Shown: piece by piece, positions 1 through 54,016 of the stretch
How positions within the stretch are numbered: position 1 is the stretch's first letter
Layout: each line of letters opens with the position of its first letter
Source of the DNA: Natrialba hulunbeirensis JCM 10989
GTDB lineage: Archaea > Halobacteriota > Halobacteria > Halobacteriales > Natrialbaceae
Assembly (NCBI RefSeq): GCF_000337575.1
Contig: NZ_AOIM01000037.1
Coordinates: forward strand, 181,616-235,631
Reading direction: 5' to 3'
Length of the DNA: 54,016 bases
Position numbers and translations under genes: made by a program
Notes under the pieces: model-generated
Databases searched by the model: none
What the model was told of the DNA's origin: nothing
The model's input: the letters and a program-made list of their open reading frames with translations, nothing else

Positions 1-76
1 CGGCGGTTTCGTGGAGGTCGTCGTGGTACTCGTCGGGAACAACGAGTTTGACCGGCGCGGTGCGTCTGACCTCCAT
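1..76 (-). CDS. tnpB: TnpB RNA-guided nuclease, N-terminal stub cut by window edge
   Basis: Only the first 25 codons are in the window. The minus strand from the ATG at 74-76 reads MEVRRTAPVKLVVPDEYHDD and continues off the left edge. This start is characteristic of haloarchaeal IS1341-type TnpB proteins of IS200/IS605 elements, which are RNA-guided DNA nucleases. No tnpA is visible upstream, so the element is either TnpB-only or has its tnpA elsewhere. The upstream sequence (77-435) carries several perfect hairpins like those seen with the other transposon of this window. The catalytic part cannot be judged. Confidence 0.75.
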   Translation of the reverse strand, partial: MEVRRTAPVKLVVPDEYHDDLHETA

Positions 77-435
77 GTTTCAGATGTTGTTTCGACGATA
101 CGTAATAGTTCGGGAGTCAGTCGGCTATGGTCTCGTGGGTTATGTCGTGGAGTGTCGGCTTCTGCTCACGGGCCGCAGGCCCGTTCGCACGGCCCGAGGG
201 AGCTTGCTCCCTCGCTGTCCTCCCCGGCCTACTCGCTTCGTGCTTCCGACCAGTCGGAAGCCCTCGCTCCTTGAGGCCGGGGGCTCCGCCTCGAAATTGC
301 TGAGTTCGCCACGCGGTCAATCCAGCCCATACTGCGTTCAGTGTCCCATTGACGCGACCCACGCGCGACACCTCGTTGTGACGACGATCGACGAACCCTC
401 ACGATCAGGGGAAATTTCTTGGTTGTTGAATTTGA
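77..435. other. Non-coding upstream region of the truncated TnpB element
   Basis: No convincing gene. On the minus strand this is the leader of the tnpB stub and probably holds the left end of its element, but I could not place the boundary. It contains the hairpin cluster at 169-292. The 84-codon minus ORF at 117-371 reads through these palindromes and looks fortuitous. The promoter of the DHH gene at 445 should lie near the right end. Confidence 0.5.
169..292. repeat. Hairpin cluster upstream of tnpB stub
   Basis: Three perfect hairpins and one weaker one lie in 124 bp. They are CGGGCC-GCA-GGCCCG at 169-183, CGAGGGAGC-TT-GCTCCCTCG at 195-214, GCTTCCGAC-CA-GTCGGAAGC at 242-261, and GAGGC paired with GCCTC at 273-292. 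IS200/IS605 ends normally carry one subterminal hairpin recognised by TnpA; several in a row are unusual. Spacers here are longer and less regular than in the arrays at 25382 and 39318, so this may be a related but distinct group. Confidence 0.7.
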
Positions 436-444
436 GTGTCCGGT

Positions 445-1644
445 ATGGACGTTCAGCGCGCCTCGACGGAGATGGGGGTCGTCGAGGCGGCAACAGAGCG
501 GCCGGTCGCAGCTATCGAAAGCGCTGTCGATTCGCTCGAGGCGCTCGATCCGCTGGTGCTCTCCCTCCTGATTCTCACCATCGCCGGCCTCGGCCTCGGT
601 GGCTGGTGGATCGTTCGCTGGTTTCGCCGCCCGCCCGGTGTACGACTCCAGCGCGTGCTTGCCGACTACGACGACGTGACGGTGTTGATGCATCCGAATC
701 CCGACCCGGACGCGATGGCGTGTGCGATGGGGGTCGCTGCTATTGCGGACGATGTAGGGACAGAGACAACACTGCAGTATCCCGGCGAGATCCGCCATCA
801 GGAAAACCGCGCCTTCCGGACCGTGCTGGGACTCGACGTCGATCAAATCGCCGCGGGTTCGGAGCTCGCGAGCGACGCCGTCGTCCTCGTCGACCACAAC
901 ACGGCACGGGGCTTTACGGGTGCACAGACGGTCGAACCCGTCGCCGTCGTTGACCACCATCCCGGCAACGGTACGGGGACGAAGTTTACCGACGTGCGCA
1001 CGGAGTACGGCGCGGCGTCGACGATCATCGTCGAGTATCTCGAGGAACTCGGAGCCGTCACCGAGGCGGACGAGGAGGACGGACTCACGCTCACGGCCGA
1101 ACTGACAACCGGACTGCTCTACGGCATCCAGTCCGATACAGACCACCTGACCAACGGCTGCTCGCGGGCCGAGTTCGACGCCTGTGCGTACCTCTTCTCG
1201 GAGATCGACGAGGACCTTCTGGAGCGAATCGCGAATCCGCAGGTCAGCGACGACGTGTTGCAGATCAAGGCGACGGCGATCACCGAGAAGCGAATCGAGG
1301 GGCCGTTCGCGATCTGTGACGTTGGGGCGATTTCGAACACCGACGCGATCCCGCAGGCTGCGGACGAACTGATGCACTTAGAGGGCGTCACCGCCGTCGT
1401 CGTCTATGGCGAAAACGACGGCACGATTCACCTTTCGGGCCGGTCGCGCGACGACCGTGTCCACATGGGCGAAACACTGCGCCACGCGGTAAACGACATC
1501 CCGATGGCGAACGCTGGCGGCCACGCGCGGATGGGCGGCGGCCAGATCTCGGTCGATCACATGCGGGGGCTCGGCCCCTCCGACGGCGTCGACAAAGCCG
1601 AGTTCGAAGAACGGCTGTTTGCAGCGCTCTCCGGCGAACGGTAA
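445..1644 (+). CDS. Membrane-anchored DHH/DHHA1 family phosphoesterase
   Basis: A 399-residue protein of the DHH superfamily (RecJ/NrnA-type phosphoesterases acting on nucleotides or short oligonucleotides). Residues about 35-58 form one hydrophobic segment followed by basic residues (WWIVRWFRR), so the catalytic part should be cytoplasmic and tethered. Metal-binding motifs are clear: HPNPDPDAMA near residue 83, VLVDHN near 150 and VDHHPG near 168. The DHHA1 substrate-binding motif GGHARMGGGQ is near 356. The ATG at 445 is preferred over an in-frame GTG at 436. The substrate (nanoRNA, cyclic dinucleotide or ssDNA) cannot be told from sequence. It is a single-gene unit next to the TnpB element. 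Confidence 0.88.
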   Translation: MDVQRASTEMGVVEAATERPVAAIESAVDSLEALDPLVLSLLILTIAGLGLGGWWIVRWFRRPPGVRLQRVLADYDDVTVLMHPNPDPDAMACAMGVAAIADDVGTETTLQYPGEIRHQENRAFRTVLGLDVDQIAAGSELASDAVVLVDHNTARGFTGAQTVEPVAVVDHHPGNGTGTKFTDVRTEYGAASTIIVEYLEELGAVTEADEEDGLTLTAELTTGLLYGIQSDTDHLTNGCSRAEFDACAYLFSEIDEDLLERIANPQVSDDVLQIKATAITEKRIEGPFAICDVGAISNTDAIPQAADELMHLEGVTAVVVYGENDGTIHLSGRSRDDRVHMGETLRHAVNDIPMANAGGHARMGGGQISVDHMRGLGPSDGVDKAEFEERLFAALSGER

Positions 1645-1862
1645 TCCGCCTGTTATCATTTACAAACTCACGAACTTCCGAACAGAACAGCGCAGGTGAA
1701 CGCTTGCAACCAGTACAAAACGGTCGTCCGGCAATAGCTCGCGCGGTCGCTCGCTGCGGGCCCGGCGGAGGATGCGGTGGCCGTCGGCGGGCGAAATAAA
1801 GGGAGATAGAGCGGGACTTCGGTCAGTGAAGAGTGGGGCGCTAGGTACGACCCAACCCGGTC

Positions 1863-2033
1863 CTACCGGATCTCTTTCCACTCGGCAGCGCAGTCGGGAC
1901 AGATCCGAACCGTCTTGATCTGGTTCGGGTCGTTCTCGGTCTTCAGCGGCTTCTCACAATCATTGCAAACGAGGCGGTCGTAGGTGTCTTTGTCGAGTTC
2001 GCCCTCTCGAAGTGCCTTTCGGACAGATTTCAT
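1863..2033 (-). CDS. Small zinc-finger protein, HVO_0758-like
   Basis: A 56-residue protein starting MKSVRKALREGELDKDTYDR, with two CxxC knuckles (CNDC and CPDC) about 20 residues apart that should bind one zinc ion. It matches the haloarchaeal HVO_0758 family of small zinc-finger proteins, whose role is unknown. The longer reading frame upstream (to 2198) is rejected because the family begins at this ATG. It is divergent from the glycosyltransferase at 2206. Confidence 0.85.
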   Translation of the reverse strand: MKSVRKALREGELDKDTYDRLVCNDCEKPLKTENDPNQIKTVRICPDCAAEWKEIR

Positions 2034-2205
2034 GTTCACTGCTTTGGAAGGTCTAGAAGAAAAAGACCGGGGCTTCGCCGTTGACATAATGGCCCCCTCA
2101 GTGGGGTATCGGGCCCGATAACTGTCGGTACAAGAACACGTCATGGGATACCACGACAGCCGGTGAGTCGTGGCCGTTTTACCGATTCGCTCAAACACTC
2201 TACCG

Positions 2206-3465
2206 ATGGAGTACGTCCAGGAGCGGATCGCGACGCTTCACGACTTCCGCGCCCTCCGCGGACACCACACTGAGACCGAGACCGAGGACGAGGACGAGCG
2301 CCAACACCCCGTCGCTGCCGCGCCCGACACCGCCACCCCCGCGCTCGACCTCGACGCACACCTCCGCGAGACCGCCGTCATCGTCCCGATGGCCGGCCGC
2401 GAACACGAAAGTCCCGCCGCCGAGCGCGTGCTCGCCGAACTCGAGTCCCTCTCGCCTGCGCCCGCCGCCGTCTTCGTTCCCGTTCGCACCGCTCCGGACC
2501 GAATCGATGCGTTTCGCGAGTGGCTCGGCGGCTTCTCGTTGCCGATCCGCCTTCTCTGGTGTAACGCGCCCGCCGTCGAAGAGCGACTGGCGGATGCCGG
2601 ACTCCCCCATGGCCCGGAGACGGGGAAGGGACGCGACGTCTGGCTCGCGCTCGGCCCTGCTGCCGAGGCAGCCGACTACGTCGTCGTCCACGATGCGGAC
2701 GCGCGAAGCTACGAGGCCGACCACGTTCGCCGGCTCCTGGCACCGCTCTCGATGGCGGACCAGAACTTCGAATTCGTAAAAGGATACTACGCGCGTCTCG
2801 AGGATGAGCAGCTCTACGGCCGGCTGTTTCGGCTGTTCTACCGGCCGCTGTTGCGCGCGCTCGAAGCCGACCCCGGTGTCGCAACTGGTCGCAACCACGA
2901 AACTGACACGGCCATCCTCTCGTACCTCACCGCCTTCCGGTACGCGCTGGCCGGCGAATTCGCCATGACCGCCGCCCTCGCCCGACGCATCCGCGCCCCG
3001 CAGTCGTGGGGCCTCGAGGTCGGCGTCCTCGGCGACGCCTTCGAGCACGCCGGCTTCGCCGGCAGCGCGCAGGTCGACCTCGGCCACCACGTCCACGACC
3101 ACCGCGCCGTCGCCGGCGACACCGGCCTCGAAGGGATGAGCCGCGAAGTCGGCGCTACGCTCCTGGCGGTACTCGAGTCCGGCGGCATCGACCCCCACTA
3201 CGAGACGCTTCCCGAGCGCTACCTCGCGGCGGGCGACGAACTGGTCGAGCAGTACCGCGCGGACGCGGCGTTCAACGGACTCGAGTACGACCCGGCGAGC
3301 GAGCGGGCGCAGTTGGAGCGCTACGCCGGTGCGCTCTCCGAGCCGAGGCCGGACCGGCGACTGCCTCGGTGGACGGATGCACCGCTCACGCCAGCGGCAG
3401 TACTCGAGACCACCCAACCGTGGCTGGCTGATGGTGCCTGTCCGGAGCCGAGCGCGGATGACTGA
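2206..3465 (+). CDS. GT-A fold glycosyltransferase, GT81/GpgS-like
   Basis: A 419-residue protein. After an acidic N-terminus it shows a GT-A nucleotide-sugar fold: the metal-binding region VVVHDADAR near residue 160, then FVKGYYAR near 190, a conserved LAGEFAMTAALARRI stretch, SWGLEVGVLGDAF and AQVDLGHHVHDH. This order (DxD, KGYY, AGE, G-EVG-L-D, QVDLG-H) is that of glucosyl-3-phosphoglycerate and mannosylglycerate synthases (GT81). A role in making a glycosylated compatible solute or glycolipid headgroup is therefore plausible, but the acceptor is inferred. The ATG at 2206 is preferred over the upstream in-frame start at 2170. Confidence 0.75.
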   Translation: MEYVQERIATLHDFRALRGHHTETETEDEDERQHPVAAAPDTATPALDLDAHLRETAVIVPMAGREHESPAAERVLAELESLSPAPAAVFVPVRTAPDRIDAFREWLGGFSLPIRLLWCNAPAVEERLADAGLPHGPETGKGRDVWLALGPAAEAADYVVVHDADARSYEADHVRRLLAPLSMADQNFEFVKGYYARLEDEQLYGRLFRLFYRPLLRALEADPGVATGRNHETDTAILSYLTAFRYALAGEFAMTAALARRIRAPQSWGLEVGVLGDAFEHAGFAGSAQVDLGHHVHDHRAVAGDTGLEGMSREVGATLLAVLESGGIDPHYETLPERYLAAGDELVEQYRADAAFNGLEYDPASERAQLERYAGALSEPRPDRRLPRWTDAPLTPAAVLETTQPWLADGACPEPSADD

Positions 3466-3540
3466 GACGGCTCAGCCTCGCGTGTGACGATCCCGTGCGG
3501 TCCACAGCCAATCAGGGCCAGGGGTCAGGACGCCGGCTAT

Positions 3541-3550
3541 CAATATTTAT
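3541..3550 (+). promoter_or_regulatory. TATA box of the 3576 gene
   Basis: CAATATTTAT lies 26-35 bp before the ATG at 3576, the spacing expected for a leaderless haloarchaeal transcript. Confidence 0.5.
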
Positions 3551-3575
3551 CTGCGGACCACCCGTTACACCGCGT

Positions 3576-4055
3576 ATGAACGCGACCGCCGACGAACTGG
3601 CCGGTGTCGTCGACCTCTTCGGCGGGCTGACGCGCGCGGAACTCGAGCGCGCCCTCTCGGAGGCCGCCTACCGCGCGGACGGACAGTCCGTCGACGAGGA
3701 CGCACTCGAGACGGCGATTGAGGAGGCGCTCGCGTCGTTTGCGCTCGTCCGCTACGACAGCGACGCGAGCGAGGCCGACGCACCGTTGCTCGTCGCCGGT
3801 CCGACGGCGTTCCCGACGGTCCCGGACCACGCCGAGGACGTGCCACACATTCTCGACGTCGAGTCCCGCCGGCTCGACCGCGACGCACTCGGCGAGACCG
3901 CACACGACCGGTTCGCGACGGCGGTCGATCGCGCGCTCACGGACGGCGACGCGGGCCGACTCCAGACGCTTCTCGACATCAGCTACGATCTCGAAGCCTG
4001 GGCCCCGCTCGACCTGGCAGCCGAACGCGACGCACTCTCGGAGGCACTCGAGTGA
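3576..4055 (+). CDS. Conserved haloarchaeal protein, DUF7109-like
   Basis: A 159-residue acidic soluble protein starting MNATADELAGVVDLFGGLTR. The N-terminal 60 residues look helical (a repeated A/E/L pattern), followed by FPTVPDHAEDVPHILDVESR. No catalytic motif or membrane segment is visible. It resembles a haloarchaeal family I remember as DUF7109, though the number is from memory. The downstream Nudix gene starts one base after its stop, so the two are very likely co-transcribed from the TATA box at 3541. Confidence 0.75.
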   Translation: MNATADELAGVVDLFGGLTRAELERALSEAAYRADGQSVDEDALETAIEEALASFALVRYDSDASEADAPLLVAGPTAFPTVPDHAEDVPHILDVESRRLDRDALGETAHDRFATAVDRALTDGDAGRLQTLLDISYDLEAWAPLDLAAERDALSEALE

Positions 4056-4056
4056 G

Positions 4057-4653
4057 ATGAGTCGGCGACCCACCTTCGACCTCGATCCGGTGGTGGCACA
4101 CGAACCCACCGGGATCGACGACCAGCGGTTCGACGCCGCGGTGCTCGCGCCGGTCATCGACCGAGACGGTGAGGATCACCTGCTGTTCACTCGCCGTGCG
4201 GACCACCTCGGCGAGCACCCCGGGCAGATGAGCTTCCCCGGCGGCGGTGCGGAGTCGGTCGACGACACCATCCTCGATACCGCGCTCCGAGAGGCCAACG
4301 AGGAGATCGGTCTCGACCCCGAGGAAGCGGAAATCGTCGGCCAACTCGACGACATCCGCACGATCAGTGAGTACGCCGTCACGCCGTTCGTCGCGCGCGT
4401 CCCCGACCAGGAGTACGACCGGCAGGCCAGCGAGGTCGCCGAAATCGTCGTCCTTCCGCTCTCCGGGCTACTCGACCCCGAGAACTACGAGTACGAACAA
4501 CGAGAGCATCCCTACTACGGCGACATCGTCGTCCACTACTTCCACGTCGACGGCTCCACCGTCTGGGGCGCGACGGGCCGGATTCTCGTCCAGCTACTCG
4601 AGTTAGCAACCGAGTTCGAGGCTCCGGTTTCGGACGACCGCACGCGAGGCTAG
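4057..4653 (+). CDS. Nudix hydrolase, CoA pyrophosphatase-like
   Basis: A 198-residue Nudix protein. The Nudix box, GGGAESVDDTILDTALREANEEIGL, is at about residues 62-86 and keeps all G, R, E and EE residues that bind magnesium. The preceding QMSFPGG and the spacing resemble CoA pyrophosphatases (NudL/YeaB type), which split CoA into 3',5'-ADP and phosphopantetheine. The match rests on motif context only; other nucleoside diphosphate substrates are possible. It follows the 3576 gene with no gap. Confidence 0.85.
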   Translation: MSRRPTFDLDPVVAHEPTGIDDQRFDAAVLAPVIDRDGEDHLLFTRRADHLGEHPGQMSFPGGGAESVDDTILDTALREANEEIGLDPEEAEIVGQLDDIRTISEYAVTPFVARVPDQEYDRQASEVAEIVVLPLSGLLDPENYEYEQREHPYYGDIVVHYFHVDGSTVWGATGRILVQLLELATEFEAPVSDDRTRG

Positions 4654-4936
4654 GTCTCCGTTCCCCCGCCGAAAGAACCGCAGGGAACGTCACCTTTTTG
4701 CGCGCCCCGCTCACAACGGGTGTATGGTCGCACAGACGATGGATCGAGTTCCGCACGGGCACCAGTAGTTCCACCCGCAGTAGCTCCCGCGACAGTAACC
4801 CACGGAACCGCCGTCGACCTGTTTCTGTTCAGTTGCACCGTTCACACGGAGCGTCCGCTTCGTCTCGAACCACCAGCAGTCAGACACTCACAATTACTCC
4901 CATCAGTATCGACACCTCACTCCGAGGTGGTCGCCA

Positions 4937-5722
4937 ATGTTGACCACAAGTACCGTCTCGCGTGCCGGCCTGGATGCCATCGCGCTCAAACCAGCCGAGT
5001 GTGATATTGGGCGAGCAACGGCCATCCCGGCCGACACTATCGCGATCGACTACGAAGGCCGCGAACACGTCCCCGACCGGGAAACGATTGAGGACCTCGC
5101 AGCCGACACACAGGTCTTGCTGACGACCCCGGTCAGAGCCGACGGCTTCGACCCGCTCGGCGACGACTCGCTCGCCTCCGACCTGCCGGCCGCGGTCGAC
5201 CGCATCCTCGTCGCCGGCCACCCCGCCTACCTGACCGACGACGAACGCAGTCGCGCCGTCGCACCACGACTCGGGGCTGCACTCGAGTCCGCCCCAGATT
5301 CCTGGGTCGGTACCGAGAGCGTCGAGCGCATCGCGATGGCGACGGGCGCGACCCAGTACGACCTCCTCTCGCGGTCGACGCAACGGGAGCTACGTGCCCT
5401 GCGCGCGGCCGGTTTCGACGGCGACATCGCCGTCTACGCGCCGACGGTTCTTTCGGACGACGAAAACGTGATTCTCGATGCCGTTGGTGACTACGTCGCC
5501 CGGCGGCGGCCGGTCGCCTCGGCGCTGCCGGAAGACGGCGACGAGCAGACGGATTCACAGGCGACGGGTCGCGCACGAGAGGTGTTGCTCGCCGCCGCGA
5601 ACGACTACGCGCTCGTCGGCACGGAGGCCGACGTTCGCGAGCAGACTGACGCGCTGCGCGAGGCTGGCGGGACCAGCGTGGTCGGCTACCCGGCGCGCGA
5701 TATCGTGCCGTTCCTCGAGTAG
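4937..5722 (+). CDS. Conserved haloarchaeal protein, DUF7388-like
   Basis: A 261-residue soluble protein starting MLTTSTVSRAGLDAIALKPAECD. It has alternating beta-like and alpha-like segments (VLLTTPVRADGFDPLG, RILVAGHPAYL, GDIAVYAPTVL, TSVVGYPARDIVPFLE) that suggest a TIM-barrel or Rossmann-like fold; no catalytic motif stands out. It may belong to a haloarchaeal family called DUF7388 (from memory). The 283 bp before it hold no supported gene. It precedes the creatininase-family gene by 67 bp, but that gene has its own TATA box. Confidence 0.7.
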   Translation: MLTTSTVSRAGLDAIALKPAECDIGRATAIPADTIAIDYEGREHVPDRETIEDLAADTQVLLTTPVRADGFDPLGDDSLASDLPAAVDRILVAGHPAYLTDDERSRAVAPRLGAALESAPDSWVGTESVERIAMATGATQYDLLSRSTQRELRALRAAGFDGDIAVYAPTVLSDDENVILDAVGDYVARRRPVASALPEDGDEQTDSQATGRAREVLLAAANDYALVGTEADVREQTDALREAGGTSVVGYPARDIVPFLE

Positions 5723-5757
5723 GAGCGGCGGCTGTTTCTTCGCACGGAACGCCCGAC

Positions 5758-5765
5758 GATATAAG
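5758..5765 (+). promoter_or_regulatory. TATA box of the creatininase operon
   Basis: GATATAAG centred about 28 bp before the ATG at 5790, the position expected for a leaderless transcript covering 5790-7732. Confidence 0.55.
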
Positions 5766-5789
5766 TCACTCCGGCAACCAGCAGTGCGC

Positions 5790-6554
5790 ATGACACTGCT
5801 CGCAGAGCGAACCACGACCGACGCCGCCGCCGACCTCGAGGCGGCCGAGGTTGCCGTTGTCCCGACTGGAAGCACCGAACAGCACGGCCCGGCGCTCCCG
5901 CTCGGCATGGACCACATGGCCGCGCAGGCGTTCGCCCGCTCCGCTGCCGACCGCGACGACACTGTCGTCCTTCCGACGATCCCCGTCGGCGTCAGCGTCC
6001 ACCACCGCCAGTTCGACGGCACGCTATACGTCTCCGCGGAGACGTTCGAGCAGTACGTCGAGGAGACGATCGCGAGTCTCGCCGGGCACGGTGTCCGCAA
6101 GGCCGTCGTCGTCAACGGCCACGGCGGCAACAGCGGTGCGCTCCGGCGTGCTGCCAGAACGCTTCGCGACGAGGAAACAGCCTTCGCCCCGCCGTGGAAC
6201 TGGTGGGACAGCGTCGAGGACGTCGCCGCCGACCTGTTCGACGAAGACGGCGGCCACGCCGACGCGATGGAGTCGAGCCTCCTCTGGCACATCCGCGAAG
6301 ACCTCGTCCAGCCCGACGAACTCGAGGCCGCCGAAGCCGGCGCGAGCGAGTCCTGGGGCGAGTCGGTCCACGGCGCAGCGCTCGGGTTCGACACGATCGA
6401 CTTCTCCGAAAGCGGCGCGGTCGGCAGGCCGACCCAGGCCGACCCCGAAAAGGGGGAAGCGCTGTTCGAAGCCGGTGCCGACCAGCTCGACGCGCTGCTC
6501 GACTGGCTCGCAGCACAGCCACTCGAGGACTGCTGGGCGCGTGCGCACAAATGA
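5790..6554 (+). CDS. Creatininase-family amidohydrolase
   Basis: A 254-residue protein of the creatininase family, metal-dependent hydrolases that include creatinine amidohydrolase and the archaeal FAPy deformylase ArfB. Motifs: STEQHGP near residue 27 (Glu and His metal ligands), LGMDHM near 40 (Asp ligand), VVNGHGGN near 107, and GGHADAMESS near 155 (His and Glu). All metal ligands expected for the family appear present. The stop overlaps the start of the FAD oxidase by 4 bp (ATGA), so the two are translated together. The substrate is not determinable. A role in riboflavin/F420 synthesis (ArfB-like) or in breakdown of a cyclic amide are alternatives. Confidence 0.85.
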   Translation: MTLLAERTTTDAAADLEAAEVAVVPTGSTEQHGPALPLGMDHMAAQAFARSAADRDDTVVLPTIPVGVSVHHRQFDGTLYVSAETFEQYVEETIASLAGHGVRKAVVVNGHGGNSGALRRAARTLRDEETAFAPPWNWWDSVEDVAADLFDEDGGHADAMESSLLWHIREDLVQPDELEAAEAGASESWGESVHGAALGFDTIDFSESGAVGRPTQADPEKGEALFEAGADQLDALLDWLAAQPLEDCWARAHK

Positions 6555-7732
6555 GCGAGGACGCACCCGAACTCGCGGTCGGTGCCGACGCCTTTGTCGA
6601 GCAGGGTGCCGGCCACGCCGTCGCCGTCGTCGGCGCGGGAGCCGTTGGCGCGACCGCAGCGTACGACCTGGCTCGACAGGGAGCCGACGTAACGCTGTAC
6701 GAGCGCGGCACCGTCGCGAACGAGTCGAGCGGCCGCGCGGCTGGCGTCTGTTATGACGCCTTCGCCGGGCCGATCGACGCCGAAATCGCGAGCGACGCGA
6801 TCGAACGCTTCCGCGCGCTCTCGGGCGACGAGACGTTCCCGTTCACCGAGTGTCCCTACGTCTGGCTCGCCCGCGAGGGCGACGACCGACGCGCCGACGC
6901 GATCCGCGGCCAACTCGAGCGCATGCACGCACAGGGCGTCGTCGCACTCGAGATGACCGCCGACGAACTCGCGGAGCGATTCCCGGCCCTGCGGACCGAC
7001 GACGTCGCCGTCGCGGGCGTCGCGGGCGGCGCGGGCTACACCGATCCCGGCCAGTACACCGCCTGCCTCGCCGCGGCGGCGACCGGCGCGGGCGCGACAC
7101 TCGAGACGGAGACGCCGGTGAGCCTCGAGATTGATCCGGCACGGATCGTCCGCGACGATGGCACGACGGAGACGTACGACGCCGTGCTCGTCACTGCCGG
7201 CGCGCACACGAAGCGCCTGCTCGCGGACGCCGGCATCTCCATCGCACTCAAACCCTACCGCGTCCAGGCGCTCGTCGCAAGCTGTGACCACCCGGAGCCG
7301 ATGTGTTACGACGCGACCGGCGGCTTCTATCTCCGGCCGCATCCCGAGGGGCTGCTCGCCGGCAACGGCACCGAGGAGTGGGAGGCCGACCCGGACGAGT
7401 ACGACCGGGCGGCGAACGACGGCTTCGCCGACGACCTGCTCGAGCGCGTGCGCCACCGGCTCCCCGACGCCGCCGATATCGACCTCGAACGCGCCTGGGC
7501 CGGACTGTGTACGGCGACACCGGATCGAGATCCGCTGGTCGGCCAGCTAGAGGAAGGGCTGTACGTTGCAACTGGATTCCAGGGCCACGGCTTCATGCGC
7601 GCGCCGGCGATCGGTCAGCGGATCGCCGACCAGATTCTCGGCGGCGAGGGCATCGACGCCTTCGATCCGACCCGCTTCGACGGCGACGAGGAGTTCGACG
7701 TCGTCGAAGGGATGGGCGTTACGGACGACTGA
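6551..7732 (+). CDS. FAD-dependent amine/amino acid oxidase (DAO family)
   Basis: A 393-residue protein. A Rossmann FAD motif, VVGAGAVGATAAYDLA, begins near residue 27 and ends in the acidic residue of TLYERG. The C-terminal GLYVATGFQGHGFMRAPAIG is the usual second FAD-contact segment of the glycine oxidase/sarcosine oxidase (DAO) fold. An N-terminal extension of about 25 residues precedes the fold. It overlaps the creatininase-family gene by 4 bp, so the pair may hydrolyse a cyclic N-compound and then oxidise the product; that is an inference from neighbourhood only. Confidence 0.85.
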   Translation: MSEDAPELAVGADAFVEQGAGHAVAVVGAGAVGATAAYDLARQGADVTLYERGTVANESSGRAAGVCYDAFAGPIDAEIASDAIERFRALSGDETFPFTECPYVWLAREGDDRRADAIRGQLERMHAQGVVALEMTADELAERFPALRTDDVAVAGVAGGAGYTDPGQYTACLAAAATGAGATLETETPVSLEIDPARIVRDDGTTETYDAVLVTAGAHTKRLLADAGISIALKPYRVQALVASCDHPEPMCYDATGGFYLRPHPEGLLAGNGTEEWEADPDEYDRAANDGFADDLLERVRHRLPDAADIDLERAWAGLCTATPDRDPLVGQLEEGLYVATGFQGHGFMRAPAIGQRIADQILGGEGIDAFDPTRFDGDEEFDVVEGMGVTDD

Positions 7733-7819
7733 TCAGCGGTGCGTACAGCCAATATGAACGGCTGCACGCGGGTTTTCGCCACACCATGTTTTTTGCTCCT
7801 ACCGCGACAGGCGGGCAAA

Positions 7820-7848
7820 CGTTTTAGTCGTGTGGTGGAGTACCACAC
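7820..7848 (+). promoter_or_regulatory. TATA box plus palindromic operator of the Lrp-like gene
   Basis: CGTTTTAGT at 7820-7828 is a TATA-like element 30 bp before the ATG at 7858. Between it and the start lies a perfect inverted repeat, GTGTGGT-ggagt-ACCACAC (7830-7848). In a leaderless transcript this covers the initiation site, so a protein bound here would block transcription. Confidence 0.5.
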
Positions 7849-7857
7849 CTGCGAACG

Positions 7858-8100
7858 ATGGTTCACGCGTTTATCATGGTCAAGACGGCCGCCGGCAAGT
7901 CGGAGGGGCTCCTCTCACAGATTACTGACATCGAGTCCGTCGCGGGCGCTCACATCGTCGCGGGGAACTACGACATCATCGTCGAGATCGATGCCCCCGA
8001 AGTGTACGACGTGCTCAAGGCCGTCTCCTCGGATATTCAAGGTCTCGAGGGCGTGACCGACACGAAGACCTACATCGCGATGGACCAGAACGGCGACTGA
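7858..8100 (+). CDS. Stand-alone Lrp/AsnC ligand-binding (RAM) domain protein
   Basis: An 80-residue protein that is only the ligand-binding half of an Lrp/AsnC regulator. It starts MVHAFIMVKTAAGKSEGLL, continues HIVAGNYDIIVEIDA and ends TDTKTYIAM. There is no helix-turn-helix. In archaea such stand-alone RAM proteins assemble into rings that bind amino acids and may partner with full-length Lrp proteins. The palindrome in its own promoter (7830-7848) suggests control by a DNA-binding partner, since this protein cannot bind DNA by itself. Confidence 0.9.
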   Translation: MVHAFIMVKTAAGKSEGLLSQITDIESVAGAHIVAGNYDIIVEIDAPEVYDVLKAVSSDIQGLEGVTDTKTYIAMDQNGD

Positions 8101-8198
8101 CCACTACAACGGATCTGCCTTTTCGAGACCCGTTCACAGCGCATCGTGCTCGCTGCGGCGGGACGACGATACAGTGGGTCAGCAACACAGCACCCCAG

Positions 8199-8819
8199 CT
8201 ACGAGTCCGCGCCAGCCGACTGCTCCTCGAGTGCACCCTCCAGCACAGATCGGACCTCCGCGAGCACCGACTCGGGAGATTGCGTCGCATCGACCCGAAC
8301 GAATCGGTCCGCGTAGCGCTCGGCCAGCAGTTCGTAGTTCTCGCGGACGGATTCGAGATATGCAGCGTGCTCGAACTTGTTCGTCGATCCCGCACGTCGC
8401 GCAGCCGTCTCCGGGTCCAGATCGAGGTAGATCGTCAGATCAGGCTCGATCGAGAACGGTTCGTGGATGTCGACGACGTACTCGAGTGGCTCCGCAATCC
8501 GTCCGGTTTCTGCGAGTGTCGCGCCCTGATAGGCGTAGCGGGAGTCGGCGTAGCGGTCGGAGATGACAAGGTCGCCGCGCTCGAGGGCGGGTTCGATTTT
8601 GCGCGAGAGGTGGTCGGCGTGGTCGGCGGTGTAGAGGAAGAGTTCGGCGAGCGAGTCGGCGTCGTCGTCTTCGATAGAGCGGTAGACGGCGTCGCCGTAC
8701 CAGGAGTCGTTGGTGGGTTCGCGGGTGAAGACGGCCTCGGGGTAGGTGTCTTGCAGGGCCTCCCAGACGGTGGTTTTGCCGCTGCCGTCGAGTCCCTCGA
8801 GCGTGACGAGCGTGGCCAT
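8199..8819 (-). CDS. tmk: Thymidylate kinase
   Basis: A 206-residue dTMP kinase that converts dTMP to dTDP with ATP. The P-loop [11 protein letters not shown] is at residues 7-17. [10 protein letters not shown] is the TMP-binding DRX-like region, and [13 protein letters not shown] follows near residue 87 with the catalytic DR and the base-contacting residues. Length is normal for the family. It is convergent with the Lrp-like gene. A full-length frame with no anomalies. Confidence 0.93.
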
Positions 8820-9001
8820 GGATCTGCTCGCACGTCGTCGGGTGAAGTATTACAATCTGTCGAGAATCCGTCGTCGGTTCGGGTAATCGATTTAGCAGGT
8901 GTCCAACAGCGCTGTCGGGCTTCAGTCTGAGTAGCTAAAATCGGATCAAATACATTCTCCTCGCATAGTAAAAATAAATAATGTCCAGTATACAATAGAA
9001 G

Positions 9002-9724
9002 ATGGTGAAGCGCCATACTGTGGTAGCGATCGCAGGAATAATTCCACTATTCGTACTGGTCAGCGCCGGCAGCGTTGGATTCTATCTTAGCCCGTATGAA
9101 CCGCTCGCACCGGAGTATGCGGTCGCACACGAATCGACGGATGCGTTCGACGACGTACTCGAGAACCAGGAACTCGAGACGGACAATGCGAGACACGTCG
9201 ACTCCCTCTCACCGAGTGCACAGCGCGTCTTCGACGACGCAACTGATCGCCCGCCTGAGGAGAGAGGCGGTGTGTCCGGATGGCAGGAAGCCGATGTCGC
9301 GGTCTGTCAGGACGCGATGCTCGTTTGTGATGCGGTTAGCGACCCACCGCTGGTTGACGGGGGCACGTACACCGTGGTCGAACAGGACGATGAGCTGTAC
9401 GTCGTGGAGACACAGCAGCATTTCCCGCCAGCGCTGGGGGCGACGGCGATCAGTTACCTCACGTTCGCACTGGTCACCGTCTTTGCTGGACTCCTTGCGC
9501 TGGTCGGGTACAAACACCGAGACGCGCAGACACTCGAGTCCGGTCTTTTCGCCGCCGCAGCCATCGGCGTGAGCGTTGGCCTCTGGCCGTATCTCCTCCT
9601 GGTCGCCGGAATTGCGTCCTACTGGTGGCTCGTTCTGCCACTCATCTGTCTGGGGATCGCACTGCTCGTCCGGCAGATTTCGCTCCTGTTTCGGTACGCA
9701 GAGGCCACGATGGCAGAGACGTGA
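9002..9724 (+). CDS. Predicted membrane protein, unknown function
   Basis: A 240-residue protein not recognised as a named family. Residues about 8-28 form a first hydrophobic segment (VVAIAGIIPLFVLVSAGSVG), followed by an outside-facing domain of roughly 110 residues with two cysteines (VCQDAMLVCD). Three further transmembrane segments lie between about residues 147 and 228. The fold suggests an extracellular domain held by four membrane helices. Upstream DNA (8930-9001) is AT-rich, unlike its neighbours, consistent with a promoter. It stands alone between tmk (divergent) and the epimerase gene. Confidence 0.75.
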   Translation: MVKRHTVVAIAGIIPLFVLVSAGSVGFYLSPYEPLAPEYAVAHESTDAFDDVLENQELETDNARHVDSLSPSAQRVFDDATDRPPEERGGVSGWQEADVAVCQDAMLVCDAVSDPPLVDGGTYTVVEQDDELYVVETQQHFPPALGATAISYLTFALVTVFAGLLALVGYKHRDAQTLESGLFAAAAIGVSVGLWPYLLLVAGIASYWWLVLPLICLGIALLVRQISLLFRYAEATMAET

Positions 9725-9771
9725 CCCCACCGCTGACGGTGGTGGCACGCCGATCGCACTGTCCGCGGCAA

Positions 9772-9783
9772 CTACTTATTTGA
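9772..9783 (+). promoter_or_regulatory. TATA box of the epimerase gene
   Basis: CTACTTATTTGA lies about 24-35 bp before the ATG at 9807, fitting a leaderless transcript. Confidence 0.45.
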
Positions 9784-9806
9784 GGAATCGCGCCCATAGA
9801 TCAGCT

Positions 9807-10736
9807 ATGAAGGTCCTCGTCGCCGGCGGCACCGGTTTTATCGGTTCCCACTGCTGCACCGAACTCGCCGAACGCGGCCACGAGGTAACCTCACTCTCTC
9901 GAAACCCAACGAGTGAGGACGCGGCCACCCTCCCCGACGAGGTCGACCTGGCCAGCGGCGACGTGAGCGACTACGATACGATCGTCGACACCGTCGCCAG
10001 CCACGACGCTGTCGTCAACTTCGTCTCGCTCTCGCCGCTCTACCAGCCGCCAAGCGGGACGGATCACGAGACCGTCCATCTCGGCGGCACCGAAAATCTC
10101 GTTCGTGCCGCCGAAGACGGTGACGTCGAGCGATTCCTCCAGATCAGTGCGCTCGGCGCTGACCCCGACGGGCCGACGCCCTACATCCGCGCCAAGGGCC
10201 GCGCCGAAGAAATCGTCCGCGAGGCCGCCCTCGGCTGGACCATCGTCCGCCCGAGCATCGTCTTCGGCGACGGCGCGGAGTTCCTCGAGTTCACCAAGCA
10301 GCTAACTACTCCCTACCTGACCGGGCTCCCCGGCGGCGGCGAGACGCGTTTCCAGCCGATCTGGGTCGGTGACTTCGCCCCCATGCTCGCCGACGTACTC
10401 GAGGACGACACCCACGTCGGGCAGACGTACGAGATCGGTGGCTCACAGATCGTCACCCTGGCCGACGCGACCGAACTCGTCTACGAGGCCGAGGGCCGCT
10501 CGGTGACGATCCTGCCGATTCCGATGGCGTTGACGAAGCTCGGACTGGCGGTCGCCGACCCACTGCCGTTGATTCCCTTTGGCACCGAGCAAGGGGAGTC
10601 ACTCGAGTTCGATAACACGGTCGCGGAGAACGACGTGACAGCGTTCGGGGTCGAGCCAGACGACCTGTTGACACTCGGTGCGTATCTCGGCGTTCGGTCG
10701 GGAGAGCCCCGTGAAGAGGGTCGCCCGCTTGCATAG
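9807..10736 (+). CDS. NAD(P)-dependent epimerase, NDUFA9-like atypical SDR
   Basis: A 309-residue extended short-chain dehydrogenase. It opens MKVLVAGGTGFIGSHCCTELAE, a GxxGxxG dinucleotide-binding motif, followed by a DLASGDVSD contact. In place of the usual YxxxK it has PYIRAKGRAEEIV, then WTIVRPSIVFGDG. This pattern is that of the complex I NDUFA9/UDP-sugar epimerase-like atypical SDRs common in haloarchaea. The substrate is unknown. It starts 82 bp after the membrane protein gene. Confidence 0.87.
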   Translation: MKVLVAGGTGFIGSHCCTELAERGHEVTSLSRNPTSEDAATLPDEVDLASGDVSDYDTIVDTVASHDAVVNFVSLSPLYQPPSGTDHETVHLGGTENLVRAAEDGDVERFLQISALGADPDGPTPYIRAKGRAEEIVREAALGWTIVRPSIVFGDGAEFLEFTKQLTTPYLTGLPGGGETRFQPIWVGDFAPMLADVLEDDTHVGQTYEIGGSQIVTLADATELVYEAEGRSVTILPIPMALTKLGLAVADPLPLIPFGTEQGESLEFDNTVAENDVTAFGVEPDDLLTLGAYLGVRSGEPREEGRPLA

Positions 10737-10888
10737 CGCCGAGGCTGTCGGCTGCCATCGTATGACGTTCACTAATAGTCAAATAGCCAACTGCTAGATG
10801 TTGAATATAGTATAATTATTTCTTCAATCCCGACTCCGTCTATCGATTTATGGTGATATAGAATTATGCAAGAAATTCACTTCATAGA

Positions 10889-10900
10889 AAGACTTATAGT
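10889..10900 (+). promoter_or_regulatory. AT-rich promoter of cetZ1
   Basis: AAGACTTATAGT, in an AT-rich tract running from about 10787 to 10905, is the best TATA candidate. It lies about 50 bp before the cetZ1 ATG, implying a short 5' leader rather than a leaderless start. Confidence 0.35.
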
Positions 10901-10943
10901 CCTAATCGCTCTGGTCCAATTCAACGGAGCCCCCTGACAAAGT

Positions 10944-12122
10944 ATGAAGCTGGCGATGATCGGATTTGGACAGGCCGGTGGCAAAATCGTCGATCGATTC
11001 CTCGATTACGACGATCGGACTAACAGCGGTATCGTCCGTGCGGCGATCGCTGTGAACTCTGCGAAGGCGGATCTGATGGGTCTTGAACGGATTCCACAGG
11101 ACAATCGCGTTCTCATCGGTCAGGCCCGGGTCAAGGGCCACGGTGTCGGAGCAGACAACGAGCTCGGCGCGGAAATCGCCGAGGAAGATATCGACGAGGT
11201 ACAGAACGCGATCGACGCGATCCCGACGCACGAGGTCGACGCGTTCCTGGTCGTCGCCGGAATGGGCGGCGGAACCGGGTCCGGTGGAGCCCCGGTTCTC
11301 GCGAAGCACCTCCAGCGAATCTACACGATCCCCGTCTACGGTCTTGGTGTTCTCCCTGGGACGGACGAAGGTGGTATCTACACCCTCAACGCGGCACGAT
11401 CGTTCCAGACGTTCGTCCGCGAAGTCGACAACCTCCTCGTCTTCGACAACGACTCTTGGCGACAGACCGGCGAGTCCGTAGAGGGCGGCTACGAGCAGAT
11501 CAACGAGGAGATCGTCCGACGATTCGGACTCCTCTTCGGTGCCGGTGAGGTGAGTGGGGACCAAGAGGTCGCAGAGAGCGTCGTCGACTCCTCGGAGATC
11601 ATCAACACACTCTCCGGCGGCGGCGTCTCCACTGTCGGCTTTGCGAGCGAAGAAGTCGACCTCAACACCGGCGGCGGGTTGCTCTCTCGCTTTACCGGCG
11701 ACGGCAGCGGTGACGACGATCTCGACGCCGCAAACACGACCAACCGCATCACGAGCCTCGTTCGGAAGGCCGCACTCGGCCGTCTCACACTCCCGTGTGA
11801 GATCGAAGGCACCGAGCGCGCGCTGCTCGTCCTCGGTGGCCCCTCGGAGTACCTGAACCGGAAAGGCATCGAACGCGGCCGCAAGTGGCTCGAAGAGGAA
11901 ACCGGCAGCATGGAAGTCCGCGGCGGTGACTACCCGCGCGAGAAGCCGGAAGTCGCCGCAGCAATCCTACTCTCGGGTGTCACCAACGTCCCGCGCATCA
12001 AGCGACTCCAGCAGGTTGCGATCGAAGCGCAGGACAACATGGACGACATTCAGGCCGAGAGCGAGGAGAACCTAGAGGAACTCGTCGAGGACGACGAGGA
12101 CGAACTCGAGCCGCTGTTCTAG
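10944..12122 (+). CDS. cetZ1: Tubulin/FtsZ-family cytoskeletal protein CetZ1
   Basis: A 392-residue protein nearly identical in motif layout to Haloferax CetZ1, a GTP-binding cytoskeletal protein controlling cell shape and motility. It begins MKLAMIGFGQAGGKIVDRF. The tubulin signature GMGGGTGSGGAPVL is near residue 108, and LGVLPGTDEGGIYTLNAARS carries the T4/T5 region. The C-terminal EENLEELVEDDEDELEPLF tail is the conserved acidic CetZ tail. The FtsZ-type T7 region differs, as in other CetZs. Monocistronic, with its own AT-rich promoter. Confidence 0.95.
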   Translation: MKLAMIGFGQAGGKIVDRFLDYDDRTNSGIVRAAIAVNSAKADLMGLERIPQDNRVLIGQARVKGHGVGADNELGAEIAEEDIDEVQNAIDAIPTHEVDAFLVVAGMGGGTGSGGAPVLAKHLQRIYTIPVYGLGVLPGTDEGGIYTLNAARSFQTFVREVDNLLVFDNDSWRQTGESVEGGYEQINEEIVRRFGLLFGAGEVSGDQEVAESVVDSSEIINTLSGGGVSTVGFASEEVDLNTGGGLLSRFTGDGSGDDDLDAANTTNRITSLVRKAALGRLTLPCEIEGTERALLVLGGPSEYLNRKGIERGRKWLEEETGSMEVRGGDYPREKPEVAAAILLSGVTNVPRIKRLQQVAIEAQDNMDDIQAESEENLEELVEDDEDELEPLF

Positions 12123-12319
12123 CGACTCGACGTCACACCACACCACATCACTCGCTCGGACGAAGCGAAACCGACGCGAACCAACGCAAGAAGACGACCT
12201 GCGGACTCCCGGACGGGCCGATACCAGACTTTCGTGTCGGGGGGCACGAAGTGGGACTGCATCCGGCCCGATCCGAGAGTTCGACGTGTTTTTCCACACC
12301 CGTTGACTACGTCGAGCAG

Positions 12320-13027
12320 ATGCACGTCGTCGTCCCGTTCGCCGCCGACACGCCGAAAACGCGCCTCAGCGGCGTACTTGCCCCCACAGAGCGAACGACA
12401 CTCGCACGAGCGATGCTCGCGGACGTCCTCAGCGCAGTTGTGGCAACCGGCCACGTTCCGACCGTGCTCTCGACGTCGCCGCTCACAGTCGAATCCCTGT
12501 TTTCGAGCGACGACCAGCACGCGTCAGTTTCGCCCGCACTCGAGTCCCTGCGTGAGATTCCGGTCACGGTCGACGACCGGCCGCTGACGGCTGCGGTCAA
12601 CGCCTACCTCGAGGCCGCCGAAGAGCCGGTCGCGATCGTAATGGCAGACCTCGCGCTCGCGACGCCAGCCGCGCTGTCAACCGTGTTCGATGCCGGCGCT
12701 GCCGACGGTGTCGCTATCGCGCCCGGCCGCGGCGGCGGGACGAACGCCCTCGTCGTTCGCCATCCCGACTTCCGTGTCGACTATCACGGCGCGTCGTACG
12801 TCGACCACCGCGAGCACGCGACTGAGATTGGTGCGCCACTCGAGTCCGTCGACTCGTTCCGGCTCGGAACCGACATAGACGAGCCGGCAGATTTGGTCGA
12901 AGTGCTGATTCACGGCCGGGAAGACGGGAACCAGAGTCGGACCGCAACACGGCTCCGGGAGCTAGGATTCGAACTCGAGACGACGGACGGGCGGGTCACG
13001 GTCGTTCGAACCGAGTCCGACCCCTGA
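12320..13027 (+). CDS. cofC: 2-phospho-L-lactate guanylyltransferase CofC
   Basis: A 235-residue nucleotidyltransferase that activates 2-phospholactate (or phosphoenolpyruvate) with GTP for coenzyme F420 synthesis. It starts MHVVVPFAADTPKTRLSGVL, the family's GTP-binding opening. It has VAIVMADLALATPAAL near residue 98 and IAPGRGGGTNALVV near 132, both typical of CofC. SFRLGTDIDEPADL near the end matches the metal-binding GxDxDxPxDL motif. cofG and cofH lie nearby (14373, 16296), though each gene appears separately transcribed. Confidence 0.93.
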   Translation: MHVVVPFAADTPKTRLSGVLAPTERTTLARAMLADVLSAVVATGHVPTVLSTSPLTVESLFSSDDQHASVSPALESLREIPVTVDDRPLTAAVNAYLEAAEEPVAIVMADLALATPAALSTVFDAGAADGVAIAPGRGGGTNALVVRHPDFRVDYHGASYVDHREHATEIGAPLESVDSFRLGTDIDEPADLVEVLIHGREDGNQSRTATRLRELGFELETTDGRVTVVRTESDP

Positions 13028-13138
13028 TTGCGAGTTTGTTGTGTTGGTGTGTATGGCCTCCCCGAACAGCCCACGATCAGGCCTGCAAGAACCGATCCGA
13101 CGTGAAGACTTTTGCTCTCGCACACATCACGTGAGAGA

Positions 13139-14278
13139 GTGACACAGACATCGTACGATGCCATCGTGATCGGCGTCGGAGGCATGGGCAGTGCAGCCGT
13201 CTATACGCTCGCGAAACGGGGCGTCGACGTCCTTGGGCTCGAGCAGTACGACATTCCGCACACGCGCGGTTCCTCGCACGGTGAAACGCGAATCTTCCGA
13301 CTGACACAGCCGGAACACCCGTCGTACGTTCCCCTCGCCCAGCACGCACACGAGCGCTGGCGCGAACTCGAGTCCGAGTCGGGTACCGACCTGCTGACGA
13401 CCACCGGCTCGGTCCACGCCGGCCCGGAAGATGGGGAGCTAGTGGCGGATGCACTCGAGTCCGTCCGGACGAACGAGGTCGACCACGAACTGTTGACCAG
13501 TGCGGAGCTGGGAGAGCGGTTTCCGGCCTTCGAGTTGCCCGAGGGCCATCGGGCGGTCTACCAGCCAGATGGCGGGTTTCTGTCCTGCGAACGGGTGATC
13601 ACGACGAACGTGAATCAGGCCCACGAACACGGCGGTGTCGTTCGCGCTCGCGAGCGCGTGCGAAACTGGGAGCCGCGCGAGTCGGGTGTGACGGTACGAA
13701 CTGATCGGAACACGTACGAAGCGGACAACCTCGTGATCACGACCGGGGCCTGGGCGGCGAAACAGCTCGATGTACTGCAGAATCACCTCTCGCCACAGCG
13801 GCGGGTGATGATCTGGCTCCAGCCGGAGGAGCCGGCGAATTTCAGCCCGGACCGGTTCCCGGTGTTCAGCGTCGACGTACCCGAGGGCAACTTCTACGGT
13901 TTCCCGACGGCCGAGCGGCCGGGGTTCAAGTTCGGCCGCAGTCCAGACGTGACGGAGGTCGTCGATCCGAACGACTGGCAGAACGAGCCGACGATGCAGG
14001 ACGAACACCTCCTGCGCCAGCTTCCGGACGGTCACTTCGCGGGCGATGCGGGCAGCGATCGGACGATGGGAATGGCGACCTGTCTCGTCACGACCTCGAC
14101 AGACGGCCACTTCTACCTCGATACGCACCCCGAGTATCCACACGTCTCGTTCGCTGCGGGCTTTACCGGCCACGGCTTCAAGTTCGTCAGCGCAATCGGC
14201 GACGTGCTTGCGGATTTCGTCACCGAGGGCGATACGGATCTTCCGATCGGCGTACATCGACTGGACGGTCGACGCTGA
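13139..14278 (+). CDS. N-methyl-L-tryptophan oxidase/sarcosine oxidase-like flavoprotein
   Basis: A 379-residue FAD protein starting at a GTG (13139), the first codon giving the family's TQTSYDAIVIGVGGMGSAAV opening; an in-frame start at 13112 is less likely. IPHTRGSSHGETRIFRL matches the monomeric sarcosine oxidase family (MSOX/MTOX). The cysteine in GMATCLVTTSTDGHF is placed like the one that binds FAD covalently in that family (inferred). FAAGFTGHGFKFVSAIGDVLAD closes the FAD fold. Such enzymes oxidatively demethylate N-methyl amino acids. It lies between cofC and cofG with no known link to F420. Confidence 0.87.
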   Translation: MTQTSYDAIVIGVGGMGSAAVYTLAKRGVDVLGLEQYDIPHTRGSSHGETRIFRLTQPEHPSYVPLAQHAHERWRELESESGTDLLTTTGSVHAGPEDGELVADALESVRTNEVDHELLTSAELGERFPAFELPEGHRAVYQPDGGFLSCERVITTNVNQAHEHGGVVRARERVRNWEPRESGVTVRTDRNTYEADNLVITTGAWAAKQLDVLQNHLSPQRRVMIWLQPEEPANFSPDRFPVFSVDVPEGNFYGFPTAERPGFKFGRSPDVTEVVDPNDWQNEPTMQDEHLLRQLPDGHFAGDAGSDRTMGMATCLVTTSTDGHFYLDTHPEYPHVSFAAGFTGHGFKFVSAIGDVLADFVTEGDTDLPIGVHRLDGRR

Positions 14279-14339
14279 ATCGAGATTGGAGCAGGACTAA
14301 CGCGGGCGCACAATGCCTGCACCGCCATCCGAAGTGAAA

Positions 14340-14347
14340 TCCTTTAC
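14340..14347 (+). promoter_or_regulatory. TATA-like box of cofG
   Basis: TCCTTTAC about 29 bp before the ATG at 14373 suits a leaderless transcript. The position also supports that ATG over the upstream in-frame start at 14313. Confidence 0.35.
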
Positions 14348-14372
14348 CACTCGCCCACCTCATGTCGAAACG

Positions 14373-15548
14373 ATGATTCCCGGCGCGAGCGAGTACGGCG
14401 TCGAGCTGTCGATCGATGAGCACGCAGTCGAGGACCTGCTGTCGGTCGAACCCGACGACGTCGACTCGCCGTCCGAACTCACGTTCGCGCGAAACGTCTT
14501 CGTCCCGCTGACGACCGCCTGTCGCTACACCTGCACCTACTGCACCTACTTCGATGCCCCCGGACAGGCCTCTCTGCTCTCACTCGAGGAGGTTCGGGAT
14601 ATCTGCGAGCGCGGCGCGGACGCCGGCTGTACGGAAGCCCTCTTCACCTTCGGCGACGACCCCGACGACCGCTACACCGAGATTCACGACCAGCTCGCAG
14701 AGTGGGGCTACGACTCCATCCACGACTACCTGCGGGCCGCCTGCGAGGTCGCACTCGAGACGGGGCTGCTTCCACACGCCAATCCCGGCGATCAGACGCG
14801 CGAGCAGATGGCAACCGTCGCCGACGTCAACGCCAGCATGGGCGTCATGCTCGAGACGACGGCCGAGGTCGACGCTCACGCGGGGCCGCGCCGGAAGGAA
14901 CCCGGCCAGCGCCTTCGTACGCTCCAGAACGCGGGCGAACTCGACGTGGCGTTTACGACCGGCATTCTCGTCGGCATCGGCGAGGACTGGCACGACCGCG
15001 CGGAGAGCTTGCTCGCCATCCGCGAACTCCACGACCGGTACGACCACATTCAGGAGGTGATCGTCCAGCCCGTGACGAACAACGAACGCTGGACCGACGG
15101 CTCGCCCGATCTGGAAACCATGCGCCGCGTAACGGCGATGGCGCGAGCCGCCCTCCCCGAGGAAGTCTCGGTGCAAGTCCCACCGAACCTGACCGCCGCT
15201 GGCGACCTCGTCGACTGCGGCGTCGACGACCTCGGCGGCGTTTCACCCGTGACGGACGACCACATCAACCCAGACTACAGCTGGCCTGCGCTCCGGGAAC
15301 TCGAGTCCATCGCGAGCGAGGCGGGACTGCCACTTCGCGAGCGGCTGCCGGTGTACCAGCGGTTCCTCGAGAGCGAGTTGCGAACCGAGACGTTCGACGG
15401 GACGCCCGCAGCGAATGGGGAGTGGATCTCACCACGGATTCGAGCGGCGCTGACGGCAGCCGACGCCGCTGGCGAGCGGTACCGGGCGGTTCTCGACGGA
15501 ACGGCACCGATCGGCTTGGACTCGACGCCGACGAACTCGTCGCCGTAA
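14373..15548 (+). CDS. cofG: FO synthase subunit CofG (radical SAM)
   Basis: A 391-residue radical SAM enzyme. With CofH it makes 7,8-didemethyl-8-hydroxy-5-deazariboflavin (FO), the chromophore of F420, from a ribityl-aminouracil and tyrosine. The cluster motif CRYTCTYC (CxxxCxxC) is near residue 50. FTFGDDPDDRY and HANPGDQTREQM follow, then MLETTAEVDAHAGPRRK, typical of CofG. The start at 14373 is chosen from family starts and a TATA-like box. Length is normal. Confidence 0.94.
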   Translation: MIPGASEYGVELSIDEHAVEDLLSVEPDDVDSPSELTFARNVFVPLTTACRYTCTYCTYFDAPGQASLLSLEEVRDICERGADAGCTEALFTFGDDPDDRYTEIHDQLAEWGYDSIHDYLRAACEVALETGLLPHANPGDQTREQMATVADVNASMGVMLETTAEVDAHAGPRRKEPGQRLRTLQNAGELDVAFTTGILVGIGEDWHDRAESLLAIRELHDRYDHIQEVIVQPVTNNERWTDGSPDLETMRRVTAMARAALPEEVSVQVPPNLTAAGDLVDCGVDDLGGVSPVTDDHINPDYSWPALRELESIASEAGLPLRERLPVYQRFLESELRTETFDGTPAANGEWISPRIRAALTAADAAGERYRAVLDGTAPIGLDSTPTNSSP

Positions 15549-15864
15549 CTGAACGAGGGGACGCTGGACGGCTGGCGTGGCTGGTGCGAGGAGAGTACAG
15601 GGGGAGGCTGCGTGCCAAGCGGTGACCGACAGCTGGGCGGTACTGGACACCGAAGAGAGAGGGCTTCTATCCGACAGGAGACACAGCCAGCGACCCGCCA
15701 CCACAACGGTCGTCAGCCCGTCTACCTGCCGGATATCAGTGACTGGGAACGCTGGTATAAAAGACCCCGCTGGCGGTTTTCCAGTTCTGAAACTCCGCTC
15801 CTGACTAAAACTCGGTCAGTACTATAATTGAAATCATCCCTACATCGAACAAATCGGCCTCCAA
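15549..15864. other. 316-bp intergenic region with an orphan plus-strand promoter
   Basis: No gene is supported. At 15756-15763 there is a near-ideal archaeal TATA box, TATAAAAG, facing right, but no reading frame follows. CTGAC-taaaactcg-GTCAG, a short hairpin, lies at 15802-15820 with an AT-rich run after it. This could be a small RNA, or an antisense transcript into the gene on the minus strand at 15865-16254, or a dead promoter. Confidence 0.4.
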
Positions 15865-16254
15865 TCAGACAATCCGGTACCGATCCGTCCGGTCGCACTC
15901 GAGTACTGCTTCCTCGCGAAGTTTCACGATCCGGCCTGTCGGCTGGGACTCGACGACCGCGCTCGCGTCGACGGACTCGAGTGTCCCCAGAAGTTGTGCA
16001 CTCGGCGGTTGCTGGGCGGCACCGCAGTCGTAGATTGTGAGGAGGCCGCGGCTGTCGGTGTCACTGTCGTTGACACGATCACTGGCACTGCCACTATCAC
16101 TATCGTTCTCGGCAGCGACGGATGACTCACTGCCAGCACCCTGCTCACGCTCGTAGACGACGATGTGGGCGTGCTGGGGGAGTCGCCAGGTATCGTCGCT
16201 GTCGCCGTCGTCAGTCGGAACGAGGTGGTTCATACTCGCCGAGACGGGAGACAT
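15865..16254 (-). CDS. Hypothetical acidic protein
   Basis: A 129-residue protein, not recognised. The N-terminal part has WRLPQHAHIVVYER. A low-complexity Ser/Asp/Glu insert (residues about 45-70) follows, then RGLLTIYDCG and GRIVKLREEAVLECDRTDRYRIV at the C-terminus. The two folded ends with an acidic insert suggest one small beta-rich domain interrupted by a flexible loop. Start is uncertain: ATG at 16252-16254, or MNHLVP 21 bp downstream. It lies 41 bp after the stop of cofH on the same strand, so it may be co-transcribed. Confidence 0.6.
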   Translation of the reverse strand: MSPVSASMNHLVPTDDGDSDDTWRLPQHAHIVVYEREQGAGSESSVAAENDSDSGSASDRVNDSDTDSRGLLTIYDCGAAQQPPSAQLLGTLESVDASAVVESQPTGRIVKLREEAVLECDRTDRYRIV

Positions 16255-16295
16255 GGTCAAAAAGCCATCTGGGAGGGCCGCTACAGGTCAGCAGC

Positions 16296-17675
16296 TCAGT
16301 CGTCTGCCGAGACACGGCGTTCGTCGGTCGTGAGCAGCGGCGTTCCGTCCGCCTTCGGGCCGAGTTCGGGGCCGAACGGTGGCGTCTCGTGCTCGGGGTC
16401 GATCACGCGGCGTATCTCGTAGTCCGTCGAGCGTTCGACCGGCACGCGGCCGATCGAGGAGATCATCTCCACGTACTCGCCGACCGAGCGGAACTCGCCG
16501 TAGCCGCCGCCGGCGCGCTTGGTGATTTCCTCGGAGAGAATCGTCCCCATGAAGTCGTCAGCCCCACAGGAAAGCATCTTCAGCCCCTGCTCATCGCCGT
16601 ACTTGACCCAGGAAGACTGAATGTGCTCGACGTTGTCCAGAAAGAGCCGCGAAACGGCGATCATGAGTTCGTCCTCGTCAATGCTCGCGCCGCCAGCAAC
16701 CACGTCGTGTTCGAACAGCGGTGTGTTCTGGTGAATAAACGAGAGCGGGACGAACTCCGTGATCGCGCCGTCGACACGCTCTTGCAGGTCCCGAACGCGT
16801 TTCAAGTGCATCGCGCGGTGGGCCTCGTTCTCGACGTGGCCGTACATAATCGTCGCCGTGAGGCCGAGCCCAACGTTCGCGGCGGCCTCCATCGCCTCGA
16901 GCCAGCCGTCCGTCGTGATCTTTCCCGGACAGATCACGTCTCGCACCTCGTCGACGAGGATTTCGGCGGCCGTGCCTGGAACAGTGTCGAGACCGGCGTC
17001 CGCGAGTCGGCTGTAGACCTCCTCGTAGGACCAGTCGGTGCCGCGGCGGGCGTGGTACCCCTCCTCCGGCGTCATCGAGTGGACGTGGACGTCGTCGACG
17101 CTCATCGCCGAGAGCTGTTCGGCGTAGGTGCCGGGATCGGTCGCGTAGCGCTCGGGCGGCTTGTAGTTGACCTCCTTCGGATTCGGGTGCGCGTCGAGAA
17201 TCTCGAGGTGCTCCTCGTCGAGCGCGAACGCGGGGTGGAGCCCAGAGACAGAAGTCACCTCGTAGATGCCGCGGTCGACGGCACCGGCGACGGCCTCGCG
17301 CGACTCCGCGGGTGTCTTCGTAAAGCCCGCCGTCTCGACGTCCGCGCCGCGTTCGAACGTGTGCGCGGCGTCTTTGAAGTTGCAGAACAGACAGCCCACG
17401 TTACAGGCCGTCGTCACGTTGTTGTTCAGGTTCGCGACGAAGGTAACCTCCTCGCCGACGACCTCCGCCCGGCGTCTATCGGCCGCCTCGAGTACCTGCT
17501 CCTTTCGCGTCCGGTCGATTCCGTCGCTGTCCGACCCTGTGGTAAGCAACTCGATCGCGTCGTCGACGGTGAGTCGCTCGCCCGCTCGTGCCTTCGCAAG
17601 CGCGTTCTCGAACGACTGGTCGGTTTCGGGAACGTGCTCGAACGCCAGATCCGCCTCGGTTACCGGACGCTCCAT
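16296..17675 (-). CDS. cofH: FO synthase subunit CofH (radical SAM)
   Basis: A 459-residue radical SAM protein, the partner of CofG in deazaflavin (FO) synthesis; it couples the tyrosine-derived part to the ribityl-aminouracil. The cluster motif CNVGCLFC is near residue 91, followed by FKDAAHTFERG. SVSGLHPAF and YHARRGTDWSYEEV match the CofH/MqnC branch rather than CofG, and the neighbourhood of cofC and cofG supports CofH. The start MERPVTEADLAF is the only good one. Divergent from the beta-propeller gene. Confidence 0.93.
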   Translation of the reverse strand: MERPVTEADLAFEHVPETDQSFENALAKARAGERLTVDDAIELLTTGSDSDGIDRTRKEQVLEAADRRRAEVVGEEVTFVANLNNNVTTACNVGCLFCNFKDAAHTFERGADVETAGFTKTPAESREAVAGAVDRGIYEVTSVSGLHPAFALDEEHLEILDAHPNPKEVNYKPPERYATDPGTYAEQLSAMSVDDVHVHSMTPEEGYHARRGTDWSYEEVYSRLADAGLDTVPGTAAEILVDEVRDVICPGKITTDGWLEAMEAAANVGLGLTATIMYGHVENEAHRAMHLKRVRDLQERVDGAITEFVPLSFIHQNTPLFEHDVVAGGASIDEDELMIAVSRLFLDNVEHIQSSWVKYGDEQGLKMLSCGADDFMGTILSEEITKRAGGGYGEFRSVGEYVEMISSIGRVPVERSTDYEIRRVIDPEHETPPFGPELGPKADGTPLLTTDERRVSADD

Positions 17676-17789
17676 CGGCGTATCAATGCCGGCACAGTGA
17701 GAAAAACGTGGTGGAACGCAGGGTATGTTGGCGGTATCGTACTAGTTCTGTTTCACAAACTATTCAACGAACTGAACGGACAACGGCAC

Positions 17790-19052
17790 ATGGTCTCCCG
17801 CAGCCGACGGCGACTCCTCGGCGCGATTGGGACGGGCGCAGCACTCGCAGGTGGGGGCTACTGGCTCTCACAGCAACGAGGGGTGGACTGTCCGGACCAA
17901 CTCGAGTCGACACACGAGTTCACGGCGGACCCCAACGTCTGGTCGCCGCCAGTTCTGGACGATAGAACGCTCTTCATCGGTGCCGGCTTCGGAATCACCA
18001 GAATGAGCTCCGGAGAGCGACCGTTTCGACTGCTCGCACTCGAGTCCACCGGCGAGCCGAAGTGGGTCCTTCGACGCGAACTCGGCGGCGGGTTCGGCAT
18101 TCCGAAGCCGACCGACGACCACGTCTTCGTCTCGACCGGCGCGAACAGGCTGTTCGCACTCGAGCGCGAGACCGGGCGCGTCGAGTGGACGTTCGACGCC
18201 GGCAACGAACAAATCGGACACATGAGTGCAGTGGCGGTCGAACACGACGGCCTCGTCGTCATCTCGACCACCCAGCCCGACGCGGACGCCTTCGAAGGCT
18301 CGACTTCGAACTACGTGCTCGGCGTGTCGGCAGCCGAGGGGGAACTCGAGTGGTCGGTTCCCATCACCGGCACCGTGTCGAGCGGTCTCGCGGTGGTGGG
18401 CGGGACGATCGTGGTCGTCACACAGAACGGAACTGCAATCGGGATCGATCCCGAGACCGGCGAAGAACGGTGGGAGACCGATCTGGATGGGAGTGTCGAC
18501 TGGTCCACTACACTGACCCTGCTCGCCGGTGGAGTGCTGGTCCCGCGTGAGGACGGGACGCTACTCACGCTCGCGCCGGCGACCGGCGAAATAACGGGAC
18601 GATACACTGCCCGGACTGCCCGGACAAACGCAGAATACGACCCCAACGAGGAACGCGCACACGAGAGCGACGACGGAGCAGTTGTCCGCGCAGTGTACAG
18701 AGACGAGGACGCGCTGTTTGTCGGTGACCGTAGCGGTGGCGTCACTGCGTACGATGCGGGTGGGGACCTCACTGAACAGTGGCGATACGAGGGCGATGTG
18801 CGGGTCGCCGCACTCGAGACGGTAACTGACCGTGTTGCCGTCCTCGACCAGCGCGGCGTCTACGCCGAACTCGACCGGGAGACGGGGTCGGTTCACCGCA
18901 AGTTCCTGCTTGCGGATGGTTGGTCCGACGACCGTTGTGGACTCGATCCCTCCAACGACCGACTCAACGGACTCGCCGTAACGCGGCGGCAGATCGTCAC
19001 GAGCGGCAGCCTGTACAGCACGTCCCGATATCGGCGACCGTCGGACAGGTAA
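17790..19052 (+). CDS. TAT-exported PQQ-type beta-propeller protein
   Basis: A 420-residue protein with a twin-arginine signal, SRSRRRLLGAIGTGAALAGG, at residues 3-22, so it should be folded before export and sit outside the cell. The rest consists of repeated blades typical of PQQ/BamB-like propellers: LFALERETGRVEWTF, LGVSAAEGELEWSV, IGIDPETGEERWETD and TAYDAGGDLTEQWRY. There is no lipobox cysteine right after the signal. No ligand can be assigned; such proteins often bind partners rather than PQQ. The start is fixed by the signal peptide. Confidence 0.88.
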   Translation: MVSRSRRRLLGAIGTGAALAGGGYWLSQQRGVDCPDQLESTHEFTADPNVWSPPVLDDRTLFIGAGFGITRMSSGERPFRLLALESTGEPKWVLRRELGGGFGIPKPTDDHVFVSTGANRLFALERETGRVEWTFDAGNEQIGHMSAVAVEHDGLVVISTTQPDADAFEGSTSNYVLGVSAAEGELEWSVPITGTVSSGLAVVGGTIVVVTQNGTAIGIDPETGEERWETDLDGSVDWSTTLTLLAGGVLVPREDGTLLTLAPATGEITGRYTARTARTNAEYDPNEERAHESDDGAVVRAVYRDEDALFVGDRSGGVTAYDAGGDLTEQWRYEGDVRVAALETVTDRVAVLDQRGVYAELDRETGSVHRKFLLADGWSDDRCGLDPSNDRLNGLAVTRRQIVTSGSLYSTSRYRRPSDR

Positions 19053-19078
19053 GCGGTCCTGAAGCCCGAGTCAGACGC

Positions 19079-21706
19079 TCAGTCCTCACTCGTGTCGATT
19101 GTGTCGGTCGGGTCGTCGTACGTGAGGAGCTGTTCTGCTTGCTCCGTTTGCTCCGGTTTCCCTGTTTGCTCCGCTTGCCCCATTTCAGACGGAGAGTCGT
19201 CGCCACCAGAAGCGTCAGGGGCTGCGGTATCCGCAGCGCCAGCATCCACCTCGAAGACGGCCAGCGACCCGCGTAACTCGTCGGCCATCTCAGTGAGCGA
19301 CTGCGCACCCGCAGTGACCTCCGAGACGGTCGCGGCCTGCTCCTCTGCCGCGGCGGCGACGGTTTCGGTCTCGTCGCGCGTCTCCCCACTGATCTCGGTC
19401 GCCTCGTCGACCATCGTCACGACGCGCTCGCTCGCGCGGGCCTGCTCGTCGGTCGCGTCGTTGATCGACTGAATGCTGTCGTTTGCCGTCTCTACCTGCT
19501 CGGTAATCTCGCCGATGGCTTCGATACCGTCCTCGACGACATCACTGCCCTCCTCGACGCGATCACGCATCCGCTCGATCTCCGTCACCGTCTCCTCGAC
19601 GGACTGCTTTACGCTCGTAATCCGCTCGTCGACCTCCTGGGTCGCCTCTCCGGTCTCCTCCGCGAGGGACTTGACTTCGTCCGCGACGACCGCGAAGCCG
19701 TCGCCCTCGTTGCCGGCCGCTGCGGCCTCGATGGAGGCGTTTAGCGCGAGTAGGTTCGTCTGGCCCGCGATGTCGTCGATCAGGTCGACGATCTCGCTGA
19801 TCTCACCCATCTCGGCGTCGAGCTGTTCGACCTGCTCGGTGATCGCGTCGGCGCGGCGCTCGAGTTCAGCCATCTCCGATTGGATCTCGTCGGTCGCCTC
19901 GCTCGCCTCCGTTGCGCTCTCTGCGGCCTGATTGGAGACGCTCGCAACGTCGTCGGCCGTCGAGGCGATTTCCTCGACCGTCGCCGAGAGGTCGTTCATC
20001 TCGCCGTAGACCTCCTGGAAGCGCTCGCTCTGGTCTGCTGCGGCAGTTGCGATCTCTTCGGAGGAGCGACTCACCTCGCCGCTCGCGCGTTCGATTTCCT
20101 CGACGCGAGTGGTCACGTCCGCGCTCACGTCGTCAACCTCCTCGGCCAACTCCTGAATGTCGACGATCGTCCACTCGAGTTGGTCTAACATCTCGTTGAA
20201 CGAGGTTGCGATCTCTGCGAGCGCCTCGTTGTCCACCTCCTCGTCGAGGCGCTGTGTGAAGTCGCCGTCCGCTGCTGCGGTCATGACGCTGCCGAACTCG
20301 ACTGCCTTCTGCTCGAGTCGGTCGGCCATCTCCTCGGCCTGACGCTGGGCCTCGGCAGCCTCCTCCTTGGATGCCTCGGCTGCCGCGCGGGAGTCCTCGA
20401 TATCCTCGATGTACGCCTCCAGATCGTGGTGCATCGTTTCGAGTGAGTCGCCCAGTTCGCCGGGCACGTCCGTCTCGAGTACTGGGTCGTCGAACTCCTG
20501 GTCGGCGACGGCGGTCGACTGCGCGGCCGCCGTCTCGAGGTACTGGCGAATATCCTCGAACGAGTTCCTGACGCGACCGACTTCGTCGATCCGGCCGTTG
20601 TCGCTGACCGTAACGTCGGTGTCGCCGTTCGATAGGGCGGTGGCTCGTTCGTCCAGGTCCTCGAGTGCGTTCGCGGTCGAGCGGCCGATGGTCGCCCCGA
20701 TGACGAGGAAGCCGCTCAACGCGATTGCGATGAGGATGATCAGCGAGTTCGCAACGGTGTCGGCGACATCGTAGGCCTCAGACGCCGGTGCGTGTGTGAC
20801 GAGCGCCCAGTCGGTGTTCGGAATCTGTGCGTACCCGATGACTTCGTCGTACTCGTCGTCCTCGGTGACGCCGGCCCGGTAGGTCGTAATCTCGGTGATG
20901 ATCGCCTCGCCTTCTCCGTCGCGATACTCCGAAAACATCGCCGTCTCATCCGGTGCGAGAACGACACCGCCCTCCGAATCGATCGCCTGCGTGTAGCCTC
21001 CATCGACCGGCGTCGAGAAGCCGTTTGCGAGCACGGAGACTTCGGCGGTGATCATCACGAGTCGTGTCGTGTCGTCCGCGTGCGCGCCGTCCTCGCCCGC
21101 CGCGTCGCTCGACTTCTCAACTGGACTCAAAAAGGAGATGACGGGCACGCCATCTTGCTCGTACGTGTCCGTATAGCTCGAGTCGAACTCCTGGTCGACC
21201 AGCCGTTCGTAGCTGAGTTCAGAAATACTGCTCCCGCCGCTGCGTCGCTCCTGTCGCACGTTCGTCTCCAGATCGAGCGTCGTCAGATCCGTACCGACGG
21301 CGCTCTCGTCCGTACTCTGTTGAATCGTATCGCCTTCGACGTAACTCACCGAGTGGACGTCGTCCGAGGCGTGCTCGAGTTCGGACTCGAGTACGGCCGA
21401 GATGTCGTCGTCATCACCGCCGACGATGGTAGGGTATTCAGAGAGCATCCGGACCTGCTGTTCGTTCTGTCCGATCCAGGTGCTGACCTCTGCCGCCTGG
21501 TCGTCAGCCGACTGCTCGATGTCCGACATGACGTCGGTGGTCATCTCGTTGGAGATGCCGGCGTGGAAGAAGACGGCAACGGCGACAGTCAGGAAGAAGA
21601 CCGCAAGGACGACCACGCTGAACTTCGCGATGTAGCTCCGACGAATCCGATCCGGGATCAGATTCACAATCGGTTCCGATAGGTTCTCCGTCCGCACTGA
21701 TTTCAT
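19079..21706 (-). CDS. Methyl-accepting chemotaxis transducer (Htr-type)
   Basis: An 875-residue transducer. Transmembrane segment 1 is at about residues 28-50 ([19 protein letters not shown]). A roughly 280-residue outside sensor domain of dCache type follows, then transmembrane segment 2 near residue 320 ([20 protein letters not shown]). Two HAMP regions and a long helical signalling domain follow. Its hairpin tip, [20 protein letters not shown], is near residue 650 and binds CheA/CheW. The C-terminal tail is acidic with an EQTxQ-like repeat. The start [11 protein letters not shown] is chosen because the upstream frame has no family support. The ligand is unknown; no che genes are in the window. 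Confidence 0.93.
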
Positions 21707-21942
21707 TTCCTGAACGTGGCCGCTACCACGGAAAAGTGCTTGTGGCCCATCATGCGTGACAGTCCCATGAGTCGATGACACGCAGGATCCGGGTTCAGCG
21801 TTCAGGATTCCGCCACGAGTGAACAGTCCGGGACTGGGAACTTTCCCTGGCCAACCGATACTGAAACCTTCTTGACCCACGCCCGCGGCATCTGAGGTAT
21901 GGACGACGGTGACCGGTTCCGTACTAGCGTGAGGTGGCGAAC

Positions 21943-22962
21943 GTGACGAGCGTCAAGGAGTTCCAGATCGACGAGGAAGCGACCGAAACCGACCTCGGTC
22001 GCGGCCTCTTCGTCTTCACTGACGACTACTCTGTCTTCGACTGGGGGAAGATGCCCGACCAGATCGCCGAAAAGGGCGCAAGCCTCTGTACCATGGGCGC
22101 GTACAACTTCGAGCTACTCGAGTCCGAAGGCGTCGCGACCCACTACCGCGGCGTCATCGAGGGTGGTGAGGTCATCCGACTCGCGGACGCCTCTCGCCCA
22201 CCCTGGCAGATGGCAATCGACCTCACACAGGTGCCAGACCTGCCAAACGAGGGCCGAGACTACGATTACGACCACTACCACGAGGTTGCCGGCCACAATT
22301 ATCTGATCCCACTCGAGATCATTTTCCGCAACGAGGTGCCGATCGGGTCGAGTCTGCGCAGCCGAACCGAGCCTGAAGACCACGGACTCGACTTCGATAG
22401 CTGGCCGGAGGGGGCAGTCGATCTTGACGAACCGATCATCGAGTTCTCCACGAAGTACGAGGAGGGAGACCGCTACCTCGATCGGGAGGAAGCGGATGCG
22501 ATCGCCGGCCGTGCCGACATCGACGCGCTCGCGGATCTCGCCCGTGAAGTCAATCAGATCATCACCGAACAGGCCGAGTCGGCCGGGCTGGATCACCAGG
22601 ACGGGAAGATCGAGTGTCTCTACTACGACGGTGAGATCCGTGTCGCGGACGTCGTCGGCACCTTCGATGAGAACCGCTTTAGCTACGAGGGGACCCAGCT
22701 CTCGAAGGAAGTGCTGCGCCAGCACCATAAGCGCACCCAGCCAGAATGGGTGCAGGCCGTCAAGGCCGCGAAGGCCGAGGCGAAACAGGAGAACGTCGCG
22801 AACTGGAAGTCGCTCTGTGATCGTGATCCACAGTCGCTCGACGAGGACGTGCTAACTACTGCCCGGAACATGTACTGTGCGGGGGCCAACGCCTACACCG
22901 GCCAGGAACTGTTCGACGCGCCGCCGCTCTCGTCGGCGATCGGTGCTGTTCAGCGCCTGTAA
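21943..22962 (+). CDS. purC: Phosphoribosylaminoimidazole-succinocarboxamide synthase PurC
   Basis: A 339-residue SAICAR synthetase joining CAIR and aspartate with ATP in purine synthesis. It opens [20 protein letters not shown] and has [34 protein letters not shown] and the phosphate-binding [24 protein letters not shown], all PurC hallmarks. Two in-frame GTG starts exist, 21934 and 21943; the second matches the usual haloarchaeal start (TSVKEF). It is longer than bacterial PurC (about 240), as is normal in haloarchaea. Other pur genes lie downstream at 24010, 30148 and 30459. Confidence 0.93.
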
Positions 22963-23109
22963 GCACAGCCACGTTTCAGACCGTTCCCAGACGCACGTTG
23001 CGGAGCTGCTTTGTTGTGCACCGACGGTCACCCGAACTGGTTCGATTCCCAACTCGATGCAGACAGTAATCCTCATATGCGCCGAGTAACGAGGAGTTAC
23101 TGAGCGCAC

Positions 23110-23313
23110 ATGACGTTTGCCACGAGCGTCGCATCAAGTATCGCCCCGTTCGACCCAACGTACGGTATCACTATCGTCGCGAGCGTAATGCTCGCCGTCT
23201 TCGTCGCCGCGATGGTATTCCTCGCACTCGCCCCGGTCGTCTCCGGTGACTCGCCGGAAACCGCCCCGCATGGTGGCCCTGCACTCGAGACGAACACCAA
23301 CGAAGCCGACTAA
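23110..23313 (+). CDS. Small single-span membrane protein
   Basis: A 67-residue protein with one long hydrophobic segment at residues 19-44 (ITIVASVMLAVFVAAMVFLALAPVV) and an acidic C-terminal tail (ETAPHGGPALETNTNEAD). Not recognised. The composition and third-position GC are like real genes here, and a start at 23110 is preceded by CGCAC rather than a Shine-Dalgarno site. It could belong to the many small haloarchaeal membrane proteins of unknown role. Confidence 0.6.
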   Translation: MTFATSVASSIAPFDPTYGITIVASVMLAVFVAAMVFLALAPVVSGDSPETAPHGGPALETNTNEAD

Positions 23314-23626
23314 TACACGATCGCCGACTCGGTCGTCTCTCGCTGATTTCTCGGTTCGTCTTGGCTCCAGAGCTGAGAGTGGCCACCCTGGTCTACCGAT
23401 CACCCGGCTCGTACTGCTCTCGAACCAGCGGTGCGTGCCCTCGTTCTTCGAGTCGCCCCATAGGAGCGAGAGAACCTGACTGCACAGTTGGACGGAGAGC
23501 TACAGCCGTTGTTCGAAGGCGTCACTGTCGACCAGGACGAGCGGGAGCAGTGGCGTGAAAACCGCCAATCGGCTCCAGTATTAACAGCACGACCGCGCCG
23601 CGTCGACACAATCGGTTCCCAACGGA
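23314..23626. other. 313-bp stretch without a supported gene
   Basis: Neither strand shows a convincing frame. The best candidate is a minus-strand frame of about 30 codons ending near 23396 with haloarchaeal-style composition (LEERGHAPLVREQYEPGDR); it is too short to claim. Codon usage in the other frames is random. It separates the small membrane protein from the 23627 gene. Confidence 0.4.
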
Positions 23627-23800
23627 TTATCGCCACTGCTCGAGTTCGGCGGCGCTCGCCGGTGTCGCCGAGAGCCACGCGTCGTCACGAGCGATATCGG
23701 CGACGATGAACTGCGTCTCGCCGTCGATTTCGTCAATCGCGGCGACCACGTCGGAGTCAGTTCCCATCTGCCGATCGAGCGGCTCCGTTCTGGGAGGCAT
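23627..23800 (-). CDS. Small conserved haloarchaeal protein, DUF7556-like
   Basis: A 57-residue protein starting MPPRTEPLDRQMGTDSDVVA and ending AAELEQWR. The core (DSDVVAAIDEIDGETQFIVAD, then RDDAWLSA) matches a small haloarchaeal family I recall as DUF7556, whose function is unknown. The pattern of one helix followed by two beta strands suggests a compact domain. Upstream on the minus strand is an 11-nt-period tandem repeat of GTGCGACAAT (23872-23892) that may be regulatory. The short length makes it easy to miss. Confidence 0.75.
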   Translation of the reverse strand: MPPRTEPLDRQMGTDSDVVAAIDEIDGETQFIVADIARDDAWLSATPASAAELEQWR

Positions 23801-24009
23801 GTTTGCATATCTCTCCGTACGAGTGATGAACGTTTCGGATAGGAGCCAATAACTACTCGTTCGGAAACGATGTGCGACAATCGTGCGACAATTGAGAACT
23901 AATTCACTCGGTTCTGAAACAGTGACGTCCGTGCCAGTGACACGCGACCCAGCAAACCGCGTCCGTTCACCTGCTGGGACTCGAGTACGGAGGCAGAAGG
24001 CGTCGGATG

Positions 24010-24960
24010 TTAGCCGTCGTCTGCGACGACGCTTCCAATACCGTCGACCGGCCGGTCGGGCGTCACCTCGTCGATTTCCGTGGGGAGGCCGAGCTGGTAG
24101 CCGGTGCCGTTTTCCCGAACTGTGGTTCGGCCGCGATGGACGGAGACGTCGCCGTTGAGGTGGAGCTTGACCGCCTCGAGGAGCGCGTCCGCCTCGAGTG
24201 GCTGGCCCCGGCGTTTCATGTCGTCGACGTCGGCGTCGTCCGGCACGTCGAACGCGCGCTGGGTGATGATCGGCCCCTGATCGAGGTCCGTGGTCACGTA
24301 GTGGGCAGTGACGCCGGCGACGCGAACGCCCTCCTCGACGGCCTGTCGGTAGGCCTCGGCACCGGGGAACGACGGCAGCAGTGACGGGTGGATGTTGATG
24401 ATGCGGTCCTCGTAGCGGAAGACGACGTTCGGACTCAGGATGCGCATGTAGCGGGCGAGGACGATGAGGTCGGCGTCGTACTCCGCGAGGACTTCGAGCA
24501 GGCGCTCTTCGTTCTGTTGGCCCTTCTCGTCACCGATATCGTGGAACGGGACGCCGTAGTGTTCGGCCAGCGGCTGGAGGTCGTCATGGTTGCCGATGAC
24601 GACGCCGATGTCGGCACCGAGTTCGTCGTTCGCCCAGGCCTCGAACAGCGCCTCGAGACAGTGGCTCTCTTTCGTTCCGAGGACGGCAATCTGCTGGGTC
24701 TCCCGATCGGCGGGGAATCGAACCTGCACGTCGAGGCCGAGGTCCTCGCCGAGTTCGTGCAGATCCTCGCGGAGCGTCTCCTCGGTACAGACCATCTCCG
24801 AGGTATCGACGGCGAGGTACATCCGGAAGACGCCGTCGCGAACCGCCTGATCGAGGTCTTCGATGTTGATCCCGCGCTCGAACAGGAGGCTCGTCACCCG
24901 GGCGACGAGCCCCGTGTCGTCGTCTCCGATCACCGTAATTTCAGTCACGTCTGTCGTCAT
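24010..24960 (-). CDS. purU: Formyltetrahydrofolate deformylase PurU
   Basis: A 316-residue protein with an N-terminal ACT domain (TEITVIGDDDTGLVARVTSL, residues 6-25) and a C-terminal formyltransferase-fold domain. The catalytic region INIHPSLLPSFPGAEAYRQA has Asn and His, and HYVTTDLDQGPIITQ supplies the Asp. PurU hydrolyses 10-formyl-tetrahydrofolate and supplies formate for purine synthesis. The start MTTDVTEITV is preferred to the ORF start 69 bp upstream. An extra C-terminal tail of about 50 residues (HRGRTTVRENGTGYQLGLP) exceeds the bacterial length of about 280. Confidence 0.92.
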   Translation of the reverse strand: MTTDVTEITVIGDDDTGLVARVTSLLFERGINIEDLDQAVRDGVFRMYLAVDTSEMVCTEETLREDLHELGEDLGLDVQVRFPADRETQQIAVLGTKESHCLEALFEAWANDELGADIGVVIGNHDDLQPLAEHYGVPFHDIGDEKGQQNEERLLEVLAEYDADLIVLARYMRILSPNVVFRYEDRIINIHPSLLPSFPGAEAYRQAVEEGVRVAGVTAHYVTTDLDQGPIITQRAFDVPDDADVDDMKRRGQPLEADALLEAVKLHLNGDVSVHRGRTTVRENGTGYQLGLPTEIDEVTPDRPVDGIGSVVADDG

Positions 24961-25381
24961 CGTGGCCACCTCCGCTCGAGCGTTCGTCGGGGCATCAACA
25001 TCTGCGGTAGCATCAGTATCAGTACGCACCTCAGTCTATGCGCGGCTAAAAGTCCTGCTTTCCGCGGCGTCACTGCGAGTGAATCGATACCACCGCTGTC
25101 CGGTCGCGGCACTCTCAGCAGCAGCAACCGCAACAGCATCTACGCCAACGCAGCCGCTCGCCGACGCAACGACCGCTCGATCGTCGTCTCCTCGGCGAGC
25201 GACTCGAGTTCGGTCGTCGCGTCACAATCGGCCAGGTACTCGAGTGCCTGCCGGCGGAACTCGCCCCGGAGGCCGTCGGTGCGGACGATGACGCCGAGAG
25301 CGGTTCGGTCGTCACTGGCGGCGAGTTCGGCGAGTGCGTCGTATCGGTGCGTGTCGCTGACGGCGGTTTTTACGGGAAATA

Positions 25382-25511
25382 CGAGGCGAAAGCCTCGCCC
25401 TTGAGGGGCATGGCGAGAGCAAAGCTCTCGCTGTCGTTCGAGAGACGTACGTCTCTCGTGATGACGAGACGCTCCGCGTCTCGAACCACAACCGAAAAGC
25501 GAAGCTTTTCG
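25382..25511 (+). repeat. Array of five perfect hairpins in transposon left end
   Basis: CGAGGC-GAAA-GCCTCG (25382-25397), GCGAGAGC-AAA-GCTCTCGC (25413-25431), CGAGAGACGT-ACGTCTCTCG (25439-25458), CGAGACGC-TCC-GCGTCTCG (25465-25483) and CGAAAAGC-GAA-GCTTTTCG (25493-25511). Linkers are 15, 7, 6 and 9 nt. The fourth hairpin with its flanks (TGATGA before, AACCAC after) recurs at 39402-39432 with a different loop. Only one hairpin is normally needed at the end of such an element. Confidence 0.85.
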
Positions 25512-25613
25512 AGGACGGGGATGAAGCCGACCAACAGTATTCAACCACCGTCGATGGCATAGGCGGGGTTCCAACGCAGTCTTTAAGCCACCCGACCATG
25601 ATAGTGTACAAAG

Positions 25614-26045
<432 letters not shown>

Positions 26046-26239
26046 AGCGCGTCAACACCTTCGAAGTGGTTCCACAGACCGAGAACGACAAAGAGTGCCT
26101 TCTGCGGCTACTCGACGCCTCTGCCTCCCTGTGGAACGAACTCACCTACGAACGCCGTCAGAACTACTTCGGTGACGGCGACGTGTGGGACACTTCCGAA
26201 TACCGTGGACAGTACAACGGTGTCGTCGGAAGCGCGACG

Positions 26240-26280
<41 letters not shown>

Positions 26281-26335
26281 GTTCTTCGCTCTCAAAGAGA
26301 AAGGCGAGGACGCCAACCCACCGTCGTACTGGGGT

Positions 26336-26386
26336 CTTGGAGAGCGAAGCTCTCCAATGGTCGGCGAATCGTAGATTCGCCTCGAC
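26336..26386 (+). repeat. 51-nt two-hairpin insert carrying a stop codon
   Basis: TTGGAGAGC-GAA-GCTCTCCAA (26337-26357) and GGCGAATC-GTA-GATTCGCC (26363-26381), separated by TGGTC. It adds 17 codons to tnpB at the WG-N junction, the same length as the tnpA insert, and its second loop creates TAG in frame. Confidence 0.82.
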
Positions 26387-26491
26387 AACGAGGAGGAAGG
26401 ACGCGAACTCCGCACCTACATCCGATGCAACCAGTACACGATTGAGTGGGGGAAGCGTAGCCGTCTGGAAATTCCTGTCGGGCAAGAACTG

Positions 26492-26536
<45 letters not shown>

Positions 26537-26818
26537 GTCCGAGGCAACCCGAAGTGGGACGGCAAACAGGGTCGTCTGGAACTTGAGTACGACGAAATGA
26601 GCGACACGTTCAGGGCTTTCCAACCTGTCACCGTACCTGATTCTCGACTGGATTCACCACTGGCTTCGGAAGAAGCCGCCCTCGACGTTGGCGCGAACAA
26701 TCTCGTCGCCTGTTCCACGACCACTGGGAACCAGTACCTCTACGATGGGCGGGAATTGTTCGGACGGTTCCGCGAAACAACAGACGAAATCGCCCGCCTA
26801 CAGTCGAAATTGCCCGAG

Positions 26819-26923
26819 AGACGCAGTCTCTCGGAATCAAGCGAAACCTCCGGTTTCGCGGACGTCGCGGAGCTTCGCTCCGCTCAGTCACGGAAGACGG
26901 AGTCTTCCGGACGACTCCGAGAG
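26819..26923 (+). repeat. 105-nt four-hairpin cassette inside tnpB
   Basis: Four perfect hairpins: CCGAGAGAC-GCA-GTCTCTCGG (26814-26834, its first bases shared with host sequence), GCGAAACC-TCC-GGTTTCGC (26841-26859), GCGGAGC-TTC-GCTCCGC (26867-26883) and CGGAAGAC-GGA-GTCTTCCG (26891-26909). Linkers are AATCAA, GGACGTC and TCAGTCA. The same hairpin order and nearly the same linkers occur at 39318-39445 in reverse orientation. It adds 35 codons without a stop. Confidence 0.85.
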
Positions 26924-27096
26924 GGACGCTACAGTTCCAAGCGGATTCGACGGCTGTACCGACAGCGGACGAAACGCCGTGACCACGCACAGAACGCGCT
27001 GGTGCGCGACCTCGTTGAACGGCTGTACGACGAGGGCGTGGCGACAGTGTACGTGGGCGACTTGACCGACGTGCTTGAAACGCACTGGTCGGTCAG

Positions 27097-27140
<44 letters not shown>

Positions 27141-27310
27141 TCCACCGTCTCGCGTGCGTCTGTGAAGAATACGGTATCAGCCTCGAAGCCGAGTCGGAAG
27201 CGTGGACGAGTCAGACATGTCCTGAGTGTGGCGACCACGAGGAGACGGTTCGCCACGAAGATACGCTGACGTGTTCATGCGGATTCGAGGGACACGCCGA
27301 CCTCACAGCG

Positions 27311-27391
<81 letters not shown>

Positions 27392-27399
27392 GACTGGTC

Positions 27400-27527
<128 letters not shown>

Positions 27528-27550
27528 GTATCGAATCGTCGGCCATCAAT

Positions 27551-27585
27551 TAATAACTACCTGCCCTATGTAATAGTAGTTATTA
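27551..27585 (-). promoter_or_regulatory. Inverted repeat in promoter of the interrupted gene
   Basis: TAATAACTAC (27551-27560) and GTAGTTATTA (27576-27585) form a perfect 10-bp inverted repeat with a 15-nt spacer. It covers positions about -5 to -39 before the ATG at 27544-27546 on the minus strand, including the likely TATA region. It could be an operator. Confidence 0.45.
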
Positions 27586-27692
27586 TCTACCACCTATATT
27601 TTGTTAACTCTGCTGTGAGCCAGGGGCCTACCGGACGCGACCACAGCCACATCGAACACGCACGGCAAAAGACCGCCGTCTACGCTTCCTCT

Positions 27693-28187
27693 TCACTCGG
27701 TCGACCGCTCGAAGTCGGAACTCGAGTGCCCCTTGGTGTTCGAACGGCTACCACTGCGTCCGCGGACACGTTCATGTCTACTGTCGGTCCCGAACTCCTC
27801 ATCCGCGCTGTCGCCAGCGAGGTATCGCTCAGCGTCGCCGAGAGAACCAGTTTCGAGCAGTAACTCGAGTCGTCGTTCGAACTCCGCATCGGAGAGGTCA
27901 CCGTCGGCGTACCTGACCCGGAGCCGCTCCAGTGCGTCTTCGGGTTCGTCGGAGGCGTGGGCCTCTACGTCAACAGCGGTGCCCGACTCGGGTGTGGGCG
28001 CAGGTGGAGTGAGCGCCGAGATGAGATCGCGGAGCAAGTCACCACCAAAGACGAGCACCATAATCCCGAGAATGACTGCGACCGACGAGTCGATCACGAC
28101 GAGCGCGACGAACGCCGCAAGCAGTGCAACGAGAAGGAAAGCAACTGCTATCTGTGACGACCGACCCGTAGCCTGCGCTTCGCTCAT
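27693..28187 (-). CDS. Two-TM protein with C-terminal SHOCT domain
   Basis: A 164-residue protein. Residues about 12-50 give two adjacent membrane segments (AVAFLLVALLAAFVALVVI, AVILGIMVLVFGGDLL). An acidic linker follows, then a SHOCT motif, ALERLRVRYADGDLSDAEFERRLELLL, at about residues 84-111. Short C-terminal SHOCT domains are common at the ends of prokaryotic membrane proteins and are thought to mediate oligomerisation. The start MSEAQATGRSS is preferred over a longer frame to 28319. The tail after residue 120 is rich in Ser, Arg and Glu. Confidence 0.82.
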   Translation of the reverse strand: MSEAQATGRSSQIAVAFLLVALLAAFVALVVIDSSVAVILGIMVLVFGGDLLRDLISALTPPAPTPESGTAVDVEAHASDEPEDALERLRVRYADGDLSDAEFERRLELLLETGSLGDAERYLAGDSADEEFGTDSRHERVRGRSGSRSNTKGHSSSDFERSTE

Positions 28188-28356
28188 ACCATCCTGTTCG
28201 GAATACAACAGTAAAATCCCACCGTTCGTGTGACAGTTCCGTCCACCGCTGGTTGTGATGCAGTTTCCCGGTGGCTGGATACCAACTCCACCCCCATCCA
28301 TAGCAGCAGTTATTAACACAGTAGTTTAAAATAATAATCTGGCGTAGCAGGTGCTG

Positions 28357-29652
28357 ATGTACAAGTGCGTCATCGTCGGTGGCGGTATCCACGGCACCTA
28401 CTGCTGCCAGCGACTCCTCCAGGACACAGATCTCACGGACGACGATCTCTGTATCGTCGATCCACACGAGCAGCTACTCGAGTCGTTCCGACAGAAGGCT
28501 CGCGCCTGCGATATGGAGGCACTGCGATCGACGTTCGTCCACCACGTTGGGACCGATCCGTTCGGTCTGGAGAGTTTCGCAGAGGCGCGCGACCGGGAAG
28601 ACGAACTCCTGCCGCGGCCGAGCTATCCACGTCGCCCGTCACTGTCGCTCTTCCTCGACTATGCCGCGTTCGTCATCGATCGGGCGGCTCTCGACACCCG
28701 CCACCAACAGGCGACGGTCACGTCGATCCGCCGCGACGGCTCGAGCGGCCCTCTCGTCGTCGAAACCACTGATCGGGCGGACCGAACCAGTTCGATTCGC
28801 ACCCGAACCTGTGTCCTCGCGATCGGTCCCGGCGACCGCTATCGGCGACCGGCGTGGGCCGACGGTGTCGAGTCGATATCGCACGTCTGGGACGACGACT
28901 TCGACCCCATCCGGGCCAGAAGCGAGGACCAAGAGACGATCGTAGTTGGCGGTGGCATCACCGCAGCCCAACTCGCACGCTGTCTCGCTGAGCACGATGG
29001 TGAACCTGCTTCCAGGACCGCCGAGAGCGCCGATACCACACTCCTCTCGCGACACGACCTCGAGACGGCCGCCATCGAAGCCGACCCACACTGGATCAAC
29101 TGGAACTACATCGAGCGCCACCTCCATCGCCATCCACCGGGGTCGAAGGCGCGATACGACACGATCCAGGCAGCACGAAACGACGGGACGATCCCGCCAA
29201 CGGTAGCCGACCAACTCGAGTCGGCCGTCGATGCGGGCTCGCTGCGACGCCGACAGGGAACGGTTCGCTCCGCTCGGACGGTCGAGGGACGCGTGCGGCT
29301 GCTGCTGGCCGATGGTGGCTGTCTCACCGGTGACCGCGTCGTGCTGGCGACCGGCTTCGAACCGGTGTTCGATCACCCCTTCGTCGACCGGCTTGCACAG
29401 GCGTTCGAACTCGAGTGCGGCCACCGCGGCGTCCCGGTCCTCGACGACGAGACACTCGCCTGGATACGAACTGACGGCACTGAATCCGCACTGTTCGTCA
29501 CCGGTGCGTTAGCGGCGGGAACCGTCGGCCCGTTCGCAGCGAACATCGCCGGTGCCCGACGGGCGGCCGACCGGTTGACCGCGTCGGTACCGGTGGCTGC
29601 CGAGACCGCCAGCGACGGGGAGCGCATGGACACTGCGACCCACACCGTTTAG
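28357..29652 (+). CDS. FAD/NAD(P)-binding oxidoreductase
   Basis: A 431-residue flavoprotein. MYKCVIVGGGIHGTYCCQRL holds the first GxGxxG site. A second nucleotide-binding motif, TIVVGGGITAAQLARCL, is near residue 197. Near the C-terminus, RVVLATGFEPVFDH is the ATG motif of two-dinucleotide flavoproteins, and SALFVTGALAAGTVGPFAANIAGARRAA resembles SidA/PvdA-like N-hydroxylases and related proteins. Substrate unknown. The ATG at 28357 is preferred over a GTG at 28351. The rhodanese gene follows after 24 bp and may be co-transcribed. Confidence 0.85.
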   Translation: MYKCVIVGGGIHGTYCCQRLLQDTDLTDDDLCIVDPHEQLLESFRQKARACDMEALRSTFVHHVGTDPFGLESFAEARDREDELLPRPSYPRRPSLSLFLDYAAFVIDRAALDTRHQQATVTSIRRDGSSGPLVVETTDRADRTSSIRTRTCVLAIGPGDRYRRPAWADGVESISHVWDDDFDPIRARSEDQETIVVGGGITAAQLARCLAEHDGEPASRTAESADTTLLSRHDLETAAIEADPHWINWNYIERHLHRHPPGSKARYDTIQAARNDGTIPPTVADQLESAVDAGSLRRRQGTVRSARTVEGRVRLLLADGGCLTGDRVVLATGFEPVFDHPFVDRLAQAFELECGHRGVPVLDDETLAWIRTDGTESALFVTGALAAGTVGPFAANIAGARRAADRLTASVPVAAETASDGERMDTATHTV

Positions 29653-29676
29653 TACGTCTGATCAGTATTGTGTTCT

Positions 29677-30048
29677 ATGAGCAAGATTAACCCGTCGGAG
29701 CTGGATGAACACCTGTCAAACGGGGCAGCGCCGTACGTCCTCGACATCCGCCCCCGAAAATCGTACCAGCGCAGCCACATTGAGGGCAGTCAGAACGTCC
29801 CTGTCTACAACGACCTGCGCCGCGGAGACGACACCGAACTCCGCCAGTCGCTGTCACAGATTCCAGCAGATGAGACCGTCGTCACGGTCTGCAAAGCTGG
29901 CATCGTCGCACGGAAGGCGACCGCCGCACTCGAGGAGGAGGGCTACGAGGCAGTCACGCTCGCCGGTGGGATGCGACGCTGGAGCGGCTATCAGAACGGG
30001 TCGTTCGGGTATCGACTCACCTCGTTCGTCCGGCGCGCGCTTCCGTGA
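29677..30048 (+). CDS. Single-domain rhodanese
   Basis: A 123-residue sulfurtransferase. It shows the rhodanese pattern VLDIRPRKSYQRSHIEGSQNVP and the active-site loop VCKAGIVARKA with cysteine near residue 82. The last 30 residues, YQNGSFGYRLTSFVRRALP, form a basic tail. Such proteins carry sulfur as a persulfide. It probably shares a transcript with the FAD protein before it; a role in sulfur oxidation or thiolation is not shown by the sequence. Confidence 0.9.
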   Translation: MSKINPSELDEHLSNGAAPYVLDIRPRKSYQRSHIEGSQNVPVYNDLRRGDDTELRQSLSQIPADETVVTVCKAGIVARKATAALEEEGYEAVTLAGGMRRWSGYQNGSFGYRLTSFVRRALP

Positions 30049-30147
30049 CTCTCCCGTCGGCTGCCTCTCCAACGGACGCTATGCACGAATGTGCATCACG
30101 AACCAAAGCCGAAAGCGTTTTTGAGCACGGTTGCGGGGTTTCAGGTG

Positions 30148-30399
30148 ATGACCGCCTACACCGCGACGGTGACGGTTCGACTCAAACACGGCGTCCTCGA
30201 TCCCGAGGCCGAAACCACGAAACAGGCCCTCGAACGCCTCGGCTTCGAACTCGACTCGCTGCGCTCGGCCGACCGCTTCGAGATCGATCTCGAGGCGGAC
30301 TCGAGTGAAGCCGCGCGCGAGCGTGCAGACGAGATGGCAGAACGGCTGCTCGCGAATCCGACCATCCACGACTACGACGTGGAGGTCGACGAACGGTAG
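30148..30399 (+). CDS. purS: Phosphoribosylformylglycinamidine synthase subunit PurS
   Basis: An 83-residue PurS, the small subunit of FGAM synthase that bridges PurQ and PurL. It reads MTAYTATVTVRLKHGVLDPEAE, then ALERLGFELDSLRSADRFEIDL, and ends LLANPTIHDYDVEVDER. Length and motifs are normal. The upstream in-frame codons to 30091 are not family-like. It is followed after 59 bp by purQ; the gap contains a short frame that begins like purQ itself. Confidence 0.94.
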   Translation: MTAYTATVTVRLKHGVLDPEAETTKQALERLGFELDSLRSADRFEIDLEADSSEAARERADEMAERLLANPTIHDYDVEVDER

Positions 30400-30462
30400 A
30401 TGACCGTTTCAATCACACTGATCGAAACCGCCGGTCACACCACCGAGGGGTGTCGACTGTGA
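30400..30462 (+). other. Short frame resembling the purQ start, between purS and purQ
   Basis: A 20-codon frame directly after the purS stop starts ATGACCGTTTCAATCA (MTVSI), almost the same as the purQ start GTGACGGTTTCGATCA (MTVSI). It ends in TGA overlapping the purQ GTG. It may be a partial duplication of the purQ start or a leader that couples translation. It has no claim to be a functional protein. Confidence 0.4.
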
Positions 30463-31139
30463 CGGTTTCGATCATCAGGTTCGGCGGCTCGAACTGCGAC
30501 CGCGACGCCGAGCGCGCCCTTTCCCACCTCGACATCGACGCCGAAATCGTCTGGCACGAGGACGGCCTCCCGGCGGACACCACGGGCATCGTTCTCCCCG
30601 GCGGCTTCTCCTACGGCGACTACCTCCGCGCGGGCGCGATGGCGGCTCGCTCACCGATCATGGCCGAAGTCCGCGACGCCGCCGCCGACGGCACGCCTGT
30701 TCTCGGCGTCTGCAACGGCGCGCAGGTCGGCTGCGAGTCCGGTCTCACCGACGGCGCGTTCACGACCAACGAGAGCGCCCGCTTCCAGTGTGAGCACGTC
30801 TATCTCCGCGTCGAGCGCGACGACACGCTCTGGACCGCCGCCTACGACGAGGGCGACGTCATCGAGATCCCGATCGCTCACGGCGAAGGGCGCTACGAAA
30901 TCAGCGAGGAGCGACTCGCCGAACTCGAGGACGACGACCGCGTGCTCTTTCGGTACTGCGACGAGGACGGTGAACCGAGCGCCGAGGCGAACCCGAACGG
31001 CTCGAAGCACAACGTCGCGGGAATCCTCGGCGACCGCGAGACCGTCGCCGTGCTGATGCCCCACCCCGAGCGCGCGACGCTCCCCGATGTCGGCCCGACG
31101 GACGGGCAGGGCGTGCTGCGCGGCTTCGAATCGGCCTGA
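30459..31139 (+). CDS. purQ: Phosphoribosylformylglycinamidine synthase subunit PurQ
   Basis: A 226-residue class I glutamine amidotransferase that supplies ammonia to FGAM synthase. It starts MTVSIIRFGGSNCDRDAERA from GTG at 30459; a GTG at 30450 is an alternative. The nucleophilic cysteine is in LGVCNGAQVG near residue 88, and the His-Glu pair is in LMPHPERA near the C-terminus. The oxyanion segment LPGGFSYGDYLRAGA is near residue 48. Full-length, in an operon with purS; purL is not in the window. Confidence 0.94.
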   Translation: MTVSIIRFGGSNCDRDAERALSHLDIDAEIVWHEDGLPADTTGIVLPGGFSYGDYLRAGAMAARSPIMAEVRDAAADGTPVLGVCNGAQVGCESGLTDGAFTTNESARFQCEHVYLRVERDDTLWTAAYDEGDVIEIPIAHGEGRYEISEERLAELEDDDRVLFRYCDEDGEPSAEANPNGSKHNVAGILGDRETVAVLMPHPERATLPDVGPTDGQGVLRGFESA

Positions 31140-31184
31140 CAGACGAGGTACCATTATCACTGCGGACGACGTTGGGCCGTCCGT

Positions 31185-31586
31185 ATGGACCCGAAAATCA
31201 CGCTCGTTACGCTCGGCGTCTCCGATATCGAGGACTCGATCCAGTTTTACCGGGACGGACTCGGGTTCCCGATGCGCGAGCGCGACCCGGACGACGATGT
31301 TGCGTTCTTCCCACTCGAGGGAACATGGTTGGCCATCTACCCGCGCGATCTTCTCGCCGAAGATGCCACCGTTTCGGACGATGGGAACGGGTTTTCCGGC
31401 GTTACGCTGGCACACAACGTCTCCTCGAAGACGGAAGTAGATACGATTCTGGAACGAGCGGAAGACGCCGGTGGACGGGTGGTGAAGTTAGCACAAGAGG
31501 TCTTCTGGGGCGGCTATTCGGGTTATTTTGCGGACCCCGATGAACACCTCTGGGAAGTCGCGTATCCGCCGCTCACCGAGGAGTGA
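31185..31586 (+). CDS. VOC/glyoxalase-family protein
   Basis: A 133-residue single VOC domain. It starts MDPKITLVTLGVSDIEDSIQFYRDGLGF, the typical first beta-alpha-beta module, and ends SGYFADPDEHLWEVAY, with a Glu that is often a metal ligand. Substrate unknown; the family includes lyases, dioxygenases and resistance proteins. A TATA-like CATTATCA at about 31152 fits a leaderless start. It follows purQ by 45 bp but probably has its own promoter. Confidence 0.87.
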   Translation: MDPKITLVTLGVSDIEDSIQFYRDGLGFPMRERDPDDDVAFFPLEGTWLAIYPRDLLAEDATVSDDGNGFSGVTLAHNVSSKTEVDTILERAEDAGGRVVKLAQEVFWGGYSGYFADPDEHLWEVAYPPLTEE

Positions 31587-31617
31587 TACAAGAACAATCT
31601 CCGAGAAGAACGAGTCG

Positions 31618-32718
31618 CTATCGAGTCAGCGGCTGGTTAAAACTCCGCTCGCGCTCCATCACGACCTCCCACGTCCGCTCGCACTCACAGGAGACCTGCT
31701 CGAAGACCGACGGGTCCTGTCGCAGGTCGAAATCTTTGATCGCCTTCTGGACGAGGTCGTCACACTCCTGGCAGTTGTGCGGCCCGCGGTCCGAACCGTG
31801 ACCGACCGGGTCCGAGACGACGATGGCGTCGATATCGGCGGTCTCCTCGAGTACGTGTGCGACAGACCAGAGCCACGGCGGCCGGTAGCCGTCGTTGAAG
31901 TAGAGGTCGTCGACCATCGTGTAGCGCTGGACGTTACACGGGTTCATCGAGACGGTGTGACAGCCCTCGACAGCGGCACAGCGTTCGACAGAGGAGATCA
32001 TGTCCTCGACGGCTTCGGACTCCGTGAGGAAGGGCGGCTTCATCAGGAGGTAGGCCTTGATGCCAGCGTCGGCCGTCGCGCCAGCCTCCTCGTCGGCGGC
32101 GGCAGCCTCAGCGCAGGCGTCCTCGAAGTCCGCGAAATCGAAGTACTTGTTGACGCAATCGTGGCGCACGCGATCCGTGGCCGTCTCGAGGCCGATTGCG
32201 ACGTCGGTGTCGACGCCGTGCTGGGTGAAGTCGCCGATTTTCTCCCGGTCGACGAAGTCCGGCAGGGATTCGACGACCATGCGCTCGCGGTCGGCGAAGG
32301 TGTCGGCGATCGCGCGTCGAGTTTCCGCACCGACCTCGCGCTCGTCGAGGAAGGAACCGGAGGTGTAGATCTTGATGAGGTCGGCCGGTTCGTCCCCGTT
32401 TTCCCGTTCGTGCTCGAGGCAGACGTCGATCTGGTTCATCAGGGCCTCGTGGCTGACGCTGCCGCCGTCGACACTCTCGGCGACATAGCCACACATCGTA
32501 CAGCCGCCGGCGCGCGCCCACCGGCAGCCGCCGGTGTTCAGGATGATCGTCAGGCTCTGCTTGACGCCAGTGGGAGTGTTGTCCTCGTCCAGCCAGACGC
32601 GGGTCGGCTCGTGCGGATCGTAGCTCGCCTCCTTGCGCGAGCGAATCTCCCGCATCACTTGATTGTGGGCGTCCATGCCCTTGCCCTGCTCGTAGACCTC
32701 GGGCGTGGGTTGACTCAT
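31618..32718 (-). CDS. raSEA: Archaeosine synthase radical SAM subunit RaSEA
   Basis: A 366-residue radical SAM protein. The motif GGCRWARAGGCTMCGY near residue 64 holds the unusual cysteine spacing CxxxxxxxxCxxC, as in the Elp3-like branch to which RaSEA belongs. KIYTSGSFLDERE and GLETATDRVRHDCVNKYF are characteristic. RaSEA works with ArcS to turn preQ0-Lys-tRNA into archaeosine at tRNA position 15. The TGT enzyme of the same pathway is at 49164; arcS is not in the window. Assignment is by family resemblance. Confidence 0.85.
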   Translation of the reverse strand: MSQPTPEVYEQGKGMDAHNQVMREIRSRKEASYDPHEPTRVWLDEDNTPTGVKQSLTIILNTGGCRWARAGGCTMCGYVAESVDGGSVSHEALMNQIDVCLEHERENGDEPADLIKIYTSGSFLDEREVGAETRRAIADTFADRERMVVESLPDFVDREKIGDFTQHGVDTDVAIGLETATDRVRHDCVNKYFDFADFEDACAEAAAADEEAGATADAGIKAYLLMKPPFLTESEAVEDMISSVERCAAVEGCHTVSMNPCNVQRYTMVDDLYFNDGYRPPWLWSVAHVLEETADIDAIVVSDPVGHGSDRGPHNCQECDDLVQKAIKDFDLRQDPSVFEQVSCECERTWEVVMERERSFNQPLTR

Positions 32719-32817
32719 TGGGAGGACAAAGCGGGCCAGCGCCTAAAGCGCCTTCGTCTGGACCTGGGGCCACACACGCCGTAAAATAGAGCCGACCGCG
32801 AGCCGATGCAGGGCGAC

Positions 32818-33006
32818 TCAGAGTCGCATCTCCCGCGTCTCGACCGCGTCGCAGGACGGACAGACGAATCGGTACTGGACACGACTACCCGACGAATTGA
32901 CCTGCCACCCGCCGCTCTCGTCGTGGAACCCACACTTCCGGCACTCGAGTTCGGCCTCGTCGAACTTCGCCCGGAGTCGGTCGAAGGGGGAGCGATAGGT
33001 AGACAT
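32818..33006 (-). CDS. Small zinc-finger protein, HVO_0649-like
   Basis: A 62-residue protein, MSTYRSPFDRLRAKFDEAEL, with two cysteine knuckles (CRKC and CPSC) about 27 residues apart, binding one zinc. It matches the haloarchaeal HVO_0649-type family. It ends METREMRL-like with a hydrophobic tail. A perfect palindrome touches the first base of its start codon, and a TATA-like element lies 22-31 bp upstream; see the regulatory entry. Its role is unknown. Confidence 0.87.
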   Translation of the reverse strand: MSTYRSPFDRLRAKFDEAELECRKCGFHDESGGWQVNSSGSRVQYRFVCPSCDAVETREMRL

Positions 33007-33037
33007 GTGCTATCATAGCACACGAGATATCTTAACG
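33006..33037 (-). promoter_or_regulatory. Palindromic operator and TATA box of the zinc-finger gene
   Basis: TGTGCTA-TCA-TAGCACA (33006-33022) is a perfect 7-bp inverted repeat with a 3-nt centre. It begins at the first base of the ATG and extends upstream. A TATA-like TTAAGATATC (33028-33037, minus strand) follows at the right distance for a leaderless transcript. A protein bound here would cover the start. Confidence 0.5.
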
Positions 33038-33287
33038 ATTGGGGTCACTGGTTAGCGGCGAGACTGATTAGAACGATGGAAATAGGGACTCTAGCGGACG
33101 ATACGGATCTCGGAGGTGCGGACACAACACACATCAATCAACCGTATATAGCAATACCAAATTGACTGCACCGATTTGAAGGCGACCTACGGAACCAGCG
33201 CTTACTCGGCTGTAGCCCGTAGTTAGCGTCCCAAACTGTGGTTGACGGTCCTCGGCGTTTATGTGGGGCGCGGTGATAGCCGCCTCC

Positions 33288-33476
33288 ATGTTCGAGTTCG
33301 CGCCACCGCTTCAGCTCGCCGGTGATGGGTTCCTGTACTGGGCGATCGTCTTCTTCGTCCTCGCAATCATCGCAGCCGCGGTCGGTGCCAGGGGTGTCGC
33401 CGGCATCTCGATGGAAATCGCACGGATCTTCGTGCTGGTGTTCATCGTGCTGGCGATCGTCGCGCTCCTTCTGTAG
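33288..33476 (+). CDS. DUF1328-type small membrane protein
   Basis: A 62-residue protein with two hydrophobic segments ([38 protein letters not shown]) joined by [10 protein letters not shown]. This GARGVAG-centred layout is the DUF1328 (YtjA) family, of unknown function. The start at 33288 ([10 protein letters not shown]) is chosen; an in-frame ATG at 33261 would add nine residues. The 281 bp between it and the zinc-finger gene hold no gene. It is a single-gene unit. Confidence 0.8.
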
Positions 33477-33637
33477 CGTGCCGGTTTGATCGCTCCACTG
33501 GCGGGACGACCGCCGCCAGCAGCGCAGCGACTGTCGAGTACCAGATCGTGATTCGAGCGGTGCGTAACCAAAACTGGTTTCGGATGAGTGTGAACAACTA
33601 ACAGGACAGCCATCCAAGTAACTTGGGAAGGATTATC

Positions 33638-35563
33638 ATGACCGAAATTGGTGGTTTTCAGGACCGAGTCGCTCGAGTCGATCTGTCCGAGAAATCGGTA
33701 GCATACGAGTCGATCGACGAGGACGACGCTCGCAAGTATATCGGCGCACGCGGCCTCGGGGTGAAGTACGTCTTCGAACAGGGTCCGGATGTCGACCCGC
33801 TCGGGCCGGACAACCTGCTCGCATTCATGAACGGCCCGCTCTCAGGGACACAGGTGACGATGAGCGGTCGTATCGCCGTCTGTACGAAGTCACCCCTGAC
33901 CGGCACCGTCACTGACAGCCACCACGGCGGCTGGTCCGGTGCACGCCTGAAATGGGCCGGCTTCGACGGCCTCCTCTTCGAAGGCGAGGCCGACAGCCCG
34001 GTCTACGCCTACATCGAGGACGGTGAGGTCGAACTCCGCGACGCCAGCGACCTCTGGGGGAAGGGCGTCCACGAGACGCGCGACCAACTCGAGGAGGAGG
34101 TCGACGGCAGCTACGGAAAGAACCTCTCGCTGATGGCGATCGGTCCCGGTGGCGAGAACGAGGTCAAGTACGCCTGCATTATGAACGAGGACGACCGCGC
34201 CTCGGGTCGCGGTGGTACGGGCTGTGTCATGGGGTCGAAGAACCTCAAGGCGATCGTCATCAAGTCGACGACGAAGATGCCCCAGCCCGCCGATCAGGAG
34301 ACGTTCCGTGAGGGCCACCAGCAGGCGATGCAGGCGATCACGGAGTCCGAAGTCACCGCGCCGAACGAGGGCGGCCTCTCGATGTACGGCACGAACGTCC
34401 TGATGAACATCGGCGAGGAGATGGACGGGCTGCCGACGAAAAACGGTCGCTACACCTCGACTGAGGCTATGCGCGATGCTGAAGGCGTCGACATCGACGC
34501 CGAACGCGTCTCCGGGGAGAACGTCCGCGAGAACATCCTCGTCGACGAACCGACCTGTCACTCCTGTCCGGTCGCCTGCAAGAAGGAAGTCGAGGTGCAG
34601 GCGATGCACAAGGGCGAGGAGATGAACGTCCGTACCGAATCCTACGAGTACGAATCCGCCTACGCGCTCGGCCCGAACTCCGGCCACACCGACCGCGACG
34701 CCGTCGCACTCATGCTCGACCGCTGTAACGACATGGGCGTCGACACCATCGAAGCGGGCAACATGATGGCGATGGCCATGGAGATGACCGAGGAGGGCAA
34801 ACTCGACGAAGGGGAACTCGAGTGGGGCGACACGGAGACCATGATCGACATGATCGAGCGGATCGCCCGCCGCGAGGACGACCTCGCGGACCTGCTCGCG
34901 GAAGGACCACGACGCGTCGCGGATCGCAAGGAGGCCCACGACAACTCCCTCGCGGTGAAGGGCCAGACCATTGCGGCCTACGACCCGCGCTGTATGAAGG
35001 GGATGGGTATCGGCTACGCCACCTCGAACCGTGGGGCCTGTCACCTGCGCGGATACACGCCGGCAGCAGAGATTCTGGGCATTCCCGAGAAGGTCGACCC
35101 CTACGAGTACGAGGGGAAGGGCGAACTCACCGCCGCCTTCCAGGACCTCCACGCCATCAGCGATTCGTTCGACATCTGCAAGTTCAACGCCTTCGCGGAG
35201 GGGATCGAGGAGTACGTGCTCCAATACAACGGCATGACTGGCCTCGACGTCAGCGAGGAGGAACTGCTCGAAGCCGGCGAACGCATCTACAACTTAGAGC
35301 GCTACTACAACAACCTCGTCGGCTTCGACGGCGCTGACGACTCGCTCCCGGCGCGTTTCCTCGAGGGCGAGGACGGCATCCCCGGCCAGGGCGCGAGCGA
35401 GGGCGAGTTCTGCGAACTTGGGGAGATGAAGGAGGAGTATTACGATCACCGTGGCTGGGTCGACGGCGTCGTGCCCGACGAGAAACTCGAGGAGCTCGAG
35501 ATCGAGATCGGTCCGGGAACGGGCGTCTCCGCTGGCGATTCGGCGGCACCGGCGGACGACTGA
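33638..35563 (+). CDS. Aldehyde ferredoxin oxidoreductase family tungsten enzyme
   Basis: A 641-residue protein of the AOR family, enzymes with a tungsten bis-pterin and one [4Fe-4S] cluster that oxidise aldehydes with ferredoxin. It starts MTEIGGFQDRVARVDLSEKS and has YIGARGLGVKYVF, SGRIAVCTKSPLTG and GGTGCVMGSKNLKAI for the pterin site. The cluster cysteines CHSCPVAC near residue 308 and FDICKFNAF near 513 are present, so it should be catalytic. Length is typical. No cofactor-insertion genes are nearby except the MoaD/SAMP-like gene at 39484. The substrate is unknown. Confidence 0.92.
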   Translation: MTEIGGFQDRVARVDLSEKSVAYESIDEDDARKYIGARGLGVKYVFEQGPDVDPLGPDNLLAFMNGPLSGTQVTMSGRIAVCTKSPLTGTVTDSHHGGWSGARLKWAGFDGLLFEGEADSPVYAYIEDGEVELRDASDLWGKGVHETRDQLEEEVDGSYGKNLSLMAIGPGGENEVKYACIMNEDDRASGRGGTGCVMGSKNLKAIVIKSTTKMPQPADQETFREGHQQAMQAITESEVTAPNEGGLSMYGTNVLMNIGEEMDGLPTKNGRYTSTEAMRDAEGVDIDAERVSGENVRENILVDEPTCHSCPVACKKEVEVQAMHKGEEMNVRTESYEYESAYALGPNSGHTDRDAVALMLDRCNDMGVDTIEAGNMMAMAMEMTEEGKLDEGELEWGDTETMIDMIERIARREDDLADLLAEGPRRVADRKEAHDNSLAVKGQTIAAYDPRCMKGMGIGYATSNRGACHLRGYTPAAEILGIPEKVDPYEYEGKGELTAAFQDLHAISDSFDICKFNAFAEGIEEYVLQYNGMTGLDVSEEELLEAGERIYNLERYYNNLVGFDGADDSLPARFLEGEDGIPGQGASEGEFCELGEMKEEYYDHRGWVDGVVPDEKLEELEIEIGPGTGVSAGDSAAPADD

Positions 35564-35657
35564 CTCCTTCTGCGGTTTTCGGAGCCCGGATGACTGCAGT
35601 CGTGGGTTGGCTCTCTTGTCCTGTCCGGTGTGGTATTGCAGCCGCTCTGGAAGCAGG

Positions 35658-35703
35658 TCACACACGCACAATCCGAGCTGCAGATCACACGCGCACAACC
35701 CGA
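35658..35703 (+). repeat. Tandem 19-nt direct repeat upstream of the 35746 gene
   Basis: Two copies, TCACACACGCACAATCCGA (35658-35676) and TCACACGCGCACAACCCGA (35685-35703), match at 17 of 19 bases with a 27-bp period. They end 42 bp before the ATG at 35746 and could be binding sites for a regulator. Confidence 0.5.
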
Positions 35704-35745
35704 TGCTGCTATACCAGCCCCGTCCCAACCACGGATAGACGCACG

Positions 35746-36396
35746 ATGATGGCCACGACCCACGCCCTCGCCGGGCTCGCGCTCGCCGCCGCCATCGCGA
35801 CCGTCTCCCCCGCGTTCGGCACCGTCGCCGCCGTCGCCGCGATTCTCGGCGGCCTCTTTCCCGATTTCGACCTCGCAGCAGGCCATCGTCGCACGCTTCA
35901 CTTCCCCGTCTACTACTGGGTGCTCGCCGCACCCGCGTCCCTCGTCGCCGTTTTCGCACCGAGTGACCTCACCGTCGTACTCGCAGTCTTTCTCGTCGCC
36001 GCCGGCCTGCACTCCGTCATGGATCTCTTCGGCTGCGGACTCGAGTTCAAGCCGTGGCTCGGCACCTCGGATCGGGCGGTCTACAGCCACTATCACGGCC
36101 GGTGGCTCGCGCCGCGGCGCTGGATTCGCTACGACGGCGCGCCGTCAGACCTCGCACTGGCGGCGATGCTCGCGTTTCCCGCGCTGTTCGTCTTCGACGC
36201 GAACGCGACGATCGAGACGGCGGTCGTGGTGTTGCTCCTGATCTCGATCGGCTACGCCGCGCTCAGACACCCGCTGGCTCGATTGGGAGAGTGGCTGCTA
36301 GCACGGCTCCCAGCGTCCGTCGTCGCGATGGTCCCGGAGTGGATCGCGTCGGCCGGCGAGCAGCGACGGTCCGACCAGCAACGGCGGGAGCAGTAG
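35746..36396 (+). CDS. YdjM-type membrane metal-dependent hydrolase
   Basis: A 216-residue membrane protein. The N-terminus MMATTHALAGLALAAA and GGLFPDFDLAAGHRRTLHFP carry the conserved His and Asp residues of the YdjM/DUF457 family, listed as membrane-bound metal-dependent hydrolases. GLHSVMDLFGCGLEFKPW and YSHYHGRW add more His residues. Four or five membrane segments are visible. Function is not established in this family. The first ATG of two adjacent ones is used. Confidence 0.83.
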   Translation: MMATTHALAGLALAAAIATVSPAFGTVAAVAAILGGLFPDFDLAAGHRRTLHFPVYYWVLAAPASLVAVFAPSDLTVVLAVFLVAAGLHSVMDLFGCGLEFKPWLGTSDRAVYSHYHGRWLAPRRWIRYDGAPSDLALAAMLAFPALFVFDANATIETAVVVLLLISIGYAALRHPLARLGEWLLARLPASVVAMVPEWIASAGEQRRSDQQRREQ

Positions 36397-36553
36397 CTAC
36401 GACGCACCTTTTGGTTCGTAGACAGTCACCCGAACGCAGCCACTGCAGCCACTGACTCGAGTGCACCCCCTGCACGCCGAGCAGCCACTGCATCAGTTCT
36501 AACGAATGCCTATCTACGACAGGAGCCTGTACGCTCCAGTGGAGGTCGCGACC

Positions 36554-36958
36554 ATGACAACACCAGACACCCAGGAAGAAATCGAACAGACACTCGGTCA
36601 GGTACCGAGCTGGATGGAACACATCGCAGCCCCCGCAGGCGACCACAGCTGGGGGCTTTTCCGAGATCTTACCCTCGGCGAGACGGAGCTCTCGCCGCGC
36701 GAGAAGGGACTCATTGGCGTCGGTGTTGCCGCCGCCATCTCGTGTCCGTACTGCACGCACTTCCACCGCGAGGAGGCGCGGCTGGCCGACGTGACCGAAT
36801 CCGAACTCGAGGAGACCGTCTCACTCGCCAGTTTGACCCGCTACTTCTCGACGACGCTGCACGGCAACGAGATCGACATGGACGAGTTCGTCGCCGAGAC
36901 GGCGGACATCGTCGATCATCTCAAAGAGCAGGAGGCAGCGGCTGCCGGTGCTGACTGA
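36554..36958 (+). CDS. Carboxymuconolactone decarboxylase/AhpD-like protein
   Basis: A 134-residue helical protein of the CMD family. The redox motif SCPYCTHFHREEARLA near residue 75 has CxxC and the following His typical of AhpD-like peroxidase partners. It begins MTTPDTQEEIEQTLGQVPSW; this start is chosen over one 48 bp upstream because the family begins here. No lactonase-like residues are evident, so a disulfide-exchange role is more likely than decarboxylation. Upstream (36430-36500) CAGCCACTG is repeated three times. Monocistronic. Confidence 0.85.
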   Translation: MTTPDTQEEIEQTLGQVPSWMEHIAAPAGDHSWGLFRDLTLGETELSPREKGLIGVGVAAAISCPYCTHFHREEARLADVTESELEETVSLASLTRYFSTTLHGNEIDMDEFVAETADIVDHLKEQEAAAAGAD

Positions 36959-37095
36959 GTCGAATAGTGGTGGTCTGTGAGCGGGGTGACTTGGCGGACT
37001 CGCGGTAACTCGAGTGCAGCCCGACGCAACTGGCGGCGGCCCATCCCTGTCGTCGCCAGCCGAGTCGTATAAGAGCGGCCAGAGATCAGAGCCAG

Positions 37096-37458
37096 TTACC
37101 GCCCAATAAGCACCGGCTCCCGAATCTCGAACGCCGTCTCGAACTCCCCCTCACGGTCTTGCCGGCGGCCGATTCGACGCACCTGTTCCTCGTGTGCCCG
37201 CCGAACCGCTGCCGTCTCTCGCTCGGTCAACTCGAGTTCCTCGCCGAGGTCGTCCCAGTGACCCCAGTTGACGAGGAACATCTCGCGGTCGGCATCGGTG
37301 TAGGCACGCTCGAACTCGCGGCGGTAACGCTCGCGTCGCGGTGCGAGAAGTGTCTGCGCTCGGTCGACGAGGTCGGGCAGGCGCTCCGGTGGGACGCTCG
37401 CTTTGGCGGCCGTGAGCAGGAGGATCTGGCCCTCTATTAGATCATCGGTTTCGGTCAT
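37096..37458 (-). CDS. Conserved haloarchaeal helical protein
   Basis: A 120-residue protein, not recognised. It is charged and predicted helical (LPDLVDRAQTLLAPRRERYRREFERAY) with a conserved-looking MFLVNWGHWDDLGEELELTERE. There is no signal or membrane segment. Its ATG is immediately next to the stop of the upstream gene (37459-37845), so the two form an operon and probably act together. Confidence 0.7.
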   Translation of the reverse strand: MTETDDLIEGQILLLTAAKASVPPERLPDLVDRAQTLLAPRRERYRREFERAYTDADREMFLVNWGHWDDLGEELELTERETAAVRRAHEEQVRRIGRRQDREGEFETAFEIREPVLIGR

Positions 37459-37845
37459 CTAGCCACCCGCACGCATGGCTTTCTGAGCGAAGTTTTCGAC
37501 GAGTTTCTCGAGGTTGGCGGACTCTTGCCCTTCGAAGACGACGGTCACCTCAGTTAGCGTGAGCGTCGGCCCGATCTGGACGGACTCTGAGGTGAGTGTC
37601 GCTTGCCAGGAGTCACCCACGACGGTTGGCGATGTGCCGTCGCGGGGGGCATCGTGGTCGTGGTCGTAGTCGTGGTGGTCGTCGCGTTCGTAGTCGGTAT
37701 CCACACTGTCGTGATCGGGTGTGCGTGTGGGCGTGGGCGTGGCCTCGGCTGCCGATTCGACGCGCTCGCCGCCGAGGTTTGTCAGATACCGAATCGCGAG
37801 CCGCTCGGAGATGCCCCGAAAGGAGCGTTCGATACGGCGGGTCAT
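37459..37845 (-). CDS. Conserved haloarchaeal protein with His/Asp-rich insert
   Basis: A 128-residue protein. The N-terminus MTRRIERSFRGISERLAIRYLTNLGG and the C-terminus LTSESVQIGPTLTLTEVTVVFEG with NFAQKAMRAGG look like one conserved alpha-beta domain found in haloarchaea. Between them is a low-complexity stretch (residues about 38-72) rich in His, Asp and Tyr (HHDYDHDHD), which could bind metal ions or simply be a linker. Function unknown. It is directly followed by the 37096-37458 gene. Confidence 0.7.
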   Translation of the reverse strand: MTRRIERSFRGISERLAIRYLTNLGGERVESAAEATPTPTRTPDHDSVDTDYERDDHHDYDHDHDAPRDGTSPTVVGDSWQATLTSESVQIGPTLTLTEVTVVFEGQESANLEKLVENFAQKAMRAGG

Positions 37846-37911
37846 ACGGATTATGTACTCGCAGCGATCATAAAGGCGCGTCGGCGATCCGCTGTCCATG
37901 CCGCTGTCGCA

Positions 37912-38229
37912 CTAGAGTAGCGCTCTGAATCCCACGACCGAGAGCACGCCCGCACACAGCGCGAGCAGAATGCTCTCGGTGCGCCACATGACGACCAGAA
38001 CGACGACCGCAGCGCCCCACTCCGCCGGCCCGCCGTTCACGAGTTCCGGACCGAGCACGGCGATCACGATCGCACCCGGGAGGACGTTCAGGCCGGCTTC
38101 GAGTCGCTCGCTGAGTTCGAAGCGGCGGACGATCCAGATGCCGCCGACCTTGGTGAGCACCGTGACCGCAGCCATCGCGAGGACGACGCCGACGACGAGC
38201 GGATCGAGCGACAGCGCGTCACTGATCAT
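37912..38229 (-). CDS. azlD: AzlD-family branched-chain amino acid exporter subunit
   Basis: A 105-residue membrane protein with three or four helices. MAAVTVLTKVGGIWIVRRFEL and LNVLPGAIVIAVLGPELVNGG match AzlD. AzlC and AzlD form a two-part exporter of branched-chain amino acids. Its start overlaps the azlC stop by 11 bp, so translation is coupled. Confidence 0.9.
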   Translation of the reverse strand: MISDALSLDPLVVGVVLAMAAVTVLTKVGGIWIVRRFELSERLEAGLNVLPGAIVIAVLGPELVNGGPAEWGAAVVVLVVMWRTESILLALCAGVLSVVGFRALL

Positions 38230-39175
38230 AGCGGATCACCTCGACAGCGGCCGCTGCGAGGCCGCCGAGTAGGATGTACCATCGACCCGGGACGAGTTCT
38301 GCGGCGACGATGGCGACTGCGAGTGCGACGGTCCACGGGACGAGCGAGGATTTTCCCTCCCAGAGTTCGGCGGCGAGTGCGAGGAAGACGGCCGCGAGGA
38401 TGAAGTCAAAGCCGTACTCGGTCGGGTCGCCGACGACGCCGCCCGCGACGGCACCGATGACGGTCGCGCCGACCCAGAAGAGCCAGACGGCGAAGCCGCT
38501 GCCGAGCAAGAACGCGCCGTATCCGGCCCCCGACCGGAGATTTCGCATCGTCAGCGCCCAGTTCTCGTCGGCCATGACGAAGAGGCTGCCATACACCTTC
38601 GCCGGCGAGAGGTGTTTGAACCACGGCTGGAGTGCTGCACCCATCAGCGAGTATCGGAGGTTGATCGCGAACGTCGTGACGAGCACCGCAGCGATCGGAA
38701 TCGGATCAGCCCAGAGTTCGATGGCGACGATCTGTGAGGCCCCGGCGACGACGGTCGCGCTCATCAGCGCGGCCTCGGCGACGCTCAGACCGGCCTGGCT
38801 GGCGAGCACGCCGAACGCGATGCCGTAGCCGCCGACGCCGAGTGCGACGGGAAGACAGGTGAGAAAGCCGGTTCGAACGCCTTCCCAACCGAACGTGACG
38901 GTTTCGGGATCCGGCGTCGGATTCTGGCCCGTGTCGGCAGTGGAGACGGGACTCGGATTGGAGTCAGAATCGGACTCGGGACCAGAGTTCGCGTCGGTGT
39001 CCGAGTCATATCCGTACTCGAGTTCAGCCGCCGCGGAACCAGACTCAGCTGTCGGCTCCGTTCCAGGTACGGTCTCCGACTCGTCCGCACGCGCTGTCGT
39101 ATCCGTCGCATCGGTAGTCTCTCGATCAGATCGCTCCTCTGTGGAATACACGTCGGTCTCTGGGTTCCGATCCAT
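38219..39175 (-). CDS. azlC: AzlC-family branched-chain amino acid exporter subunit with acidic extension
   Basis: A 318-residue protein. Residues about 95-318 are a normal AzlC permease: FGWEGVRTGFLTCLPVALGV, VVAGASQIVAIELW, NLRYSLMGAAL and FVMADENWALT. The first 90 residues are an added low-complexity tail of Asp, Ser, Glu and Thr with no fold. Similar tails occur on NosF and NosY in this window. The extension would sit in the cytoplasm. A shorter start near the permease cannot be excluded, but no good ATG is there. Operon with azlD. Confidence 0.88.
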   Translation of the reverse strand: MDRNPETDVYSTEERSDRETTDATDTTARADESETVPGTEPTAESGSAAAELEYGYDSDTDANSGPESDSDSNPSPVSTADTGQNPTPDPETVTFGWEGVRTGFLTCLPVALGVGGYGIAFGVLASQAGLSVAEAALMSATVVAGASQIVAIELWADPIPIAAVLVTTFAINLRYSLMGAALQPWFKHLSPAKVYGSLFVMADENWALTMRNLRSGAGYGAFLLGSGFAVWLFWVGATVIGAVAGGVVGDPTEYGFDFILAAVFLALAAELWEGKSSLVPWTVALAVAIVAAELVPGRWYILLGGLAAAAVEVIRYDQ

Positions 39176-39317
39176 TCGATCACTCTTCGCTATCTCTCGG
39201 CGGACCGATGCGTAAAGCGTTCTCGGAATCGCCGGCCGGCGTAGCCGTATACCTTCGGGCGTTGAAAGCAGACAACAGAAAATTTCGTGGGCAGTCTACA
39301 GGCGGAGCAGGCCGAGT

Positions 39318-39445
39318 GCCTCGGGGTCGTACGGAAATCGGAGATTTCCGTGACTGAGCGGAGCGAAGCTCCGCGATGTCCGCGAGACCTTCGGTCTCGC
39401 TTGATGACGAGACGCGAAGCGTCTCGAACCACTTGACCCCGAGGC
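39318..39445 (-). repeat. 128-bp four-hairpin unit with terminal inverted repeats
   Basis: GCCTCGGGGTC (39318-39328) and GACCCCGAGGC (39435-39445) are perfect 11-bp inverted repeats. Inside are four perfect hairpins: CGGAAATC-GGA-GATTTCCG (39332-39350), GCGGAGC-GAA-GCTCCGC (39358-39374), GCGAGACC-TTC-GGTCTCGC (39382-39400) and CGAGACGC-GAA-GCGTCTCG (39408-39426). The three linkers are all 7 nt. Read on the minus strand, the order and linkers match the cassette in tnpB at 26819-26923. The 90-codon minus frame across it is not accepted as a gene. It could be a non-autonomous relative or remnant of an IS200/IS605 end. Confidence 0.82.
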
Positions 39446-39483
39446 GGTTCACTCGCTACCGCAGTAACACGGCGTGAACTTGC

Positions 39484-39777
39484 TCACGGTTGCGGCCGTC
39501 CACCGCCCGCGACCGGCGGGAACACGGATACCACGTCGCCGTCTTCGAGTTCCGTCTCCGCTCCCGCCATATGCGTCACGTCCCGTCCATTCTTGAGTAC
39601 GCTCAACTGCGGGCGAATCTCGTCGGACTCGAGTAGCTGTCCGTCGAGGCCGTCGTACTGCGACTCGAGGTCGGCGAGGACGTCGCCGACGGTTGCGTCG
39701 TCGTCGACGGTTCGGGTTCGTTCCTTTTCGCCGACGGCTTCGCGGTACGTCGCAAAGAAGCGGAGTGTGAGTTCCAT
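39484..39777 (-). CDS. SAMP/MoaD-like ubiquitin-fold protein with tail after diglycine
   Basis: A 97-residue beta-grasp protein, MELTLRFFATYREAVGEKER, with VLKNGRDVTHMAG and the C-terminal FPPVAGGGRPQP. MoaD and the haloarchaeal modifiers (SAMPs) end exactly at GG, which the E1-like enzyme UbaA adenylates. Here four or five residues (GRPQP) follow. Either a protease trims it or it is not activated. It may be a sulfur carrier for molybdopterin (the AOR gene is 4 kb away) or a protein modifier. It starts 118 bp from the hairpin unit's far side. Confidence 0.85.
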   Translation of the reverse strand: MELTLRFFATYREAVGEKERTRTVDDDATVGDVLADLESQYDGLDGQLLESDEIRPQLSVLKNGRDVTHMAGAETELEDGDVVSVFPPVAGGGRPQP

Positions 39778-39995
39778 ACGCGCTAATTGAGCGGATTCGA
39801 CATAAGTTCGGCGTCGGTGGCGAGATGGCGGTCGTCTGTAGTAGCCACTGAAAGTCAGTGCACATCTGATCGCCAGACGGATCGGCGATCAGTGTGGAAC
39901 CCGTTTCAGTTGTTACTATGATCGCGAGACGAGAACGTGAGCGTGCACGCAGGTGTCGGCTCAGCGTTTATTCGCGTCCGTAGGGAAATGCAGGT

Positions 39996-40307
39996 ATGAC
40001 AACCGAACGTGACCGAACGCGACGGCGGCTACTCGGAACGGCTGGCGCGACGATTTCGGCGATGCTCATCGCGGGCTGCGGGGACACTGCGCCGGAAGAC
40101 GAGGATGGCGAACCAGAAGCCGAGGAGGGGACTGGAAACGGGCAGGATATCGAAGACGAGGATGACGAGGAGGATGAGGACGGAGACGAAGAGGCCGGAA
40201 CCGATGTGACGGACGACGAGAACGGTGATGAGGAGAACGGTGAGGACGAAGCGGGTGCTGATGAGGACGACGGCGAGGACGAGGACGAAGACGAAAACGG
40301 GAACTGA
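39996..40307 (+). CDS. Small hyperacidic TAT lipoprotein
   Basis: A 103-residue protein. The twin-arginine signal RTRRRLLGTAGATISAMLIAG ends in a lipobox, LIAGC, with cysteine at about residue 28, so it should be exported folded and anchored by a lipid. The mature part is almost entirely Asp, Glu, Gly and Asn, ending DEDDGEDEDEDENGN. No folded domain is visible. It resembles the acidic linkers of the two large proteins at 44310 and 46562, but without their conserved blocks. Confidence 0.75.
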   Translation: MTTERDRTRRRLLGTAGATISAMLIAGCGDTAPEDEDGEPEAEEGTGNGQDIEDEDDEEDEDGDEEAGTDVTDDENGDEENGEDEAGADEDDGEDEDEDENGN

Positions 40308-40561
40308 ACAACACCGACCCAGACGGTCACCACAGTCCGATAGTCACCATCTCAGTTCGGATCGAACGGCGTAATCGAAATCGACTGTGCGATCGTCGAA
40401 ATCCGAAGCACGGCAGCCGCGAGCAACGCAATCGGGAACAGACCGAACAGCAGCGTTGCCGTCACGATCGTCGTCGACGCTCCAGAGAGCGGTGCACCAC
40501 CATCGTACCCGCTGAGATGAACGAGCGAACCGCCAGCCAGCGCAATCGCCGGCAGCCCCGC

Positions 40562-42035
40562 GTGAAGTACCCCGCGTCGGGTGACACGGGGCGTCTGTGT
40601 CTAGTCCGCCGTGGACGCAACAGGCTTTAATTCCGCTCGCGCTCGACTCTGTGAGTCTTGCGCCGACGTTCCGATGTCGGTAACACCCGAAGCAAAAACT
40701 GCTCCGTGAGCGTCGGCCCCTTCACACAGGCCCGATGCCGTCCGTCTCACCTTCCACACTCGCGGAAGGGTTTTGAGAGACGGCACATTTACATCGTGGT
40801 CAGCAACCCATTCTTGCGCCACACACACCGCTGCCTTCCTATCCGAGTGGTCTTGAAACCCACAGGACTTGCACTTGAACCGCTTCCGACGACGATTCGC
40901 TCGCTCCGTGTGCAAACACTCCGTGCGAGGGCACCGCTGGGACGTGTACTCGGGGTTCACGTCATCTGAGGGAACACCGTTCCATGCAGTTTTGTACGTC
41001 ACCGTGTCGCGGAGCGCCGCGAACGGCAGTGAGTGTAAGCGGCGGTTCATCCGCGTGCCGTAATCGAGTGAGTCTCGCATGTCTTTGAGGTCTTCAAAGA
41101 CGAGTACCGGGTCGTTGAATTGGGAAACCCATCTGGTTACGTCACGGGATACTTTGTGGAGGTGGTCGTGAACGAAGTCCCGTTCCTCTGTGCGGACAAC
41201 GTTCTCGAACGCTGTTTGACCGACCTTTTGCATCCGCTTGCGCTTCGTGAAGAACTCATGACGAATGCGCTTGATCTCAGGGTATTCGATGACCACCGAG
41301 TCGAGCACATCTCCTGTGTCTCGATTCATCGCGGCGAGTGCGACGCAATCCTCGTTAATGTCCACTCCAACAACCGTGCCAGCATTGTCTGGAGGTGCTA
41401 CAGTACGGCTTTTATGCGTGACTGAGACGTGGAGTCGCCACTCGTCGTGTTTGTACACGAGTTCAGCTACACCTACTCGCCACGCATCAGAGCGAAGTGC
41501 AGTTTTTACTTGTTCAAGGTGGTCTGGACTGCCTCGAAGCACGCCTTTGACGTAGTTGTACGGTTTGTAGCTGATTCGGAACTGAATGTCTCCTGAATCG
41601 TCCACGGTGAGGGCGTAGCCCTCGTTGTGGTTCATCCGTAGGGGATACGTTTCGTGGATGTACGGGTATGGTCGGCCCCACTCGTCGTCTTTGTGGTCGT
41701 GGTACGTCTCAAGCTCTTTGAGAGCTTTTTTGACGAGAAGTTGCGTGGTGTTTTTGACGTGGTAGGAGTTGTCCACAACGGTGTCGTGGATATCGTTCCA
41801 GTCCCAGCCTTCTTTGTCGAGTCGGTTGACTTCGTTGCGGACCCGTCTGGCTTCGAGACAGCCTTCGTGCAAGTTGTCAGAACTACCTGTTTGGAGGGTG
41901 AGTCCAAAGGAGAGTGTCTGGGTTAGTCCTGCATCTTGCACAATAATTTAATTGTCGTTAATTGTTGTAAAGATGGCGATTTGTCGGCATTCACCCACGG
42001 GTCAGGTGACCCGTGGTACTCTGCCTTGACCGCGT
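40562..42035 (-). mobile_element. IS1341-type TnpB-only element of the IS200/IS605 group
   Basis: About 1474 bp containing only tnpB. A perfect 10-bp hairpin (CCACGGGTCA-GG-TGACCCGTGG, 41995-42016) lies 20 nt inside the left end. A CCCCG/CGGGG hairpin is just inside the right end, which terminates CTTCAC. Ends are placed by restoring the host frame and are uncertain by about 3 bp. Without tnpA it must be moved by a transposase in trans. The guide RNA would read into GCGGGGCTGCC. Confidence 0.75.
40601..41941 (-). CDS. tnpB: TnpB RNA-guided nuclease, apparently intact
   Basis: A 446-residue TnpB starting at GTG (MQDAGLTQTLSFGLTLQTGS). The RuvC-like acidic residues are visible: VVGVDINEDCVALA near residue 190, VLVFEDLKDMRD near 282, and DHSDRKAAVCVAQEW near 366. 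A zinc ribbon (CPRTECLHTERANRRRKRFKCKSCG) separates the last two. TnpB is guided by RNA from its own right end and cuts sites matching the element's flank. The frame has no stop or hairpin insert, unlike the copy at 26042. Its 3' end abuts the right end, where the guide RNA should overlap. Confidence 0.9.
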   Translation of the reverse strand: MQDAGLTQTLSFGLTLQTGSSDNLHEGCLEARRVRNEVNRLDKEGWDWNDIHDTVVDNSYHVKNTTQLLVKKALKELETYHDHKDDEWGRPYPYIHETYPLRMNHNEGYALTVDDSGDIQFRISYKPYNYVKGVLRGSPDHLEQVKTALRSDAWRVGVAELVYKHDEWRLHVSVTHKSRTVAPPDNAGTVVGVDINEDCVALAAMNRDTGDVLDSVVIEYPEIKRIRHEFFTKRKRMQKVGQTAFENVVRTEERDFVHDHLHKVSRDVTRWVSQFNDPVLVFEDLKDMRDSLDYGTRMNRRLHSLPFAALRDTVTYKTAWNGVPSDDVNPEYTSQRCPRTECLHTERANRRRKRFKCKSCGFQDHSDRKAAVCVAQEWVADHDVNVPSLKTLPRVWKVRRTASGLCEGADAHGAVFASGVTDIGTSAQDSQSRARAELKPVASTAD

Positions 42036-42933
42036 ATAGACCAGCAATCGCGACAGCCGCGAGAGTTCCTGCTGAATGTACATCGAGAGAAAGTAGTACC
42101 GCGCGATGTCGAGGAACTCGAGTGCGACCACAGTCTGGGCAAGTCGGTCGTCGGTGTGAGCGGAACTCCTCGCAGTATGGGTCGCCTGAATCGAGTAGAG
42201 GTCCTGTACATAGTCGAGATAGCGGACGGGGTAGATGGCGAGGACGACGTTGCGGAGACTGTCGTCATCGGAGCCGAGACGTGCTGAAACACGGTCGGTG
42301 TGTGCCTGTAGGCGCTCCCGAACGGCGAGTAATGACTCCTGAAACGGTGTCTCTTCGGGGGCGTCGGTGCCGAGTTCTGCGGTCGTCCTGTCGAGATCGG
42401 CGATCGCCGCTCGGAGGAAGCCGGCGGGTGTGAGCGAGGCAGCCGAGCCGTTCGTCGCGCTGCGGTGGAAGGCGAGTGTCTCGCGGATCTCACGCTGGAG
42501 TTCGCCCGGTGTGCCGAAGTCACGCGAGATGACGAGCTGGTTGATCGAGACGACGACGGTGATGAGTGTGATGTTGCCGGCGACGAGGCTGCCGAGCAGG
42601 TAGTACAGCGGCGAGTGATTCTCCCGAACGGGTCCGAACCCGGCGATGCCGGCGATTATCGAGAGGAGAGCCAGCACGACAACGGCGACCAGAAGTCGGT
42701 TCCCTGTCAGGAGTAGCCACCGAGTGAGTACGCCACGACTCTGGTCCGTCATTGAGCGATCTAACGAGTGGGCCAGACGCACAAGTAGGTACGGGGAGAG
42801 GGCTGCAAGTCACGGATCCGAAGCGACAGACAGCGGTGCGTCTGAACAGTGATAGACCGACAGCGGTACGTCTGAACAGCAAGTGTCAGCCGTATCCGTG
42901 CGCGAGAAGTCGCCCGAAACTCGTCAGGAGTGC

Positions 42934-43209
42934 TCAGACGTCGACGTACTGGTTGACCCACTCCTGACGGCGTTGTAAGATCCGTCGTCCTTTCGGTGTC
43001 AGTGCGTAGTAGTTCGTCCGGCGGTCGAGTTGCCCCTTCTCGACGAGTTCTTTCTCGACGAGTGTATCGAGATTCGGATACAGCCGTCCATGAGTGACCG
43101 GCTGGTCGATATACCGATTGATATCGTCGAGAATCTCTTGGCCGGACGGTCGATCCTTCCCTGCGATTACGTACAGCAAATCACGCTGGAATCCGGTTAA
43201 CTGATCCAT
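42934..43209 (-). CDS. PadR-family transcriptional regulator
   Basis: A 91-residue winged-helix protein, MDQLTGFQRDLLYVIAGKDR, with GRLYPNLDTLVEKELVEKG (recognition helix and wing) and DRRTNYYALTPKGRRIL. This is the short archaeal PadR form without the long C-terminal dimerisation helices. Upstream, a 14-bp perfect palindrome TGATCCATGGATCA (43202-43215) spans its start codon, a possible autoregulatory site. The target genes are not evident. Confidence 0.9.
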   Translation of the reverse strand: MDQLTGFQRDLLYVIAGKDRPSGQEILDDINRYIDQPVTHGRLYPNLDTLVEKELVEKGQLDRRTNYYALTPKGRRILQRRQEWVNQYVDV

Positions 43210-43215
43210 GGATCA
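43202..43215 (-). promoter_or_regulatory. Palindrome across the PadR start codon
   Basis: TGATCCATGGATCA is perfectly self-complementary and includes the start codon (43207-43209). It may be an operator for the PadR protein itself; a palindrome of this size at a start can also arise by chance. Confidence 0.3.
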
Positions 43216-43395
43216 TCCTCTGAATTGCAACCTTCATCCATTCGTGGCTTTGTTATAGAGCCTGTACGACCACTGAGGAAGGCAGAACGGACTGCATAGC
43301 CTGCCGTCCGCCGATTTAGCCCCCGATAGATTCGAGTGTGTCATCGCTCACTCCGTGACGCCGTGTTTTTGCCAGACTGCGCCGTACCGGTTGGT

Positions 43396-43950
43396 ATGCC
43401 GACCGATCCGCTCGCCTGGGAAACCACCGACCGAGAGGTAGCGTACACCTGTCCGGGCTTCGATATCGTTAACGAGTCCGTTCGCCTGCCCGATGGCACC
43501 GAAACCGACTTCGACTACCTCTCCGAACCGCCAAGCGTCTGTATCCTCCCGTTCACAGCCGACGGCGATGTCGTCTGCATCGACGAATGGCGACAGGCAG
43601 TCTCCCGCGTCAACCGTAGCCTCCCCGTCGGCGGTACCGAACCCGACGACACCGACCTCGAGGCCGCCGCCCACCGGGAACTCCGCGAGGAAACCGGCTA
43701 CGAAGCCGACCGCATGGAGCCACTCGTCACCGTCGAACCCGCAAACGGTATCGCCGACTCGGTCCTGCACGTCTTCGTCGCCGAGGGCTGTCAGCCAACG
43801 GCCGAACAGGAACTCGACCACAACGAAAGCATCCGCGTCGAGCCGGTCGCCTTCGAGACGGTACTCGAGTCCCTGCTGGCTGGCGACGTTCGCGATGGGC
43901 GGTTGGCGCTTGCGGTGTCGTACTATCAGCTTCGGGAGGGTGCCGACTAG
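43396..43950 (+). CDS. Nudix hydrolase, ADP-ribose pyrophosphatase-like
   Basis: A 184-residue Nudix protein. SLPVGGTEPDDTDLEAAAHRELREETGYEA at about residues 76-105 is a full Nudix box with RE..EE. Before it, VCIDEWRQAVSRVNRSLP resembles ADP-ribose pyrophosphatases (YQYR-like WRQAV). ANGIADSVLHVFVAEG follows, typical of that group. The substrate is inferred only. The start at 43396 is chosen because the upstream in-frame region lacks family features. Confidence 0.87.
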   Translation: MPTDPLAWETTDREVAYTCPGFDIVNESVRLPDGTETDFDYLSEPPSVCILPFTADGDVVCIDEWRQAVSRVNRSLPVGGTEPDDTDLEAAAHRELREETGYEADRMEPLVTVEPANGIADSVLHVFVAEGCQPTAEQELDHNESIRVEPVAFETVLESLLAGDVRDGRLALAVSYYQLREGAD

Positions 43951-44309
43951 CGAGCAGACCAAGAATCGACTTGCACATCTCGTGTGCCTTCCGTACGACC
44001 GTCGCTGTCGCTACTGTACTCGAGTCCGGGTCTGTCTGGACGTCTGGCCGTCTGGCTGTCTGGCTGTCTAGCTGTCTAGCTATCTGGCTGTCTGAATGTC
44101 TGAATGTCTGACTGTCTGGCTGTCTGTCCGGGTGAGCGATCAGTCTCGAATACGCAGTGTCGATATGGCGTCTAGTGTGCGAAAAAATGCGACCGCAGGC
44201 CCGGGCGCGCCGATGGCACGCCGAGGCCGAGTCCAGGTGGGTGTCTGGGTTGTGTCCGTGTCGGTGCGGTTGCGTTCAGCGGCTCCCGGGCGGGAGCGCT
44301 GGCGTCAGC
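43951..44309. other. 359-bp intergenic region with a simple tandem repeat
   Basis: No gene is supported on either strand. It contains the 8-bp tandem repeat at 44031-44129. The rest is G+C-rich without recognisable features. It separates the convergent Nudix gene and the first acidic repeat protein, so both terminators should lie here. Confidence 0.5.
44031..44129. repeat. Tandem repeat of an 8-bp unit
   Basis: About twelve copies of an 8-bp unit (consensus TCTGGCTG, with TCTGAATG, TCTAGCTG and similar variants). It is a simple sequence likely to vary in copy number between strains. It is not a CRISPR array: unit and spacing are far too short. Confidence 0.85.
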
Positions 44310-45869
44310 TTAGCCCAGGATTGCGATGGAGTTCTGGTCGTCGTTGTCGTTGTCGTCGTCGAGACCGTTGTCCTCGTCGGTGTCATCATCGTCATCGTCC
44401 ATCTCATCGTCGTCATCCATCTCGTCCTCTTCCTCAGTCAGGTCTTCGAGGTCGGACGCGTCACCGAGCGTGACGGTCTCTGCCGTCGCGTCGCTGATCG
44501 AGATTGAGGATGCGCTCGCGTGCGAGACGGTCTCCTCGTCGGTCATGTCGTTCTCATCGTTTTCGTCGTCAGCGACACCGTTCTCGTCATCTGCGTCATC
44601 CTCGCCGTTTTCGTCGTCGACAGCGCCGTTATCCTCGTCGGCCATGTCGTCGTCCTCGTCATCGACGCCGTTCTCGTCATCGTCGACACCGTTGTCCTCA
44701 TCGTCGACACCGTTCTCTTCGTCATCTGCTTCGGTGTCGTCGGTGTCGTCATCGTCGGCCTCCTCGAGTGACTCGATCGTCATCGAGTCGATGGTGACCT
44801 CGTCAACGTCGAACTGCTCGATGGTCAGCTGCTCGAGTTCCTCACCGTTTGCGTCGTCTTCGTCGTCAGCGACGCCGTTATCGTTCTCATCGTTTTCGTC
44901 GTCGACGCCGTTGTCGTCATCGGTGGCGTCATCGTCAGCGGCGTCGTCGTTGTCGTCAACGCCGTTGTCCTCGTCATCTGCCTCGTCGTTCTCGTCGTCA
45001 TCGTTGAAGATGCCGTCGAAGAAGTCACCGATCTGGTCGAGGACACCGTCGTCATCCTCGATCTCCAGGTTGTCGATCGTCATCTGATCGACATCCATGG
45101 TTTCGATGGTGAGTTCGTTGACGGTCAGTTCGTCAGCATCCTCGTCGAAGAGGTCGAACTCGTCGTCCGTGGCCTCATCGTCGTCAGCGGCGTCGTCGTT
45201 GTCATCGACGCCGTTTTCGTCATCGTCGACACCATTGTCCTCATCGTCCGCGTTGGTGTCGTCGTTGTCGTCAACGCCGTTGTCCTCATCGTCGACGCCG
45301 TTCTCATCATCGGCGTCAGCGTCGTCATCCTCGTCCATTTCCTCATCGTCCATCTCGTCTTCCATCTCATCTTCATCGAGTTCGAGGTCCTCGATCGAGA
45401 CGTCCTCGAGTTCGAGCTGCTCGATCTCGATGTCAGAGATCATCACGGACTCGGCGTCGTCGTCAGTTTCGTCGTCAACGCCGTTGTCCTCATCATCGAC
45501 GCCATTGTCGTCAGCGGCGTCGTTATCGTTCTCATCGTTTTCGTCGACGCCATTGTCGTCAGCGGCGTCGTCGTTGTCATCGACGCCGTTATCCTCGTCA
45601 TCCGCTTCGTCGTTCTCGTCCAGTTCCTCTTCGAGTTCTTCAGCATCAACGTCGAACTGCTCGACGTTGAGCTCCTCAATGGTGGCATCCTCGATCGTGA
45701 CGTCATCGAGGTCGAGTGTGCCTACCTGTACGTTCTCGAGTGTTGCGCTCATGTCTCCGGTGTCGTCCTGCGCTGCAGGTGCCGTCGCGCCGGCGAGGGC
45801 AGGACCCCCCGACAGTGCGACCAGCAGTGCGACGAAGACGACTCCGAGTTGTTGTGGTCGTGAAACCAT
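44310..45869 (-). CDS. Secreted hyperacidic repeat protein 1
   Basis: A 519-residue protein. A Sec signal, MVSRPQQLGVVFVALLVALS, ends at GGPALAGATA. Five short ordered blocks follow: VQVGTLDLDDVTIEDATIEE (near 40), MISDIEIEQLELEDVSIEDL (near 142), LTVNELTIETMDVDQMTIDN (near 247), LEQLTIEQFDVDEVTIDSMT (near 350) and ASSISISDATAETVTLGDAS (near 458). They are separated by linkers of Asp, Glu, Asn and Gly in units like DDEDNGVDDNDD. The blocks alternate Leu/Ile/Val like parallel beta-helix rungs. The D-x-D-N-G loops could bind divalent cations (inference). A paralogue lies at 46562. Start fixed by the paralogue. Confidence 0.82.
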   Translation of the reverse strand: MVSRPQQLGVVFVALLVALSGGPALAGATAPAAQDDTGDMSATLENVQVGTLDLDDVTIEDATIEELNVEQFDVDAEELEEELDENDEADDEDNGVDDNDDAADDNGVDENDENDNDAADDNGVDDEDNGVDDETDDDAESVMISDIEIEQLELEDVSIEDLELDEDEMEDEMDDEEMDEDDDADADDENGVDDEDNGVDDNDDTNADDEDNGVDDDENGVDDNDDAADDDEATDDEFDLFDEDADELTVNELTIETMDVDQMTIDNLEIEDDDGVLDQIGDFFDGIFNDDDENDEADDEDNGVDDNDDAADDDATDDDNGVDDENDENDNGVADDEDDANGEELEQLTIEQFDVDEVTIDSMTIESLEEADDDDTDDTEADDEENGVDDEDNGVDDDENGVDDEDDDMADEDNGAVDDENGEDDADDENGVADDENDENDMTDEETVSHASASSISISDATAETVTLGDASDLEDLTEEEDEMDDDDEMDDDDDDTDEDNGLDDDNDNDDQNSIAILG

Positions 45870-46561
45870 GCGGACTGACATACCGCCTACTGTTGGCTAA
45901 AACGAGCCGACTGTTACAGGCTTATCGCAGCGAAAAGTCCAGTTAGAATTCGTGCAATGGTCGCTAATCACTCGTTCATCACATCAGTATCCCATCACAT
46001 TTTCAGCGGCGATTTCGAGCAGCCGTTTGAACTGAATTGCGTTTGTGCCTGCGGCTGCCACTTGATTATTGGAACCACTCATTTACTGGCGATCAGTACC
46101 TCTCCGATGACTGTACTCAACCGATGACCGACACGAGTGCGGATTGTTCCAGTGATGGTGTAGTGGTGTGGTGATGTGACGACGTGGTACTCGAGTAGCG
46201 TGAGCCAGTTGGCCTGGCTCGCGGACAGCCACAGGGTGTGAGTCGGCAAGCAGTGTGAGACGGAAGGGACAGGACAGAGGGTGGCAAGGAGAGGAACCAC
46301 TGCAAGCCACTGCAAGTCACTGTCCACATGATCGCACGACAGCGGTACGACCAGTGTGAATACTGTGTGTGGGTACAGCCGGGCCTATCGCACGGACGGA
46401 CTGCTAGGATAGAGGGACGGACACTGGCTGCGGATTGGAGGCCAAAAAATAGCCGGCAACTGACCAGCAAACCGACCGAGAGGCGGTCGGTGTCGTTTGG
46501 CTGGCTGGTTGTTTATCGTCTCGGTTCCGGTTTTGGTTTCGCTTTCGCCTCCTCGTTCGCG
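45870..46561. other. 692-bp intergenic region between the two acidic repeat genes
   Basis: No gene is supported. The first 110 bp (about 45897-45985) is the upstream region of the 44310 gene and is similar to that of the second gene (48899-48984), sharing CAGTTAGAA, TGCAAT and GTCGCTAAT. The remainder is of unknown use; a CACTGCAAG-like repeat is at 46297-46320. It may include the terminator of the second gene. Confidence 0.55.
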
Positions 46562-48871
46562 TTAGACGGCGAGTGCGTACTCTTCGTCGTTGTCGTCGTA
46601 GTCGGCATCATCGTCGTACTCATCGTCGTCATCGTCGAGTCCGTCATCATCGTCGAGTCCGTCGTCACGTTCGTCATCGTGGTCGTCGTCGATCCCGGTC
46701 GCTTCGCCGACCGAGAAGCTGTCAGCAGTCGCGTCACCGACGGTGATCGACGAGACGTAGAGTGATTCGATGGTCACTTCGTCCATGTCATCAACGCCGT
46801 TGTCGTCAACGGCGGTTTCATCGTCATCGATGCCGTTGTCGTCGAGTTCAGTGTCGTCAGTATCGTCGACACCGTTGTCTTCGACGCCGTTGTCGTCATA
46901 GTCGTCGGCATCGTCAACGCCGTTCTCCTCGTAGTCGTTCTCCACAGCGTGGTCGTCGTCGGCGTGGTCGTCCTGTTTGTCGTCGTGTGTCTCATCTACC
47001 GCGTTCTTGTCGTCGTACTCGTCGTCGTGGGCGTCTTTGTCATCATGAGCGTCGTTGTCATCGTACTCGTCATCGTGAGCGTCTTTATCGTCGGTTTTCT
47101 CGTCGTGGTCCGCGCCGTCATCGTACTCCGCGTGCTCGTCAGTCTCCTCGACGTTGCACTCGGTCACTGCCTCGTCACCGTCGTCGACAGCAGCGTCGTT
47201 CTCGTCAGTTTCGTACTCGTCGTCGGTCTCATCAGGTGCTGCTTCCTCGTCGGGTTCGTCGAGTTCGTCGTCGGTGTCGACGCCGTCGTCCATCGTGTCG
47301 TCGATGGCGCTGACGGTCATCGATTCGACAGTGAGTTCGTCCACGGTGAACTGCTGGATCGTAAGTTGGCTGATTTCGTGGACGGCTTCCTCGGTGTCGT
47401 CGACACCATTGTCGTCTAGTTCGGTGTCGTCGGTATCGTCGACGCCGTTCTCTTCGACACCGTTGTCGTCATACTCGTCGTCAGCGTCGTCGACACCGTT
47501 CTCGTCGAGTTCGTCATCCTCGTACTCGTCGTTGGCGTCGTCAACGCCGTTCTCTTCGAGGCCGTTCTCATCGTAGTCATCGTCATCGACGCCGTTCTCG
47601 TCATCCGCTGCACCGCAGCATGCACCGGTGTCCTCGTCGTCGGTTGCCTCGTCATCGTCTGCCAACTCGTCGTCCTCATCGACCATCTCGTCATCCGTAT
47701 CGACAGCAGCCTCGTCGTCATCCATCATTTCGTCATCGTCTGCCAACTCATCGTCGTCCTCATCGACCAGTTCGTCGTCTTCGTCATCCACTAGGTCGTC
47801 ATCAGTTTCGACGTCATCCTCTTCGTCGACACCGTCGTCTAGCTCGTCATCGGCCATCTCGTCTTCGACGACGAGTTCGTCGATGGTGAGCTGTGCAACG
47901 GTCATCGACTCGATGGTGAGTTCCTGGACGACGAGTTCGTCAGCGTCCTTGTCGAAGAGGTCGTGGTCGTCGGTGTCATCGACGTCGTTCTCCTCGAGAC
48001 CGTTCTCATCGTACTCATCGTCCTCCACGCCGTTGTCGTCATATTCGTCATCAACGCCGTTCTCGTCGTACTCGTCGGTGTCGTCGACACCGTTCTCGTC
48101 AACGCCGTTGTCGTCGAGTTCATCGTCGTCGACGCCGTCATCGTCGACCGCCTCATCCTCGTCGACAACAACGTCCTCATCTGCCTCGTCCTCGACATCC
48201 TCATCCATCATTTCGTCGTCGTGCTCGAACTCGACGTCCTCGATGGAAATGTCGGTCAGAACGAGCTGCTCGATCTGGATGTCGGAGATGGTGACGTGGT
48301 CCATCTCGTCGGCGTCGTCGACACCGTTTTCTTCAACCTCGTCGGTGTCGTCAACGCCGTTTTCGTCGTAGTCGTCATCCTCGACGCCGTTATCTTCGAC
48401 GCCATTATCATCGTATTCGTCATCGACGCCGTTGTCGTCATACTCGTCGTCAGCATCGTCGACATCGTTCTCGTCGAGGCCATCATCCTCGTACTCGTCA
48501 TCAGCATCGTCGACGCCGTTCTCGTCGTACTCGTCGTCAGCGTCGTCAATACCGTTCTCATCGTCGAGCCCGTCGTCATCGTCTACACCGGGCTCATCGG
48601 CCCCTACGTGCTCATCTCCAAGCAACGCATGAAGCTGCTCGTCGTCAACATCGAGCTGTTCGACAGTCAGCTCCTCGATCGTCGCCTCTTCGATCGTGAC
48701 TTCGTCTAACTCGAGTGTGCCTACCTGTGCGTTCTCGACCGTCGCGCCCATGTCTCCATCCTCAGTGTCGTCCGCGGCTGGTCCCGATCCGCCGGCGAGG
48801 GCAGGACCCCCCGACAGCGCGACCAGGAGCGCCACGAAAACGACACCAAGTTGCTGTGATCGTGAAACCAT
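46562..48871 (-). CDS. Secreted hyperacidic repeat protein 2
   Basis: A 769-residue paralogue of the 44310 protein with the same signal (MVSRSQQLGVVFVALLVALS) and the same five blocks in the same order: AQVGTLELDEVTIEEATIEE (near 50), VTISDIQIEQLVLTDISIED (near 198), LVVQELTIESMTVAQLTIDE (near 320), ISQLTIQQFTVDELTVESMT (near 502) and IESLYVSSITVGDATADSFS (near 698). Linkers are longer, with many Tyr (DDEYDENGVDD). Additions are a Cys pair in GACCGAA near 420, another Cys near 570, and an Asp/His/Lys stretch at about 580-637. Probably cell-surface or secreted; function unknown. Confidence 0.82.
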   Translation of the reverse strand: MVSRSQQLGVVFVALLVALSGGPALAGGSGPAADDTEDGDMGATVENAQVGTLELDEVTIEEATIEELTVEQLDVDDEQLHALLGDEHVGADEPGVDDDDGLDDENGIDDADDEYDENGVDDADDEYEDDGLDENDVDDADDEYDDNGVDDEYDDNGVEDNGVEDDDYDENGVDDTDEVEENGVDDADEMDHVTISDIQIEQLVLTDISIEDVEFEHDDEMMDEDVEDEADEDVVVDEDEAVDDDGVDDDELDDNGVDENGVDDTDEYDENGVDDEYDDNGVEDDEYDENGLEENDVDDTDDHDLFDKDADELVVQELTIESMTVAQLTIDELVVEDEMADDELDDGVDEEDDVETDDDLVDDEDDELVDEDDDELADDDEMMDDDEAAVDTDDEMVDEDDELADDDEATDDEDTGACCGAADDENGVDDDDYDENGLEENGVDDANDEYEDDELDENGVDDADDEYDDNGVEENGVDDTDDTELDDNGVDDTEEAVHEISQLTIQQFTVDELTVESMTVSAIDDTMDDGVDTDDELDEPDEEAAPDETDDEYETDENDAAVDDGDEAVTECNVEETDEHAEYDDGADHDEKTDDKDAHDDEYDDNDAHDDKDAHDDEYDDKNAVDETHDDKQDDHADDDHAVENDYEENGVDDADDYDDNGVEDNGVDDTDDTELDDNGIDDDETAVDDNGVDDMDEVTIESLYVSSITVGDATADSFSVGEATGIDDDHDDERDDGLDDDDGLDDDDDEYDDDADYDDNDEEYALAV

Positions 48872-49163
48872 GCGCTCGGGGCTTCCCCACGCGAGCGGCT
48901 AAAACAAGCTGACTGTTTCAGTCATGTCAGGATGGAAATGACAGTTAGAAGCCCTGCAATCGTCGCTAATGACTCATTCATTACGACTCGCGTGACTGTC
49001 ATCAGCTGCGAATGTCGTCGCCTGAGACGTGCCAGTCCGTTCGCGAGAACACGCTGATCACAGCTGGCCAGACACCAGCCGTCGAAGCACTCCCGGCCAA
49101 CCCGCTGTCAGCAAACGCCCGGAGAACGGAACGTTTACCGGTTCGCTCGTCAACACACTGTCG

Positions 49164-50639
49164 ATGCGTGAGTGCTTCGAAATCCGGGAGACCGACGCTG
49201 GCGGCCGGCTCGGCGAACTGACCGTTCCACGAGCCGACACCACCGTCGAAACGCCCGCCCTCCTGCCGGTGATCAACCCGAATCTGGACACGATCAGCCC
49301 CCGTCGGCTCGCCGACGAGTTCGGCGCTGAAATTCTCATCACGAACTCCTACATCATCCACGGCACCGACGATGTCCGCGAGGAGGCACTCGAGAAGGGG
49401 CTCCACGACCTGCTCGATTTCCCGGGCGCGATCATGACCGACTCGGGCTCGTTCCAGCTCGCCGAGTACGGCGACATCGACGTCACGACGGAGGAAATCC
49501 TGGAGTTCCAGCACGCGATTGGCTCGGATATCGGTACGCCGGTCGACATCCCGACGCCACCGGACGTGCCTCGCGAGCGGGCCGAGGAGGAACTCACGAC
49601 GACACAGGAACGCCTCGAGGCCGCCGAAGACGTCGACACGGGCGAGATGCTCGTCACCGCACCCGTTCAGGGATCAACCTATCCGGACCTCCGGGAGGAG
49701 GCGGGTCGTCACGCCGACGCGACCGACCTCGATGTCTTCCCTGTTGGCGCGGTCGTCCCGCTGATGAATGACTACCGCTACGACGACGTGGTCGACGCCG
49801 TCGCCGCCGCAAAGCGCGGCCTGGGTGCCGACGCACCGGTCCACCTCTTCGGTGCCGGCCACCCCATGATGTTCGCACTCGCCGCGGCCATGGGCTGTGA
49901 CCTGTTCGACTCCGCAGCCTACGCTCTCTACGCGCGCGATGATCGCTACCTCACCGTTCGCGGCACTCGGAATCTCGACGATCTGGAGTACTTCCCGTGT
50001 TCCTGTCCCGTCTGTGCCGCCAACTCGCCGGCCGACATTCGCGATCTCCCGGACAAGGAGCGTGAAAAAGAACTCGCCGCTCACAACCTCCACGTCACGT
50101 TCGCCGAAATCCGCCGGATCAAGCAGGCCATCCGCGCCGGCACCCTGCTCGAACTCGTCGAACAGCGCGCTCGCGCTCACCCGACGATGCTCGACGGCTA
50201 CCGGGCGCTGCTCGACCACGCGGCGGCACTCGAGCAGACGGATCCGGTTTCGAAGGGCGCGTTCTTCTACACGTCCCACGAAAGCGCGCGCCGCCCCGAG
50301 GTGCTGCGCCACCACCAGCGACTCGACCGGCTTTCAGTACCGGACTCGCTGCTCCTGACGGAGGGTGATTCCCCGCGAGGTGACGAGTTCGACGACTCCT
50401 GGCGCGTCGAACCGCCGTTCGGACCGTTCCCGCGGGCACTCTCGAAGAGCTACCCGCTCACAGCAGAGGTGCCGGATCGGACCGATCGTGCGGCACTCGA
50501 GGCCGCTGCAGACGGCGTGACGCGGCTGGTCGAGGCGAACACGGACACCGAGTTCACGCTGGCACACCGGGGCTGGCCCGCGGGGGTACTCGAGTCGGTA
50601 CCAGCGACAGTCGAGCTGGTGGATCTCGACGCCGAGTGA
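49164..50639 (+). CDS. tgtA: Archaeosine tRNA-guanine transglycosylase
   Basis: A 491-residue TGT that swaps guanine-15 of tRNA for preQ0, the first step to archaeosine. It begins [39 protein letters not shown] near residue 90 holds the catalytic Asp, and [13 protein letters not shown] follows. The zinc site is [12 protein letters not shown] near 280 with a His in AAHNLHVTF near 312. The catalytic part is complete; the usual ArcTGT C-terminal extension is partly represented. RaSEA (31618) belongs to the same pathway. arcS is not adjacent. Start chosen by family; a TATA-like element lies near 49130. Confidence 0.94.
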
Positions 50640-50648
50640 TGCTCGGCA

Positions 50649-50693
50649 GTCCGGTCCGCTGCTCTTCGACGACCGGACCAGACCGTATATTTC
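50649..50693 (+). promoter_or_regulatory. Promoter and inverted repeat of the nos operon
   Basis: CGTATATTTC (50684-50693) is a TATA box 22-31 bp before the GTG start at 50715. Immediately upstream is an inverted repeat, GTCCGGTC (50649-50656) and GACCGGAC (50671-50678), 14 nt apart. This spacing is suitable for a dimeric activator or repressor of nosDFY, as expected for genes induced by low oxygen or nitrogen oxides. Confidence 0.5.
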
Positions 50694-50714
50694 ATCGAGG
50701 TACAAACGTCCGCT

Positions 50715-52670
50715 GTGCGCGAACGCTCCCGGAACACGGTGCGCCTCGGCGCGATACTCCTCGTCGGGGCCGTGGTCATCATCGGCCTCGCCGGCCTCTT
50801 CGTCGTCGACGCCGGCTCGACGACACCACCACCCGCCGAGTTCGACGACACTGTCCCCGTCGGACTCACACTCGAGGACGAGCGCGGCCTCGACGACGCT
50901 GTCTCCCTGCCGCAGGCGCAGGTGTTCTACTCGCAGTATCAGTACGTCGTCGGCTACTACGGCGTCGAAACCTTTCTCGGCGAGCGCCAGCAGGCCGGCC
51001 ACGAACAGCAGTTCGGCCACCCGCTGACGGTGTACGTCTCCGACTACAGCGACACCGCACTCGAGTTGCGTGCTGACGGATACCCGATCCCCGAGCAGTC
51101 ACCCGGCTGGACCGACGCCGAGACGGCGTGGTTCGTCGTCGACAGCGACGCGCAGACGCCGGCGGGCGACACCGTGGTCCCGTTCAGCGAGCGCGAGGAT
51201 GCCGAGATGTTCACTGATGAGCACGGCGGCAACGTCTCCGACTGGGAGTCGGTACTCGAGCAGTCGTTCGAGCGGGACGATGCGACGGTCGCTCGTGATC
51301 GTGTCGACGACCACCACCAGATGGCCAACGACCGACTCGAGGCCGTCGATTCGTACGCCGAACGGCCGCCGTCGGTCGTCGCCGGCGAGGAGACGGAGAC
51401 GATCCAAGAGGCGATCGATCAGGCACCGGCGAACACGACCGTCGTTGTCCCCGAGGGAACCTACGAGGAGACACTCGATATCGAGCGGCCGATGACGCTT
51501 GCTGGTGAGGGTGAGGTAACGATTCGTGGTGACGGCAACGGCACCGTAATCACCGCTACGGGGGCGGATGTCGGAATCCAGAACCTCGCGGTCACCGGCG
51601 TCGGCAACCAGACGCAGGGCGGCGAGGAGCTCCCCATCGACATCGACGAGGACGAGTGGGATGCAACCTTTGCGACGTACTACGCCGGCACTGACGCCGG
51701 GATCGGTGCCTACGGTGCCGACAACCTCCTCGTGTCTGATGTCGAAATCGAGACGCCGGCGAGCGGGGTGATCGGCTACGACAGCACGGATGCCGTCGTC
51801 AGGAACGTCTCAGTGACGGGTCCCGAGGATCCGTCTGCTGGCCTCGCAGGTATCTTGCTGTTTCAGTCGTCGAGCGTCGTCGAGGACTCGACCGTGCTAG
51901 GGGGGAAGAACGGCATCTACCTCTACCGGTCTCCGGAGACGGTTCTCCGGTCGAACGAGGTAGTCGACAACGAAATCGGCGTTCATCTGATGCACACGAG
52001 TGACACGCTGATTGACGGGAACGAGCTCCGCGGCCATCTTGTCGCTGGAGTCGACGTGATGACCGGTCCCGAGCGAAACGCGATCGTCGAAAACGACGTT
52101 CGGGACAGCGATACCGGGTTCAGTATCGGGGGCACTGAAACGTACGTCGCATCGAACGTCGTCGCCGACAACGAACTCGGCCTACGCGTGGAGACGACCA
52201 CCTCGTTCTACGAAGGCAACGTTCTCGCCGGCAACGCCGTCGGTGCGGACGTGACGGCGATGCTTCCGACGAATCGTGTCGTCGGCAACGACTTCGTCGA
52301 GAACGACGAGCACGCGACGACCACGTCCGGGCCGCTTCGCATCTGGAGCGACGGCGAGAGCGGCAACTACTGGCAGGGCGGGGCAGCAATCGCGGGCGAT
52401 GCTTCCGGAACCCACGCCGACCGCTCGTATACGCCGACAGATGCCGTCGACGAACGACTCCACCGCACCGACGGCACACAGACGCTCGTCCGAGCGCCGG
52501 CACTGCAGGCGCTCGCCGGACTCGAGGGCTCGGTTCCGGGTATGCGGACGGGGAGCATCGTCGATCAGACGCCAACCTGTGAGCCAAACAATCCGGAATT
52601 ACTCGATCGAACCGGCTGGGCCGACTCCGCCTGGTCGTGTGCCGACGCACCCATTTCGACCAATGACTGA
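50715..52670 (+). CDS. nosD: NosD copper-assembly protein with N-terminal NosL-like domain
   Basis: A 651-residue exported protein starting at GTG. One N-terminal hydrophobic segment (residues 11-33) precedes a NosL-like domain (about 70-180: FYSQYQYVVGYYGVE, AAWFVV-like DAETAWFVVDSD, VPFSEREDAEMFTDEHGG). Next come the NosD part with ETIQEAIDQAPANTTVVVPEGTY near 235 and parallel beta-helix (CASH/PbH1) repeats NAVVRNV, NGIYLYRS, VDNEIGVHLMHTSD. NosD, with the NosF/NosY ABC transporter, helps mature the copper sites of nitrous oxide reductase. Fusion with NosL is unusual outside haloarchaea. It overlaps nosF by 8 bp. Confidence 0.9.
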   Translation: MRERSRNTVRLGAILLVGAVVIIGLAGLFVVDAGSTTPPPAEFDDTVPVGLTLEDERGLDDAVSLPQAQVFYSQYQYVVGYYGVETFLGERQQAGHEQQFGHPLTVYVSDYSDTALELRADGYPIPEQSPGWTDAETAWFVVDSDAQTPAGDTVVPFSEREDAEMFTDEHGGNVSDWESVLEQSFERDDATVARDRVDDHHQMANDRLEAVDSYAERPPSVVAGEETETIQEAIDQAPANTTVVVPEGTYEETLDIERPMTLAGEGEVTIRGDGNGTVITATGADVGIQNLAVTGVGNQTQGGEELPIDIDEDEWDATFATYYAGTDAGIGAYGADNLLVSDVEIETPASGVIGYDSTDAVVRNVSVTGPEDPSAGLAGILLFQSSSVVEDSTVLGGKNGIYLYRSPETVLRSNEVVDNEIGVHLMHTSDTLIDGNELRGHLVAGVDVMTGPERNAIVENDVRDSDTGFSIGGTETYVASNVVADNELGLRVETTTSFYEGNVLAGNAVGADVTAMLPTNRVVGNDFVENDEHATTTSGPLRIWSDGESGNYWQGGAAIAGDASGTHADRSYTPTDAVDERLHRTDGTQTLVRAPALQALAGLEGSVPGMRTGSIVDQTPTCEPNNPELLDRTGWADSAWSCADAPISTND

Positions 52671-53562
52671 CGAACTATCGCAATCGACGTCACCGCAATC
52701 ACCGGTCTCACCAGCAGAATCAGTGCCTGAATCAGGATCGGAATCGGAATCGGAATCTGAATCTGAATCGGGGTCCGGGTCGGAGTCAGAGTTAGAGACG
52801 GAATCGGAATCAGAACCTGAGTCGACACAGAGACCGGTCCTCGAGGCGGCGGGACTCGACCACGAGTACGGAGCGGTCTCCGTTCTCGAGGATGTCTCGG
52901 TCACGCTCCAACCAGGGACGGTCACAGCGCTGATCGGTCCGAACGGATCGGGAAAGACAACCCTGATTCGCGCGCTGGCAGGCCTCCACGAGCCGACCGC
53001 GGGAACAGTCGCCTACCACGGCCCCGATACGGCGCGCCAGATCGGCTACCTTCCCCAGCAGCCGTCGTTTCGTCCCGGATTCACCGTCATCGAGACGCTC
53101 CGGTTCTACGCGTCGCTCGTCGGCACACCCAACCCGGAGGAAACGGCACGCGCACACCTCGACCGGGTCGGTCTCGCCGACGCGGCATCGCGTCCGGTCG
53201 ACGCGCTCTCCGGCGGAATGACGCGCCTGCTCGGCATCGCACAGGCGACGATCGGTGATCCGCCGGTCGTCATCCTCGACGAACCCGGAAGCGGGCTCGA
53301 TCCGGGAATGAGTATGCACGTGTTCGACGTTGCGGCGGAACTCGCAGCAGACGGGATGGCAGTCCTCCTGAGTTCACACGACCTCGAACTGGTCGAGCGT
53401 GTCGCCGACGAGGTGTTGCTCCTCGACGACGGCGAGATCATCCAGCGCGGCTCGACTGCCGACCTCAAGAGCCAACTGGACGCAGACTCGCTGTGGGACG
53501 TCTACCGGAACGCGACGGGCGGCGACACTGACACGGTTACTGTACAGGGTGACTCAGCATGA
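52663..53562 (+). CDS. nosF: NosF ABC transporter ATPase
   Basis: A 299-residue ATPase. Residues about 1-58 are low-complexity Ser/Glu/Pro. The ABC domain follows: Walker A GPNGSGKTT near residue 90, Q-loop YLPQQPSFRPGFT, signature ALSGGMTRLLGIAQA near 184, and Walker B VVILDEPGSGLDP near 204, then SSHDLELVERVAD with the switch His. Together with NosY it drives maturation of nitrous oxide reductase. It overlaps nosD and nosY (4 bp, ATGA), so all three are co-translated. The start is chosen by this overlap. Confidence 0.92.
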   Translation: MTDELSQSTSPQSPVSPAESVPESGSESESESESESGSGSESELETESESEPESTQRPVLEAAGLDHEYGAVSVLEDVSVTLQPGTVTALIGPNGSGKTTLIRALAGLHEPTAGTVAYHGPDTARQIGYLPQQPSFRPGFTVIETLRFYASLVGTPNPEETARAHLDRVGLADAASRPVDALSGGMTRLLGIAQATIGDPPVVILDEPGSGLDPGMSMHVFDVAAELAADGMAVLLSSHDLELVERVADEVLLLDDGEIIQRGSTADLKSQLDADSLWDVYRNATGGDTDTVTVQGDSA

Positions 53563-54016
53563 GCGACGAGAATCAGACGCAGGCACAGCCACAGCCACAG
53601 GCACAGAGCCAGAAAACCACCAGTACCAGTACCAGTACCAGCACCAACACCAACAGCGCCACCCATCCCGGAACGAAACACATCCTCAAAACCATCATCG
53701 CACGCGAACTCCGAACGATCGCCCGAACTCGACCGTTCTACCTTCTCGCCCTCGCGCTCGCCGCCGTCGTCCTCGGCGTCGCCTGGACCGGCGGCGGAAT
53801 CCGTGCCGGATACGTCCCAACCGCCGTCGATCTCCTGACGCCACTCGAGTTACTCGTTCCCGTCGTCGCCGTCGCGTTCGGCTACCGTGCCGTGCTCGCC
53901 GACGAACAGCGCGGCGAACTCGACGTTCTCGAGACGTATCCAGTCTCGAGTCGGTCGATCGTCCTCGGTGTCTACGTGGGGCGGGTGATCGGACTCCTCG
54001 TGGCGATCGTCGTCCC
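53559..54016 (+). CDS. nosY: NosY ABC transporter permease, cut by window edge
   Basis: The first 152 codons of a membrane permease. Residues about 1-38 are low-complexity (Gln, then a Thr/Ser/Asn run). TIIARELRTIARTRPFYLLALALAAVVLG begins the permease with its first membrane segment near residue 62; PLELLVPVVAVAFGYRAVLADEQRGELDVLETYPVSSRSIVLG gives the second and the conserved ABC-2 loop. The gene runs off the right edge. With NosD and NosF it belongs to the nitrous oxide reductase maturation operon; nosZ would be elsewhere. Confidence 0.9.
   Translation, partial: MSDENQTQAQPQPQAQSQKTTSTSTSTSTNTNSATHPGTKHILKTIIARELRTIARTRPFYLLALALAAVVLGVAWTGGGIRAGYVPTAVDLLTPLELLVPVVAVAFGYRAVLADEQRGELDVLETYPVSSRSIVLGVYVGRVIGLLVAIVV

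Follow-up and report, generated by a model that had tools for sequence, protein, structure and literature searches.

We conclude that the four-hairpin feature between azlC and SAMP in the stretch of Natrialba hulunbeirensis DNA analysed here (54,016 nucleotides, the window) is probably a haloarchaeal transposable element of the SMR-A kind, non-autonomous and built of double hairpins, that sits in the right-end palindrome loop of a 53-bp terminal-only remnant of an IS605-type element. This reading comes from comparing the window with related sequences, above all with copies of the same sites in which the unit is missing or present in part.

The azlC-SAMP insert and its host element

An earlier note on the window had described a free 128-bp unit closed by 11-bp perfect inverted repeats, which when reversed matched a cassette inside tnpB. 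Both arms are there and are perfectly complementary (GCCTCGGGGTC, 39318-39328, and GACCCCGAGGC, 39435-39445), the four hairpins between them are all perfect and have triloops, and the linkers of the unit and of the tnpB cassette are as the note gave them. The reversed unit and the cassette are 82% identical over 93 nt (E = 1e-19), and the match is not a chance one. Folded as single-stranded DNA, the feature reaches -49.5 kcal/mol (z = -7.0), a value equalled by none of 200 shuffles. The long triloop hairpins of the window are clustered in its IS605-type element (25413-26909) and in the azlC-SAMP unit.

The unit does not end at the 11-bp repeats. In a sister genome (G005, locus L055) an uninterrupted 53-bp copy of the host element reads TCTACAGGCGGAGCAGGCCGAGT-GCCTCGGGG^CTTGACCCCGAGGCGGTTCAC, in full TCTACAGGCGGAGCAGGCCGAGTGCCTCGGGGCTTGACCCCGAGGCGGTTCAC, with nothing inserted, and the repeats belong to its palindrome. 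The same right-end palindrome is found 3' of tnpB genes in L004, L023, L028 and L205, and GCCTCGGGG and CCCCGAGGC are therefore the right-end palindrome of an IS605-type family. This palindrome is 9 bp long, the two further complementary bases in each arm being due to chance. The reported match after the fourth hairpin (ACGACYCCGAG) is also coincidental: past ACGA, CCCCGAGGC is host palindrome at azlC-SAMP, while ACTCCGAGAGGG in tnpB is native gene sequence that is present in cassette-free copies as well. Nor does the unit lie free in the chromosome, as had been supposed, but within the remnant of another mobile element. On these comparisons, the true build at azlC-SAMP is a 53-bp PATE/IS605-end remnant holding a 105-bp insert, which consists of two nested blocks, an outer type-1 unit of 54 bp with a 51-bp block in its linker:

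39295..39326, + strand: left part of the 53-bp terminal-only IS605-type (PATE-like) element, TCTACAGGCGGAGCAGGCCGAGT and palindrome arm GCCTCGGGG (from the L055 copy)
39327..39431, + strand: 105-bp inserted double-hairpin array with four hairpins (from empty/occupied comparison at the right-end target)
39331..39351, + strand: hairpin 1, 9-bp stem, loop GGA
39354..39404, + strand: inner type-2 block, CTGAGCG-hairpin-CGATGTCCG-hairpin-CGCTTGA, lying within the type-1 unit's TGATGA linker
39358..39374, + strand: hairpin 2, 7-bp stem, loop GAA
39382..39400, + strand: hairpin 3, 8-bp stem, loop TTC
39408..39426, + strand: hairpin 4, 8-bp stem, loop GAA
39432..39452, + strand: right part of the 53-bp element, with the CTTGA loop, palindrome arm CCCCGAGGC and the end GGTTCAC (from the L055 copy)

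The tnpB cassette has the same 54 + 51 architecture, and the inner blocks of the two loci are identical at 45 of 51 positions. The note had proposed looking for further copies and for strains that lack the unit, and both exist. A second copy, 95% identical, lies elsewhere in the window's own genome, where a covariance model of the unit finds eight places, and the 53-bp element with its unit is repeated at many loci of the genus. The composite at azlC-SAMP is missing in the relatives G005 and G003; since the intergenic sequence has diverged, the edges of the gap are approximate.

The 53-bp element, compared with the PATE family by description, has a near-terminal palindrome in common with IS605-type elements and no gene, and it is like the 52-bp core-deleted terminal-only PATE described in the available part of PMC3119063. 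The PATE is the host of the double-hairpin unit and not the unit itself.

Anatomy of the unit

Copies were collected with the core pattern TGATGACGAGAN{5,13}TCTCGAACCAC, which leaves hairpin A free apart from its outer bases; two-hairpin units make up 122 of the 149 distinct copies. In the basic unit, about 54-62 bp long, a fixed linker joins a pair of perfect triloop hairpins, and the ends are fixed as TCGTTCG and CGAACCA. The consensus of the aligned type-1 copies is TCGTTCG-hairpin A-CGTGATGACG-hairpin B-CGAACCA, with G to its left and C to its right, and the short form is TCGTTCG-hairpin-TGATGA-hairpin-CGAACCA. The ends (GTCGTTCG and CGAACCAC) form an imperfect 8-bp inverted repeat.

The stems vary greatly. 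The arms of hairpin A, perfect in 88 of 115 odd-length cases, fall into 32 types. Standard pairs fill 98.3% of the paired cells. Both sides have changed in 102 cells; shuffles gave 30 such cells and slid controls no more than 26. G-U pairs are rare in the stems. C-G closes 181 of the 183 perfect hairpins, and 136 of the 183 have a GNA or TNC loop, split 74:62. Close copies differ by flipped loops (for example GCA/TGC or GAA/TTC) and by whole arms altered together. As read from the aligned copies, the stems are freely rewritten yet kept complementary.

Triloops of the GNA type closed by C-G form unusually stable mini-hairpins in DNA. Because the GNA and TNC loops are split evenly between the strands, a fixed RNA is hard to reconcile with the unit. 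The linkers GTGATGA (in the window at 39401-39408, for instance) and CTGA look like the C and D box motifs of archaea, for which a fixed RNA is disfavoured because of the same even split of the GNA loops.

Insertion sites and targets

Empty sites were sought by joining the flanks of the 122 type-1 copies as ...G^C.... Similar sequence spans the junction for at most 91 of them, an upper figure that includes some self-matches and loose alignments. Among these are the uninterrupted homologous targets of L055, L150, L077 and L114 and the native tnpB around L089. No target duplication was seen at the empty and occupied sites, and the empty sites keep a single G^C. The left flanks have no fixed tetra- or pentanucleotide, G^C alone being common to them. 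The earlier note had taken the unit for something mobile, found both between and within genes. That part stands, with empty and occupied sites at tnpA, at tnpB and at both transposon ends; the 128-bp unit with 11-bp ends does not. On the evidence of these paired sites, the unit is mobile.

Palindromes are preferred as targets. Units of the right-end class share one orientation and occupy the 5' edge of the loop. Of the other targets, 42% fall within perfect inverted repeats 9 bp or more in length, compared with 5% of control GC steps, and 18% within repeats of 12 bp or more, compared with 0.1%. A test for palindrome centres, with arms no more than 4 nt from the junction, gave no excess, because the 5-nt loop of the right-end palindrome lies to one side of the junction.

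A palindromic element of larger size, with AAAGCCCCAGCC close to one of its ends, is host to many units in several genera (L068, L122, L126, L171 and similar loci) and looks like an uncharacterised mobile family.

Insertions in the IS605-type element

Eighteen relatives of the window's IS605-type element, mostly 91-96% identical to it over the tnpB query, were aligned with it. The genes and inserts of the window's element are:

25408..25515, + strand: double-hairpin block at the left end of the element (alignment of IS copies)
25434..25488, + strand: type-1 unit, inserted at G^C into the linker of the left-end block (alignment of IS copies)
25614..26045, + strand: tnpA (Y1 transposase, PF01797), cassette-bearing (Pfam)
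25675..25725, - strand: 51-bp in-frame type-2 block in tnpA (alignment of IS copies)
26042..27472, + strand: tnpB (PF01385, PF07282), with two cassettes and one in-frame TAG (Pfam)
26335..26385, + strand: in-frame double-hairpin block of 51 bp, found in the tnpB of the window alone (alignment of IS copies)
26809..26913, - strand: 105-bp in-frame tnpB cassette, 54-bp outer and 51-bp inner (alignment of 18 close IS copies)
26840..26890, - strand: 51-bp inner block of the tnpB cassette, confined to the window and L288 (alignment of IS copies)

Nesting can be followed step by step. Most left ends are empty; the block is present alone in L297 and L300, and in the window it contains a type-1 unit. 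In tnpB most copies are again empty, L286, L287 and L289 carry 54 bp, and the window and L288 reach 105 bp because a 51-bp block entered the linker of the 54-bp unit. A third level is seen in L198 (around 1390-1500), where a double-hairpin block lies in the linker of the inner block of a type-1 unit. The 51-bp tnpA block is also present in L290, L292, L295 and L301, with other stems and loops; the remaining tnpA copies are uninterrupted at GCCGA^AGTATCGGC or at a variant of that sequence. In a comparison with the PDB structure 2ec2, the tnpA cassette falls exactly between two aligned segments.

All inserts in tnpA and tnpB have lengths that are multiples of three. The frame is open in all five carriers of the tnpA block and, for tnpB, in L286, L287 and L289, so that short hairpin elements add coding segments to TnpA and TnpB with the frames kept open. 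The tnpB of L288 has decayed, and that of the window has an in-frame TAG (26372-26374) in the GTA triloop of the cassette at 26335..26385. L089 was considered as a further in-frame tnpB insert and rejected: its unit, inspected by eye, brings a TGA in the tnpB frame and is a disruption. A search of long open frames with Pfam gave no convincing case of a unit inside an ordinary protein gene.

On a tree of the IS copies built without the cassettes, the cassettes are scattered; gain, loss or recombination has therefore been repeated, and the scatter appears to fit all three alike. Once inserted, cassettes could spread through homologous recombination between IS copies. At the right end, a two-hairpin unit identical in stems and loops is present in the IS605-type copies L210, L023, L028 and L205, which lie at four different sites and whose tnpB genes are only 83-85% identical. 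The unit is thus more conserved than tnpB, perhaps because it is now part of the omegaRNA or has been converted between copies. Insertion in the omegaRNA-encoding right end has a bearing on the evolution of RNA-guided nucleases.

Comparison with known elements

The azlC-SAMP feature is a better resolved form of a known, unexplained kind. The SMR-A repeats of Haloquadratum walsbyi (HqIRS42, HqIRS43 and HqIRS55) are described, in the part of PMC3119063 available, as about 110 bp long, with inverted ends unrelated to known transposons and no target duplication. They occupy near-terminal palindromes of PATEs and IS605-type elements, their insertions are strain-specific and their mobilisation is called 'enigmatic'; HqIRS55, with 10 strain-specific insertions, is among the most active mobile elements of strain C23 (PMC3119063). 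Compared by description with that part of the account, our unit agrees in length (105 bp at azlC-SAMP and in tnpB), in the lack of target duplication and in its right- and left-end palindrome targets. Beyond the account so far as it was available are the nested double-hairpin blocks, the fixed ends and linkers, the rewritten stems, the GNA/TNC loops, the order-wide occurrence and the insertion, in frame, into tnpA and tnpB. The short mobile repeats of haloarchaea, called 'enigmatic', thereby gain a defined anatomy of ends, linker, stem and loop rules and target site.

The unit differs from IS200/IS605 elements in being 105 bp long with no gene, and its left flanks have only G in common. REPINs share with it the two inverted hairpins and non-autonomous mobility, but they go with a cognate Y1 transposase (RAYT), whereas 7 of the 19 genomes with many copies of our unit have no PF01797 match. 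Rickettsia palindromic elements (RPE) are palindromic units inserted in frame in genes; compared by plan, the haloarchaeal unit differs in that the genes it interrupts are transposon genes and in that its insertion is nested. The nearest analogues in plan are the double-hairpin elements and GC clusters in the mitochondria of fungi and algae, which are short mobile palindromic units with rapid turnover that merge into compounds and whose mechanism is unsettled (e.g. PMC4478555). These are elements of organelle genomes, and the likeness is one of plan only; we do not claim common descent. Yeast GC clusters have putative target duplications, unlike the haloarchaeal unit.

Movement of the units and alternative explanations

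Comparison of the sequences shows that a unit enters at a G^C step and leaves the target unduplicated, with a preference for the loops of larger palindromes and the linkers of resident hairpin pairs, and that copies nest like Russian dolls to give arrays of two, four and six hairpins. The loop chemistry and the choice of targets suggest that the moving or recognised form may be single-stranded DNA folded into hairpins. Some host or mobile-element enzyme would recognise the conserved ends and linkers; a specific mobilising factor is likely because these are conserved and the stems are not. The arms may be kept complementary through template switching or gene conversion, in which one arm is copied onto the other and arm sequences are swapped, and the flipped loops would be a product of this arm copying. 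Template switching or gene conversion is suggested because the rewriting of arms has left few intermediates and because loops are flipped between close copies. In-frame, stop-free insertions in tnpA and tnpB would survive since the transposon genes remain usable. The mobilising factor can be tested for in culturable haloarchaea by means of the empty and nested sites assembled here.

One candidate for a mover acting in trans is the Y1 transposase TnpA of IS200/IS605 elements, in the manner of RAYT enzymes with REPINs. Units are found in and around IS605 ends, they resemble REPINs in their two hairpins and near-inverted ends, and like IS200/IS605 elements they show no target duplication. However, a detectable Y1_Tnp domain (PF01797) was missing in 7 of 19 genomes with many matches and in 7 of 18 with few or none, which is no association (unit counts here were at most 13 per genome among the matches listed, partly from both strands). 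The left flank offers G^C but no fixed target of four or five nucleotides, and units enter inside palindromes rather than beside them. It seems unlikely that TnpA is the mover. An element acting at the level of RNA, as a structured RNA or part of an omegaRNA copied back through reverse transcription, would fit the strong covariation and the single orientation in the omegaRNA-encoding right end of tnpB. Such an RNA would be expected to fix one loop orientation, but GNA loops are about equally common on both strands; G-U intermediates are rare, and Rfam has no matching family. We consider this reading improbable.

It was suggested in 2011, for Haloquadratum, that SMR-A repeats inactivate IS605 elements, and SMR-type repeats would then be a cellular defence against these elements and PATEs (PMC3119063, as far as available). 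The strong targeting to IS605-type elements and PATEs, described there and seen here too, agrees with a defence, as do the stop inside one tnpB cassette of the window and the stop brought by the unit in L089. Against it, the cassettes in tnpA are in frame and open in every carrier, and those in tnpB are open in three. The identical right-end unit at four sites, with tnpB only 83-85% identical, means that its carriers keep moving. Intact, dispersed carriers argue against repeats that exist to inactivate IS605 elements, and a defence is very improbable. Scarcely credible is a decayed full insertion sequence that once had four hairpins. The unit does sit in a terminal-only IS605-type remnant, but the right-end palindrome of that remnant is known uninterrupted from L055, and discrete empty, 54-bp and 105-bp stages occupy identical positions in otherwise intact elements. 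The choice between gradual decay and a discrete unit, raised in the earlier note, thus falls to the discrete unit.

Distribution and related families

Of the 81 genomes sampled from the host order, 77 gave hits of the covariance model for the type-1 unit; 312 other genomes of the phylum gave none. The core pattern matched at least 118 stretches in named genomes. Within the host family it matched 93 of 125 genomes, and its reversed control gave no match in any genome of the family listed. Among the matches listed, the carriers are haloarchaea or archaeal metagenome assemblies so named. The exact pattern had no match in a viral contig collection, and the window, L089, L198, L195 and L010 had none in Rfam at gathering thresholds.

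Hairpin pairs of the same design are not confined to type-1 units. In 400 kb of genome G342, evenly sampled, we found 17 pairs, families with other linkers included, compared with 2 in shuffled sequence; in 400 kb of G004 none were found. Over the examined loci, which are biased to type-1 copies, the centres of 257 pairs are mostly separated by 22-29 bp; C-G makes up 505 of their 514 closing pairs, and GNA or TNC 73% of their loops. We tentatively suggest that haloarchaea may host a class of transposase-free double-hairpin elements, comprising several families with differing linkers, each built from a pair of GNA/TNC triloop hairpins that are closed by C-G and spaced 25-28 bp from each other. 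Such elements might insert by single-strand hairpin recognition unlike known transposition, grow by nesting in each other's linkers and repeatedly supply new in-frame segments to transposase and TnpB.

The families with other linkers in G342 (L266, L272, L273, L279, L280, L281, L283) have forms such as GTC-GCCGGC...-TGCCA-GAGG... and TTCACGAGAGC...-GTGAGCCAATCAGAACGC-..., and in this genome some pairs lie next to each other and are perhaps nested. In L084 (6900-7150, Halorubrum coriense) and in L158 (380-580) the unit is duplicated in tandem with an N between the copies, possibly as an effect of assembly.
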